Of a stretch of 49,000 nucleotides of DNA, positions 1-49,000 are shown piece by piece. A program made the translations under genes and the position numbers. The first letter of the stretch is position 1. Every line of letters begins with the position of its first letter. The DNA lies in the NCBI GenBank assembly GCA_030536755.1, contig JAUNPJ010000020.1:1-49000 (forward strand). Direction: 5' to 3'. This DNA is from Eubacteriales bacterium (lineage in GTDB: Bacteria; Bacillota; Clostridia; Lachnospirales; Lachnospiraceae). Below the pieces are notes generated by a model. It searched no databases, was not told the origin of the DNA, and saw only the letters and a list, made by a program, of their open reading frames with translations.

Positions 1-188
1 GCGTCAAGAGCAATCCATAAGCGGCGCAGAAAAAGCAAGAAAATCGACATGCCTGCGCGGTGGTATCCCTCCCGGGCGAGTGGCGGTCATGTGGAAGACT
101 CCGGAAATAAGGGACCAAAAACTGTGCCATTTGAAAGTGTTCTGTTGACCGGGAAAGCGGTGCACATACAACTCTACAAACAGGAATA
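1..188. repeat. Left copy of a long inverted repeat
   Basis: Bases 1-188 reappear as reverse complement at 48504-48700 with scattered mismatches and small indels, roughly 85-90 % identical by eye. A G+C-rich core (about 50-115) contains CTCCCGGGCGAG, which folds on itself. The copy runs into the window edge, so its outer limit is unknown. No open frame fits it and no transposase is nearby. It lies just downstream of the sulfotransferase gene, and no clear intrinsic terminator for that operon is visible here. Whether it is an intergenic repeat, a non-autonomous mobile element or a structured RNA cannot be decided from this window. Confidence 0.8.
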
Positions 189-211
189 GGGAAGGTATCT
201 GTCCCTCTGTC

Positions 212-1831
212 CTACTTGAACCAGTAGTCCTTATATTCGTATTTCTTAATCCGATAAATCCATTTTTCTCCGGTGAATTTGAGTTTTTGAATCAGCTGGT
301 TATTCCGGTCAAACTCCGCCACAGCCAGCGCGCCGCCGCTGTCTACGATCAGATTGCCGTCTTTGTGCTGCACACTGCTGACAAATCCGGAATAGTCTAC
401 CGGAAGAGAATCCACCAGCTCGAATGTTCTGGCATTTTCATCGACCAGATATTTGTAATAATAGGACGGATTGCCTTTCGAATCGACTGCCACACCGGTA
501 TCGTAGTAATTGTCATCTGCAGACCAGTCATATTCCTTTCTGGCTAGAGAATAGGTATTGTTGTTGTTAAACAGTTCGAGATAGTACTGTCCCTCTTCCA
601 GAGATTCATCCGGCACATAGAGTACAGAATGCTGTCCTCCCTGAAGACAAAATTCTCCTTTCTGCGTCAGGAGCAGATCCTCATATCCGGTTCCGGCCCA
701 GAAGTTATCCGAACCGATCATATACCGCACCTTCGGCTCATCATAAACATCCTCAATATAAATAATCGTGGAAGTCTCACGTGCGCTGACGATCAGATCC
801 TCACCATCCACCAGGGCAAGGGAATTCAGATGCATCCAGTCCAGCACCTCTGCCCCTTCCGGTTTGGTGGAAGCCGCCAGATAATCCGGAAACAGATCGC
901 CCAGATCCACAATTTCCGTCACATCCCCGGTCTCCAGATTCATAGATACGATGCTGTCATCTTTTGTCTCTGCTCCCACACGGCTTGCCAAAATGATGAT
1001 GTCATCTTTTGTTCCAAAATCATAGTCATGATGCAGCGTAAAGTCTCCCATACCATAGACACGGGTAACCTCTCCTGTACGATCCAGACACGCCATCTGT
1101 TTGCTGGAAATACTGTAATACATTCCTGTCTCATCAAAAATCATTTCATGCGAACGGAAATTGATAATGGGGATTTCCGCGCGAATCACACCGTCATTGT
1201 CATAGATTCCCACATAATCCTCTTCCATGGATTCCTCAGATGAATCATTTCCAAGAACGGTATACAGGCCATCTGCCAGCTTTTCCTTACTTTCTCCTTT
1301 CTCTGCCACTGCCTGCACAGAACCAAGCGAGTTGAGAAGATTTGGGGCATCGTAAGTGAACGTGTAGGACCCCAGTTTCTTTCCATTCCCATCCTCCGCA
1401 GTCAGGCAGATGGTATTGGTCACTCCGGGCACACACCCGATCAGCATATACTCATGTTCCGTTGTCAGATTGTTTTCCCCCTCATTGTACAGCGTTCTGG
1501 TAAAATCACCATACCCCTCTGCCGACACGGTATACGCAATCTGTGCCTTCTCTTTTGTCGTAAAATACAGATAAAGTCCTGTTGTGTTTGTTCTGTATGG
1601 ATTTGCCACCACCAGAGGATTGGTAAAATCATGTGTTTCTTTCTTTTTCTCATCCAGCTGCCTGCTCACATTCTTCTGAAAATCGCTGGAATAAATCTGC
1701 GCGTTATTTTCATAACTGTTCTCTACTTCTGCAAGCGGCGATTCTTCGGCCACCACATCTTTTGGCGCCCCGCATCCCGCTAAGGCCATGACTGACAAAG
1801 CAGCCACAGCTCCCAACCATAATTTTTTCAT
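212..1831 (-). CDS. Arylsulfate sulfotransferase (ASST) family lipoprotein
   Basis: Predicted PAPS-independent arylsulfate sulfotransferase, moving sulfate from a phenolic sulfate ester to a phenol acceptor outside the cell. The N-terminus is a lipoprotein signal: KK, a hydrophobic stretch and lipobox LAGC with Cys20, followed by a polar linker and an N-terminal beta domain (about 70-165). All four residues known to be catalytic in E. coli AssT (His252, His356, Arg374, His436) have plausible counterparts: LHHD at 266-269, WMHLN with His334, SAR with Arg351, and GGQH with His401. Length of 539 aa fits the family. It is the last gene of the recO/era operon, 18 nt after the DUF4317 stop, with SD AAGGAG. 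The family call is from motif pattern; the natural substrate (phenolic sulfates from diet, host or bile) is inference. Confidence 0.8.
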   Translation of the reverse strand: MKKLWLGAVAALSVMALAGCGAPKDVVAEESPLAEVENSYENNAQIYSSDFQKNVSRQLDEKKKETHDFTNPLVVANPYRTNTTGLYLYFTTKEKAQIAYTVSAEGYGDFTRTLYNEGENNLTTEHEYMLIGCVPGVTNTICLTAEDGNGKKLGSYTFTYDAPNLLNSLGSVQAVAEKGESKEKLADGLYTVLGNDSSEESMEEDYVGIYDNDGVIRAEIPIINFRSHEMIFDETGMYYSISSKQMACLDRTGEVTRVYGMGDFTLHHDYDFGTKDDIIILASRVGAETKDDSIVSMNLETGDVTEIVDLGDLFPDYLAASTKPEGAEVLDWMHLNSLALVDGEDLIVSARETSTIIYIEDVYDEPKVRYMIGSDNFWAGTGYEDLLLTQKGEFCLQGGQHSVLYVPDESLEEGQYYLELFNNNNTYSLARKEYDWSADDNYYDTGVAVDSKGNPSYYYKYLVDENARTFELVDSLPVDYSGFVSSVQHKDGNLIVDSGGALAVAEFDRNNQLIQKLKFTGEKWIYRIKKYEYKDYWFK

Positions 1832-1849
1832 AATTACTCCTTATTTGTT

Positions 1850-3010
1850 TTATTCTTCCGGCTCTGCTTCCTGTTTTTTTCCGTTTTTCATCGTCAATAC
1901 CTGGATTCCATTGACTTCAATGTAATCATCGACCGGAATCACAAGACATTTTCTGCCGTCGATCATCTTTGTCTCCACCAGGTCCATCCTTTCCGGACTC
2001 ACCTGAATCACAACATCCGGTGTCTCAATATGAAATTTTCTGACAGCGGCAACATTCGATGCCAAAAACGTCTGGTTTTCTCCCGCAATTTCTTTGAACT
2101 CCTCTTCAAAATTCTGAATTTTCTCATCGGGGGCACCGCTCTGTTCCAGAAGAACTTTCACATCACGACTGGTCAGCTCCACCGGATCGGGAGACTCTTT
2201 TGCCTCCTCAATCAAACCATTGAGGTTCTCATGAAGGTTGCGGACTGTCTCATAATCACAGTCCTCTCCCAGCGTCTCTGTGATGACATTCTGGAAGGTT
2301 TCCAACTGCCCTTTTGCACTCATCGGAAGACGACACCCCAGAACATTGTTGATGAAATCCTCCTGCAGTACCTCCGGCTGTTTGGAATAATAAAGAAGGC
2401 TGTGGATATCTGTACTCCTGTCATGAAAAGCAGGAAATAAAAAGCCCTTGGCCGGCGGATCGATCAGCCAGTCACGGACACGGCCTTCAATATTATTTTT
2501 CTCTGGATTGTAGCACAGTCCCGCTTTTGACAGATTGACCGGGCAAATGCTGCACAAAATAAAATCAAACACTTCATCCGATGCATCAAACATCTCCTCA
2601 TTGGAAGTACTCTTGCCCGGGATGTCGTAGACCGCATGGATAAGAAGGATCAGATAATTCTCCCCATATATGTAATTCTCAATGACCTGATCGTAAAAAT
2701 CTTCCAGAAGACCGTCATCCTTGAGCTTTGTCTCCCGAAGCGCCATCAGGAAATGCTGTCTTCCGTCCGGCATTTCCTGTTCCAGCGGAAATTCCATATT
2801 CAAAAGGTTCTTTCCGATGGTTCCCGACAGAGTTTTTTTGAAAATCTCACAATATTTGAACACTTCTTCCTCAGGCAAAGTCAGAAACAGCTCTGCCAGT
2901 TCCATTCTTTTATTTTTCTCGCCATCCACGTAACAGCCGCAGATGCGGTCAATACTGGTTTTTTCGGGCGTAAACTGCTTTTTGATCTCTGTAATTTCTT
3001 TTTTGTTCAT
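1850..3010 (-). CDS. DUF4317 family protein
   Basis: A 386-aa soluble protein that I recognise as the DUF4317 family of Clostridia, whose function is unknown. The opening (MNKKEITEIKKQFTPEKTSI) and the segment with IGKNLLNMEFPL near residues 86-97 are typical. No signal peptide, membrane segment or known catalytic motif is visible. The C-terminal third is rich in Glu and Lys and may be helical; the last residues (KKQEAEPEE) are a charged tail. It lies 25 nt after recO and 18 nt before the sulfotransferase gene on the same strand, so it is co-transcribed with DNA repair and GTPase genes. That neighbourhood does not establish a role. Confidence 0.8.
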   Translation of the reverse strand: MNKKEITEIKKQFTPEKTSIDRICGCYVDGEKNKRMELAELFLTLPEEEVFKYCEIFKKTLSGTIGKNLLNMEFPLEQEMPDGRQHFLMALRETKLKDDGLLEDFYDQVIENYIYGENYLILLIHAVYDIPGKSTSNEEMFDASDEVFDFILCSICPVNLSKAGLCYNPEKNNIEGRVRDWLIDPPAKGFLFPAFHDRSTDIHSLLYYSKQPEVLQEDFINNVLGCRLPMSAKGQLETFQNVITETLGEDCDYETVRNLHENLNGLIEEAKESPDPVELTSRDVKVLLEQSGAPDEKIQNFEEEFKEIAGENQTFLASNVAAVRKFHIETPDVVIQVSPERMDLVETKMIDGRKCLVIPVDDYIEVNGIQVLTMKNGKKQEAEPEE

Positions 3011-3035
3011 TTGAGTAAACTCCTGTTCTATCTAG

Positions 3036-3779
3036 TTACAACATCATCTCCAGAATACTCTGGCTTTTGAGCCTGCGGTCCAGCTGCCAGGTAATCCATC
3101 TGGAAACGAAATGATCCAGCCGTTTCTGCACCTGTTCCGATACTGCAAATGTATACAATCGTTCCACCGGCACATGAATGATGTACTGCATCGCATAAAG
3201 TGTAGAATCGTCCACTGCCTCACTGTCCCTTTGCTTTTTGGCACAATCCGCGCAAAGCATTCCCTTTTCTGTTTCTGAAAAATGCGTCAGCTTCTCCGTC
3301 ACACCGCAGTGACAGCAGGCAAACATCTGCGGGTACTCACCCTGAACCACGAGCGTTCGAAGTTCAAAGATCCGCCGGATCAATCGGTCGTCAATATGCG
3401 GATTCAAAAGTGCTTTGACCGTGACATAAAGAAGATTGATCATCTGCATTTCATCTGCATTTTCTTTTCCATAATAATCTGCCAGTTCCAGAAAGTAAAA
3501 GCCGTAGTAGATACCCGGCTGCACACCCGCAAGCTCTGTAAAATAATGTTTCACCGATGCCTGCGTCAGATTGTAACTGCTTCGTCCCTCATAAAGAGAA
3601 AATGTACCAAATACAAAAGGATTGGATGCTGCCAGAAGCGGACTGTTGGTGCGTCTTGCACCACGGGCAAAAGCGGAAATTTTTCCCCGCTCTTTCGTCA
3701 ACAACACCACTCGTTTGTCATATTCCCCAATCGGCATGGCGGATAATACCACACCTGTTACTGTAATCAAATCCGACAT
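3036..3779 (-). CDS. recO: DNA repair protein RecO
   Basis: RecO acts in the RecFOR pathway, helping load RecA on SSB-coated single-stranded DNA during gap repair and recombination. The 247-aa length is normal. An N-terminal OB-fold is present (about 1-80; TGVVLSAMPIGEYDKRVVLL and GRGARR-like basic segment at 38-43), followed by a helical domain with a zinc site made of CxxC pairs at Cys155/Cys158 and Cys176/Cys179. It follows era by 9 nt, the order commonly seen in Firmicutes, and precedes the DUF4317 gene. ATG start with a modest AAGG SD. Confidence 0.95.
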   Translation of the reverse strand: MSDLITVTGVVLSAMPIGEYDKRVVLLTKERGKISAFARGARRTNSPLLAASNPFVFGTFSLYEGRSSYNLTQASVKHYFTELAGVQPGIYYGFYFLELADYYGKENADEMQMINLLYVTVKALLNPHIDDRLIRRIFELRTLVVQGEYPQMFACCHCGVTEKLTHFSETEKGMLCADCAKKQRDSEAVDDSTLYAMQYIIHVPVERLYTFAVSEQVQKRLDHFVSRWITWQLDRRLKSQSILEMML

Positions 3780-3788
3780 CCTGTAACC

Positions 3789-4694
3789 TTAAATCTCTTT
3801 CTTATCATACCCGAAGTTTTTCACCAGAAAATCGCTGTCTCTCCAGTCTTTCTTCACCTTCACCCAGAGTTTGAGATTGACTTTCTGCTCCAGCATACGC
3901 TCAATCTCAAAACGTGCATTCGTTCCGATTTTTTTCAGCATCGTTCCCTGTTTTCCGATAATGATTCCTTTGTGAGAATCTCTCTCACAGATAATGGTTG
4001 CATCGATATCTACGATTCTGCCATCCGGCCGCTCCTTCATACGGTCAATTGCAACTGCAATTCCGTGCGGAACTTCCTCATTCAGTGCATGCAGTGCCTT
4101 CTCCCGGATCAGCTCCGCAACAATCTGTCTCTGCGGCTGGTCTGTGACCGTATCCTCGTCATAATACTGCGGTCCATACGGAAGATATTGGAATATGGCA
4201 TCAATGACATCATGCGTATTGTTTCCTCGCAGCGCAGAGGTCGCGATGATCTCCTCAAAATGTCCTGCACGGCGGTATGCTTCGATGGACTGTGCAACCT
4301 CTTCCTTTTTGATCGTATCGGTCTTATTGATGACAAGAATCACCGGAACCTTCACCATGGAAAGCTGCTCAGCAATGCGGCGGTCTCCGCCGCCGACCAC
4401 CGTATCCGGCTCCACCAGCCAGACAATGACATCCACTTCTTTTAATGTTCTCTGGGCAACGGTCACCATGTACTCGCCCAGCTTATTTTTTGCCTTGTGA
4501 ATTCCCGGCGTATCCAGAAAGACAATCTGCCCTTCCTTACAGGTGTAAACGGTCTGTATTTTATTTCTGGTTGTCTGTGGTTTGTTGGATGTTATGGCAA
4601 TCTTCTGTCCGATCAGACGATTCATCAGCGTGGATTTTCCCACATTCGGTCGTCCGATCAGTGCCACAAAACCAGATTTGTAATTTTCTTTCAT
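3789..4694 (-). CDS. era: GTPase Era
   Basis: Era is an essential GTPase that binds the 3' end of 16S rRNA and assists 30S maturation. The P-loop GRPNVGKS is at residues 14-21, the switch motif DTPG near 61-64, and NKTD near 123-126. The C-terminal KH domain carries GIIIGKQGTMLKKIG. Full length at 301 aa. Its start codon overlaps the stop of the upstream peptidase gene by 4 nt (ATGA type), so translation is probably coupled, and recO follows after 9 nt. Confidence 0.97.
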   Translation of the reverse strand: MKENYKSGFVALIGRPNVGKSTLMNRLIGQKIAITSNKPQTTRNKIQTVYTCKEGQIVFLDTPGIHKAKNKLGEYMVTVAQRTLKEVDVIVWLVEPDTVVGGGDRRIAEQLSMVKVPVILVINKTDTIKKEEVAQSIEAYRRAGHFEEIIATSALRGNNTHDVIDAIFQYLPYGPQYYDEDTVTDQPQRQIVAELIREKALHALNEEVPHGIAVAIDRMKERPDGRIVDIDATIICERDSHKGIIIGKQGTMLKKIGTNARFEIERMLEQKVNLKLWVKVKKDWRDSDFLVKNFGYDKKEI

Positions 4695-7621
4695 GCATCC
4701 TCCTGTCCAATGAGACGCTTTGTCTCATCGAATAACTCTTTGTTCTTTTCGATTGCTTCCTCTCCGCCGATCACACAGATATCGCCATCCTGCAGAATGG
4801 CTCTTACAAGCGGTGCAAGCGCGCGGATATCTTCTGCCTGTGCATCAAGGATCTGATTTCTCTCTTTTTGCAGTTCTTCTTCGGTAATCCCCATCAGATA
4901 CGCCGCCATGGAGAACTGTCCCTGCATCTTCGGTGTCTTTGGCACATCCAGTCCGCTGACCGTTCCGATGATGTATTTTGTCATAGCACGCTCATCTGCC
5001 TGGAACTGTTCCAGATAATCAGGAATACCGGCATATACATCCAGCGTATTTTTCAGATTCGGATCACGATAGGATACGAAATAGCTTTCTCCATTGCGCT
5101 TAAAGCCGCTCATACATCCATACGCACCGCCCTTGACGCGGATATTTGTCCACAGATAATCGTAGCTGAGGATCAGTTTGAGAATCTGCAGCGCACCTGT
5201 GTACTGCATTCCGTCTTTGGCAAAATTGCCTACCTGTGCCACGTACTGCACCTGACCGGCTGTCATAAACCCTTCGTTGCTGTTCGGACAGTATGTGGAC
5301 TGTACAGACATTTCGTTCTGTTCCCTGTGAGGAAGTTTCTCCTTCAAACGTGCCATCTGAGCCTCCACCTTCCGGCAGGTCTCTTCATCTCCGGTAAAGC
5401 TGACCATCAGATTTTCGCTGAAAAACAACAGACGCATCAATTCCTGTAATTTTTCCTTCAACTCATCCTTACGGCTGTCAAATTCTGTCTCCAGTTTCTC
5501 AAGGAACTGGTAATACGCAATTCCTGATGTCTGCTCCTGCATCCACGCAAGTGCAGAGTGATACGACAAAGCTCTCTGTACGGCAGAGGAATGCCCTGCG
5601 CTCGGAATTCCCTCCTGCAGTCTGGATTTCAGACGTGCAATGATCTCATAAAGGCGTTTGTCGTCTTCCAGACTGGACGTAAACAAAATCTCATGAATCA
5701 TGTCGAAGACAAAATCTAATCGACTGTTCAGTGCCTTTGCCCGAATTCCAAAATAAGCCCTCGCTTCGCCTGTCTTCTTCTGGAAAAATTCTGTACCGCA
5801 GGAAATACCGCCGGTATTGGCATTGATCTCATTAAACAGTTCCCCGTATGTGTACTGTTTTGTATCCACATAACCAAGCACAGATTTGAGAATACCAACA
5901 TACGAAAGCATCTCTGCCGGAATCTTCTGAAAGTCAAAGTACAGATTCAGATAAGCGATTCCATTTGTCTCCACCGGATGGTATACCAGCAGAGAATCAT
6001 CCACAAAACGCTCCTCGTTGTCTATCTTTCCAATCTCCCGCTTAATATCTTTTCTTTTCAGCATCGGAATGCTCTCGAGTGCCTCTGAATCTTCCTCTGC
6101 TTCCTGATAAGCTTTCAGATCAGCTGTCTTCTGCACCAGAAGCGCAATTTCTTCCTGAGACAGACTTTCTTTGTAATTCTGCAGTTTTTCTTCTGTCTGT
6201 CTGTCTCTTCTGGCAGTCAGTCCACGTTCCGGACTCAGAGTCATATACGCCGCATGCGGATTCTCGATCAGCCATGTCTGCACAAGCTTCTCGAAATAGC
6301 CCGTGTTTACTTCTTTCTTCAGTTTATCAAAGATGTCAAGGAGCATAATCTCCTCAAATGGCATATTGTCATCGTACAGCCAGCTTCCGAACACATCCAG
6401 TCCGTACATCAATCCCTTCGGATAGGAAGAATAGTCGGCCTCGCGGAAACGAAATTCCATAAAATTGATGCCGGCCTCCAGCGCTTTTGGCTGGATTCCT
6501 TCCCTCACAATCTTTTCCAGTGTCTCGTTGATCACCTGACGGAACTTCTCTTTGTCTTCTTTGTTCGCATTTTTTGCCACCAGCGTAAACGTAGGCTGGT
6601 AAATTCCGTCATCGTAAGAGCCGTACACATCTTTTCCGATGCCGGCATCGAGAAGTGCCTGCTTTAACGGTGCACCCGGCGCACTCAAAAGTGCATAATC
6701 CAGAACCTGGAATGCCACACTCAATTCTGTATCCAGGCTGTTGCTGATTACCGCATGGAAAGACAGGTACGTGTTATCCTTCAGACTTTCATTTTCCAAA
6801 ACCGGATAAAACAGTTCCACATCTTTGCGTTCTTCAAAAGCCTTCTGCAGCAAAATCTCCGAGTGAACTTCTCTGGCCTCAAACCTGCTTAAATATTCTT
6901 TGTCGATAAACTGCAGTTTCTCTTCCATGTCCATCTTTCCATACAGATAAATGTAACTGTTGGACGGATGGTAATATTTTCTGTGGAAATCCAGAAACTG
7001 TTCATACGTCAGATCCGGAATATACCTCGGATCTCCGCCGGATTCCACCCCGTAAGGCGTATCCGGAAACAGTACATTCATCGCCTCTCTCTCCAGAAGC
7101 TCATCCGGAGAAGAAAACACGCCCTTCATTTCGTTGTAGACTACCCCATTATAGGTCAGCGGCTGATCTGCCGCCTCAATCTGGTAACTCCAGCCCTCCT
7201 GCCGGAAAATCTCTTCTTTCTCATAAATATTCGGAAAAAAGACGGCATCCAGATAGACATGCATCAGATTCTGAAAATCCTGATCGTTGCAGCTCGCCAC
7301 CGGATACATTGTTTTGTCCGGAAACGTCATCGCATTCAAAAATGTATTCAAAGACCCCTTTACCAACTCCACAAAAGGATCCTTCAGAGGAAAGTGCTCA
7401 GACCCGCACAGCACGCTGTGTTCCAGGATATGTGCCACTCCCGTACTGTCCGCGGGCGGCGTGCGAAAGGCGATGTTGAAAACCTTGTTCTCATCATCAT
7501 TCTCAATGAGCATGACTCTCGCGCCACTCTTTTTATGACAAAGGAGATATCCTTTTGAATGGATATCCCCCAGAGATGTCTCTTTGATTAATTCATAAGC
7601 TGGTATACGACTTATATTCAT
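4691..7621 (-). CDS. M16 family zinc metallopeptidase (presequence-protease type)
   Basis: A large single-chain M16 peptidase (976 aa from the start chosen) of the type that contains two M16 halves and an M16C-associated domain, as in PreP/Cym1. These enzymes degrade peptides in a closed chamber. The inverted zinc motif HILEH lies about 65 residues from the start, followed by the long LCGSEHFPLKDPFVELVKGS segment typical of the group and a downstream Glu-rich helix. An ATG at 7639 would add six residues but has no SD; the ATG at 7619-7621 has GGGAG 11 nt upstream, so I prefer it. No signal peptide, so likely cytoplasmic. It overlaps era by 4 nt. The substrate is unknown. Confidence 0.9.
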   Translation of the reverse strand: MNISRIPAYELIKETSLGDIHSKGYLLCHKKSGARVMLIENDDENKVFNIAFRTPPADSTGVAHILEHSVLCGSEHFPLKDPFVELVKGSLNTFLNAMTFPDKTMYPVASCNDQDFQNLMHVYLDAVFFPNIYEKEEIFRQEGWSYQIEAADQPLTYNGVVYNEMKGVFSSPDELLEREAMNVLFPDTPYGVESGGDPRYIPDLTYEQFLDFHRKYYHPSNSYIYLYGKMDMEEKLQFIDKEYLSRFEAREVHSEILLQKAFEERKDVELFYPVLENESLKDNTYLSFHAVISNSLDTELSVAFQVLDYALLSAPGAPLKQALLDAGIGKDVYGSYDDGIYQPTFTLVAKNANKEDKEKFRQVINETLEKIVREGIQPKALEAGINFMEFRFREADYSSYPKGLMYGLDVFGSWLYDDNMPFEEIMLLDIFDKLKKEVNTGYFEKLVQTWLIENPHAAYMTLSPERGLTARRDRQTEEKLQNYKESLSQEEIALLVQKTADLKAYQEAEEDSEALESIPMLKRKDIKREIGKIDNEERFVDDSLLVYHPVETNGIAYLNLYFDFQKIPAEMLSYVGILKSVLGYVDTKQYTYGELFNEINANTGGISCGTEFFQKKTGEARAYFGIRAKALNSRLDFVFDMIHEILFTSSLEDDKRLYEIIARLKSRLQEGIPSAGHSSAVQRALSYHSALAWMQEQTSGIAYYQFLEKLETEFDSRKDELKEKLQELMRLLFFSENLMVSFTGDEETCRKVEAQMARLKEKLPHREQNEMSVQSTYCPNSNEGFMTAGQVQYVAQVGNFAKDGMQYTGALQILKLILSYDYLWTNIRVKGGAYGCMSGFKRNGESYFVSYRDPNLKNTLDVYAGIPDYLEQFQADERAMTKYIIGTVSGLDVPKTPKMQGQFSMAAYLMGITEEELQKERNQILDAQAEDIRALAPLVRAILQDGDICVIGGEEAIEKNKELFDETKRLIGQEDA

Positions 7622-7642
7622 TCTATTAATTACTCCCATCTG

Positions 7643-8260
7643 TTATTTTAATTGTTTGATTTTCTCCTGCAAAAGCTCCCGGCTGTCAGGCAGAATATCT
7701 CCCAGAGCATCACAGGCAGCCTGTGTCAGCAGGGAAAATTCACTTTCCATATTGACCTGTCTCGGCATCACAAAAGCCACCTGATACACATCCTGGATCA
7801 GTTTTCCCTGAAGCTGATCCTCCTTCAGAGCAATCATCCCCATAAAAGCAGAACTGTAATTTCTGTCACTCATACTGGAAGTAATATAGAGTGCGGCCAT
7901 ATGATAAAGCTCCCGATAAAGAAGTTCTCTGGCTGTCTCTCCAAGCTCTGTGTACTTTTTGATACCAAGCTTCTGAATTGATTTCGTCAGTTCTTTTCTG
8001 GCACTGCGGTTTCCAAAGAATCCACTGCTGCTGTTTACCAGCATTTTCATATTCATCCACAGTCCGATATAACTGTCCGCCAGATCGCCGTCCTTTCTCT
8101 GATTTTTGCCTCCGTAACGCAGCCCGAACAGTTCTCTTCGCATCTGGTTCTCCTCACCGTCGTTCTGATCCAGCAAAGACTCCAGAATTTTCTTTCTCTT
8201 TTTTGGATTCTGCTCTTTATAATAATCATTTACAGTGAATACTTTTTTCTCTTCTGTCAT
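7643..8260 (-). CDS. Uncharacterised 205-aa protein
   Basis: Function not recognised; it resembles small uncharacterised Lachnospiraceae proteins (possibly the DUF6553 group, which I cannot confirm). The N-terminus reads VNDYYKEQNPKKRKKILE, then a basic helical segment, then a mostly alpha-helical body with MxGMIALKEDQLQGKLIQDV near 140-160. No signal peptide, transmembrane helix, metal motif or nucleotide-binding motif is seen. It sits 11 nt after glf and about 20 nt before the M16 peptidase start on the same strand, so it is a middle gene of the glf-to-sulfotransferase transcript. Confidence 0.7.
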   Translation of the reverse strand: MTEEKKVFTVNDYYKEQNPKKRKKILESLLDQNDGEENQMRRELFGLRYGGKNQRKDGDLADSYIGLWMNMKMLVNSSSGFFGNRSARKELTKSIQKLGIKKYTELGETARELLYRELYHMAALYITSSMSDRNYSSAFMGMIALKEDQLQGKLIQDVYQVAFVMPRQVNMESEFSLLTQAACDALGDILPDSRELLQEKIKQLK

Positions 8261-8271
8261 CCGGTGTCTCC

Positions 8272-9399
8272 TTATCTGTCTTTCTTCGTTCCCTCATAGG
8301 ACAGCTCACATTCTGCCATATCCAGAGCCGCCTCAATCACTTTGTCCATGTCCATATAGCGGTACATACCGAGTCTTCCGCCAAACAGCACGTTCGGCTC
8401 CTTCAAAGCCAGCTCCTCATATTTTCCAAACAGATCTGAATTGGCTCCGTCATTCACCGGATAGTAAGGTTCTTTGCCCTTCTCCCACTTCTGAGAATAC
8501 TCTCTTGTGATCACCGTCTTCTTCTGTGTACCGAAATCAAAATGTTTGTGTTCAATGATTCTCGTATACGGAACTTCATAATCCGTATAGTTTACCACTG
8601 CATTGCCCTGGTAATTTTCCATATCCAGAACTTCTGTCTCAAAACGAAGACTTCTGTATTCCAGCGGTCCAAAGCAATAATCAAAATATTCATCGATCAT
8701 CCCAGTATAAACGATTTTGTCAGCCTGGGCAATCCATTCTTCTTTGTTGGCAAAAAAATCAGTATTGAGAATAACCTGTACACCTTCCAGCATCTTCTTG
8801 ATCATGTGTGTATAACCCTTCTTCGGGATTCCCTGATGCGGATCTTTGAAATAATTATTATCAAATGTATAGCGAAGCGGCAGACGCTTGATGATAAACG
8901 AAGGCAGCTCCCTGCAGGGGCGTCCCCACTGTTTTCTTGTGTAGCCCTCGATCAGCTTCTCATAGACATCTTTCCCCACCAGTGCCAGAGCCTGCTCTTC
9001 CAGGTTTTTCGGGTTTACGATATGCATCTGTGCAATCTGCTTATTGATAATCGCCTGCGCCTGTGCCGGTGTCTGTACACCCCATAGCTGGTGGAAGGTA
9101 TTCATGTTAAACGGAAGATTGTACAATTCATCCTTGTAAATAGCCACCGGAGAATTCACAAAATGATTAAACTGTGCAAACTGATTGACATACTCCCACA
9201 CTTTCTCATTAGACGTATGGAAAATATGTGCGCCGTAACAATGTACCTGAATCCCTTCGATTTCCTTCGTATAAATATTTCCGCCGATATGATCTCTTTT
9301 ATCAATGACAAGACAGGTCTTTCCCTGTTTATGCGCCTCATGGGCAAAAACAGCGCCGAACAATCCGGCACCCACTACCAGATAATCATATTTTTTCAT
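8272..9399 (-). CDS. glf: UDP-galactopyranose mutase
   Basis: Glf is a flavoenzyme that interconverts UDP-galactopyranose and UDP-galactofuranose, supplying galactofuranose for surface polysaccharide. The FAD-binding Rossmann signature VVGAGLFGA is at residues 8-16, followed by VIDKRDHIGGN. The protein is 375 aa, normal for bacterial Glf. The frame stays open far upstream, but the ATG at 9397-9399 with an AAGGATGG-type SD starts exactly at the family N-terminus (MKKYDYLVVGAG). It is the first gene of a seven-gene minus-strand run and is divergent from three membrane-protein genes that may act in the same glycan pathway. Confidence 0.95.
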   Translation of the reverse strand: MKKYDYLVVGAGLFGAVFAHEAHKQGKTCLVIDKRDHIGGNIYTKEIEGIQVHCYGAHIFHTSNEKVWEYVNQFAQFNHFVNSPVAIYKDELYNLPFNMNTFHQLWGVQTPAQAQAIINKQIAQMHIVNPKNLEEQALALVGKDVYEKLIEGYTRKQWGRPCRELPSFIIKRLPLRYTFDNNYFKDPHQGIPKKGYTHMIKKMLEGVQVILNTDFFANKEEWIAQADKIVYTGMIDEYFDYCFGPLEYRSLRFETEVLDMENYQGNAVVNYTDYEVPYTRIIEHKHFDFGTQKKTVITREYSQKWEKGKEPYYPVNDGANSDLFGKYEELALKEPNVLFGGRLGMYRYMDMDKVIEAALDMAECELSYEGTKKDR

Positions 9400-9474
9400 A
9401 AAAAAGCCACCATCCTTGTTATTCGTTTTGCAGATACCACTCCGCAGTCTCCCCCTAATTATAGTGCTAGAGAC

Positions 9475-9503
9475 AGTATAACACGTTTGCATTCGTATGG
9501 CAA
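9475..9503 (-). promoter_or_regulatory. Promoter of the glf operon
   Basis: On the minus strand, TTGCCA (9498-9503) and TATACT (9475-9480) are separated by exactly 17 nt, giving a leader of about 70 nt before the glf ATG. It is the only strong sigma-A-type site I find ahead of the glf-to-sulfotransferase gene run. Confidence 0.6.
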
Positions 9504-9528
9504 TTACGGCCTGAATGGAAACTATGAT

Positions 9529-9557
9529 TTCACTCTTGACAAAAAAGCAGTTATTAT
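9529..9557 (+). promoter_or_regulatory. Weak candidate promoter for the membrane-protein operon
   Basis: TTCACT (9529-9534) and TATTAT (9552-9557) are 17 nt apart on the plus strand. A better-looking TTGACA at 9536-9541 has no properly spaced -10 box. The start at 9587 has an AGGAGG SD at 9571-9576. Confidence 0.3.
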
Positions 9558-9586
9558 AGATGATGTAAGAAGGAGGAATCAAAAAT

Positions 9587-11572
9587 ATGAAATCATCAAT
9601 GAACAAAATCAGTTCTTTTCTGGCAGCCTTTGCTCTGTCGCTTCTGTTCGGTGCCTGCTGCCTGAAAATTCCAGTCCTGTCAGAAGCAATTTCTGCCAGA
9701 GGCAACATCAATCTGCTCACCTACGCAATGGTGATCATCCTTTTCTGCCTGCTGTTTCTTCTGTTTTACGCAGTTACAAACCGTTTATCAAAAGATACCA
9801 CGGCAGATTCCTGCATACCGGCACTCATTGTCTGCGGCATCCTGCTTGCAGTCACTGCTGTATTTTTCTTTTTTATGTTTCAGCTTGAGGGAAATATCTA
9901 CGGCGGAGTCACAGACCGGTATATCTGGCATAAACTGCCGATCTGGCTGGTGATCTTTTTTCTGGCAGGGGAGTTTCTTTTCTGTTTTCTGTGCATCCGA
10001 AAAGACAGCATCCATCTTCCAGACAGCGGCATGTACCTTCTTTACAGTATGTTCACCGTACTCATCGGCTATACATACTACACGCCGTCCATTTTTGTGC
10101 GCGGGGCATCTGACCGTCTTCATGCCAACGCCTATTATAATTCCATCTATAATGTGCTCCACGGGGCGCCTTATACCGAATACACCACCTGCATTTACGG
10201 ACACTACGGAATTCTTTATCGCCTTCCCATGAAACTTCTCGGCGGAGATTTTGCAGATTTCATTCTGCTCAACTCCATTTTAGGCGCATTATGTTTTCTT
10301 GCCATGTTTTTGGCACTGCATGTTACTGTTCAGAACAATCTGCTGCGTTTCCTGGGAACGATTGCCATGACATTCCCGATTCTCGCTATGAGAGGTGGTT
10401 ACTACTGGCAGCTTTGGCCGCACCGTATTCTGTTTATGAGCCTGATGATCTTCTTTGCTGCAGTTTGTGTGCGTTTCGGCTGGTTCAACTGGTTTACCTG
10501 CATCCTCGGATACATCATTGCTCTGGCAGGCATTGTCTGGAACACGGAAAGCGGACTGTTCTGCGCCATCGCCTGGGCAGGCTTTTGGATTCTGAGATCT
10601 CTCTGCATCCATTGGTGGCGTTTTCCGAAGATCCTTCTGCAGGCACTCATCCATGTGCTCTGCATTGTTCTCTGCTTCTTCGGCGCCTACGGTATTGTAA
10701 ATCTATACAATGGTTTGCATGGAGGAAGCGCAAATTCCATCCGTGAATTTCTGTTTCCGCTTATGACCGATTCCTATATGACGGACTTACTACGGGTAGA
10801 TTTACCGGAATTTCCAAGCGCGTATCTGCCTGTGCTGTTTCTGCTGTTTTTGGCAGCCGCATGGGGCATGTCCTACATGAATCTGATCAACAAACACAAG
10901 CAGTACAGCCTGACCGCTTTTCTGCTTCCCTGTTTTGCCTTCTTCACCAGTGTTCTGACTCTTGGACAGATGTCTTATTTTATGAACCGGGCAGCTTACC
11001 ACAATCTGGATATCTGCCATCTTCCGGCAATTCTGCTGCTTTGTCTGCTGTCTGAACACGGAATGGACTGCATCCGTGATTTCCGTTGGAAAAAACGCGG
11101 TCAATATCAGCCGGCCCAGATTTTTAAGGCAGCATTCAGTGTGGTAAACGTATTCCTTCTGCTGACACTTGCCACAGGCACAGCCGTCCAGTATGGCTAC
11201 AATGCGGATCTGAAAACACAGTTTCACAACAAACAGGAGCTGACGGATTTTGCAGCGAATATCGCAGCAAATGTTCCGAAGGACACCTATGCGTTCGGCA
11301 TCGGCACGGCCGAGATCTACAGCATCCTGCGCTGGGATACCCAGTGCTACACGCTTGATTTTGCTGATCTGTCTGTGCGCCCGCAGGTGGCAGATTACGT
11401 AGTCAGCGATATAAAAGACAAACATGTGGAAGAATTTCTTGTGGGAGAAAATACGATGAAAAAGTTTAAAACATTCTCCCCGGAAAATTACGAGTGGATC
11501 CGAAAAAATTATAAACGCGCAAAGGAATTTGAATTCCAAGGTGCCGTGTTCGAATACTATATCACAAAATAA
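9587..11572 (+). CDS. Polytopic membrane protein, possible GT-C glycosyltransferase
   Basis: A 661-aa integral membrane protein with roughly 12 hydrophobic helices and a soluble C-terminal part (about 560-661). A large loop near residues 170-210 holds RGASDRLHANAYYNSIYNVL followed by an aromatic YGHYGILYR segment; an acidic residue in such a loop, followed by a G-rich aromatic stretch, is the pattern of GT-C glycosyltransferases that use lipid-linked sugars. That assignment is inference from topology. It is divergent from glf and followed 28 nt later by two more membrane-protein genes, which suggests a role in surface glycan assembly. SD AGGAGG ends 10 nt before the ATG. Confidence 0.6.
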   Translation: MKSSMNKISSFLAAFALSLLFGACCLKIPVLSEAISARGNINLLTYAMVIILFCLLFLLFYAVTNRLSKDTTADSCIPALIVCGILLAVTAVFFFFMFQLEGNIYGGVTDRYIWHKLPIWLVIFFLAGEFLFCFLCIRKDSIHLPDSGMYLLYSMFTVLIGYTYYTPSIFVRGASDRLHANAYYNSIYNVLHGAPYTEYTTCIYGHYGILYRLPMKLLGGDFADFILLNSILGALCFLAMFLALHVTVQNNLLRFLGTIAMTFPILAMRGGYYWQLWPHRILFMSLMIFFAAVCVRFGWFNWFTCILGYIIALAGIVWNTESGLFCAIAWAGFWILRSLCIHWWRFPKILLQALIHVLCIVLCFFGAYGIVNLYNGLHGGSANSIREFLFPLMTDSYMTDLLRVDLPEFPSAYLPVLFLLFLAAAWGMSYMNLINKHKQYSLTAFLLPCFAFFTSVLTLGQMSYFMNRAAYHNLDICHLPAILLLCLLSEHGMDCIRDFRWKKRGQYQPAQIFKAAFSVVNVFLLLTLATGTAVQYGYNADLKTQFHNKQELTDFAANIAANVPKDTYAFGIGTAEIYSILRWDTQCYTLDFADLSVRPQVADYVVSDIKDKHVEEFLVGENTMKKFKTFSPENYEWIRKNYKRAKEFEFQGAVFEYYITK

Positions 11573-11600
11573 ACTACTTTTAGAAAGGCGGCTTTATTCT

Positions 11601-12644
11601 ATGTCAAATATCATTCTGGGCACACTCCTGACAGTAGGTTTTTTCATGATTTTTCTGCTGTTTGGCGCACTGCTCCCGGAAAAGTATCAATCAAAATCCT
11701 TAATTTTTATGTGTCTGACAGGTTTTATGCTTTATTTTTCTCTGTTTCAGGTAATTGCTCTTCCTATGAAGATTCTGCACAGACCGCTCCACCAGCTTAC
11801 CCTGGCCTGGAGCGTTCTTGTCGCACTGCTTTGCCTTTTTTCTCTGATTACCAGACATAAAATTTTGTACAAATGTATTTCGGGAAATTTTTCTTTTTCC
11901 CGGAATACCCCCTGTATCCTGATTATCTTTTTCATCAGCATTGCCCTGGCTGTTTTTCTGGGGTTCAATACCAATTCCATTTCCGACTATGATGCCGCTT
12001 ACTATATCGGTCTGCCTTCTTCTTCGGTATATTCTGACACAATTGAATTAATGTCACCCTACACTGGAACCATGCTTGAGGATCCGGAACATTTTTATAT
12101 TCTGAACACAGATACCGTTCACAGCGCTGTCATCTATCAGCTTATCAATCTCCATCCTCTGGTTTGGCTGAAATGGAGCTGGACAATCATCCTCTCACTG
12201 TTGTTTGAAGGAGCTTTATACAAATGCGGCGAATCACTTTTTCAGAAAGAATACCAGAAAACAACTGTGTTTTTTATACTCTCCAATCTCACGCTGTTGT
12301 TTTCCTACAGTCTTTCGGGAGTATCACATTACTTTGCATACAGAACCTATGAGGGAAAAGCGATTACTTGTTTTTTCTATACAACTGTTATCTTTTGCTT
12401 CTGTCTGCAGCTTTATAAAGATATAGATGCACACTGGGTATGGAGTAGCCTTTTCTTCTGCACACTCAGTGAGCTGTCATTCTGCAATACGGCAATTTTT
12501 GTCGTTCCCTGCATGATTGCCATCACACTGATTCCCTATGTTTTTACCGAGGTATTCCGCCATCACAATTGGAAAATATGCAGAAACTATGTACTCATAC
12601 TGCTCCCGGCTGTCATGTGGCTGATTTTCTACAAAATACTGTAG
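11601..12644 (+). CDS. Polytopic membrane protein, N-terminal half of a DUF6077-like protein
   Basis: A 347-aa membrane protein with about eight hydrophobic helices. I place the start at the ATG at 11601 because GAAAGGCGG lies 9 nt upstream; an in-frame earlier start would overlap the previous gene and lacks an SD. A loop at about 130-160 reads SDYDAAYYIGLPSSSVYSDT, a pattern I associate with DUF6077 membrane proteins, which usually exceed 600 aa. This gene ends after helix VLILLPAVMWLIFYKIL, and the next gene supplies what looks like the missing C-terminal half. It may therefore be half of a split gene. A role in cell-surface glycan transfer is inferred from glf next door. Confidence 0.55.
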   Translation: MSNIILGTLLTVGFFMIFLLFGALLPEKYQSKSLIFMCLTGFMLYFSLFQVIALPMKILHRPLHQLTLAWSVLVALLCLFSLITRHKILYKCISGNFSFSRNTPCILIIFFISIALAVFLGFNTNSISDYDAAYYIGLPSSSVYSDTIELMSPYTGTMLEDPEHFYILNTDTVHSAVIYQLINLHPLVWLKWSWTIILSLLFEGALYKCGESLFQKEYQKTTVFFILSNLTLLFSYSLSGVSHYFAYRTYEGKAITCFFYTTVIFCFCLQLYKDIDAHWVWSSLFFCTLSELSFCNTAIFVVPCMIAITLIPYVFTEVFRHHNWKICRNYVLILLPAVMWLIFYKIL

Positions 12645-12675
12645 TTTGAACTCTAAGAAAGAAGGAAAGAAACGT

Positions 12676-13500
12676 ATGCTTGACACACTAAAAGAAACAT
12701 TCCCTTTTATCGTGGAATCTTTTCAAACCTATAGCGGAAGCAATCGAATATGGCTTTTGTTTCCCGCCGCTCTCATCATCATTCTGTTTCTGGGCAAAAC
12801 AGAAGACAGGAAACTCTTCGTTATGACTCTTGGAATTGAAATTTTAACCATATTCAATCCTGTATTTGCTCACATATTGATAAAAATATTTTCTTTTGAA
12901 AACCGATACCTGCGTTTTTTCTGGATGGTGCTGTTCTTTCTCACCATCGCCTACGCCATGGTATTGCTTATTTTTCATTTTAAAAAATTGAGTTTTCGTA
13001 TTTTTTCCGGAATCGTCTGCACGGCATTGATCCTCACTCTTGGAAGTCCTGTTTTTATCGGAGCCGATGCACCCCCATACCGTCAGACGGAAAACGATGC
13101 ATTTACATCGGATAAAATCATCGAATTATCCGCCCTCCTTCACAGCGAGGGATACGAGCGTCCACGCGTTCTTTACGGCGGTCTTATGCTTGTTTATCGG
13201 CAGTACGACCCTTCCGTTATTTCCATTACGTCACGCTCCAAATATCGCTATCTGCAGTCTCACACCTATGAGGAATTTATGGAAAATACTCATTTTCCCG
13301 CCGATTCACAACTTCTGTATCGCGTTTATTACTACGAAGATTTTAGCGTCAATCCTGAAGATTTTGTCAAAAGTCTGAACTACTTTCGAATTGATTATGT
13401 GGTTTCTTCCACAGACTCCTTAGACCGCTATCTGGAAACTACCTCTCTTGTCAAACTGGGAGAAACTGCTTCTTACCGCGTCTGGAAAACAGTCAAATAA
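12676..13500 (+). CDS. Membrane protein, C-terminal half of a DUF6077-like protein
   Basis: A 274-aa protein with four or five hydrophobic helices in residues 25-135, then a soluble domain (about 140-274). The segment FSFENRYLRFFWMVLFF resembles the re-entrant aromatic motif in the second half of long DUF6077-like proteins. ATG at 12676 has GAAGGAAAG 5-14 nt upstream, so it can be translated on its own. It begins 31 nt after the preceding stop in a different frame. Together the two products (347 plus 274 aa) approach the size of the single 661-aa neighbour. Either a natural two-subunit split or an old disruption is possible. Confidence 0.5.
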   Translation: MLDTLKETFPFIVESFQTYSGSNRIWLLFPAALIIILFLGKTEDRKLFVMTLGIEILTIFNPVFAHILIKIFSFENRYLRFFWMVLFFLTIAYAMVLLIFHFKKLSFRIFSGIVCTALILTLGSPVFIGADAPPYRQTENDAFTSDKIIELSALLHSEGYERPRVLYGGLMLVYRQYDPSVISITSRSKYRYLQSHTYEEFMENTHFPADSQLLYRVYYYEDFSVNPEDFVKSLNYFRIDYVVSSTDSLDRYLETTSLVKLGETASYRVWKTVK

Positions 13501-13510
13501 AGCCCATAAA

Positions 13511-13537
13511 GTATCTGTGAGGGTACTGAACAGATAC
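13511..13537 (+). repeat. Solo 27-nt hairpin repeat
   Basis: An 8-bp stem (GTATCTGT/ACAGATAC) with an 11-nt loop. It is the exact reverse complement of 15178-15204, the terminal hairpin of the 143-nt element upstream of the symporter gene. The two copies thus bracket the symporter gene in opposite orientation. The rest of the element is absent here. Confidence 0.85.
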
Positions 13538-13542
13538 CCCAT

Positions 13543-13599
13543 AAAAAATAAGGATATTGCAATAACCATATTTTGTTATCTGCAATATCCTTATTTTTT
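13543..13599. terminator. Bidirectional intrinsic terminator
   Basis: Arms 13543-13561 and 13581-13599 form a perfect 19-bp stem whose outer part is A-tract/T-tract, with a further ATAAC/GTTAT inner stem. It sits between the convergent membrane-protein operon and the symporter gene and can end both transcripts. Confidence 0.9.
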
Positions 13600-13605
13600 A
13601 TATTT

Positions 13606-15147
13606 TTATTTTCCTGCCGCTACCTGATCAAACTCATCCAGGATATCCTTTGTCGGTGCCTTAGTAGCAAGACTAAAGACAACGATCATCAAAGTGCTGA
13701 GTGCAAATCCCACTACCAGGGAATATAAACCAGTCGCTGCTCCCAATGTCTGTCCGCCCACAAGCGGTATGTAGTCCCAGATAATCACGGCAAGACCACC
13801 GGATGCAATACCGGCAATCGCACCTGCCAGGTTTGTTCTTCTCCAGTACAGAGACAGAAGCACAGTCGGTCCAAATGCAGAACCAAGACCAGCCCAGGCA
13901 TTGGATACCAGTCCCATGATACTGCTGTTCGGATTCCATGCGATCAGAAACGCCAGAAGCGCTACCACAATAACCGTCAGACGGCTGACACGAAGAATTT
14001 TCTTGCTGTCAGCATCGCGGTCAACAAAATTGTGATATAAGTCTTCTGCCACGGAAGAAGCTGTAACCAGAAGCTGGGAATCTGCTGTGGACATAATCGC
14101 AGCCAGAATACCGCACAGGAACAGTCCTCCAATAAACGGCAGGCTGAAATCCACCGTAAAGATCTTGGTGATCATCTCAATAAATACACTCTCTGCCGAA
14201 ACAGCTCCCTCTGTTCCAAGTACAGTCGGGAACAGGTATGCTCTTCCCAGAATACCAATGACGCATGCAGCTGCCAGTGAAAGTGCCACCCAGACAATTG
14301 CGATTGCCCTTGATTTTTTCAATTCCTTTTCATCTCTGACAGCCATAAAGCGAGTCAGGATATGAGGCATTCCGCAATATCCAAGTCCCCATGCAAGCTG
14401 AGAGATGATATCAATGGCACGATACGGCTCTCCTCCATTGCAGAACAGGCTCAGATATGCGGAAGAACCACCAGCCACACCACTCTGGTCAAGAATGACA
14501 TGAACATCCTGTCCGCCTAATATTGCCCATGCAACAATCGGTACTGCCAGAAGGCCGATGAGCATCAGACTTCCCTGAATAAAGTCAGTCACACATACAG
14601 CCATAAATCCACCCATAAAGGTGTATACCAGGATAACTCCGGCACCAACTGCCAGTGCAACATGATAATCCAGGCCAAATACAGAATTAAACAATTTTCC
14701 GCCGGCAGCCAGAGCAGATGCTGTGTACACCAGGAAAAACACCACAATCACAATAGATGACACAAACAGAAGAATTCTTTTCTTATCGCGGAAACGATTT
14801 TCAAAATAAGCCGGCAACGTCAGCGAATTGTTTGCCACGATTGTATATCGGCGCAAACGGCCGGAAATAAACAGCCAGTTAAAAACAGTTCCCAAAAATA
14901 ATCCAATGGCAATCCATGCCTGTCCGGTTCCCAGTGAATAAACGGCACCAGGAAGTCCCATCAGCAGCCAGCCGCTCATATCAGATGCCTGTGCGGACAA
15001 TGCTGCTACCCAGCCGCTGAGTCCGCGGCCTCCCAGAAAGTAATCTTCTGAGCTTGTAGTAGATTTCATATAGATGGCACCAATGACGATCATCATCAGA
15101 AGATACGCCACAAATGCCGCGAAAATCCATAACGTTGTTGTACTCAC
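13606..15147 (-). CDS. putP: Sodium/proline-type symporter (SSS family)
   Basis: A 513-aa sodium:solute symporter of the PutP group, importing proline (or a related solute) with Na+. It has about 13 membrane helices. The family signature around residues 40-70 (GGRGLSGWVAALSAQASDMS then GWLLMGLPG) is intact, as is the TADSQLLV segment (about 358-365) that contributes to the Na+ site. The start is GTG (15145-15147) with GAGGAGG 7 nt upstream. It forms a monocistronic unit with the structured element at 15178-15320 just upstream and a strong terminator downstream. Proline as substrate is the usual assignment, not proven here; other SSS substrates are possible. Confidence 0.9.
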   Translation of the reverse strand: MSTTTLWIFAAFVAYLLMMIVIGAIYMKSTTSSEDYFLGGRGLSGWVAALSAQASDMSGWLLMGLPGAVYSLGTGQAWIAIGLFLGTVFNWLFISGRLRRYTIVANNSLTLPAYFENRFRDKKRILLFVSSIVIVVFFLVYTASALAAGGKLFNSVFGLDYHVALAVGAGVILVYTFMGGFMAVCVTDFIQGSLMLIGLLAVPIVAWAILGGQDVHVILDQSGVAGGSSAYLSLFCNGGEPYRAIDIISQLAWGLGYCGMPHILTRFMAVRDEKELKKSRAIAIVWVALSLAAACVIGILGRAYLFPTVLGTEGAVSAESVFIEMITKIFTVDFSLPFIGGLFLCGILAAIMSTADSQLLVTASSVAEDLYHNFVDRDADSKKILRVSRLTVIVVALLAFLIAWNPNSSIMGLVSNAWAGLGSAFGPTVLLSLYWRRTNLAGAIAGIASGGLAVIIWDYIPLVGGQTLGAATGLYSLVVGFALSTLMIVVFSLATKAPTKDILDEFDQVAAGK

Positions 15148-15177
15148 GTATTCTCCTCCTCAATTTAAAGTGTATTC

Positions 15178-15320
15178 GTATCTGTTCAGTACCCTCACAG
15201 ATACGAGCCAAAATCCATGAAAAATCATCTTTGATGATGGGATTTTGGCTTGTATGTCTCGGGATTTTCATGCAAAATGCATGAAAACACCTCGCGGGAT
15301 ATTACCTGCTGAACAGTTAC
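15178..15320 (-). repeat. Structured 143-nt element, copy A (symporter leader)
   Basis: Ends carry 12-nt inverted terminal sequences differing at one position (CTGAACAGTTAC at 15309-15320 versus GTATCTGTTCAG at 15178-15189). Inside are three hairpins: 15178-15204 (8 bp), 15206-15250 (11-bp outer stem AGCCAAAATCC plus ATCATC/GATGAT inner stem) and 15265-15287 (9 bp, TTTTCATGC/GCATGAAAA). The single-stranded segments TGTATGTCTCGGGA and ACACCTCGCGGGATA are identical in copy B. On the minus strand it ends 17 nt before the symporter SD. Class (leader RNA versus miniature mobile element) is unresolved; the promoter for this gene is not clear. Confidence 0.8.
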
Positions 15321-15351
15321 ATGTATTCCTATACTTTACCATGATACAGAG

Positions 15352-15388
15352 AAAAAAACAACCTCGAAAGTGAAATTCACCTCCGAGG
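15352..15388 (-). terminator. Terminator of the ClC-exoA-GH13-DUF5662 operon
   Basis: On the minus strand, CCTCG (15384-15388) pairs with CGAGG (15362-15366) around an AGGTGAA/TTCACTT inner stem, followed by seven T residues (15352-15358). It lies 8 nt after the DUF5662 stop. Confidence 0.75.
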
Positions 15389-15395
15389 CTGCTTT

Positions 15396-15944
15396 TTATT
15401 TTCTTTTTTTCAAATAAACATGCTTAATATAAGCCAACGTCTTTTCTTCTCCTTTATCGGCAAGCATATGCAGCAATGCCTCCAGATCACGGCTGGTCTC
15501 CCTGTGAATGAACCACAGCCGGTCTTTATTTTTCATAAAATACTCATAAGGAGCACGGTCCGTATAAGCATCGTCTCCCAGATAATTTCTGGAAGCACTG
15601 ATGCGGTCCATGACCATCTCAGCTACATATTTTCTGGGCATTTTCGCTCCGTTGATCACATGTTCCTTGTCTTCCAGAGAATAATCTACCCAGTATTCAA
15701 AATGATGCCTGTTTCTGCCTTTATGATGCAGCCATGACAATGAAACACCTGTATGTTCCCGCTCTGCATTGTTTGGGCTTCTGTCGCCCTGATAATATTT
15801 ACATCCGACCAGAAATTCTACCGGCGAGTATTTTGACAGATCATGAAGCAGGCCCTGTTTGTACAGGCCTACACGAAAGCAGTACTTCATAACTAAAAGT
15901 TTGTGTCTGGTAATTGTTTTAAAGTGTTTCCATGGATGCATCAT
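15396..15944 (-). CDS. DUF5662 family protein
   Basis: A 182-aa protein that I recognise as DUF5662, an uncharacterised family. The helical N-terminus (MMHPWKHFKTITRHKLLV) leads to GLLHDLSKYSPVEF at about 35-48, where His-Asp resembles an HD-type metal site, and to a second conserved stretch HHKGRNRHHFEYWVDY (about 87-102). Hydrolase activity is only suggested by this His-rich pattern. The frame is open far upstream, but the ATG at 15944 (or 15941) has AGGAGA close by and gives the family N-terminus. It overlaps the end of the GH13 gene by 26 nt, so the two are translationally linked. Confidence 0.75.
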   Translation of the reverse strand: MMHPWKHFKTITRHKLLVMKYCFRVGLYKQGLLHDLSKYSPVEFLVGCKYYQGDRSPNNAEREHTGVSLSWLHHKGRNRHHFEYWVDYSLEDKEHVINGAKMPRKYVAEMVMDRISASRNYLGDDAYTDRAPYEYFMKNKDRLWFIHRETSRDLEALLHMLADKGEEKTLAYIKHVYLKKRK

Positions 15945-17799
15945 TCTTCTCCTGTCGTCCAATAAATATACTGATGGAACGGGGTGCAACCTCAACCATC
16001 TTCTGATTTTCCAGTTCCTCTTCCTCTTTGAGGAAATATTCTTCCTCCGGTCCTGATATGGAATTAAAAATCCGGCACCATTTCTGCTTCTTGATCCTTG
16101 GAAGTGCAAATTCATGCGGCTCCCAGTGGAAATTGTAAGCGATATAGATAAAGTCATCACTCTGTCCATCCTCTTTCTGCGCATACAGGCCACAGTACAT
16201 CATGCCAATGTGATAGCTGACGTTGTCATAGGAAGCATACCATGCTCTGCTGCTGTGATATGACAGATCCGGATAGCCAAACGATTTGTAATCCATCACC
16301 CGAAGTTCCTTCTCCGGATGCAGAATCGGGTGCTGTTTGCGAAATGCGATCACATCTTTGACAAAATCAATCATTTCTTTATTTTTACCGAAGCTTCTCC
16401 AGTCCACCCAGCCCGTTTCATTATCCTGACAATACGCATTGTTATTTCCCTGCTGGGAATTGCCGAATTCATCTCCGCCATAAATCATCGGTGTTCCCTG
16501 ACTCAAAAGCAGCAGCAGAAAGGCATTTCTCATCTGCTGTTCACGCAGCTTGCGCACAGACAGCCTGCGGCTTGGTCCTTCCACTCCGCAGTTCCAGGAA
16601 AAATTATAAGAGTTTCCGTCCTGATTATCCTCCCCGTTTGCCTCATTATGCTTGGCATCATAGGAAACCAGATCCATCAAGGTAAAGCCATCCTGATTGG
16701 TGATATAATTGATCGTGCCGTGTGCAGCAGGATTGGAACGCATATGCCTGACAGCAGCATTGAGGGAATCCTCATCACTCTTCAGGAATCGGCGAATATC
16801 GTATTTGAAGCCTTCATTACAGACTGCAGCATTGCGTGTACTCTGCCTTTTCCCCATATCCGGCAGACTGTAAAACATCAGCTTGGCTTTACACAAAAGT
16901 GGATCCTTGCAAAGCATTTCCACCGGAACTCCATCTCCGAGCAGATGGAAGCCATCGACATGGTAGGTAAGATACCAGTGATGCAGCACCTGCAATACAA
17001 GTAAGTGATGCGTATCCTTCGGGAAATAAAATTCCAGAATACATTCTATTCCGGCTTTGTGCAGTGCTTTTACCATATCACGAAACTCTTTGATGGCATC
17101 TCTGCCCGCGCAGTATGCTGGTTTTGGAGCAAAATAATTGCCTTTTGTGTAGCCCCAGAAATTTGTCTTCAGCTTATCCTTCATCTTCATCGCATATTTC
17201 AAAGGCATATTTTGCGGAAAGATCACTTCATCAAAATCATACACCGGCATCAGTTCCAGAGAAGTAATTCCCAGTTCCTGAAAATACGGAATCTTTTCAA
17301 TGATTCCGGCAAACGTTCCTTTTTTTCGCACTTTGGAATTTTTCTGCATCGTATAGCCGCGCACATGAATCTTGTATAAAATTGTATCCGAATACGGATA
17401 TTCAGGTCTTCTGTCTTCCTCCCAGTCATACTTATTCTCATCAAATCCACAGCGGATACTGTGAGGATTGCTGCTGTCGGTTACGGTTCCAAAGCCTGAG
17501 CGCCCGACAATTTTTGCAGCGGCCGGATCGTGAACGACTGTTTCTCCAACCTGATAATTGTATTCATACCTTTCCGCTTTAAAATCAGGCAGAAAAACAG
17601 AAGCCATCTGTCCTGTAAAATACGAAGAGTCTATCACAATCTCTTCTTCCGGCTGCTCCTGGCCTTTTTTGTACAACAGCAAACGAACATCCTCTTCTGC
17701 GGAAAACTCCGCTGCAAAATTGTATCCGCCGGTTCTTCTGACCACGCCCAATACCCTGGGATCCCCCTGCATTACTTTCCTGTCTTTTTTCTCCGCCAT
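15919..17799 (-). CDS. GH13 alpha-amylase-fold protein, probable pseudoenzyme
   Basis: A 626-aa protein with the architecture of isoamylase/GlgX-type debranching enzymes: an N-terminal beta domain (about 10-100), a TIM barrel (about 135-440, opening with TILYKIHVRGYT) and a C-terminal beta domain. The catalytic motifs are eroded. Region I (about 253-260) reads ILEFYFPK where active enzymes have a D-x-V-x-N-H pattern; region II (281-288) reads VDGFHLLG instead of VDGFRFDL, losing the Arg and the nucleophile Asp; region III (308-315) reads MFYSLPDM where the acid/base Glu should be; region IV keeps only Asp370 (NQDGFTL). It is therefore unlikely to hydrolyse glycans and may bind or regulate glycogen. 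It lies between exoA and a DUF5662 gene. Confidence 0.8.
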   Translation of the reverse strand: MAEKKDRKVMQGDPRVLGVVRRTGGYNFAAEFSAEEDVRLLLYKKGQEQPEEEIVIDSSYFTGQMASVFLPDFKAERYEYNYQVGETVVHDPAAAKIVGRSGFGTVTDSSNPHSIRCGFDENKYDWEEDRRPEYPYSDTILYKIHVRGYTMQKNSKVRKKGTFAGIIEKIPYFQELGITSLELMPVYDFDEVIFPQNMPLKYAMKMKDKLKTNFWGYTKGNYFAPKPAYCAGRDAIKEFRDMVKALHKAGIECILEFYFPKDTHHLLVLQVLHHWYLTYHVDGFHLLGDGVPVEMLCKDPLLCKAKLMFYSLPDMGKRQSTRNAAVCNEGFKYDIRRFLKSDEDSLNAAVRHMRSNPAAHGTINYITNQDGFTLMDLVSYDAKHNEANGEDNQDGNSYNFSWNCGVEGPSRRLSVRKLREQQMRNAFLLLLLSQGTPMIYGGDEFGNSQQGNNNAYCQDNETGWVDWRSFGKNKEMIDFVKDVIAFRKQHPILHPEKELRVMDYKSFGYPDLSYHSSRAWYASYDNVSYHIGMMYCGLYAQKEDGQSDDFIYIAYNFHWEPHEFALPRIKKQKWCRIFNSISGPEEEYFLKEEEELENQKMVEVAPRSISIFIGRQEKNDASMETL

Positions 17800-17836
17800 A
17801 ATCCGACCTCCTGCTCCTTACAATATATTTTTATTT

Positions 17837-18592
17837 TTAAAAATTCATATCCAGCTCAATCGGACAATGATCCGAGCCCATGATCTGAGCGTGGATCACA
17901 TGATCCTGAAGATATTTTTCCAGACTACTGGAAATACAAAAATAGTCAATTCTCCATCCTGCATTGTTCTGCCGCGCACGAAAACGATAAGACCACCAGG
18001 TATAGGCGCCCTCTAAATCCGGATACAAATAACGGAACGTATCGATAAATCCATGATCCAGAACCTTCTGGAAACACGCTCTTTCCTCATCACTGAAGCC
18101 TGGATTCTGATGGTTGTTCTGTGGATTTTTCAGGTCGATCTCCGAAAAAGCCACATTCAGATCTCCACAGAAAATCACAGGTTTTTTCTTCTCCAGTTCC
18201 TTGAGATATGCAAGAAAATCTTTTTCCCACTGCATGCGATAAGGCAGACGTGCAAGCTCAGTCTGTGCATTCGGTGTATAGACCGTCACCAGATAAAACG
18301 CTTCGTACTCACAGGTGATCACCCGGCCTTCCTTGTCATGTTCCTCTATTCCAATGCCATAGGATACGGACAGCGGTTCCTGCTTTGTAAACACGGCTGT
18401 TCCGGAATATCCCTTTCTTCTTGCATAATTCCAATACTGGTGATACCCCGGCAATTCCAGCTTCACCTGTCCCTCCTGGCATTTGCTTTCCTGTATACAG
18501 AAAATATCTGCATCTGCTTCTTTAAAAAAGTCTTCAAAGCCTTTTTTGATACAGGCCCGAATACCATTTACGTTCCATGAGACCAGCTTCAT
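17837..18592 (-). CDS. exoA: Exodeoxyribonuclease III (AP endonuclease)
   Basis: A 251-aa Mg-dependent nuclease of the ExoIII/APE family, acting on abasic sites in base-excision repair. The metal and catalytic residues are visible: NVNG near residue 7-10, QESK with Glu34, the Tyr-containing VTVYTPNAQ stretch near 103-111, GDLNVAFSEIDL (about 143-154), and GSDHCPIELD at the C-terminus. Full length. It follows the ClC gene by 31 nt and precedes the GH13-like gene by 37 nt on the same strand, an association without an obvious functional link. Confidence 0.95.
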   Translation of the reverse strand: MKLVSWNVNGIRACIKKGFEDFFKEADADIFCIQESKCQEGQVKLELPGYHQYWNYARRKGYSGTAVFTKQEPLSVSYGIGIEEHDKEGRVITCEYEAFYLVTVYTPNAQTELARLPYRMQWEKDFLAYLKELEKKKPVIFCGDLNVAFSEIDLKNPQNNHQNPGFSDEERACFQKVLDHGFIDTFRYLYPDLEGAYTWWSYRFRARQNNAGWRIDYFCISSSLEKYLQDHVIHAQIMGSDHCPIELDMNF

Positions 18593-18623
18593 ACGTTCCT
18601 CCTAAACTGTTATTTATTATACC

Positions 18624-20189
18624 TTATTTTGATTCAGAACACAATTTATTCATTAAATCATTTACATAAGCCTGATTCTTTTCATCTGTCATGATCACCA
18701 GCATATCGCTGGCCTCCATCTTTGTGCCTCCCTTTGGCAGAAGCTCTGTCGTTCCCCTCTGGACAGCCACGATCAGGCAGTGTTTTGGCCATCCGATGTC
18801 ACTGATTTTTTTGTTTTCCAAAACAGAGCCATGCATGATCACAAACTCCTGCAGCACCCGCTCCCCGCGCATTGTTTCAGACGGTGCTTCTCTTCCTTCC
18901 AGAAGACGTTCCAGAAGGCTTTCATAAATCGGAGCAGAATGCAGAAGATTTGCCACCACATAAGCCACGATTGAAACGAGAGACAGCGACAGCATTGATC
19001 TGAGAGACCCCGTCATCTCAAAAATCAACAAAATCCCCGTCAGCGGAGCACGCACAATCGCAGAGAAAAAGCCTGCCATGGACAGACACACCACATTGTC
19101 AATATATCCGGGATCCCATCCAAGATATTGCACACCAATCGTACCATAAGAAGCACCGATCAGACTTCCCAGCACCAGCAGCGGAAAGAAAATTCCGCCT
19201 GGCGCCCCGGACCCGAAGCTGATTGCCGAAAACAGAAATTTTACGGCAAGGATCAGAAGCAGGGAACGCAAAATCCATTCACTATCTGCCGCATTTTCCA
19301 CAATCGCATGACCGCTTCCGAGTACGACGGGATATACAAAACCAAGAACACCGGCAAGCAGAAACGGAATCAGAAGTTTTCCTGTTCTGTTTAAAAATTT
19401 TGCTTTTTTAAATAAAGACTGTACAAATAATGTAAAACAATTGTAGAACGCGCCCGCAAATCCAAGCAAAACACCGAGCAGTATAATAATCCAGTAATCA
19501 TCCTGTTTGATAAAGCTTCCCATCTGAAACTGGAATACCGGCTGAAGTCCCAGAATATGGGACGATATGTAATCCGCTGCCAGCGAAGATGCCATGGCAG
19601 AAACCAGAACCGAGGACGAAAAGTTCTTATGAACTTCCTCCAGCGAAAACATAATACCTGCCAGCGGAGCGTGAAAAGCAGCCGCCAGACCGGCGCTTGC
19701 ACCGCAGGTAAGCAAAATTTTTTCTTCACTCTTGTCACATTTGAGTGCTTTGGAAACACCTTTTCCCGTCATGGAACCAAGCTGGATCGACGGACCTTCT
19801 CTTCCAAGAGACAGACCGGCAAGCAGCGACAGAAAGCCTCCCAGAAATTTAGCCGGAAGCACTTTCCACCAGGTCTGATCCAGCTTTCCTGTCATCTCTC
19901 CTTCCATCTGCGGAATACCGCTTCCCGAAATCATCGGTTCCCAGTCCAGCAGTTTTCCCACAACAAAAGCCAAAAGAATCAGAATTCCAAACCATCCTGC
20001 CATACGCAGAGGGTTTCCGCTGCAGTAATTCAAAATCATGTTCAGCCAGTCACCCGCATAGGTCAGAGCGATGCGGTAAGCCAGCACGACAAGGCCGCTG
20101 ACAATGCCCACAAGAAAACCCTTTCCTACCAGATTGACCTGATAAAGACTTTTTCTTCGCCCAATCATATGGGCTGTATCCTTTTTCAC
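18624..20189 (-). CDS. ClC family chloride channel/transporter with C-terminal TrkA-C domain
   Basis: A 521-aa ClC protein, moving Cl- (usually in exchange for H+) across the cytoplasmic membrane. The selectivity-filter motifs are intact: GSGIPQ, GREGPSIQLG (with the gating Glu) and GSGAPGGIFFPLLVLGS. After the membrane part, residues from about 440 form a soluble RCK_C/TrkA-C domain (KKISDIGWPKHCLIVAVQRG), common in regulated transporters. The start is GTG at 20187-20189 with GGAGG 7 nt upstream; a longer frame with other starts lacks an SD. It heads an operon with exoA, and the structured element copy B forms its leader. Confidence 0.9.
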   Translation of the reverse strand: MKKDTAHMIGRRKSLYQVNLVGKGFLVGIVSGLVVLAYRIALTYAGDWLNMILNYCSGNPLRMAGWFGILILLAFVVGKLLDWEPMISGSGIPQMEGEMTGKLDQTWWKVLPAKFLGGFLSLLAGLSLGREGPSIQLGSMTGKGVSKALKCDKSEEKILLTCGASAGLAAAFHAPLAGIMFSLEEVHKNFSSSVLVSAMASSLAADYISSHILGLQPVFQFQMGSFIKQDDYWIIILLGVLLGFAGAFYNCFTLFVQSLFKKAKFLNRTGKLLIPFLLAGVLGFVYPVVLGSGHAIVENAADSEWILRSLLLILAVKFLFSAISFGSGAPGGIFFPLLVLGSLIGASYGTIGVQYLGWDPGYIDNVVCLSMAGFFSAIVRAPLTGILLIFEMTGSLRSMLSLSLVSIVAYVVANLLHSAPIYESLLERLLEGREAPSETMRGERVLQEFVIMHGSVLENKKISDIGWPKHCLIVAVQRGTTELLPKGGTKMEASDMLVIMTDEKNQAYVNDLMNKLCSESK

Positions 20190-20213
20190 AATAACTCCTC
20201 CCTCAACTATTTT

Positions 20214-20356
20214 GTTACTGTTCACTCCGTTCACAGTAACTTAGCCAAAATTCATTCCAGATTGCCTTCGGCAATGGAATTTTGGCTTGTATGTCTCGGG
20301 ATTTTGGCATATTCATGCCAAAACACCTCGCGGGATAGTGCCGTGTGAACAGTAAC
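20214..20356 (-). repeat. Structured 143-nt element, copy B (ClC leader)
   Basis: Same length and plan as copy A: perfect 12-nt inverted ends (GTTACTGTTCAC at 20214-20225 and GTGAACAGTAAC at 20345-20356), a terminal 27-nt hairpin (20214-20240), a central hairpin (20243-20287; AGCCAAAATTC stem with ATTGCC/GGCAAT inner stem) and a third hairpin TTTTGGCAT/ATGCCAAAA. All stems differ from copy A in both arms while linkers are unchanged. On the minus strand it begins about 10 nt after the predicted transcription start and ends 9 nt before the SD of the ClC gene. Confidence 0.85.
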
Positions 20357-20372
20357 ACTATTTTCTTTTTTT

Positions 20373-20401
20373 ATTATACACTCCCCTTCATTTCCTTGCA
20401 A
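20373..20401 (-). promoter_or_regulatory. Promoter of the ClC operon
   Basis: TTGCAA (20396-20401) and a perfect TATAAT (20373-20378) are 17 nt apart on the minus strand, with TG just before the -10 box. Transcription should start near 20366, about 10 nt upstream of element B. Confidence 0.75.
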
Positions 20402-20462
20402 TCGTTTGAAGTATCTGTTAAAGTATTCTTTATAAGAGAATACAAAAAAGTGAGGAATTAAC

Positions 20463-20843
20463 ATGAGTGAAGAAAAAGTAAATGCAGGATGTGCGCCAAG
20501 TGACTGCGCACACTGTTCAAGCAACTGCAGTTCCAACCCGAACTACAACCAGTCTCATAACACCATCACTCTGACTCTGGATGACGATACAGAATTAACC
20601 TGTGCCATCCTGACCGTTTTTCCGGTTGAGTCCAAAGAGTATATCGCTCTTCTTCCACTGGATGAAAACGGCAAAAACGAGAGCGGTGACGTGTACATCT
20701 ATGCATTCTCCAGAACAGAAAACGGAGATCCCATGCTGGAAAACATCGAGGATGATGAAGAATATGCAAAAGTGGCAGAAGCCTTTGACACCATTCTGAT
20801 GAACGCAAAAAAAGCAGAAGAGGCCGGTGCCCCTCTGGAATAA
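20463..20843 (+). CDS. DUF1292 family protein with Cys-rich N-terminus
   Basis: A 126-aa acidic protein of the DUF1292 family, found beside Holliday-junction resolvase genes in many Firmicutes but of unknown function. The conserved core (about 35-110) runs ITLTLDDDTELTCAILTVFP then EYIALLPLDENG and VYIYAF. The N-terminus holds a Cys cluster (Cys10, 15, 18, 22 in GCAPSDCAHCSSNCSS) that could bind metal or Fe-S; this is inference. It is monocistronic, flanked by the ClC promoter region and a bidirectional terminator, with SD GTGAGG upstream of the ATG. Confidence 0.8.
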   Translation: MSEEKVNAGCAPSDCAHCSSNCSSNPNYNQSHNTITLTLDDDTELTCAILTVFPVESKEYIALLPLDENGKNESGDVYIYAFSRTENGDPMLENIEDDEEYAKVAEAFDTILMNAKKAEEAGAPLE

Positions 20844-20848
20844 CCTGC

Positions 20849-20894
20849 AAAAAAGACCACTTCGCAGCCAGTCAGGCTGTCGAGTGGTCTTTTT
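20849..20894. terminator. Bidirectional intrinsic terminator
   Basis: AAAAAAGACCAC (20849-20860) pairs with GTGGTCTTTTT (20884-20894) around a CAGCC/GGCTG inner stem. It separates the convergent DUF1292 and fabV genes. Confidence 0.9.
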
Positions 20895-20897
20895 GTT

Positions 20898-22052
20898 TTA
20901 TACCTCTACATCGAGAGAATAGTCGATATTGTCAAAATGGAAACCAAACATATGATAGAAATCTTCCCAGTAACCTTCGATATCGGTCAGTTCTTTTACG
21001 TTTTCGGTGCTGACTTTTTCCCAGATTTTCATCACTTCGTTCTGTACCTTTTCGTCCAGTTCCCAGTCATCCATACGAATCTTGTACTCGTCATCTGTAC
21101 AGACTTCCGGCACAAACAGCTTTGTGTGGAAGAGACGGCTGATCTGCTGGATACATCCCTCATGTGTTCCCTGCTCTTTCATTACTTTATATAAAGCTGC
21201 AAAATACAGCGGCACGATCGGAATCGCTGCACTCGCCTGTGTGACAAGCGCCTTGTTTACAGAAATATATGCTTGCACGCCTTCAAACTCCCGGTTAATC
21301 TCCACGGCTGTCTTATGAAGGTGTTTTTTCGCCTGTCCGATTGTTCCGTCAAAGTAGATCGGATACGTCAGCTTCGGTCCGATATAGGAATAAGCAATCG
21401 TGATTGCGCCATCAGCCAGAACGCCTGCCTGTTTCAGCGCTGCGATCCAGTCTTTCCAGTCTTCACCGCCCATTACCTTAATGGTTGCTTCCAATTCTGC
21501 TTCTGTTGCCGGCTCAATCGTTTTTTCTGCGACCTCATTCTTGCGAAGATCCAGACTCTTGTTTGTAAAGGTCTCTCCCGTTGTTTTCAAAACAGAATTG
21601 TAAACGGTTCCGTCTGCCGTTGTTCTTCTCGGCGCAGCAAGACTGTAGATCACCAGATCAACCTGTCCCAGGTCTTCACGGATGACATCAATCACCTGCT
21701 CCTTGATCTCAGCAGAAAATGCATCTCCATTGATGGACTTTGCGTAAAGTCCTTCTTCCTGCGCAAATTTCTCAAAAGCTTTTGTGTTATACCAGCCCGG
21801 TGTGGCCGTTCTCTTTCCTGCCGCCTCACGTTCAAACATCACACCCAGCGTATCTGCTTTGCAGCCAAATGCAGCTGTGATCCTGGATGCCAGTCCATAT
21901 CCTGTGGATGAGCCGATCACCAGTACTTTCTTCGGTCCGTCTATGGTTCCCTGTTCTTCTACATATTTTATCTGCCTTCTTACGTTTTCCTCGCAGCCTG
22001 TCGGATGCGCTGTTGTACAAATATACTCTCTTACTTTTGGTTCTACGATCAT
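20898..22052 (-). CDS. fabV: Enoyl-ACP/trans-2-enoyl-CoA reductase FabV/Ter
   Basis: An NAD(P)H-dependent reductase of 384 aa that reduces the trans-2 double bond of enoyl-ACP (fatty-acid synthesis) or enoyl-CoA. The Rossmann motif VLVIGSSTGYGLASR is near residues 43-57 and the FabV-type active site Y-x8-K is present (YFDGTIGQAK). A GTG at 22064 is in frame, but it lies over the GGAGG SD that serves the ATG at 22050-22052, so I choose the latter. Monocistronic: a terminator lies downstream and a FabT-like palindrome lies in the promoter. FabV and Ter cannot be told apart from sequence alone. Confidence 0.92.
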   Translation of the reverse strand: MIVEPKVREYICTTAHPTGCEENVRRQIKYVEEQGTIDGPKKVLVIGSSTGYGLASRITAAFGCKADTLGVMFEREAAGKRTATPGWYNTKAFEKFAQEEGLYAKSINGDAFSAEIKEQVIDVIREDLGQVDLVIYSLAAPRRTTADGTVYNSVLKTTGETFTNKSLDLRKNEVAEKTIEPATEAELEATIKVMGGEDWKDWIAALKQAGVLADGAITIAYSYIGPKLTYPIYFDGTIGQAKKHLHKTAVEINREFEGVQAYISVNKALVTQASAAIPIVPLYFAALYKVMKEQGTHEGCIQQISRLFHTKLFVPEVCTDDEYKIRMDDWELDEKVQNEVMKIWEKVSTENVKELTDIEGYWEDFYHMFGFHFDNIDYSLDVEV

Positions 22053-22093
22053 ACTAACCTCCACTACGCAATGTAGTATTGAAAACTATATAT

Positions 22094-22106
22094 TTTGATT
22101 GTCAAA
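22094..22106. promoter_or_regulatory. FabT-like operator overlapping the fabV -35 region
   Basis: TTTGATTGTCAAA is an interrupted palindrome that closely matches the TTTGATTATCAAA-type box bound by the MarR-family fatty-acid regulator FabT in other Firmicutes. On the minus strand it contains TTGACA (22100-22105), a perfect -35 box; the matching -10 is weak. A repressor here would block fabV. Confidence 0.55.
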
Positions 22107-22178
22107 CTATTCTATCATAAAACTATTTTGGATGCAAGATAAAAAAATAGTCACGTGATATTTTCCTCGCATGTATGC

Positions 22179-22218
22179 AAAAAAATACCGCCGATCACAT
22201 TTCATGACCAGACGGTAT
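22179..22218 (-). terminator. Terminator after dut
   Basis: On the minus strand ATACCGTC (22211-22218) pairs with GGCGGTAT (22185-22192), followed by a run of T residues (22179-22185). It lies just after the dut stop and closes the rimP-to-dut gene run. Confidence 0.7.
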
Positions 22219-22228
22219 CGAATATCCT

Positions 22229-22741
22229 TTATTTTGTTGTGCTTCCAAATCCGCCATTTCGGATTTCTGTCACTTCATCGTCTACGGTAATGCCATACTC
22301 GACAAAGATGCCCTGCATAAAGCCGTCGCCCAGCTCCAGGCGCATCACTTTCTCCTCATTGGAATCATTCGTGATCTTGGCAAAAATATGGCCTTCGTTA
22401 TCGGAATGGAAATAATCGCTGTCGATGATTCCCACGGTATTATTCAGCTGCAGACGATATTTGAAGCCCAGACCGCTTCTCGGATAAAGCTTCAATACCC
22501 AGTCATCCTGCATTTCCACGCGGATTCCGGTAGGAATCTTGATGGTTTCTCCCGGTTCGAGAGAAAACGTCAGCGGTGCAAAAAAATCATAACCGGCAGA
22601 ACCTTTTGTTGCACGTTTTGGAAGCTCAATATTCTCATAGATTTTCTGCAATTCCTTCTCATTTTCCGGACCAAATGCATCAGTCCATCCCTCTTTGAAC
22701 TGCTGGTAACTTACTTTATGAAATTTTGCGATTCTCTTCAT
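22229..22741 (-). CDS. dut: dUTPase-family nucleotide hydrolase
   Basis: A 170-aa trimeric-type dUTPase, hydrolysing dUTP to dUMP and keeping uracil out of DNA. All five motifs are visible: GSAGYDFFA (47-55), PRSGLG (87-92), NNTVGIIDSDY (100-110), GDGFMQGIFVEY (138-149) and a C-terminal RNGGFGSTTK. It has an N-terminal extension of about 40 residues compared with minimal dUTPases. It follows nrdG by 19 nt, so two nucleotide-metabolism genes end the pnp transcript. Confidence 0.92.
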   Translation of the reverse strand: MKRIAKFHKVSYQQFKEGWTDAFGPENEKELQKIYENIELPKRATKGSAGYDFFAPLTFSLEPGETIKIPTGIRVEMQDDWVLKLYPRSGLGFKYRLQLNNTVGIIDSDYFHSDNEGHIFAKITNDSNEEKVMRLELGDGFMQGIFVEYGITVDDEVTEIRNGGFGSTTK

Positions 22742-22760
22742 CTGTCTGCGCCTCCTTTTC

Positions 22761-23252
22761 TTATTCTGCGTGAAGGACTACTTTGCCTGTCTCCAGGGTT
22801 TTCTGTACATCGATCACTCTCTGGTTGCTGCTGCCCTTCCACTGAAGGGTAATATCCTTCTTATCTGCCTCAAACTCGCCATCCACCAGCACATCGAGAT
22901 AGCGAAGTACTTCTTCCCCTACCAGGCTTTCCCATTTTGCACCTGTGTAAAGCCACTGCGTTTTATCCGGATATTTCTCTCTGATTTCTCTGGCAAGAGC
23001 TGTGATCCCTGTCACATTGTTGGGATGCATGGGATCACCGCCGCTGTAGGTAATGCCTGAGATATATGATTTTTCCAGTTCACGGAAAATCTCCTGGCGT
23101 TCTTCCTCACGAAACGGAAGTCCGCCATTGGGATCCCAGGTCACAGGATTCTGGCATTCTTTGCAGCAATGCGAGCATCCTGCCACCCAGAGGACTACAC
23201 GCAGGCCATCGCCGTTTAACATATCGTCCTTTGTTATATTGTGATATCTCAT
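22761..23252 (-). CDS. nrdG: Anaerobic ribonucleoside-triphosphate reductase activating protein
   Basis: NrdG is a radical-SAM enzyme that installs the glycyl radical on anaerobic ribonucleotide reductase NrdD. The CX3CX2C Fe-S motif is visible in GCSHCCKECQNP (about residues 25-36), followed by TYSGGDPMHP, the SAM-binding glycine motif. At 163 aa it is a normal NrdG. Its partner nrdD is not in the window. The start overlaps the pnp stop by 4 nt, so it is coupled to pnp, an unusual partner. Confidence 0.93.
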   Translation of the reverse strand: MRYHNITKDDMLNGDGLRVVLWVAGCSHCCKECQNPVTWDPNGGLPFREEERQEIFRELEKSYISGITYSGGDPMHPNNVTGITALAREIREKYPDKTQWLYTGAKWESLVGEEVLRYLDVLVDGEFEADKKDITLQWKGSSNQRVIDVQKTLETGKVVLHAE

Positions 23253-25351
23253 GATACTTCCTCAGGAACGTCCTTGATGCTGAAGCTCATACGTCCCATT
23301 TTATCTTTGCCCATGCAGATGACCGTTACTTCATCTCCAAGGGATAATACATCTTCTACCTTGTCAATTCTTCTCTTTGCGATTTTGGAAATGTGAACCA
23401 TTCCCTCTTTGCCCGGTGCAAATTCCACAAACGCACCAAATTCTTTGATGCTTACGACTTTACCGGTAAAGATCTGGCCTTCCTCAAAATCGCTGGCGAT
23501 GATACGGATCATCTCGCATGCCTCATCCATCTTTTCAGCGTCTGTTCCGCATACCGATACCGCACCGTCATCTGTGATATCAATCTTCACACCAGTGCGC
23601 TCGATGATCGCATTGATGGTCTTTCCGCGCTGTCCAACCACATCACCGATCTTCTGAGGATCAATGGACATCTGTACAATCTTCGGTGCATATTTGCCTA
23701 CCTCAGCGCGAGGTGCATCGATGGCTTTCTCCATGACTTCTGTAAGGATATACTCTCTTGCCTCTTTCGTTCTGGCAATGGCTTCCTCTACGATCGGTCT
23801 TGTCAGACCATGAATCTTAATATCCATCTGAATTGCAGTGATACCGTCATGTGTACCGGCAACCTTAAAGTCCATATCTCCGAAGAAGTCTTCCAGGCCC
23901 TGGATATCCGTCAGTACGATGTAGTCATCGTCTGTCTCGCCTGTCACCAGACCTGCAGAAATTCCGGCAACCGGTTTTCTGATCGGCACACCTGCTGCCA
24001 TCAGAGACATGGAAGATGCACAGATACTTGCCTGAGAAGTAGAACCGTTGGACTCAAACGTCTCAGATACGGTACGGATCGCATATGGGAATTCCTCAAC
24101 AGTCGGAAGTACCGGAACCAGCGCACGCTCAGCCAGTGCTCCATGTCCGATCTCACGACGTCCCGGTCCTCTGGATGGTTTTGTCTCACCGACAGAGTAG
24201 GACGGGAAGTTGTAGTGGTGCATATATCTCTTATTTGTCTCAAATTCATCCAGACCATCGATTCTCTGTGCGTCAGCCAGCGGAGCCAGTGTCGTAACGG
24301 TACAGATCTGTGTCTGTCCGCGTGTAAACATTGCAGAACCGTGCACTCTCGGAATCAGATCCACTTCTGCTGCCAGCGGACGAATCTCTGTGATTGCTCT
24401 TCCATCTGGACGTTTGTGATCTTTGAGGATCATTTTGCGGACCGTCTTCTTCTGGTACTGGTATACAGCCTCTCCCAGAACAGCCAGCCACTCTTCCTTC
24501 TCAGCAAATGCTTCTTCCAGTTTCTCTGTGATCTGACGGATGTTTTCTTCTCTCTTCTGTTTCTCATCTGTGAAAACAGCTACTTCCATCTCTTCCGGAG
24601 GAACGATCTCTTTGATTGCTGCAAACAGTTCTTCCGGAACGGCACAGCTTTCGTATGCATGTTTTGGTTTGCCGCACTCAGCTACGATTTTCTCAATGAA
24701 TGCAATGATTTCCTGATTGACTTCGTGTGCCTTATAAATTGCCTCGATCATCACATCTTCTTTTACTTCATTCGCACCAGCCTCGATCATAATAACCTTT
24801 TCTTTGGTGGAAGCCACCGTAAGCTGAAGATCGGAGATCTCTTTCATAGCCAGAGACGGGTTGATGATAAACTCTCCGTTCACCATACCTATCTGTGTCG
24901 TTGCACAAGGTCCGTCAAACGGGATATCGGAAATACAGGTCGTGATGGATGCACCCAGCATAGCCGGAATCTCAGGGTTGCACTCCGGATCTACGGACAT
25001 AACCATATTATTTAAAGTTACATCGTTGCGGTAATCCTTCGGAAACAGCGGTCTCATCGGGCGGTCAATGACACGGCTGGTCAGGATTGCATGCTCGCTC
25101 GCCTTACCCTCACGTTTGTTGAAGCCTCCCGGAATTTTGCCGACTGCATACATTTTCTCTTCATATTCCACGCTCAGAGGGAAGAAATCAATTCCTTCTC
25201 TCGGCTTATCAGAAGCAGTTGCAGTGGATAAAACCGTCGTGTCGCCATAATGCATCAGAGCAGCACCATTTGCCTGTTTTGCCACACGGCCGATATCTAC
25301 AGTCAGGGTTCTGCCCGCAAGTTCCATAGAATAACTTTTGTACATATTCAT
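23249..25351 (-). CDS. pnp: Polynucleotide phosphorylase
   Basis: PNPase degrades RNA 3' to 5' phosphorolytically and is part of the RNA degradosome. The 700-aa protein contains two RNase PH domains (about 10-230 and 310-545), an all-helical linker, a KH domain (IGDVVGQRGKTINAIIERTG) and an S1 domain at the C-terminus (GQIFTGKVVSIKEFGAFVEF). The ATG at 25349-25351 has AGGAG about 4-5 nt upstream; longer in-frame starts would give a non-family N-terminus. It follows rpsO by 173 nt that contain a strong hairpin, and nrdG overlaps its end. Confidence 0.97.
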   Translation of the reverse strand: MNMYKSYSMELAGRTLTVDIGRVAKQANGAALMHYGDTTVLSTATASDKPREGIDFFPLSVEYEEKMYAVGKIPGGFNKREGKASEHAILTSRVIDRPMRPLFPKDYRNDVTLNNMVMSVDPECNPEIPAMLGASITTCISDIPFDGPCATTQIGMVNGEFIINPSLAMKEISDLQLTVASTKEKVIMIEAGANEVKEDVMIEAIYKAHEVNQEIIAFIEKIVAECGKPKHAYESCAVPEELFAAIKEIVPPEEMEVAVFTDEKQKREENIRQITEKLEEAFAEKEEWLAVLGEAVYQYQKKTVRKMILKDHKRPDGRAITEIRPLAAEVDLIPRVHGSAMFTRGQTQICTVTTLAPLADAQRIDGLDEFETNKRYMHHYNFPSYSVGETKPSRGPGRREIGHGALAERALVPVLPTVEEFPYAIRTVSETFESNGSTSQASICASSMSLMAAGVPIRKPVAGISAGLVTGETDDDYIVLTDIQGLEDFFGDMDFKVAGTHDGITAIQMDIKIHGLTRPIVEEAIARTKEAREYILTEVMEKAIDAPRAEVGKYAPKIVQMSIDPQKIGDVVGQRGKTINAIIERTGVKIDITDDGAVSVCGTDAEKMDEACEMIRIIASDFEEGQIFTGKVVSIKEFGAFVEFAPGKEGMVHISKIAKRRIDKVEDVLSLGDEVTVICMGKDKMGRMSFSIKDVPEEVS

Positions 25352-25470
25352 TTTTCTCCTTTTTCTTAAATATTGCGCGAAAGTCCGAAACAACTGAAAA
25401 AAACATTTTCGGATAAATGCTCTTTTCAGTAGTCTCGGCAAAATCTTTCGCAGATAAACAAATGAAAACA

Positions 25471-25490
25471 GGAGCGGATTCCTCCGCCCC
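25471..25490 (-). terminator. Hairpin between rpsO and pnp
   Basis: On the minus strand a GC-rich stem with a GGAA loop (GCGGA/TCCGC core) is followed by GTTTTCATTTG. It may be a partial terminator or, as in E. coli, an RNase III processing site in the pnp leader. Confidence 0.45.
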
Positions 25491-25524
25491 CGCATTGTGG
25501 ATACCAGTCTTTTCGCCGGACTGA

Positions 25525-25791
25525 TTATTTTCTCAGACCTAATTTCTCGATCAGTGCACGGTATCTGTTAATGTCAGTTTTCTTTAAGTAAGCCAGAAGG
25601 CCTCTTCTCTGACCAACCATTTTCAGAAGACCTCTTCTGGAATGATGATCTTTATGGTTTGTTTTCAGATGCTCTGTCAGCTCCTGAATTCTTGCTGTTA
25701 AAATTGCTACCTGAACCTCTGGTGATCCTGTGTCACCTTCTGTTCTGGCATACTCTTTCATAATTGCTGCTTTCTTTTCTTTTGAAATCAT
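25525..25791 (-). CDS. rpsO: 30S ribosomal protein S15
   Basis: S15 binds 16S rRNA early in 30S assembly. The 88-aa protein is full length, with the conserved segments [14 protein letters not shown] and [19 protein letters not shown]-like stretch (here [18 protein letters not shown], about 45-62). SD AGGAGG upstream of the ATG. It has its own promoter at 25882-25910 right after the ribF stop and is followed by pnp, the classic rpsO-pnp pairing. Confidence 0.98.
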
Positions 25792-25881
25792 TTTATTTTC
25801 CTCCTGAAATTCTATTATCGCCTCACATTAAGAGTTGGTCGGAGTGTCCAGACTCTGAACATGGGCTGCTCACACTTTGAC

Positions 25882-25910
25882 AGTATAACACATGTGATTT
25901 CTGATGTAAA
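25882..25910 (-). promoter_or_regulatory. Promoter of rpsO-pnp
   Basis: TTTACA (25905-25910) and TATACT (25882-25887) are 17 nt apart on the minus strand. The resulting leader of about 85 nt has an AGAGT/ACTCT stem and may carry S15 autoregulation, which is inference. Confidence 0.65.
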
Positions 25911-25917
25911 CTCTTTT

Positions 25918-26817
25918 TTAAAGCGGATTTCCATATTTTTTTCCGGTTTCGATATCCTGATCCAGCTGCACTTTCAGCGCCTGCAAAGACTCAAATCTTC
26001 TCTCAGGACGGACAAAATGGAAAAATTCCACTCTGGCCTCCCTGCCATACAAATCCTCCGAGCAGTCGAACAGATACGTTTCCACACCAAGAAACTGTTC
26101 TCCGCCCACGGTCGGTTTATATCCCACATTGGTGATTCCCATGTAAGATTCTGTCTCAAAATGCGTTCGTGTCACATAAACACCATTCGGCGGCATCAGC
26201 TTTTCTCTGGAAGGAATCAGATTTGCCGTCGGCACACCAATGGTCCTTCCGAGCCGCCTTCCATGCACGACTTCCCCTTCTGTGGAAAAAATATAACCGA
26301 GAAGCTGATTTGCCTTCTCTATATTTCCCTCGTTGAGCTGCTCTCTCACATACGTGCTGCTGATTTCTCTTGAACCATCCATTTCCTTTGAAAGAACCTC
26401 CACCTCAAATCCATAGAGTTTTCCCAGCTGTGCCAACACCTGCGTGTTGCCTTTTCGCTGATAACCGAAACGGTAATCCGGTCCCACCACGATATGCGCT
26501 GCGTGAAGTCTGTCTACGAGAATTTCTTTTACAAATTCTTCGGGACTCATATGCATCATTTTTTTGTCCAGCGTGCACTCAACCAGAAGTTCCATCCCCA
26601 TACGATTCAGCAGGCGGATCCGCTCCTGTCTGGTGAGAAGTTTTTTATCCCGATTGGAAAACGCCACCACGGTCTTTTTCCAGTTGTATTTCATTCCTAA
26701 CTCCTCAACCCGCCTGATCAGCTTCTGATGTCCTCTGTGAACACCATTAAATTTTCCCAGTGTGACCACGGTACGCTGATTTTCAGGCAGAATGGGGACT
26801 TCCTGTGTATATTCCAT
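25918..26817 (-). CDS. ribF: Bifunctional riboflavin kinase/FAD synthetase
   Basis: RibF phosphorylates riboflavin to FMN and adenylates FMN to FAD. The N-terminal nucleotidyltransferase motif GKFNGVHRGHQKLI is at about 20-33 (usual GxFDGVHxGH, with Asn for Asp here), and the flavokinase motif GRRLGRTIGVPTANL is at about 185-199. At 299 aa it is full length. The start at 26815-26817 is chosen because GGAGG lies 4 nt upstream; an in-frame upstream extension (to 26850) overlaps the truB stop. Position after truB is usual. Confidence 0.95.
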   Translation of the reverse strand: MEYTQEVPILPENQRTVVTLGKFNGVHRGHQKLIRRVEELGMKYNWKKTVVAFSNRDKKLLTRQERIRLLNRMGMELLVECTLDKKMMHMSPEEFVKEILVDRLHAAHIVVGPDYRFGYQRKGNTQVLAQLGKLYGFEVEVLSKEMDGSREISSTYVREQLNEGNIEKANQLLGYIFSTEGEVVHGRRLGRTIGVPTANLIPSREKLMPPNGVYVTRTHFETESYMGITNVGYKPTVGGEQFLGVETYLFDCSEDLYGREARVEFFHFVRPERRFESLQALKVQLDQDIETGKKYGNPL

Positions 26818-26849
26818 ATGACCTCCGATGCACCAGTGCCGTGACTGCA

Positions 26850-27737
26850 CTAGTGAAACATTTTTACCGGATAATACCGGCGGCTGCCCTCTTTGCGGGC
26901 ATAGATACCAATAAAAGTACCCTGACTGTCATAAGCACGCACCCATCCCTCCAACGGAATCGGCGTCACAGCTTTGCAGTCAATGGGATTCCCATTTAAA
27001 AGCAATTTATCCAGGCTGGACGGACAGGTAAAGGAAGGAAGCTGCGCAAACATCTCTTCCACAGACGTCACGAGCTGCATGACTTCTTCTCTCTGTGCAT
27101 AAGACGCAATCTCTTCCAGTGTATGACTGTTTTCCAGAGAAAAACGCTCTACGCGGATGCGTACCAGTTTCTCCATGGCAGCACCGCATCCCAGCTTCTC
27201 TCCAATGTCATGACAAAGCGTCCTTATGTACGTTCCTTTAGAACAGGTCACCCGCAGAGAGATCCTCGGCAGCGTCATATCCAGCAGTTCAATCTCATAA
27301 AAATGCACTGGTCTCGGTTTCCGCTCTACCTCAATTCCCTCGCGGGCCAGCTCATAAAGCTTCTTTCCGTTTACTTTCAAAGCGGAATACATCGGAGGAA
27401 CCTGCATCTGGTCGCCGAGAAAGCTTTTGACAGCTGCCTCTGCCTCATCAGGAGAGCAGACCACTTCCCGTTCTCTCAGGACAGTTCCCGTCGTATCCTG
27501 CGTGTCGGTAGAAATTCCAAGCAACAGTACCGTCTCATAAGTTTTCTTCTTGTCCGTGAGCATATCGCAAAGTCTGGTTCCCTTGCCCAGACACACCGGT
27601 AAGACTCCGGTAGCCTCCGGATCAAGCGTTCCTGTATGACCGATTTTTTTCTGTCCGAGAATGCCTCTCAGCTTCGCCACCACATCATGCGATGTAAATC
27701 CGGCCTCCTTATACACATTGATTACTCCGTCTATCAT
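26850..27737 (-). CDS. truB: tRNA pseudouridine-55 synthase
   Basis: TruB converts U55 in the T-loop of tRNA to pseudouridine. The catalytic Asp lies in GHTGTLDPEATGVLPVCLG (about residues 34-52). KGTYIRTLCHDIGEKLGCGA is the second conserved block. Residues after about 235 form a shorter C-terminal PUA-like segment. It follows nrnA by 3 nt and precedes ribF by 32 nt. Confidence 0.97.
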   Translation of the reverse strand: MIDGVINVYKEAGFTSHDVVAKLRGILGQKKIGHTGTLDPEATGVLPVCLGKGTRLCDMLTDKKKTYETVLLLGISTDTQDTTGTVLREREVVCSPDEAEAAVKSFLGDQMQVPPMYSALKVNGKKLYELAREGIEVERKPRPVHFYEIELLDMTLPRISLRVTCSKGTYIRTLCHDIGEKLGCGAAMEKLVRIRVERFSLENSHTLEEIASYAQREEVMQLVTSVEEMFAQLPSFTCPSSLDKLLLNGNPIDCKAVTPIPLEGWVRAYDSQGTFIGIYARKEGSRRYYPVKMFH

Positions 27738-27740
27738 TTT

Positions 27741-28709
27741 CTAGCCTTTCAATAACTGTTTTTCAATTTGTTCTGCCAGATTGTTCAGAACATCATAAGC
27801 AGTACCGCTCATATCACATCCGGCCGCTCTGGTATGACCGCCGCCGCCAAAATATAATGCTACCCTGCTTACATCCACCCTTCCATTTGAACGCATGCTG
27901 ACTTTATACTGCATCGGGTCATGCTCATAAATAAAGACTGCAACCTCAACGCCCTTGGTCAGACGAAGCTGACTCACAATACCGTCGAGATCCTTTCCGT
28001 CCACATGATAAAAGTCCATATCTTTTTTTCGTACGATACCTGCAATGCAGGTTCCGTGAAGGAACAGAATACTTTCTGTCAGGACACGGCCCATAATCTG
28101 ATTCTGCAGATACGATTTCTGGTAAAAACTTTCATCAATGATTTTATTAAAATCAAATCCGGTAGCCATCAGCTTTGCCGCAATTTCCATGGTTCTTGGT
28201 GTTGTCGAAGAATACTGAAACACGCCGGTGTCATGAATCATACCTGTATAGATAGCAACGGCTACAGGCTGTGTGACTTTCTCAGGATCCAGAAGTGTAT
28301 AGAGCACTTCCGAAGCCGAGCTGACCTGCCCTTCCACATGATTGATATCCGCAAAGCCCTTGTTGCTGATATGATGATCCAGACAGAATGTCCTTTTTGC
28401 ATGCGCAAACATGGTTTCTGCCAGACCGATCCGATCCGGGCTGCTGACATCGCAGGTAATAAACAGATCATATACTTTTGTATCATCCGCTTCCATCTGA
28501 ATCTCATCAAAATTCTGAATATACGCAAAGTCCTGCTTCGGATGATCCAGATAAACATCAACTGCAAGCTTCGGATACTCCTGTTTCAGATAGAGATACA
28601 GCCCCATACAGGTACCCACACAGTCCCCATCCGGACGCACATGCCCGGCAATTCCGACACTTCGGACACTTTCATCCAGCAGTTCTGAAATTTTTTTCAT
28701 TTTCGTCAC
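27741..28709 (-). CDS. nrnA: DHH/DHHA1 phosphoesterase, NrnA type
   Basis: A 322-aa bifunctional nano-RNase/pAp phosphatase that clears very short RNAs and 3'-phosphoadenosine 5'-phosphate. The metal-binding residues are visible: AGHVRPDGDC (21-30), FITCDVSSPDR (about 88-98), CLDHHIS (about 112-118), GMIHDTGVFQYS and C-terminal GGGGHTRAAGC of the DHHA1 domain. It sits between rbfA (9 nt upstream) and truB, a common order in Firmicutes. Confidence 0.93.
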   Translation of the reverse strand: MTKMKKISELLDESVRSVGIAGHVRPDGDCVGTCMGLYLYLKQEYPKLAVDVYLDHPKQDFAYIQNFDEIQMEADDTKVYDLFITCDVSSPDRIGLAETMFAHAKRTFCLDHHISNKGFADINHVEGQVSSASEVLYTLLDPEKVTQPVAVAIYTGMIHDTGVFQYSSTTPRTMEIAAKLMATGFDFNKIIDESFYQKSYLQNQIMGRVLTESILFLHGTCIAGIVRKKDMDFYHVDGKDLDGIVSQLRLTKGVEVAVFIYEHDPMQYKVSMRSNGRVDVSRVALYFGGGGHTRAAGCDMSGTAYDVLNNLAEQIEKQLLKG

Positions 28710-28718
28710 CTCTGTTTC

Positions 28719-29078
28719 CTACTTCTCATTGTTGATTAACTCATCGATTTTTCTGGACATCTCCACACCATATTCGATGGAAGTATCCAGAATAAAACGA
28801 ATTTGAGGTGTGTAACGCAGATTCAGTCTGGACGCAAGCTGTCTTCTTACATATCCCTCTGCACTGTTTAATCCCGCCATCGTATCAGATCTGGCCTGAT
28901 CATTTCCCAAAACACTGATATAAGCTTTGCAGGTTTTCAGATCCGGAGCCACTTCCACGGCCGTCACAGAGGTCATGGAGTGGATACGCGGATCTTTGAT
29001 ATCATTGCGGATAATATTGCTGAGTTCTCTTAAGACTTCTCCGTTCACACGAGTATTCTTAATGCTGTTCTTTCTCAT
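28719..29078 (-). CDS. rbfA: 30S ribosome-binding factor A
   Basis: RbfA is a small KH-fold factor for 16S rRNA processing and 30S maturation. The 119-aa sequence shows the family hallmarks RVNGEVLRELSNIIRNDIKDPR (about 10-31), a central MTSVTAVEVAPDLKTCKAYIS, and RYTPQIRFILDTSIEYG near the C-terminus. It follows infB by 27 nt. Confidence 0.96.
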   Translation of the reverse strand: MRKNSIKNTRVNGEVLRELSNIIRNDIKDPRIHSMTSVTAVEVAPDLKTCKAYISVLGNDQARSDTMAGLNSAEGYVRRQLASRLNLRYTPQIRFILDTSIEYGVEMSRKIDELINNEK

Positions 29079-29105
29079 ATATTACCTCTTTATCTATCTA
29101 TATTT

Positions 29106-31850
29106 TTATCTGGGCACCTCTACCATGATGTAAGCTTCTACCTGGTCTTCTTCTTTGACATCATTGAAATCTTCAAATACAAGACCACACTCATATCCGG
29201 CTTTGACTTCCTTCACGTCGTCTTTGAAACGCTTCAGGGATGCCAGAGCGCCCTCATAAATCTGTTCACCCTCACGGGTAATTCTTACTTTACAGTTTCT
29301 CTCAAAACGTCCATCTAATACATAACTTCCGGCAATTGTACCAACACCTGAAGCCTTAAAGGTCTGACGTACCTCACCGTGGCCGATTACCTGCTCCTCA
29401 AAGATTGGATCGAGCATACCCTTCATGGCAGCTTCCACATCCTCGATTGCCTGATAAATAACCTTATACAGTCTCAGATCCACGCCTTCCTGCTCGGCAA
29501 TTGCTTTTGCAGTGGCATCCGGACGAACGTTAAATCCGATGACGATCGCGTTGGAAGTAGATGCCAGAGTCACGTCAGACTCATTGATCGCACCAACACC
29601 GCCATGAATCACTTTGACTACCACTTCTTCATTGGAAAGCTTGGTCAGACTCTGTTTGACAGCTTCCACAGAACCCTGTACATCGGCTTTGACGATGATT
29701 GGCAGTTCTTTGAGCGTACCTGCCTGAATCTGATCAAACAGATCATCGAGAGACAATCTGGATTTGGTATCCTCCAGCATACGGTTTCTGTTCTCAGATA
29801 CAAAGGTTGCCGCAAAGGATTTCGCTTCTTTATCCGTATCAAAGGCAATCAGAATCTCACCTGCATTCGGCACATCACCCAGACCAAGAATTTCTACCGG
29901 TGTGGATGGACCTGCCTCTTTGACTCTTCTTCCCTTGTCATCCATCATGGCACGTACTTTACCGGAACATGCACCTGCAGCAATGAAATCACCGACATGC
30001 AGCGTACCCTTCTGAACCAGAATCGTCGCAACCGGTCCTTTTCCTTTGTCAAGCTCTGCCTCAATGACGATACCTCTTGCCTCACGGTCCGGATTTGCTT
30101 TTAATTCACAAACCTCTGCTGTCAGAAGGAGCATCTCCAGAAGGTCATCGATACCCTCACCGGTATGTGCAGATACCGGAACAAAAATAGTGCTGCCGCC
30201 CCAGTCTTCCGGAATCAGCTCGTACTCGGATAATTCCTGTTTGACACGCTCAATGTTGGCGCTTGGTTTATCAATTTTGTTGATGGCAACTACGATTTCA
30301 ATGCCTGCAGCCTTCGCATGGCTGATTGCCTCTACTGTCTGCGGCATCACACCATCGTCTGCAGCAACGACAAGAATCGCGATATCGGTAGAATTTGCAC
30401 CACGCATACGCATAGCGGTAAATGCCTCATGTCCCGGAGTATCCAGGAATGTGATCTTCTGTCCATTGATTGTTACCACATAAGCACCGATGTGCTGTGT
30501 GATACCGCCAGCCTCACGGTCTGTGACATGTGTATTACGGATTGCATCCAAAAGAGAAGTTTTTCCGTGGTCAACATGACCCATAACACAGACAACCGGC
30601 GGTCTTGGAACCATCTGGCTCTCATCTTCTTCTTCCTCTTTCAGAAGTTCTTCGATGACATCCACTTTCTCTTCCTGTGTTGCGATAATATCATAGCTTA
30701 ATGCGATTTCCTCTGCCTGCTCGAAATCAATTTCCTGATTCACCGTAACCATGGTTCCTTCCAGGAACAGCTTCTTCACGATCACAGATGGCTGCATCTT
30801 CATAGCCTCTGCCAGATCACGGATCGTCAGTCTCTCCGGAATGGTGATCTCTTTGATCTCCGGTTTCTTCTCTTCCTGTTTTGGCTGAGGAGCCGGTTTC
30901 TGAAGCGCTTTCGGAATACGCATGTTTGGACGGCGTCCTCCTCCCTGATTTGGTCTGCGTCCCTGTGTCTTCTCATGGTCTTTTCTGTTTTTGTTTTCTT
31001 TCTTATCGCGCTCTCTCTTGCTTTCCTTCTGGGATTTTGCAGCGGCTTCTACTGCAAATGCAGAGTTCTCAAAGCGTTCTTTGTTGTTATCGTTATATTT
31101 TCTTCCCTGACTATTCTGGCCGCCTCTCTGGTTGTTCTGACCCTGGCGTCCGCCAAAACGGGAATTTCCGCCTCTGTCGCCTCTGTCGTTTCTGTCCTCT
31201 CTGTCACCGCGCTCATTTCTATCATTCTGCGGACGTCCGCCCTGCGAACGGTTCTGATTGTTGGAGAAACGATTATTCTGGCCGCCTCTCTGATTATTCT
31301 GGCCCTGACGGTTATTCTGACCGCCTTTCTGATTGTTCTGGCCGCCGCGGTTCTGCTGCGGTCTGGACTGAGTGTTCTGCTTTGGTGCATCCTGTGCAGG
31401 TTTTGCTGCTGCCTTTGCAGGCTCCTGTGCCTGTTTTGCCGCCTCTGCCTGCTTCGGTGCGTCCTGTGCAGGTCTGGCTGTCTGTTTTGCTGCATCTGCC
31501 GGTTTCTTTGCGCCCTGCGGCTTCGGTGCACCCGGACGTTTCTTCTTTGTATTTTTGCCTCCATCGCTTGCGTTCTGCGCATGGAATACACGGATCAATT
31601 TTTTCTTTTTCTTCGGAGCCTCCGTGGTGGCTTCCTCCTGATTCATTCCCTGTTTTTCCTCGTTCACTACTGTATTTATCTCCTGACTTTTCTTATTGTT
31701 ACGGTATTTTTGCCGCACCTGACCGACCAGAGGTTCCGGTACAGTACTCATATGGCTTTTGGCATCCATACCCTGGGTTTTCAGATACTGTATGATTTCC
31801 CTGTTAGACCTGCCAAGTTCGGCAGCAAGCTCATGTACTCTCATAGACAT
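29106..31850 (-). CDS. infB: Translation initiation factor IF-2
   Basis: IF-2 is the GTPase that places fMet-tRNA on the ribosome. The N-terminal IF2_N motif ([20 protein letters not shown]) is followed by a long low-complexity region (about 75-325): first Ala/Lys/Pro-rich (AKQ-type), then Arg/Gly/Gln/Asn-rich repeats such as RGGQNNQ. A second IF2_N ([20 protein letters not shown]) precedes the G domain near residue 425 ([31 protein letters not shown]) and domains II to IV. At 914 aa it is longer than B. subtilis IF-2 because of the linker. SD AAGGAGGT lies 6 nt before the ATG. Confidence 0.97.
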
Positions 31851-31891
31851 ATCACTACCTCCTTTACCGATGTCACTTTTTTATGTCTGAT

Positions 31892-32212
31892 TCAATCTTG
31901 TGAAGGGTAGTTTTTTATAATCGCCTTTGTAAAATTTTCGTCCAGTACTGCCAGACTCGCACGGAATTCCTTGCCGATGCATCTTCCAAGCTGTTCTTTG
32001 TCTCCCACCAAAATCATAGGAACTTCATAGAAATGGCACATGTTGGAAAACTTTTTCTTCGTGTTATCCGAAGCATCTTCCGCGACCACGACCAACAGTC
32101 CCTTTCCGCTTTTTACTGCCTTTTCTGTGGAAAATTCACCACTGACAACCTTTCCCGCTTTCGTCGCCAGACCTAACAGAGATAGTATTTTATTTTTGTT
32201 CAACTGCTTCAA
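31892..32212 (-). CDS. ylxQ: L7Ae/L30e-family ribosomal protein YlxQ
   Basis: A 106-aa L7Ae-type RNA-binding protein, predicted to recognise kink-turn RNA and found with nusA and infB in Firmicutes. The motif LLGLATKAGKVVSGEFSTEKAV (about 11-32) and LLVVVAEDASDNTKKKF (about 39-55) are typical. Its start overlaps the rnpM end by 23 nt. Its cellular role is not established. Confidence 0.92.
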   Translation of the reverse strand: MKQLNKNKILSLLGLATKAGKVVSGEFSTEKAVKSGKGLLVVVAEDASDNTKKKFSNMCHFYEVPMILVGDKEQLGRCIGKEFRASLAVLDENFTKAIIKNYPSQD

Positions 32213-32462
32213 ACTCCTTTTTCAGTTCCTGATACACATCCTGGGAGATGGATACTTTCAAAGAGCGCTCCAACCCTTTGTTCTTCATCGCTTTTTCCAG
32301 ACAAGCGGCATCATAGCACAGATAAGCACCTCTGCCGTTTTTCTTGCCTGTGGTATCCAGAAGGATCTCTCCCTCCGGTGTACGAAGCACGCGCATCATC
32401 TCTTTCTTGCTTTTCATCTCCCTGCATCCGGTACACTGACGCATGGGAATCTTATTCTTCAT
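32190..32462 (-). CDS. rnpM: RNase P modulator RnpM (YlxR)
   Basis: A 90-aa protein of the YlxR family, which binds RNase P RNA and modulates RNase P in B. subtilis. The zinc-ribbon-like CTGCREMKSKKEMMRVLRTP opening and GRGAYLCYDAACLEKA are family signatures. The frame is open further upstream, but the ATG at 32460-32462 gives the family N-terminus ([14 protein letters not shown]). It overlaps nusA by 11 nt and ylxQ by 23 nt, so translation is probably coupled through the three genes. Confidence 0.9.
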   Translation of the reverse strand: MKNKIPMRQCTGCREMKSKKEMMRVLRTPEGEILLDTTGKKNGRGAYLCYDAACLEKAMKNKGLERSLKVSISQDVYQELKKEFEAVEQK

Positions 32463-33675
32463 CTTTGCTCTCAACCTCTTCCAAAGAATCCTCTGTCTGC
32501 TCCAGTTCTTCTGTCTCAAATGGTTCTTCTGCCTGGAGTTCTTCCATGATATCAGCCTCATACTCGTCTTCCAGAAGGCTCATATCGTCCTCTTCCTCTG
32601 TCTCCGGTTCTTCTTCCTCATAATCATAAAGATCACCGGACTCCTTCGCCTGCGTCTCACTCTTGATGTCAATCTTAAAGCCTGTCATGCGGGCAGCAAG
32701 ACGGGCATTCTGTCCTTCTTTACCAATAGCAAGAGACAGCTGATAATCCGGAACAACCACAAGTGCTGTTTTCTCATCCGGATCTGCCAGAACTGCGATG
32801 ACCTTCGCCGGGCTCAGTGCATTTTCAATCAGGATTGCCGGATTCTCATCCCAGTTTACGATATCAATCTTTTCACCGCGAAGTTCTTCCACGATGGCAT
32901 TGACACGGGCACCATTCATACCGACGCATGCTCCGACCGGATCAACATCCGGATCATTGGACCATACAGCCATCTTTGTACGGGATCCTGCCTCACGGGC
33001 AATACATTTGATCTCAACAATGCCTTCTTTTACTTCTGTTACTTCTTCCTCAAACAGACGTTTTACCAGTTCCGGATGTGTTCTGGATACCTGGATGCGA
33101 GGTCCCTTCGGTGTATCCTTTACTTCCAGGATATATACTTTGATGCGCTCTGTCGGCTGGAATACTTCTCCCTTCACCTGCTCATTCTCACTGAGCATGG
33201 CATCTGCCTTGCCAAGATTGATGCTTACATTCTTGCCCATATAGCGCTGTACAATACCAGTTACCACATCTTTTTCTTTGCCGTAATATTCATTGTAAAT
33301 TGCTTTTCGTTCTTCCTCACGGATTTTCTGAAGGATGACATTCTTTGCATTCTGTGTGGCAATGCGTCCGAATTCTCTGGACTGAATCGGCACATGCACA
33401 ATGTCACCCACTTCTGCTCTGCCATTTTCTTTCTGCGCCTGGGAAAGCAGAATCTCTGTCACCGGATCCTCCACATGCTCCACAACAGTCTTCTCAGCTG
33501 TCACGCTGAAATCACAGGTCTGCGGATTGATGTTGACTTTTATGTTATCTGCCTTTCCAAAGTGATTCTTACAAGCCTGGATCAAAGACTGCTCAATTGC
33601 TTCGAGCAATGTATCTTTGCTGATGTTCTTCTCTTTTTCAAGAATCGTCAAAGCTTCCAGTAATTCTGTGTTCAT
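32452..33675 (-). CDS. nusA: Transcription elongation/termination factor NusA
   Basis: NusA binds RNA polymerase and RNA, influencing pausing, termination and antitermination. The 407-aa protein has an N-terminal polymerase-binding domain (1-125), S1 domain (about 135-200) and two KH domains (about 205-345, with [21 protein letters not shown] and [17 protein letters not shown]). A strongly acidic tail (about 350-407, [12 protein letters not shown] and so on) is longer than in B. subtilis NusA and has no basic counterpart. It follows rimP by 24 nt. Confidence 0.96.
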
Positions 33676-33699
33676 TTTTTCTTTATCCTCCTATTAATT

Positions 33700-34167
33700 T
33701 TAGAAATGAATGGCTAATCTGATTAATGCAATATCTTTTTTATCAAATGTACGGGTGGTGCCCTCTTCTGTCTCAATCGTCACACTGCTATCATCATATG
33801 CCTGCAATATGCCATAGAATTCCTTTTCCCGATCAATTGCCTTGTAAGTTCTGATTTCCAGTTCCTTGCCCATGCTGCGTTTGTAATCCTTTTCTTTTTT
33901 CAAAGGACGCCCAAGTCCCGGAGAACTCACTTCCATAATGTAGCTTTCTTCGATAAAGTCTTCCTGGTCCAGTTTTTCGTTGAACAGACGGCTGACAGCC
34001 TCACAGTCATTGATGGTGATCCCACCTTCTTTATCAATGTAACTGCGAAGATACCATTCTCCGCCTTCCTTCACATATTCCACATCCACCAGTTCAAAAC
34101 CCATGGAATCCAGAATCGGTGTAATCAATGCCTCTGCTTTCTGTTCATATACTTCTCTTCTGCTCAA
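33700..34167 (-). CDS. rimP: Ribosome maturation factor RimP
   Basis: RimP assists 30S assembly. The 155-aa product carries GFELVDVEYVKEGGEWYLRSYIDKEGGITINDCEAVSR-type sequence (about 23-60) and SYIMEVSSPGLGRPL (about 76-90). I select the TTG at 34165-34167 because AGGTGG lies 7 nt upstream; an in-frame ATG at 34194 would place the SD inside the coding region. It is the first gene of the nusA-infB operon, behind the promoter at 34269-34297. Confidence 0.9.
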   Translation of the reverse strand: MSRREVYEQKAEALITPILDSMGFELVDVEYVKEGGEWYLRSYIDKEGGITINDCEAVSRLFNEKLDQEDFIEESYIMEVSSPGLGRPLKKEKDYKRSMGKELEIRTYKAIDREKEFYGILQAYDDSSVTIETEEGTTRTFDKKDIALIRLAIHF

Positions 34168-34210
34168 TTTCTCACCACCTTCTTGTACTCGCAAAAAAAC
34201 TCCAACATAT

Positions 34211-34242
34211 GATAAGAGTGGACTCGCAAGCCCACTCTTATC
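34211..34242 (-). terminator. Hairpin between parC and rimP
   Basis: GATAAGAGTGG (34211-34221) pairs with CCACTCTTATC (34232-34242), an 11-bp perfect stem with a 10-nt loop. A T-run is 11 nt further on, so it is not a canonical terminator. It lies inside the leader of the nusA operon and may be an attenuator or a parC terminator. Confidence 0.5.
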
Positions 34243-34268
34243 GTTGTCATACTATTAATATCTACTTC

Positions 34269-34297
34269 ATGATACCACTCTATACTTCAAAATGCAA
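34269..34297 (-). promoter_or_regulatory. Promoter of the rimP-nusA-infB operon
   Basis: TTGCAT (34292-34297) and TATCAT (34269-34274) are 17 nt apart on the minus strand, immediately after the parC stop. The leader of about 95 nt contains the hairpin at 34211-34242. Confidence 0.6.
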
Positions 34298-34306
34298 GAG
34301 TAAACT

Positions 34307-36547
34307 TCAACTTCTCTGTTTTGTTCCCTTCGAATCACGCTTCGATAATTTCAAACGGTTTAGATTTACCTGTTTTTCTTTATACGGTGCTGTATATTCT
34401 TTGCTGCTTTCCAGAAGGTACGCACCGGTCAGAACATCGTCTTCTGCAAGGCGCATCCCGCGCACACCGATCGCACCTTTTTTCTTCAAAGGCACATCCT
34501 GTATCAGAAAACGAAGAAAATATCCCTTCTCACTCTGCAGGACAACAAATTCACTGTAATCCGACACACCCACAAAAATGACTTCATCTTCCTCAGCCAG
34601 CTTTGTAGCCGCAATGGTCCGCTTGGTCACATCAAACTCGCAGCCCTCAACGAGTTTTACCATCGACTGTCTGGTCACAAACAGAAGGCTGGAAGCTTTG
34701 ACCTGTTCCATGCTCATGATCATGAGAGGACGCTCCTGCTGGCTGCTGAAATTACTCAGATTATCAATCGGCACTCCCTTATCACGAAGTTTCTTCGTCG
34801 GAATATCCGTCACTTTAATCGTATGCATTTTTCCCTGATCTGTAAAAATACAGATTTTATCCGTGTTCATGCAGGTAAAGATGTATTTGTTGTCTCCGTC
34901 TGCCGCCTCTTTGTTTCTGTCATAGATTGCCTTATCCATAATTTTGGCATACCCGAAACGGTCCATCAGAAATACAACTTCTGTCTCTTCCATCTTCTTT
35001 TCTTCGAGTACGATCTCCTCGGCATTCTCAATGGAAGTTTTTCGTTTTCTCGCATACGCCTTTTTGATCGCATCCAGATCATCCATGATGACCTGTGCCA
35101 TGGAATCATACTCGTTCAGAATCTTCTCATAGCGCTGGATATTTGCCAGCGTTGTCTCATGCTCCTTCAAAAGAGCCTCCACCTCGAGACCGATCAGCTT
35201 GTACAGACGCATCTCCAGAATGGCAGTCGCCTGACGCTCGGTAAAATTGAGCATCTTCGCCATCGTCTCACTGGCTTTTGTTTTGAATTTGATTCCCTTC
35301 GTCGTTCCGTTGACCAGACACTCTTTGACCTGCGCCTGGTTTTTGCTGCCGCGCAGAATCTCAATGATCAGATCGATCACATCACACGCCTTGATCAGAC
35401 CCTCCTGCACTTCCTTTCGCTCCATCTCTTTCGCAAGCAGTGTCTGATGCTTTCTCGTGCACAGTTCAAACTGGAAATCCACATGATGCTCAATGATTTC
35501 TTTCAGTCCGAGCGTCTCCGGTCTTCCCTGTGCGACAGCCAGCATATTGACACCAAAGGTATCCTCAAGCTTCGTTTTCTTATAGAGAAGATTTTTCAGA
35601 TTCTCCACGTCAGCTCCCCGGCGAAGCTCCAGCACGATCCGAATTCCCTCTTTGGAAGACTGGTTGGAAATATCCATAATATCTGTCGTTTTCTTTGTCT
35701 CAACAAGGGATGCCACATCATTCAGGAATTTTCCGATGTTTGCCCCGATCATTGTGTACGGAATCTCCGTGATCACAAGATTTTGTTTGCCGTTCTTTCC
35801 CTGCTCGACTTCCACTCTTCCACGAATCCGGATTTTTCCCGTTCCTGTCTCATAGATTTTGAGCAGTTCATCCTGATTGACTACGATTCCGCCCGTCGGA
35901 AAATCCGGTCCTTTCAGATAACGCATCAGACCTTTCGTGGTAATGTTTTCGTTTTTCATATATGCCTTCACGGCATCCACAACCTCACCTAGGTTGTGCG
36001 GCGGAATGCTGGTTGCCATACCGACCGCAATGCCTTCGGCTCCATTGACGAGCAGATTCGGAATGCGCACCGGAAGCACCTGCGGCTCTTTCTCCGTCTC
36101 ATCAAAGTTCGGTACAAAATCAATGACATTCTTGTCAAGGTCTGCCAGATACACTTCCTGCGTGATTTTTTCCAGGCGTGCCTCTGTATAACGCATGGCA
36201 GCCGCTCCGTCTCCTTCAATGGAACCAAAATTTCCATGACCGTCCACCAGAGCCTGTCCTTTCTTAAACTCCTGTGCCATGACCACCAGCGCATCATAAA
36301 TCGAACTGTCACCGTGCGGATGATATTTACCCATTGTATCTCCAACGATACGGGCACATTTTCGATAAGGACGGTCATAGCGGATTCCCAGCTCGTACAT
36401 ATCGTAGAGCGTTCTCCTTTGTACCGGCTTCAGTCCGTCCCGCACATCGGGAAGGGCTCTTGAAACGATTACACTCATGGCATAATCAATGTATGATTTC
36501 TGCATCACCTCCGCATAATCGGTCCGTATGATTGTCTCTGTCTCCAT
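34307..36547 (-). CDS. parC: Type IIA topoisomerase subunit A (ParC-like)
   Basis: DNA-cleaving subunit of a type II topoisomerase that relaxes or decatenates DNA. The N-terminus carries [25 protein letters not shown], the cleavage Tyr120 in [11 protein letters not shown], and a quinolone-region [10 protein letters not shown] with Ser81 and Asp85, the wild-type kind of residues. The C-terminal beta-pinwheel (about 500-746) lacks a clear GyrA box (QRRGGKG), with [14 protein letters not shown] at the equivalent place, which favours topoisomerase IV over gyrase. At 746 aa it is shorter than a typical GyrA. It follows parE by 20 nt. Confidence 0.85.
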
Positions 36548-36567
36548 CTTTCCAACTCCTTATCTGT

Positions 36568-38490
36568 CTAAATATCAAGTTCTGCATCACGCGCATGCTC
36601 ATAAATAAATGCCTTTCTCGGCGGTACATCCGAACCCATCAGCACCTCCGTCACCTCTGAGGCCATGCGGGCATCCTCAATCTCCACACGTTTCAGGATA
36701 CGTGTCTTCGGATTTAATGTGGTCTCCCACAACTGCTGGGCATCCATCTCGCCCAGACCTTTGTATCTTTGCAATGTAAAAGAGCCCTTGTGGGTCTTTC
36801 TGTATTTTTCCAGTGCCTTGTCATCATACAGATACTCTTCTTTTCCTTTTTTCGGCATCACCTTATAAAGCGGCGGCATCGCAATGTACACATGACCTTC
36901 ATAGATCAGTTCCGGCATAAACCGGTAAAACAGCGTCAGCAGCAAGGTGGAAATGTGGGCACCGTCGACATCCGCATCCGCCATGATCACAATTTTGTCA
37001 TAGCGCAGCTTCGTGATATCAAAATCGTTGCCGTACCCTTCTGAAAATCCACAGCCAAACGCATTGATCATCGTCTTAATCTCCGCATTAGCGAGTACCT
37101 TATCAATGCTTGCCTTCTCCACGTTCAGGATTTTTCCTCGAATCGGAAGAATCGCCTGGTAGTTTCTGTCACGCGCCGTTTTCGCCGAGCCGCCCGCCGA
37201 ATCTCCCTCCACGATAAAAATCTCACATCTGGAAGGGTCTTTTTTCTCACAGTTTGCCAGCTTTCCATTGGAATCAAACGAATATTTCTGCTTCGTCAGA
37301 AGATTTGTCTTGGCGCGTTCTTCTGTTTTACGAATCTTGGCGGATTTTTCCGCACAGGAAAGAACATTTTTCAGAACCTCCAGATTGCGGTCAAAATAGA
37401 GGACGATCTCATCTCCCGTGACTTTGCCTGTCGCTTTGGAGGCATCGGGATTATCCAGCTTTGTCTTTGTCTGTCCCTCAAATCTCGGATCCGGGTGTTT
37501 GATCGATACAACTGCCGTCATTCCGTTTCGGATATCCGCGCCGGTAAAATTGGCATCCTTTTCCTTGAGTACGCCAATCTCTCTGGCATAGCTGTTCATC
37601 ACCTGCGTAAACACCGTTTTAAAACCAGTCAGATGCGTACCTCCCTCAGCATTGTAAATGTTATTACAGAATCCCAGCACATTCTCCTGAAAATCATTCG
37701 TATACTGAAACGCCACTTCCACCTGAATGCCCTCGCACTCTCCTTTATAGTAGACAGGTTCGCACACAGCTGTTTTATTTTTAGTCATTTCTTTGACAAA
37801 CCCAATGATTCCGTCCGGCTCATGATACTCTACCCGTTCCGTCTGCTCGCCTCTGCGATCCTCAAACACAATCGTCAGATTGGGATTCAAATATGCCGTC
37901 TCATGCATCCTGCTTTTGACTTCTGTTGCCGAAAATCTTGTCTTTTCAAAAATCTCCGAATCCGGCAGGAAATTAATCTTTGTTCCCGTCATTTTTGTCT
38001 TCCCCAGTACAGGAAGCAATCCATTTACAAGCTCCTCCGTCGGAACTCCCCGCTCATAGCGGTCATGATGAATCTGTCCATCCCTGCTGATCTCGATATC
38101 CAGATACGCGGACAGTGCATTTACCACGGACGATCCTACACCGTGCAGTCCTCCGCTGGTTTTGTAGGCGGAATCGTCAAATTTACCGCCGGCATGAAGT
38201 GTCGTAAATACCAGACGTTCCGCCGGCAATCCCTTCTCATGCATGTCAACAGGAATACCACGGCCATTATCCACTACCGTACAGGAGCCGTCTTTCTCAA
38301 GAAATACCTGAATCCGATCACAAAATCCTGCCAGATGCTCATCTACCGCATTGTCCACGATTTCATAGATCAGATGATTCAATCCCTTTCGAGAAACGCT
38401 TCCGATATACATTCCAGGCCTTTTCCGAACCGCCTCCAGTCCTTCCAGAACCGAGATGCTGGCCGCGTCATAACTGTTTGTTTTTGCCAT
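36568..38490 (-). CDS. parE: Type IIA topoisomerase ATPase subunit (ParE-like)
   Basis: ATPase/TOPRIM partner of ParC. Sequence landmarks are LEAVRKRPGMYIG (18-30), EIVDNAVDEHLAGFCD with the catalytic Glu (about 43-58), VVDNGRGIPVDMHEKG (about 72-87), GGLHGVGSSVVNALS, and the TOPRIM residues EGDSAGGSAKTARDR plus DADVDGAHI. At 640 aa it has normal GyrB/ParE length. Only the pairing with parC and the missing GyrA box mark it as topoisomerase IV. It is transcribed from the promoter at 38594-38621. Confidence 0.88.
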   Translation of the reverse strand: MAKTNSYDAASISVLEGLEAVRKRPGMYIGSVSRKGLNHLIYEIVDNAVDEHLAGFCDRIQVFLEKDGSCTVVDNGRGIPVDMHEKGLPAERLVFTTLHAGGKFDDSAYKTSGGLHGVGSSVVNALSAYLDIEISRDGQIHHDRYERGVPTEELVNGLLPVLGKTKMTGTKINFLPDSEIFEKTRFSATEVKSRMHETAYLNPNLTIVFEDRRGEQTERVEYHEPDGIIGFVKEMTKNKTAVCEPVYYKGECEGIQVEVAFQYTNDFQENVLGFCNNIYNAEGGTHLTGFKTVFTQVMNSYAREIGVLKEKDANFTGADIRNGMTAVVSIKHPDPRFEGQTKTKLDNPDASKATGKVTGDEIVLYFDRNLEVLKNVLSCAEKSAKIRKTEERAKTNLLTKQKYSFDSNGKLANCEKKDPSRCEIFIVEGDSAGGSAKTARDRNYQAILPIRGKILNVEKASIDKVLANAEIKTMINAFGCGFSEGYGNDFDITKLRYDKIVIMADADVDGAHISTLLLTLFYRFMPELIYEGHVYIAMPPLYKVMPKKGKEEYLYDDKALEKYRKTHKGSFTLQRYKGLGEMDAQQLWETTLNPKTRILKRVEIEDARMASEVTEVLMGSDVPPRKAFIYEHARDAELDI

Positions 38491-38593
38491 ATTTATTCTT
38501 CCAACCTTTCTTTTCCTGCCTTTTATAAAATTCTAATTCCAGGAATTTCCTCCAGTGCCTTTGCGACACCATCGTTTGTTTTTTGTACAGCCC

Positions 38594-38621
38594 ATTATAC
38601 CAATAATCCAGAAAAAGTCAA
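38594..38621 (-). promoter_or_regulatory. Promoter of parE-parC
   Basis: TTGACT (38616-38621) and TATAAT (38594-38599) are 16 nt apart on the minus strand, with a leader of about 100 nt before the parE ATG. Confidence 0.7.
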
Positions 38622-38627
38622 AGTCCG

Positions 38628-38656
38628 TTGACGGATTTTTATTTTCTCTTTATAAT
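38628..38656 (+). promoter_or_regulatory. Promoter of the small membrane protein/M20 peptidase unit
   Basis: TTGACG (38628-38633) and a perfect TATAAT (38651-38656) are 17 nt apart. Its -35 box lies only 6 nt from the -35 box of the divergent parE promoter, so the polymerases must compete. Confidence 0.75.
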
Positions 38657-38684
38657 GAGATGCATAAAGGAGGTTTATTTTTTT

Positions 38685-38900
38685 ATGGAAAAACTCAAAA
38701 GAATTCTGGCATGGACAGGGATTATCCTGCTGGTCGGCATGTATGTGGTCACGCTGATTTTGGCGATTGTCGACTCTTCTGCCACAGGAGCAATGTTCAA
38801 GGCATCCTTCGCCTGCAGTTTTCTGATTCCCATTATGCTTTACGCCTATATGCTCGTCTACAAATGGACAAAAGACAGAAATGATTCTGACAAACAATAA
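38685..38900 (+). CDS. Small two-helix membrane protein
   Basis: A 71-aa protein with two hydrophobic helices (about residues 8-28 and 40-60) and a charged C-terminus KWTKDRNDSDKQ. No family recognised. The ATG at 38685 is preceded by AAAGGAGG (11 nt spacing) and a strong promoter; an upstream in-frame start has no SD. It is 37 nt ahead of the M20 peptidase and likely co-transcribed with it. Similar small membrane proteins are common in Lachnospiraceae, but no function can be given. Confidence 0.65.
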   Translation: MEKLKRILAWTGIILLVGMYVVTLILAIVDSSATGAMFKASFACSFLIPIMLYAYMLVYKWTKDRNDSDKQ

Positions 38901-38937
38901 CTGTTTTTTCACTCTATAGATTAGATAAGGAAGACCT

Positions 38938-40056
38938 ATGAAAATATTTGATCAAACACATCAGGAGGAGTTCCTCTCTCTTCTGGAAAAACTGTGCCGG
39001 ATTCCGGCTCCTTCCGAACAGGAAGATGCACGCGCCTCCTATATTCAAAACTGGATTTCTGGAGAATGCGGTCTGGACGCTGTCATTGACGAAGCCAAAA
39101 ACGTCCTGGTTCCTATAAACTGTCAGGATAATAAAGCAATCACATTGCTGATGGCTCATACCGATACTGTTTTTCCCGACACGGCTCCAATGCCGGTCGT
39201 ACGTACGGATACAAGCATCGCAAGCCCCGGCATTGGCGACGACACCGCCTGTGTCGCTATGCTGATGCTTCTGCTGAAATACAAAAAGCAGGAATTCTTC
39301 TCCTGCCAGAAAAGTCTGCTCTTCGCTTTTAACTCCTGCGAGGAAGGTCTTGGCAATCTGAAAGGCTGCCGCCGGATTATGAAGGATTATGAGGGATGCA
39401 TCACTCAGGTCATTTCCTTTGACGGCGGTGTGGCAGGTATCTGCAATCACGCGGTAGGCTCACTGCGCTACGAGGTTCGTCTGCGCACAAAAGGCGGCCA
39501 CTCCTACAACGATTTCGGCAGTGAAAATGCCATTCACGCCATGAGCCGTCTGATTTGTGCACTTTACGAACTGAAAGTGCCCTCCGTCGGAAGAAATACT
39601 TACAATGTAGGAACCATAAACGGCGGCACTTCCGTCAACACGATTGCCCAGTCGTGCAGCTGTCTGTTTGAATACCGCTCTGATATGCGGGAAAATCTTG
39701 CGGACATGGATGATTTTTTCCGCCGTACACTCGATGATTTTTCCCAGTCACATCCACAGGTAAAAGCCGAGTTACAGCTTGTAGGCGAACGCCCCTGCAC
39801 CGGTGACGTTGACCCTGAGGCACAGCAGGCACTGACACAACTGGCACTGGACAGCATCACCCGCATCAGCGGCTCCGTACCCGCCGTCAGCTCCGGCTCT
39901 ACCGACTGCAACATTCCTCTGTCTCTCGGCATCCCTGCCATCTGCTTCGGCGGACTCATGGGAGACGGTGTCCACACACGGGAAGAATATGTGACTATTT
40001 CCGCTCTGATGCAGGAAGCCCGCATCATCGAAGATTTTTTAGAAAACCTGCTATAA
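38938..40056 (+). CDS. M20-family metallopeptidase
   Basis: A 372-aa dizinc aminoacylase/peptidase of the M20 family, probably cutting small peptides or N-acyl amino acids in the cytoplasm. The metal and catalytic residues are visible: HTDT (His74, Asp76), GIGDDTA with Asp101, CEEG with Glu135 and Glu136, FDGG with Asp162, and a C-terminal His in MGDGVHTREEYV. A dimerisation domain occupies about 175-285 (RTKGGHSYND). The subfamily (PepT-like or a carboxypeptidase G2 type) and substrate are not fixed by sequence. SD AAGGA upstream; terminator downstream. Confidence 0.85.
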   Translation: MKIFDQTHQEEFLSLLEKLCRIPAPSEQEDARASYIQNWISGECGLDAVIDEAKNVLVPINCQDNKAITLLMAHTDTVFPDTAPMPVVRTDTSIASPGIGDDTACVAMLMLLLKYKKQEFFSCQKSLLFAFNSCEEGLGNLKGCRRIMKDYEGCITQVISFDGGVAGICNHAVGSLRYEVRLRTKGGHSYNDFGSENAIHAMSRLICALYELKVPSVGRNTYNVGTINGGTSVNTIAQSCSCLFEYRSDMRENLADMDDFFRRTLDDFSQSHPQVKAELQLVGERPCTGDVDPEAQQALTQLALDSITRISGSVPAVSSGSTDCNIPLSLGIPAICFGGLMGDGVHTREEYVTISALMQEARIIEDFLENLL

Positions 40057-40059
40057 CAA

Positions 40060-40102
40060 ACACCCCGCACAGCCAGCTTTGGCCACGCGGGGTGTTCTTA
40101 TT
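40060..40102. terminator. Terminator between M20 peptidase and purA
   Basis: ACACCCCGC (40060-40068) pairs with GCGGGGTGT (40087-40095), followed by TCTTATTTTT. It lies between convergent genes and can stop the plus transcript; the A-rich flank on the other side is weaker. Confidence 0.8.
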
Positions 40103-40110
40103 TTTCTCTT

Positions 40111-41394
40111 TTATTTATTACGGAAGATGATATCGTTACGTCCTGGTCCATTGGAAACCATAGTGATCGGATATCCAATCTGCTCTTCTACGAATTCTAC
40201 ATATTTGCGGCAATTTTCCGGAAGATCCTCGTAATTTTTGATTCCGCGGATATCGCATTTCCATCCCGGAAGTGTCTTGAGAACCGGTTTTGCTTTCTCC
40301 AGAAGATGTGTAGTCGGGAAGTCGGTTGTCACTTCTCCGTCAATCTCATAGCCGACACATACCGGAATCTCATCCAGATATCCCAGAACATCCAGAACAG
40401 TAAACGCAACATCCGTCGTTCCCTGCACGCGGCATCCATATTTGGAGGCAACACAGTCGAACCATCCCATACGTCTCGGACGTCCTGTTGTTGCGCCGTA
40501 CTCGCCGCCGTCACCACCGCGGCGTCTCAGTTCATCTGCTTCCTCTCCGAAAATCTCAGAAACAAAAGCACCTGCTCCTACTGCGCTGGAGTAAGCCTTG
40601 CACACAGTAATGATCTTCTTGATCTCATATGGCGGCACACCTGCTCCGATGGCACCGTATGCTGCCAGAGTGGAAGAGGAAGTTACCATTGGATAAATTC
40701 CATGATCCGGGTCTTTCAGAGAACCAAGCTGGCCTTCCAGAAGGATTTCCTTGCCCTCTTTGATTGCCTGATTCAAAAACAGCGGCACATCACACACATA
40801 AGGTGCTACCATTTCCTTATAAGACATCAGCTCTTCGTAAATTTTCTCCGGCTCCAGCAATGGCTTGTGATAGAGGTGTTCCAGAATGACATTTTTCTGC
40901 TGGCAGACTCTCTCAATCTTGTCCATCAGTTCCTCTTTTTCCATGAACAATTCACTGACCTGGAAACCGATCTTTGCATATTTATCGGAATAGAAAGGTG
41001 CAATTCCTGATTTTGTGGAACCAAATGATTTTCCAGCCAGTCTTGCCTCCTCATAAGTATCAAACAGAATATGATAGGACATTACCATCTGTGCTCTGTC
41101 TGAAATTTTAATCTTCGGTGCCGGAACTCCTTTGTCAATAATTCCCTGGAGCTCTTTGAAAAATACCGGAATATTCAGAGCCACGCCATTGCCGATCACG
41201 CTTGTGGTATGATCATAAAAAATACCGGACGGCAATGTGTGAAGTGCAAATTTACCGTAATCATTCACGATGGTATGACCTGCATTGGCACCACCCTGGA
41301 ATCTTACGATAATGTCTGCCTCTTTTGCCAGCATATCGGTAATCTTGCCTTTTCCTTCGTCTCCCCAGTTTGCTCCTACAACTGCCTTAACCAT
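40111..41394 (-). CDS. purA: Adenylosuccinate synthetase
   Basis: PurA joins IMP and aspartate with GTP hydrolysis to adenylosuccinate, the first committed step to AMP. The P-loop WGDEGKGK starts at residue 10, GGANAGHT gives the catalytic His, and STKSGIAPFYSDKYAKIGFQ plus RRGGDGGEYGATTGRPRRMG form the substrate site. The 427-aa length is normal. Monocistronic, divergent from a LysR gene, with SD AGGAGG. Confidence 0.96.
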   Translation of the reverse strand: MVKAVVGANWGDEGKGKITDMLAKEADIIVRFQGGANAGHTIVNDYGKFALHTLPSGIFYDHTTSVIGNGVALNIPVFFKELQGIIDKGVPAPKIKISDRAQMVMSYHILFDTYEEARLAGKSFGSTKSGIAPFYSDKYAKIGFQVSELFMEKEELMDKIERVCQQKNVILEHLYHKPLLEPEKIYEELMSYKEMVAPYVCDVPLFLNQAIKEGKEILLEGQLGSLKDPDHGIYPMVTSSSTLAAYGAIGAGVPPYEIKKIITVCKAYSSAVGAGAFVSEIFGEEADELRRRGGDGGEYGATTGRPRRMGWFDCVASKYGCRVQGTTDVAFTVLDVLGYLDEIPVCVGYEIDGEVTTDFPTTHLLEKAKPVLKTLPGWKCDIRGIKNYEDLPENCRKYVEFVEEQIGYPITMVSNGPGRNDIIFRNK

Positions 41395-41464
41395 TCTTGC
41401 ATCCTCCTGATACGTTTGTTTATTGTATTGTCAATTTTTTTCTATTTTCTCACATGACAGATTT

Positions 41465-41493
41465 ATTATACTACAGCCTTTTTCATAAGTAAA
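41465..41493 (-). promoter_or_regulatory. purA promoter
   Basis: TTTACT (41488-41493) and TATAAT (41465-41470), 17 nt apart on the minus strand, 70 nt before the purA ATG. Confidence 0.6.
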
Positions 41494-41537
41494 ATCAATA
41501 TTGTTTATGCTTTCCATAAGTTTTCATTATGCTATTC

Positions 41538-41566
41538 TTGTCAATCTTCCGAATTCCTGTTACAAT
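41538..41566 (+). promoter_or_regulatory. Promoter of the LysR gene
   Basis: TTGTCA (41538-41543) and TACAAT (41561-41566) are 17 nt apart. About 45 nt separate it from the purA -35 box, leaving room for a LysR site between the divergent genes. Confidence 0.7.
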
Positions 41567-41604
41567 AGCAGTAACTCTTACATACAGAAGAAAGGATACA
41601 TACG

Positions 41605-42513
41605 ATGTCTGTTACCGTCAATCTCGAATATTACAAGATTTTTTATTATATCGTAAAAAACGGCAGCATTACCAAAGCCGCCAGAGAACTCAATATTTCC
41701 CAGCCCGCCGTGAGTCAGGGAATCAAGCATCTGGAAGTCGCTCTCGGTGTCTCTTTGCTGATTCGCTCTTCCAAGGGAATCCGTCTCACCGCTGAGGGAG
41801 AGATGCTGTACAATCATATCGCCCCCGGCTATGAGTCCATTGAACTTGGCGAACACCTGATCCGGGAAATGCAGAACCTGCACACCGGAGAAATCCGCAT
41901 CGGTGCCAGCGACATGACGCTGCAGTTCTACCTGCTTCCCTATCTGGAAAAATTCCATATGCTGTACCCAAACATCAAAGTCAATGTCACCAACGGCCCT
42001 TCTCCGGAAACAGCATCATATCTGCGCCAGGGAAAAATCGACTTCGGTGTCATCAGCACGCCTTTTGAAGACTCCAAAAACTATGAGATCATTCCCGTCA
42101 AAAACATTCAGGACACATTCATCGCAGGACCGAAATTTTTCCAGCTGAAAAACCGACGCCTGAAATACCGGGAGCTGGAACACCTTCCTTTGATCTGTCT
42201 GGAGGAAAACAGCAGCACGCGCAAGTATATCGACCATTTTCTGGCGCAGCAGAACATCGTTCTTCACCCGGAATTTGAGCTGGCGACCAGCGACATGATC
42301 GTACAGTTTGCATTGCGCAATCTCGGAATCGGCTATGTGATGAGTGAATTTGCACAGCCTTATATTGACCAGGGACTGCTGTTTCCGCTGACCTTCCAGT
42401 CTCCGCTTCCCAAACGCAGCTTCTGCATCATCAAAGCTTCCGAAGGACGCATGTCGGCAGCCGCCGCAAAGATGCTGGATATCCTTCTTCCCGGAGAAAT
42501 GTTTTCTGTTTGA
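41605..42513 (+). CDS. LysR-family transcriptional regulator
   Basis: A 302-aa LysR regulator: N-terminal winged helix (about 1-65, with the recognition helix ITKAARELNISQPAVSQGIKHLE at 23-45), linker helix, and a periplasmic-binding-like effector domain (about 90-295). The effector is unknown. It is divergent from purA and is followed by rubredoxin on the same strand with a separate promoter. LysR proteins often act on the adjacent divergent gene, so purA or rubredoxin are candidate targets; this is inference. Confidence 0.9.
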   Translation: MSVTVNLEYYKIFYYIVKNGSITKAARELNISQPAVSQGIKHLEVALGVSLLIRSSKGIRLTAEGEMLYNHIAPGYESIELGEHLIREMQNLHTGEIRIGASDMTLQFYLLPYLEKFHMLYPNIKVNVTNGPSPETASYLRQGKIDFGVISTPFEDSKNYEIIPVKNIQDTFIAGPKFFQLKNRRLKYRELEHLPLICLEENSSTRKYIDHFLAQQNIVLHPEFELATSDMIVQFALRNLGIGYVMSEFAQPYIDQGLLFPLTFQSPLPKRSFCIIKASEGRMSAAAAKMLDILLPGEMFSV

Positions 42514-42543
42514 GTCATTCTGTAGGAATGTCTACTAATTTGA

Positions 42544-42572
42544 TTGATAATTAAAATCGCTTGTGTTATAGT
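42544..42572 (+). promoter_or_regulatory. Rubredoxin promoter
   Basis: TTGATA (42544-42549) and TATAGT (42567-42572) are 17 nt apart; the SD AAGGAGG follows before the ATG at 42603. Confidence 0.65.
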
Positions 42573-42602
42573 AAGAATATAAAAAATAAGGAGGTACATA
42601 TC

Positions 42603-42764
42603 ATGAAAAAATATGAATGTGATCCATGCGGTTATGTATATGATCCTGCAGAAGGCGATCCGGATAACGGAATCGAACCAGGAACAGCATTTGAAGATCT
42701 TCCGGAAGATTGGGTTTGCCCAATCTGCGGCGCAGGCAAAGAAGATTTCAGCGAGGCTGAGTAA
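42603..42764 (+). CDS. Rubredoxin
   Basis: A 53-aa rubredoxin, a small electron carrier in anaerobes with one Fe held by four Cys. The motifs CDPCGY (Cys6, Cys9) and [11 protein letters not shown] (Cys39, Cys42) are intact, as is [23 protein letters not shown] precedes it. It has its own promoter and terminator. It could supply electrons to oxygen- or peroxide-scavenging enzymes, but no partner is next to it. Confidence 0.97.
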
Positions 42765-42786
42765 TCAACCGCAACTTTACAACTAT

Positions 42787-42824
42787 AAAAAGAGGGATTG
42801 TCCGGTAAGGCATCCCTCTTTTTT
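42787..42824 (+). terminator. Terminator of rubredoxin
   Basis: AAAAAGAGGGAT (42787-42798) pairs with ATCCCTCTTTTTT (42812-42824). The AT tails work in both directions, so it can also end the minus-strand activase operon. Confidence 0.9.
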
Positions 42825-42853
42825 AAATACAGTTTAGTCAAAACTTCTCACGA

Positions 42854-43627
42854 CTATTTTTTTGCTGTCAACGCCGCTCCCATGGCACCCGCATATCTTC
42901 CCATGGAATGTGTTCCCACTTCGCATCCAATCTTCTGAGAAAGAACTTCCAGAAAATACGGACTGTCACAGAGCCCGCCGGTCAATTTAACTCTTCCGAT
43001 AATTCCATGACGTCTGCACAGATTGCCGACTCTCGATGCCACGGAATCAATCACTCCCGCTGCAATGTCTTCTCTCTTTCTGCCTGAACCGATATGACTG
43101 ATGACCTCTGATTCCGCAAAAACCGTACACATAGCACTGATGGACAATGCCTCTCCCTTCTCTGCCATCTCATACATTTCACCGAGAGATGCACCGAGCC
43201 TGGTTGCCATGACCTCGATAAATTTTCCGGTGCCGGCTGCACATTTATCGTTCATCAAAAAGTCTGTGACCTGACCATTTTCTACCTTGATGATCTTCGT
43301 GTCCTGACCGCCTACATCCACGATTGTAAATGCCTGCTGCGTCTCCTCCTGCTCATGAAACAGCTTCCAGCCGCCTCTTCCATGGCAGGTAATCTCCGTC
43401 ACAATCCGGTCCGCATAATCCACACAGATTCTCCCGTAGCCGGTTGCCACACAGGCAAAATCATCGCCATACCCTTTTTCTTTGAGTTTCTCATGAATCG
43501 CCTCTGCCGTTTCTCTTCCATTCCATCCGGTCGGCATGGTGAAAGCCTCCACCACGCCATTTTCATCCATCACAACTGTTTTGGAAGCCGTAGAGCCAAT
43601 ATCAATTCCAACAAAATACTTTGCCAT
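42854..43627 (-). CDS. 2-hydroxyacyl-CoA dehydratase-type activase (archerase)
   Basis: A 257-aa ASKHA-fold ATPase of the BadF/BcrA/HgdC group. It uses ATP hydrolysis to push a low-potential electron from a [4Fe-4S] cluster into its partner. The nucleotide motifs GIDIGSTASKTVV (7-19) and VDVGGQDTKIIKV (103-115) are present, with the cluster ligands Cys129 (NDKCAAGTGKF) and Cys167 (SAMCTVFAESEV). It lies 11 nt after the double-cubane reductase gene, the expected partner, and is the last gene of the yedF operon. Confidence 0.93.
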   Translation of the reverse strand: MAKYFVGIDIGSTASKTVVMDENGVVEAFTMPTGWNGRETAEAIHEKLKEKGYGDDFACVATGYGRICVDYADRIVTEITCHGRGGWKLFHEQEETQQAFTIVDVGGQDTKIIKVENGQVTDFLMNDKCAAGTGKFIEVMATRLGASLGEMYEMAEKGEALSISAMCTVFAESEVISHIGSGRKREDIAAGVIDSVASRVGNLCRRHGIIGRVKLTGGLCDSPYFLEVLSQKIGCEVGTHSMGRYAGAMGAALTAKK

Positions 43628-43638
43628 ATCTGTTCTCC

Positions 43639-44787
43639 CTATTTTTGAATCGTCTCCAGGAACGCTTCCAGTCGAGTGTTGATCTGTCCGCTGTCTGCCT
43701 GGGAATAATCCGTCTCAATCTCCAGATATGGAATTCCCTTTGCCATCACTGTTTTCTTGACATTATGTGCCTCAATCGCATATGTATGACAGGACTGCAG
43801 AATGATCTCCAGCACACCGTCAACCTGATAGTCGTCGATCATCTTACAGATGTAGTCCATACGTGACTGGTTCGGACTCATAACAGAACAATTGATGTTC
43901 AGATATTTTTTGGCAAGCGCTCTCGTCACAGGAAGACTCGTATCCACCTTCTCAATTTTTTCGCGTGTACCGTTGCAGCAGTCAAACGCCACAACATCTG
44001 CACCGAGAAGTTCAATTGCCTTGATGGTCTTCTCGCGCACACCGCTGTTCGGACATCCGGTCACAAGAATTCTCGGACGGGAGGAAGTTTTTCCTTTGTA
44101 ATTTTCTTCCCAGTCTTTGAGTACTTCCTTTGTACGTGCTTCAATGAGATTGCAGCGCTGCTCGATATCCGGCGTAAATCCAAGAGAATCGAGACGTGTG
44201 CCAATCTCATATCCAGATAACGGTGCCGGATTGAGTTTGCCGAGATTCAGATAATCGAGCATCACATCACGCTCTCTGTTTTTAATCTCAATGGCCTTTC
44301 TGACATCTTCCTCTGTGATGGTGATGCCATAAAAATCCTCCAGTTTTTTCCAAAAGCGTTTGATTTCCAGTTCCCACGCATCCAGCGCAGCCTCATCTCT
44401 TCTTGCCGGAAGCTGCATGACATACGTTTCTTTGAGTTCATTCATCAGCTCAAACATTTTCTTCTTGCCATCGCAGGTCGTCTCGCCCACAATAAAATCA
44501 GAAAAATAAAAATACGGACAGGTATCGGTCAGCGCAAAACCGTAGCTTGCCTTGATCAACGGACATAAGTTTCTCGGCAGATCTGCCTCAGCCGCACTGA
44601 TCGGCTCTTCGCTGGTCGCACACAGCGGCACTGCCACAGCGCCTGCCGCAAGAATCAGTTCATACGGAACAAACGAGCAGTAAATACCTACAATTCTCGT
44701 TCCCTGTTCTTTCAGTTCCTTCATACGCAGAAATCCTGCTTTTCTGGCGTCTGCATACGTCTCAAAATTTTCTGGTAATTTTAACAT
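43639..44787 (-). CDS. Double-cubane-cluster-type anaerobic reductase (DCCP-like)
   Basis: A 382-aa protein of the 2-hydroxyglutaryl-CoA dehydratase D-component family. The size, single-subunit layout and adjacent activase suit the double-cubane-cluster proteins (DCCP), which hold an [8Fe-9S]-type cofactor and reduce small molecules after ATP-driven activation. Cys residues possibly involved are Cys37 (YCSFVPYELI), Cys56, Cys75 (RNLCPLIK), Cys90 (TDTCPYFYFSDF), Cys105 (GETTCDGKKK) and Cys333 (LQSCHTYAIEA). The family call is well supported; the DCCP subtype is recognised from pattern and length. The substrate is unknown. It follows a DUF3343 gene by 24 nt. Confidence 0.85.
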   Translation of the reverse strand: MLKLPENFETYADARKAGFLRMKELKEQGTRIVGIYCSFVPYELILAAGAVAVPLCATSEEPISAAEADLPRNLCPLIKASYGFALTDTCPYFYFSDFIVGETTCDGKKKMFELMNELKETYVMQLPARRDEAALDAWELEIKRFWKKLEDFYGITITEEDVRKAIEIKNRERDVMLDYLNLGKLNPAPLSGYEIGTRLDSLGFTPDIEQRCNLIEARTKEVLKDWEENYKGKTSSRPRILVTGCPNSGVREKTIKAIELLGADVVAFDCCNGTREKIEKVDTSLPVTRALAKKYLNINCSVMSPNQSRMDYICKMIDDYQVDGVLEIILQSCHTYAIEAHNVKKTVMAKGIPYLEIETDYSQADSGQINTRLEAFLETIQK

Positions 44788-44811
44788 GATTTTTCCCCTT
44801 TACATTTGTTT

Positions 44812-45048
44812 TTAAATCATCAGTTCCACAGCTTTGTCATAATTAAGGCCAAGCTCCCTGATTTTTTCCTCATAGAGCGGATACTCTTCCGTCGGCATAC
44901 GCCAGGCAAGCCCGCATCCCGCTGTAATCTCCGTGGGAATCGGAATCAATCGCCCAGGAATCTGATGCTGCATCGCACTCTTTTCCATTGCCATCGCTTC
45001 CGTTGTGGTATGAAAAGTAAGTATCCGATATGTCCTTCTCTGTCTCAT
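44812..45048 (-). CDS. DUF3343 (Se/S carrier-like) protein
   Basis: A 78-aa protein of the DUF3343 family (Pfam: putative Se/S carrier protein-like). The conserved core is ITAGCGLAWR with Cys45. Such small proteins are thought to carry selenide or persulfide, though evidence is limited. Its start overlaps the stop of the desulfurase-like gene by 4 nt, and it precedes the double-cubane reductase by 24 nt. The position between a desulfurase and a metalloenzyme fits a delivery role, which is inference. Confidence 0.8.
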   Translation of the reverse strand: MRQRRTYRILTFHTTTEAMAMEKSAMQHQIPGRLIPIPTEITAGCGLAWRMPTEEYPLYEEKIRELGLNYDKAVELMI

Positions 45049-46199
45049 GGCAGTTCTGTCCCCATTTCTTCTGCAATTTCTCTGACCGCCGCAATCGCAT
45101 GGTCAATCTCTTCTTCCGTATTAAAATAAGAAAAACTGAAACGCACTGCGCCCTGGCGAACCGTTTTCAGCGTCTCATGCATCAGCGGTGCGCAGTGTGC
45201 CCCTGCACGGACACAAATCTCATAATCCTCCCAGAGAATATCACTGATCTGCGCAGAATCTTCTTCCCCGATATTCAACGTTACGATGGATGTTCGCATT
45301 TCAGATTCTGTATCTCCGTACAAAATCACGCCGGGAATGTTTTTCACACCGTTAAGAAAACGCCGCGCCAGAGCGCGCTCGCGCTTTCCAATCTCCTCGA
45401 CACCCGTTTCCAGCAAAAAAGTAAGTGCCGCATTCAGCCCCGCAATTCCATGGCCATTCACTGTTCCTGCTTCCAGTGCCGTCGGCATCACAGAAGGATG
45501 TTCCCGGTCGAAACTGTGAACGCCGCTGCCGCCCACCTTGAACGGTAAAATTTCTATTCCCTCTCGAACATAAATACCTCCTGTCCCCTGTGGGCCCATC
45601 AATCCTTTATGCCCCGTGAAACACAGCACATCAATACCCATCTCCTCCACCAAGATTGGTATGGCTCCCGCTGTCTGAGAGGCATCCACCACAAGCAGCA
45701 GATTATGCCGTCTGGTAAATTCTGCGATTCGCAAAAGGTCTGTGATATTTCCGGTCAGGTTTGATGCATGCGTGATCACAACAGCTTTTGTATTGCTTCT
45801 GTAAAGTCCTTCCAGACTGTCATACTCCATTCTCCCTTTCGCATCTGCCTGCAAAAAGGAAATCTCGACACCCTGCTTTTCCATGCGATACAGTGGCCTT
45901 AACACAGAATTATGCTCGCAGACACTGGTGATCACATGATCTCCCGGCTGAAACAATCCACAGATTGCCGTATTCAATGATTCCGTCGCATTGCAGCAAA
46001 ATGCAATTCTTGATGCATCGGAAATTCCAAATAAATCTGCCAGCTTCTGTCTTGTGTCATAGATTAGCCGGGCAGCGTTTAACGTCGGTGCATGAGCACC
46101 GCGTCCGGCATTTCCAATCGTTCCAAAAGACTGATAAACCGCCTCTGCAACCTGAGGCGGTTTGTGAAAAGAAGTGGCGGCATGGTCAAAATACATCAT
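45045..46199 (-). CDS. Cysteine desulfurase-like class V aminotransferase
   Basis: A 384-aa PLP enzyme of the NifS/CsdB type, removing sulfur or selenium from (seleno)cysteine to form a persulfide/selenide. The PLP Lys198 lies in CFTGHKGLMGPQGTGG, the YFDHAATS N-terminus is typical, and the putative catalytic Cys336 lies in RAGAHCAPLM. It overlaps yedF upstream and the DUF3343 gene downstream by 4 nt each. Sulfur versus selenium preference is not readable from sequence. Confidence 0.87.
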   Translation of the reverse strand: MMYFDHAATSFHKPPQVAEAVYQSFGTIGNAGRGAHAPTLNAARLIYDTRQKLADLFGISDASRIAFCCNATESLNTAICGLFQPGDHVITSVCEHNSVLRPLYRMEKQGVEISFLQADAKGRMEYDSLEGLYRSNTKAVVITHASNLTGNITDLLRIAEFTRRHNLLLVVDASQTAGAIPILVEEMGIDVLCFTGHKGLMGPQGTGGIYVREGIEILPFKVGGSGVHSFDREHPSVMPTALEAGTVNGHGIAGLNAALTFLLETGVEEIGKRERALARRFLNGVKNIPGVILYGDTESEMRTSIVTLNIGEEDSAQISDILWEDYEICVRAGAHCAPLMHETLKTVRQGAVRFSFSYFNTEEEIDHAIAAVREIAEEMGTELP

Positions 46200-46798
46200 G
46201 GCTTCACCAACAGACTTGCCTTTGTCATTTTTTCCACAATGACGTACATATTAGTCACACTTCCCACCTGGAGCTTCTCCGCCAAACCATAGTGATTCAG
46301 ACAAGTTCCGCAGGTAAGGATTTCCACACCCTGTGCTTCCATAGATTTGAGGTCTTCCAGTGTCGGCGCATCCTCACAGGTCAGTTTTGCCCCGCCATTA
46401 TAAAACAGGATTGTCGAAGGAAGGCTTTCCTGCTGTGTCAGCGCATAGATAAACCCCTTCATCAGAAGTTTTCCGAGATCTTCATCTCCCTCTCCCATTG
46501 TTTCCGATGCAATCACAACCACCGTATTGTTTCTGGCATCCGGTGTACATACAACTGGTGTCTCTTCTGCTTTGCTTTCTCCATCCACAGTAATAATCAC
46601 CTGATACTTTCCTTCTTCCAGTTTGCAGGATTTCACTGCACACTGTTTTTCTTTCGCCATTTTTGTCAGATTCTGTACGGCGATCTCATTGTCTACCAGC
46701 ACTTCGATCTCACCGGCGCCCTGAAGTCCGTTCATTGCCTTGATTGTTTTAACAACCGGAATCGGGCAGGCATCTCCCATTGCATTTACCTGTATCAT
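46196..46798 (-). CDS. yedF: Sulfurtransferase-like selenium metabolism protein YedF
   Basis: A 200-aa two-domain protein: an N-terminal TusA-like domain (about 1-70, with the CPIPV Cys near residue 11) and a C-terminal DsrE-like domain (about 95-190) holding a Cys-Gly-Thr-Cys pair (LTCGTCLNHYG). YedF is found beside selenium genes in many anaerobes and is thought to handle persulfide or selenide. Three ATGs occur in tandem; the third (46796-46798) has AAGGA at good spacing, so I start there. It is the first gene of the Se/S plus double-cubane operon. Confidence 0.85.
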   Translation of the reverse strand: MIQVNAMGDACPIPVVKTIKAMNGLQGAGEIEVLVDNEIAVQNLTKMAKEKQCAVKSCKLEEGKYQVIITVDGESKAEETPVVCTPDARNNTVVVIASETMGEGDEDLGKLLMKGFIYALTQQESLPSTILFYNGGAKLTCEDAPTLEDLKSMEAQGVEILTCGTCLNHYGLAEKLQVGSVTNMYVIVEKMTKASLLVKP

Positions 46799-46842
46799 CA
46801 TCATTCCTTCTTTCTTTTCATTCTTGTATCTGCTCTATGGTT

Positions 46843-46854
46843 CTGAACAGTTAC
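46843..46854. repeat. Solo 12-nt end of the structured element family
   Basis: CTGAACAGTTAC is identical to the 15309-15320 end of element A, in the leader of yedF and in the same orientation relative to the downstream gene. No other part of the element is present. Chance occurrence is possible. Confidence 0.35.
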
Positions 46855-46867
46855 AAATTCTTTCTTT

Positions 46868-46897
46868 ATCATAGCATTTTTGTCGTTTCTTATCCAA
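46868..46897 (-). promoter_or_regulatory. Candidate promoter of the yedF operon
   Basis: TTGGAT (46892-46897) and TATGAT (46868-46873) are 18 nt apart on the minus strand, placing transcription start near 46861. Confidence 0.4.
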
Positions 46898-46944
46898 TTA
46901 TTTATAGAAACTATTTTTCTCTTTTTATAGATTTCATCTATAAA

Positions 46945-47586
46945 TCAGCCGTCCATACCAAATGTGGAACCTTTCAGCTTCAAACCTGCCACCTCAGCCA
47001 GACGATACAACGCCTCCATGGCAATGGAAACCGTGCTCTCCACATGAATAAAATCCGTGGCACTGTAATCAAACAGAATGTTTGCCTGTGCGGAAAATTC
47101 TTCATCCTCATCCCAGAAAGAGATTCGCACGGGAATACAGTCAAATGATTTCAGTTCATATCCTACATCACCATGCCTCAGCTTTGTTCCGCCAAGCTGG
47201 ATACAGGCCTGTTCCAACGCTTCTGCATGCCCTGCAAAGGTAGCCGCCAGCGGCTCCAACACCCCTTTTTGAAAAGCAGGAGCAAATGGAGATGCGCCTC
47301 GAAGATCACGAAACGGCACCCAGCGTCCCGTCAGTGATGCATATTCCTTACAATAGCCAAGCAATGTATACACATTTAATTTTGTCGTATTGCCGACAGG
47401 CCTGTCATCCTCCATCGCATTAATTTCTCCCGTTGCTTTCTGGATTCCAAGCTTTCGCCCAAACAGGTACAATGTCAGATATTGCCCCTCCTCTTTCAGT
47501 TCCGCTAATTTCTCCATCAATTCTGTGACATTCATCTTTAAAAATTTTTCACTCCACTCCTGGCAGAGTTTTGTATAATTCGACAA
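46945..47586 (-). CDS. DUF3786 domain protein
   Basis: A 213-aa protein of the DUF3786 family, of unknown function, seen in anaerobes. It contains NTTKLNVYTLLGYCKEYAS (about 66-84), a YLFGRKLGI segment and a C-terminal LFDYSATDFIHVESTVSIA. The start is TTG (47584-47586), abutting the barstar stop, with GGGGAGG inside the end of the barstar gene, so translation is probably coupled. The link to the nuclease/inhibitor pair is positional only. Confidence 0.75.
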   Translation of the reverse strand: MSNYTKLCQEWSEKFLKMNVTELMEKLAELKEEGQYLTLYLFGRKLGIQKATGEINAMEDDRPVGNTTKLNVYTLLGYCKEYASLTGRWVPFRDLRGASPFAPAFQKGVLEPLAATFAGHAEALEQACIQLGGTKLRHGDVGYELKSFDCIPVRISFWDEDEEFSAQANILFDYSATDFIHVESTVSIAMEALYRLAEVAGLKLKGSTFGMDG

Positions 47587-47877
47587 CTACCATTCCTCCC
47601 CTTCCGGAAAGATGGTCAGAAGCTCCAGAAGTTCATTTTCTTCCACAGCATCCTCACACACTTTCCATACCTTCTTGATATATTCCTTCATTATGTCATC
47701 AGGAAAGCTGTCCAGGTCAAATTCCAAAAACAGTTCCTCGGTACTCTCTGTCAGACAATCATACAGCGCAGACAAATTTTCCCCATAATAGTCCGGAAAA
47801 TCCAGCTCTGTCCTGATATATTCCTGCAATTCTTCCGGTGTGTAAAATTCACTGCTCACAATGCTCAACTCTTTCAT
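47587..47877 (-). CDS. Barstar-like ribonuclease inhibitor
   Basis: A 96-aa barstar-family inhibitor. The core LDFPDYYGENLSALYDCLTE aligns with barstar around the barnase-binding helix: barstar Asp39 corresponds to Asp40 here, but barstar Asp35 corresponds to Ser36. It sits directly downstream of the barnase-like gene and shares its strand, the usual immunity arrangement. ATG at 47875-47877 with GAGGAG 7 nt upstream; an upstream in-frame start would overlap the nuclease gene. Confidence 0.88.
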   Translation of the reverse strand: MKELSIVSSEFYTPEELQEYIRTELDFPDYYGENLSALYDCLTESTEELFLEFDLDSFPDDIMKEYIKKVWKVCEDAVEENELLELLTIFPEGEEW

Positions 47878-47888
47878 ATGATTTCTCC

Positions 47889-48476
47889 TCAATATAACTG
47901 TTCAAATGTTTTGTAGTGATCTCCTGTATAATAAATCAGCCCATCGTTCGAGAACACAATGCGTTCTGCACCCCGATATCCACCGGTATAGTTGATATCA
48001 CATTCTGTCCAGGTTCTTCCCGCGGCATCCGGCAGCTGACCATCATAATTCTTAAATTCACTTCCACCGATACTCATGCCGGGAAGCACCTCATCGAGAT
48101 TTCCCTCTTTGCTGTCCCATCCGGCTTTTCTTGCTTTTGTCTTGGAGATAAAATTGTCCGGCAAATGGCCATAGGTATGAATGTACAGCGCCACTTCCTC
48201 CTTACTTGTGTATGTGCCATCCTCTGATACCGATACAGTCGATGCTGCCTGTGAATCCTCTCCGGACACAGACAACTCCGACGATGATTGTTCTGATTCA
48301 TCCGATATATCCGCCGTTTCCTCTTCTACTGCTTCCGTTTCTCCAGAAACCGTCTGTTCTGTCTCTACATTCTGATTGTCCTGCTGATAAGATTCCACCC
48401 GGTATCCGCCAAAGACCACTACCAGAACGGAAAGCAAAACCAACAGAAAATTCTTTAATTTTTTCATCCTATACAT
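47889..48476 (-). CDS. Membrane-tethered or secreted barnase-like ribonuclease
   Basis: A 195-aa barnase-family guanyl-specific RNase. An N-terminal hydrophobic helix (about 7-25) is followed by a Glu/Ser/Thr-rich linker (30-88), then the nuclease domain (about 90-195). All catalytic residues align with barnase: Lys112 (Lys27), Glu158 (Glu73), Arg168 and Arg172 (Arg83, Arg87) and His187 (His102). Barnase Arg59 corresponds to Tyr144. The N-terminus could be a signal peptide or anchor; no lipobox is seen. It starts at ATG 48474-48476 with GGAGGG close upstream. Paired with the barstar-like gene. Confidence 0.93.
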   Translation of the reverse strand: MYRMKKLKNFLLVLLSVLVVVFGGYRVESYQQDNQNVETEQTVSGETEAVEEETADISDESEQSSSELSVSGEDSQAASTVSVSEDGTYTSKEEVALYIHTYGHLPDNFISKTKARKAGWDSKEGNLDEVLPGMSIGGSEFKNYDGQLPDAAGRTWTECDINYTGGYRGAERIVFSNDGLIYYTGDHYKTFEQLY

Positions 48477-48503
48477 TTCCCTCCATCATTTTATTTGATC
48501 CAA

Positions 48504-48700
48504 AATTCCTGTTTGTCGAGTTGGTCGTATGTGCACCACTTTCCTGGTCAACGTAACACTTTCAAACGGCACAGTTTTCGGTTCCTTATTTCCGGAGTCT
48601 TTCCACATGACCGCCACTCGCCCGGGAGGGATACCACCGCACAGGCATGTCGATTTTCTTGCTTTTTCTGCGCCGCTTATGGATTGCTCTTGACGCGAAC
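48504..48700. repeat. Right copy of the long inverted repeat
   Basis: Reverse-complement match to 1-188, with mismatches and small indels, upstream of the barnase-like gene. The strongest stretch is at about 48640-48700, where nearly every base matches. Confidence 0.8.
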
Positions 48701-48827
48701 TCGCGCTTTGCGCTCAAACAGTGCGTCGCGAGCAATCGCTATGCTCGAAAAATCTGCGAAAATTTCTCCAAATGCCTGTGCGGTGGTATCCCTCCCGGAC
48801 GAGCACGGTCATGCGGAAAACTCCTAC
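48594..48827. repeat. Imperfect large stem, two G+C-rich arms
   Basis: The arm at 48594-48649 is inverted at 48774-48827 (GGTGGTATCCCTCCC in one arm, GGGAGGGATACCACC in the other), with about 125 nt between. The arms match about 80-85 % by eye. This duplicates the G+C-rich core seen in the repeat at 1-188, so the core occurs three times in the window. Confidence 0.7.
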
Positions 48828-49000
48828 ATTTTTGCAAACAACACAAATTTTAAACCTGTAAAACTGCGTATTTCCCTCTGTCTGATATACATTTCCACAA
48901 AAGATATCGCCAACAAAGTAGAACAGCCATTTGCACAAATCGACCACCTTCCGAAATCAAAGTGCAGGTTTGTCCGCTTGTTCCGGCAGACCTTTGGCAG

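Follow-up and report, generated by a model that had tools for sequence, protein, structure and literature searches.

Layout of the two elements and their genes

The window, by which we mean the whole 49,000-nt stretch of DNA analysed here, carries two 143-bp elements, A (15178..15320, plus strand; ends GTATCTGTTCAG / CTGAACAGTTAC) and B (20214..20356, plus strand; ends GTTACTGTTCAC / GTGAACAGTAAC). A lies upstream of the start of a sodium:solute symporter gene (13606..15147, minus strand; SSF by Pfam), and B sits between the start of a ClC-type chloride channel gene (18624..20189, minus strand; Voltage_CLC and TrkA_C by Pfam, with a GTG start at 20189 inferred by eye from the Shine-Dalgarno (SD) sequence) and its predicted promoter, a TTGCAA-17-TATAAT motif located by a promoter scan at 20373..20401 on the minus strand, reading from 20401 to 20373. 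The initial annotation had described both elements with this length, position and shared orientation, had named the downstream genes as ClC and SSS symporter genes and had proposed the same promoter, all of which we recovered; its spacings to the SD sequences (9 nt for ClC, about 17 nt for the symporter) also fit by eye.

Both elements are framed by 8-bp target-site duplications. The left copy at A (GTGTATTC, 15170..15177) is identical at 7/8 positions to the right copy (ATGTATTC, 15321..15328), and B is flanked by ACTATTTT on either side (20206..20213 and 20357..20364; 8/8 identical). The window further contains a 27-nt short form of subfamily A, reduced to the 5' terminal hairpin (13511..13537, minus strand, from the short-form delimitation), with CCCATAAA on both flanks (13503-13510 and 13538-13545). 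A probable degenerate 29-nt short form, GTATCTG...CAGTTAC (46826..46854, plus strand), was recognized by eye only and was not delimited by script; its flanks, TCATTCTT and AAATTCTT, match at 6/8 positions.

Comparison of A with B showed the stems and linkers named in the initial annotation as written, and the paired, two-sided stem changes reported there are real. One large and nearly unchanged stem, GCCAAAAT/ATTTTGGC, had not been named. The linkers described as unchanged are present, and a bulged stem formed by their mutual pairing is predicted at the bottom of the third hairpin. Chance does not explain why A and B resemble each other, since both are copies of a repeat with at least 43 matches in their own genome (fragments counted; 40 of 75 first-look candidates scored). 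A and B represent two subfamilies of this dispersed repeat rather than a leader RNA linked to the transport of ions.

Target-site duplications, empty sites and short forms

The own genome contains at least 29 full-length copies whose ends could be delimited, 9 of subfamily A and 20 of subfamily B, with mean identities inside the subfamilies of 99.0% and 98.5%, respectively; this count omits partial pieces and three places (C108, C132 and C137). One further copy (L047), which aligns over 136/143 nt and has no duplication at its projected end, was left out of the 29. The assembly comprises 145 contigs, several of which end within copies of the element. Target-site duplications had been suggested at the outset as a test for a miniature inverted-repeat transposable element (MITE), and all 29 counted copies carry 8-bp direct repeats at their ends at ≥7/8 identity (24 perfect, 5 at 7/8), compared with 9 of 812 control pairs in which the flanks were taken from different copies. 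Element ends could be delimited for 65/82 matches among the matches listed (80 loci of at least 99 stretches). For 33 of 39 further element matches that were examined, duplications at ≥7/8 were found in 24/33 when the ends could be shifted by up to 3 nt and in 21/33 unshifted. The 12-nt termini pair in 96.5% of cells (47 sequences) and constitute terminal inverted repeats.

In a sister species of the same genus (G002), the sites of both A and B are empty, and the empty site of A holds a single ATATATTC. The G002 allele lacking B has, by eye, identical promoter hexamers and spacing. A third empty site is found in the other direction, where a G002 copy (L248) is absent at the counterpart in the own genome (G000), and in another genome (G001) a different insertion lies near the B site, oriented the opposite way. 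Together with ends common to IS66-family transposons, the 8-bp duplications and the empty G002 sites identify A and B as MITEs, small gene-less mobile DNA spreading in gut Lachnospiraceae genomes. One of the two suggestions in the initial annotation, a mobile structured repeat inserting into leaders, is thereby borne out.

The other suggestion was that of riboswitch-like leader RNAs that respond to ions or osmolytes and control transporter genes in cis, for which the stable fold, the two-sided stem changes, the location of B downstream of the predicted ClC promoter and ahead of the SD, and a second Voltage_CLC gene facing another copy (L068) could be cited. We consider it very improbable in view of the target duplications and empty sites, and G002 has no insertion upstream of the same two genes. 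The genes that face the copies do not favor it either: the 33 facing genes, called with a home-made gene caller that missed some genes, have mixed functions, only 3 of them encode ClC proteins or sodium-solute symporters, and the element is oriented evenly with respect to them (16 same, 17 opposite). Known Rfam families were also considered, and no match in the window reached the gathering score, only sub-threshold matches being returned. Six Rfam matches at 18 loci of relatives correspond to tRNAs, Clostridiales-1 and COG2827 RNA; one of the six overlaps the end of a weak element-model match. Scans for intrinsic terminators within the elements gave one site per region, both outside the elements.

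Shorter relatives of the element span 18 to 46 nt. At one orthologous site with identical flanks, G002 carries a 143-mer (L030) and the own genome a 46-mer (L089), and this 46-mer is a deletion product of the 143-mer. We judged it improbable that the 18- and 27-nt palindromes are mobile by themselves, independently of the 143-mer. Perfect 8-bp duplications at 11/15 delimited 27-mers and 3/5 delimited 18-mers would agree with autonomous movement, as would a 27-mer in G002 at a site that is empty in the window; these counts admit only forms with flanks at ≥7/8, which 5 of nine 18-nt palindromes passed. Against it, by eye, the sizes of the short forms can be derived from the 143-mer via deletion between short direct repeats, as the 46-mer exemplifies, and the 18-nt terminal-hairpin form is also seen within longer copies (L085, L134).

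Relationship to IS66-family transposons

Full-size IS66-family transposons in relatives have the same 12 terminal nucleotides as the MITE and encode a transposase of about 558 amino acids. MITE-type ends flank IS66 transposase genes at 4/15 loci examined (L120, L121, L123 and L125): GTTACTGTTCAC stands at each end of L120 and L125; L123 has GTTACTGTTCAC at one end and GTTACTGTTCAG at the other, within an 8-bp duplication of GCCGGAAT; and L121 has GTTACTGTTCAA at each end, one base off at position 12. The 3' end of B equals the ends of L123 and L125 over 14 nt. L120, L121 and L123 passed the PF03050 cut-off, and L120 scored under the NCBIfam IS66 equivalog cut-off (153.8 vs 180 bits). No target duplication was found at L120 or L121, and L125 abuts a contig edge; at a further locus with ends one base off (L127, GTTACTTTTCAC), none was apparent by eye. 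No likeness of the interior of A or B to four IS66 elements was found beyond the ends.

The elements thus resemble the IS66 family in their 8-bp target duplication, in ends starting with GT(A/T)A and in the DDE_Tnp_IS66 transposase that lies between such ends in relatives, and differ in being gene-less, 143 nt long and alike in only about 12-14 terminal nucleotides. In published accounts, IS66 insertions are described as having 8-bp direct repeats (PMC11946415, PMC3281130), and the IS66 ends are said to begin GTAAGCG (PMC11946415), as compared with GTTACTGTTCAC here. We are confident that the elements are non-autonomous MITEs of a family sharing its ends and 8-bp target duplication with IS66-family transposons, and an IS66-type transposase is most likely what moves them.

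A search for an intact IS66 partner in the own genome found none: PF03050 returned four pieces in two contigs, and the L120 protein gave no match at 1e-60. These pieces were rejected as partners, having no MITE-type ends in the fetched stretches and no tblastn match to the L120 protein at 1e-3. G002 has open frames with MITE-type ends. Eight genomes contain an IS66 match to the L120 protein, of which four bear the MITE by the element model (G077, G083, G130 and G176) and four do not; G095, the source of L125, has an IS66 match but is among the genomes lacking a model match. Two candidate autonomous elements were discarded. A pair of facing end motifs 3.2 kb apart in contig C23 (L084) encloses, by eye, genes resembling those for sugar-acid catabolism, and its motifs belong to two separate small copies; for a 3.2-kb facing pair within the window, one motif (at 10322) falls inside a reading frame. 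The plasmid search gave no match to the element, and the phage search matched seven unannotated human-gut virome records, one of which was examined.

REP palindromes accompany RAYT Y1 transposases; they are not known to show an 8-bp duplication, nor is Y1 transposition known to make one at its target. It is therefore highly unlikely that a Y1 transposase (IS200/IS605-like or RAYT) acting on single-stranded hairpins moves a REP-like element here, given the constant 8-bp duplications and terminal inverted repeats common to DDE transposase elements. The likeness to REPs and REPINs (PMC3116915) lies in short palindromes with many intergenic copies.

For the elements discussed here, an IS66-type transposase would bind GTTACTGTTCAC-type ends and move the 143-mer, making an 8-bp staggered cut at insertion, mostly in AT-rich intergenic DNA; such a preference could account for the many copies in upstream regions. 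After insertion, hairpin-aided deletions between short direct repeats may leave 46-, 27- and 18-nt remnants that retain the duplication.

Conservation of the fold and its implications

The single strands of A and B fold far better than shuffled sequences, both as RNA (z of -6.6 to -9.0, both strands) and as DNA (z of -8.6 and -7.9). The element model matches 73/397 Lachnospiraceae genomes, with at most 8 candidates scored per genome under strict filters. Alignments A1 and A2 were drawn from 82 elements, 29 from the own genome and 53 named ones (length 136-146, duplication ≥5/8), which gave 64 distinct rows (A1, 47; A2, 17), six A-type rows being classed by hand; linker conservation in both alignments is partly by construction, because the pattern used to collect the named rows fixes the linkers. 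In alignment A3, 94.3% of cells are paired and 32/43 pairs are changed on both sides, values reached by 0/500 shuffles, and these counts lean towards the model's structure since A3 was fitted to it.

One possible explanation is that a structured RNA or single-stranded DNA carried by the MITE serves the element itself, for instance as a landing pad for transposase or a host factor or by damping harm to nearby genes, with the fold under selection. The breadth of the model matches and the two-sided changes point in this direction, as does the basal stem, where G-U outnumbers A-C by 27 to 5. Several observations weigh against it and make it, in our assessment, unlikely: the A3 counts lean as described, further pair types in A1 number 25, under the 29.3 of the shuffles, the hairpins appear to change as whole units, and orientation to genes is even. 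RNA in particular is not favored, as G-U is no commoner than A-C in the remaining hairpins (14 vs 20; 5 vs 15 in a separate count), the G-U excess being confined to the basal stem and one position of the paired ends. What preserves the hairpin architecture from genus to genus may be selection acting on the mobile nucleic acid, concerted renewal of the hairpin arms, or the two together.

Bacterial MITEs of the same general kind have been described, including the IS-derived MITEAba12 (PMC6382973) and the IS982-type MITECca01 of Cardinium (PMC9769881). They are likewise short and non-coding, with terminal inverted repeats and many, mostly intergenic copies, and MITECca01 is reported from one Cardinium strain only. 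In contrast to these, the present elements keep a multi-hairpin interior with two-sided stem changes over many genera. Our literature search, with most subscription journals outside its coverage, led to no paper that we recognized as describing the element.

The fold is conserved between genera surprisingly well, though the elements do not look like switches of ion-transport genes. We can only tentatively entertain the broader idea of a long-lived, family-wide parasite of IS66 transposases made of gene-less DNA with three hairpins. Selection would have kept its fold, more than its sequence, in dozens of Lachnospiraceae genera, and the folded single strand, DNA or RNA, might have a role in the life cycle of the element. 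The reading as a mobile element displaces the tempting one of a new riboswitch, and it carries the warning that two-sided stem changes among copies in one genome are no proof of a regulatory RNA. Being widely spread, the elements also lend themselves to testing why complex hairpins are retained in some MITEs, and the insertion polymorphisms upstream of the ClC and symporter genes could serve to study effects on expression in gut commensals.

Element copies, duplicated target sites and insertion history

Elements A (15178-15320) and B (20214-20356) agree in sequence with the initial annotation, which had described equal lengths, shared linkers and a set of named stems. Both fold far more stably than dinucleotide shuffles: RNA folding of both strands of A and B gave z scores of -6.6 to -9.0, and DNA folding of the + strand gave -8.6 and -7.9 for the two elements. 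Searching the genome from which the window derives (G000; 3.84 Mb assembly, 145 contigs) with A and its short flanks gave 43 matches, counting fragments. Full-length 143-mers, window included, number 29, of which 9 belong to subfamily A and 20 to subfamily B. Target-site duplications were found at 7/8 or better in all 29/29 of these copies: the flanking 8-bp direct repeats are perfect in 24/29 and match at 7/8 in 5/29, compared with 9/812 reaching 7/8 in a control that paired left and right flanks taken from different copies. Locus L047 (136/143 nt aligned) was left out of the 29, and no repeat was seen at its projected end. The A+T content of the duplicated sites is 74%, against 56% for the gene-caller training loci. 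Three B copies (window 20214-20356, L060 and L058) have the near-identical target sites ACTATTT(T/C/A), hinting at a target preference.

Both A and B are missing at the orthologous locus of G002, a sister species in the same genus, where the insert measures -8 and -9 against the duplicated site. For A, one copy of the target, ATATATTC, can be read plainly; for B, the sequence has diverged near the junction, such that the single target copy is not letter-identical. The reverse case was also found, with 143-mer L248 of G002 missing from the corresponding G000 site (L076). Near the B site, the relative G001 has a copy of another subfamily in opposite orientation, with no duplication that is obvious to the eye. 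Approximately 80 nt from that site, G002 carries a 27-mer whose 8-bp duplication is perfect, where the window has none. Given these separate copies in addition to B itself, the region upstream of the chloride-channel (ClC) gene was probably struck three times independently.

Shorter forms accompany the 143-mers. Solo 27-mers, 18-mers and 45-46-mers with 8-bp duplications are present in G000, and such 27-mers occur in relatives too. At one orthologous site with identical flanks, G002 has a 143-mer (L030) where G000 has a 46-mer (L089), and this shared site identifies the 46-mer as an internal deletion; truncated copies occur in two more orthologous pairs (L026/L048 and L052/L017). We infer that the 27- and 18-mers could have arisen likewise, through deletions between copies of ACAGTAAC and between copies of TTCAC. 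A 55-nt G000 element with perfect 8-bp flanks (L104 3974-4028) has an interior resembling, by eye, the third-hairpin version of L275, L277 and L282, suggesting that G000 once carried this subfamily. At L106 3973-3984 (G000), a solitary 12-nt end, GTTACTGTTCAC, is flanked by two copies of TCCGATTC (by eye) and is perhaps an extreme deletion remnant. A distinct repeat, at least about 500 bp long (L084 3213-3702 and L108 3597-4373; 93% identical over 491 bp) holds an A-type end with internal deletions, and its L108 copy includes a 53-bp inverted copy of the repeat's end.

Conserved structure and distribution

In A1, an alignment of 47 distinct type I elements, a three-hairpin structure with a bulged basal stem pairs 98.1% of cells, compared with 90.6% in shuffles. 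Both-sided changes occur at 16/43 pairs, equalled by 1/500 shuffles, and in 170 cells versus 51 in shuffles; further pair types (25) are fewer than in shuffles (29.3). For the inverted ends, 96.5% of cells are paired and both-sided changes occur at 3/12 pairs, a level reached by 182/500 shuffles. Changes in the 5' end at position 4 are tracked by the first hairpin's inner arm (double changes 7, unpaired 2) but not by the far 3' end (double changes 0, unpaired 8).

A covariance model built from A1 gave matches in 73/397 Lachnospiraceae genomes and 64/334 genera at 1e-5. A3, an alignment of 39 matches (38 distinct), is 94.3% paired with both-sided changes at 32/43 pairs (0/500 shuffles equal), although its rows were fitted to the model, which biases it in the model's favour. 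By eye, at least two dissimilar versions exist of the second hairpin and likewise of the third, so that hairpins seem to be exchanged as whole units.

Selection on one RNA strand would give more G-U than A-C cells. Outside the basal stem, the hairpins have 5 G-U versus 15 A-C cells in A1 and 14 versus 20 in A3. By contrast, G-U predominates in the basal stem, with 85 versus 8 in A1 (mostly from two near-fixed wobble positions) and 27 versus 5 in A3, and in the paired ends of A1 the counts are 17 versus 10, a single position holding all 17 G-U cells. On these counts the two-sided changes suit DNA-level or concerted arm change no less than they suit selection on RNA, and the basal stem alone could hint at a role of the + strand.

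Among the matches listed for named genomes, the linker pattern occurs in Blautia, Oliverpabstia and Hominisplanchenecus, and in bins labelled Lachnospiraceae, Eubacteriales, Eubacterium sp. and Clostridia; duplications in 65 delimited matches among those listed were perfect in 40 and 7/8 in 9. No published description of this family of MITEs (gene-less miniature transposons) was found in the literature searched. In two genomes, Rfam COG2827 RNA hits lie near MITE matches (L273 1673-1755; L266 2062-2146), the latter overlapping the end of a weak covariance-model match. B also matches MT839053.1 3364-3518 (L283) and six other gut virome records (87-98% identity, with 32-97% of the query covered), all unannotated human faecal 'Bacteriophage sp.' scaffolds, which may reflect host contamination or phage carriage.

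IS66-family transposases

In PMC11946415, IS66 insertion sequences are described with 8-bp direct repeats and ends starting GTAAGCG, and a table in PMC3281130 lists two IS66 elements with 8 bp each. We searched G000 and four relatives with PF03050, and 3/4 relatives were positive. MITE-type ends bound 4 of 15 loci examined for ends: L120 (2258 bp; GTTACTGTTCACAGGT on each side), L121 (ends GTTACTGTTCAA), L123 (2358 bp; ends GTTACTGTTCACACCC and GTTACTGTTCAGACGC, 8-bp duplication GCCGGAAT) and L125 (GTTACTGTTCACACCC on each side, the left end lying at the contig edge and the transposase match split in two pieces). A fifth locus, L127, has ends GTTACTTTTCAC. L120, L121 and L123 exceed the PF03050 cut-off, and L120 scores under that of the NCBI IS66 equivalog model. 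No target duplication was seen at L120 or L121, and no likeness to the interior of A or B was found in these elements beyond the ends. The L120 protein matched 8/200 Lachnospiraceae genomes at 1e-60, G000 not among them; 4/8 are among the MITE-bearing genomes of the covariance-model scan and 4/8 are not. G000 itself has IS66 pieces only, with no MITE-type ends on them, so the partner of its MITEs is missing, unassembled or lost. Judging from the shared ends, an IS66-type transposase is the likely engine of the 143-nt MITEs.

Gene context of the insertions

Pfam supports the transporter neighbours named in the initial annotation, assigning a Voltage_CLC channel downstream of B and an SSF sodium:solute symporter downstream of A. 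The reported TTGCAA-17-TATAAT promoter was recovered by a promoter scan; it is also readable in the G002 empty-site allele, and the predicted ClC promoter is therefore independent of the B insertion. A home-made gene caller assigned 13 of the 29 G000 copies to tandem gaps, 10 to divergent gaps and 1 to a convergent gap; one more overlaps a called gene start, and the other 4 lack a called neighbour on one side. Of 33 gene starts that face a copy at up to 400 nt, 16 share its orientation and 17 have the opposite one. By Pfam, the ion-type genes among them are one SSF and two Voltage_CLC; other functions include further transporters (ABC permease, ThiW, AI-2E), flavin reductase, histidine kinase, topoisomerase, DNA polymerase I, aminotransferases, RibD, QueH and regulators (LysR, LacI, GntR), and 2/33 have no match at 1e-5. 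With functions this mixed and orientation even, the proposed ion- or osmolyte-responsive leader RNA is not supported. Divergent gaps look over-represented (10/24 copies with two called neighbours, versus 20% of intergenic bases in sampled loci), a bias that would be in keeping with insertion into promoter regions rich in A+T. Together, the duplications, empty sites and dispersed copies bear out the alternative first offered beside the leader RNA: A and B are mobile structured repeats.
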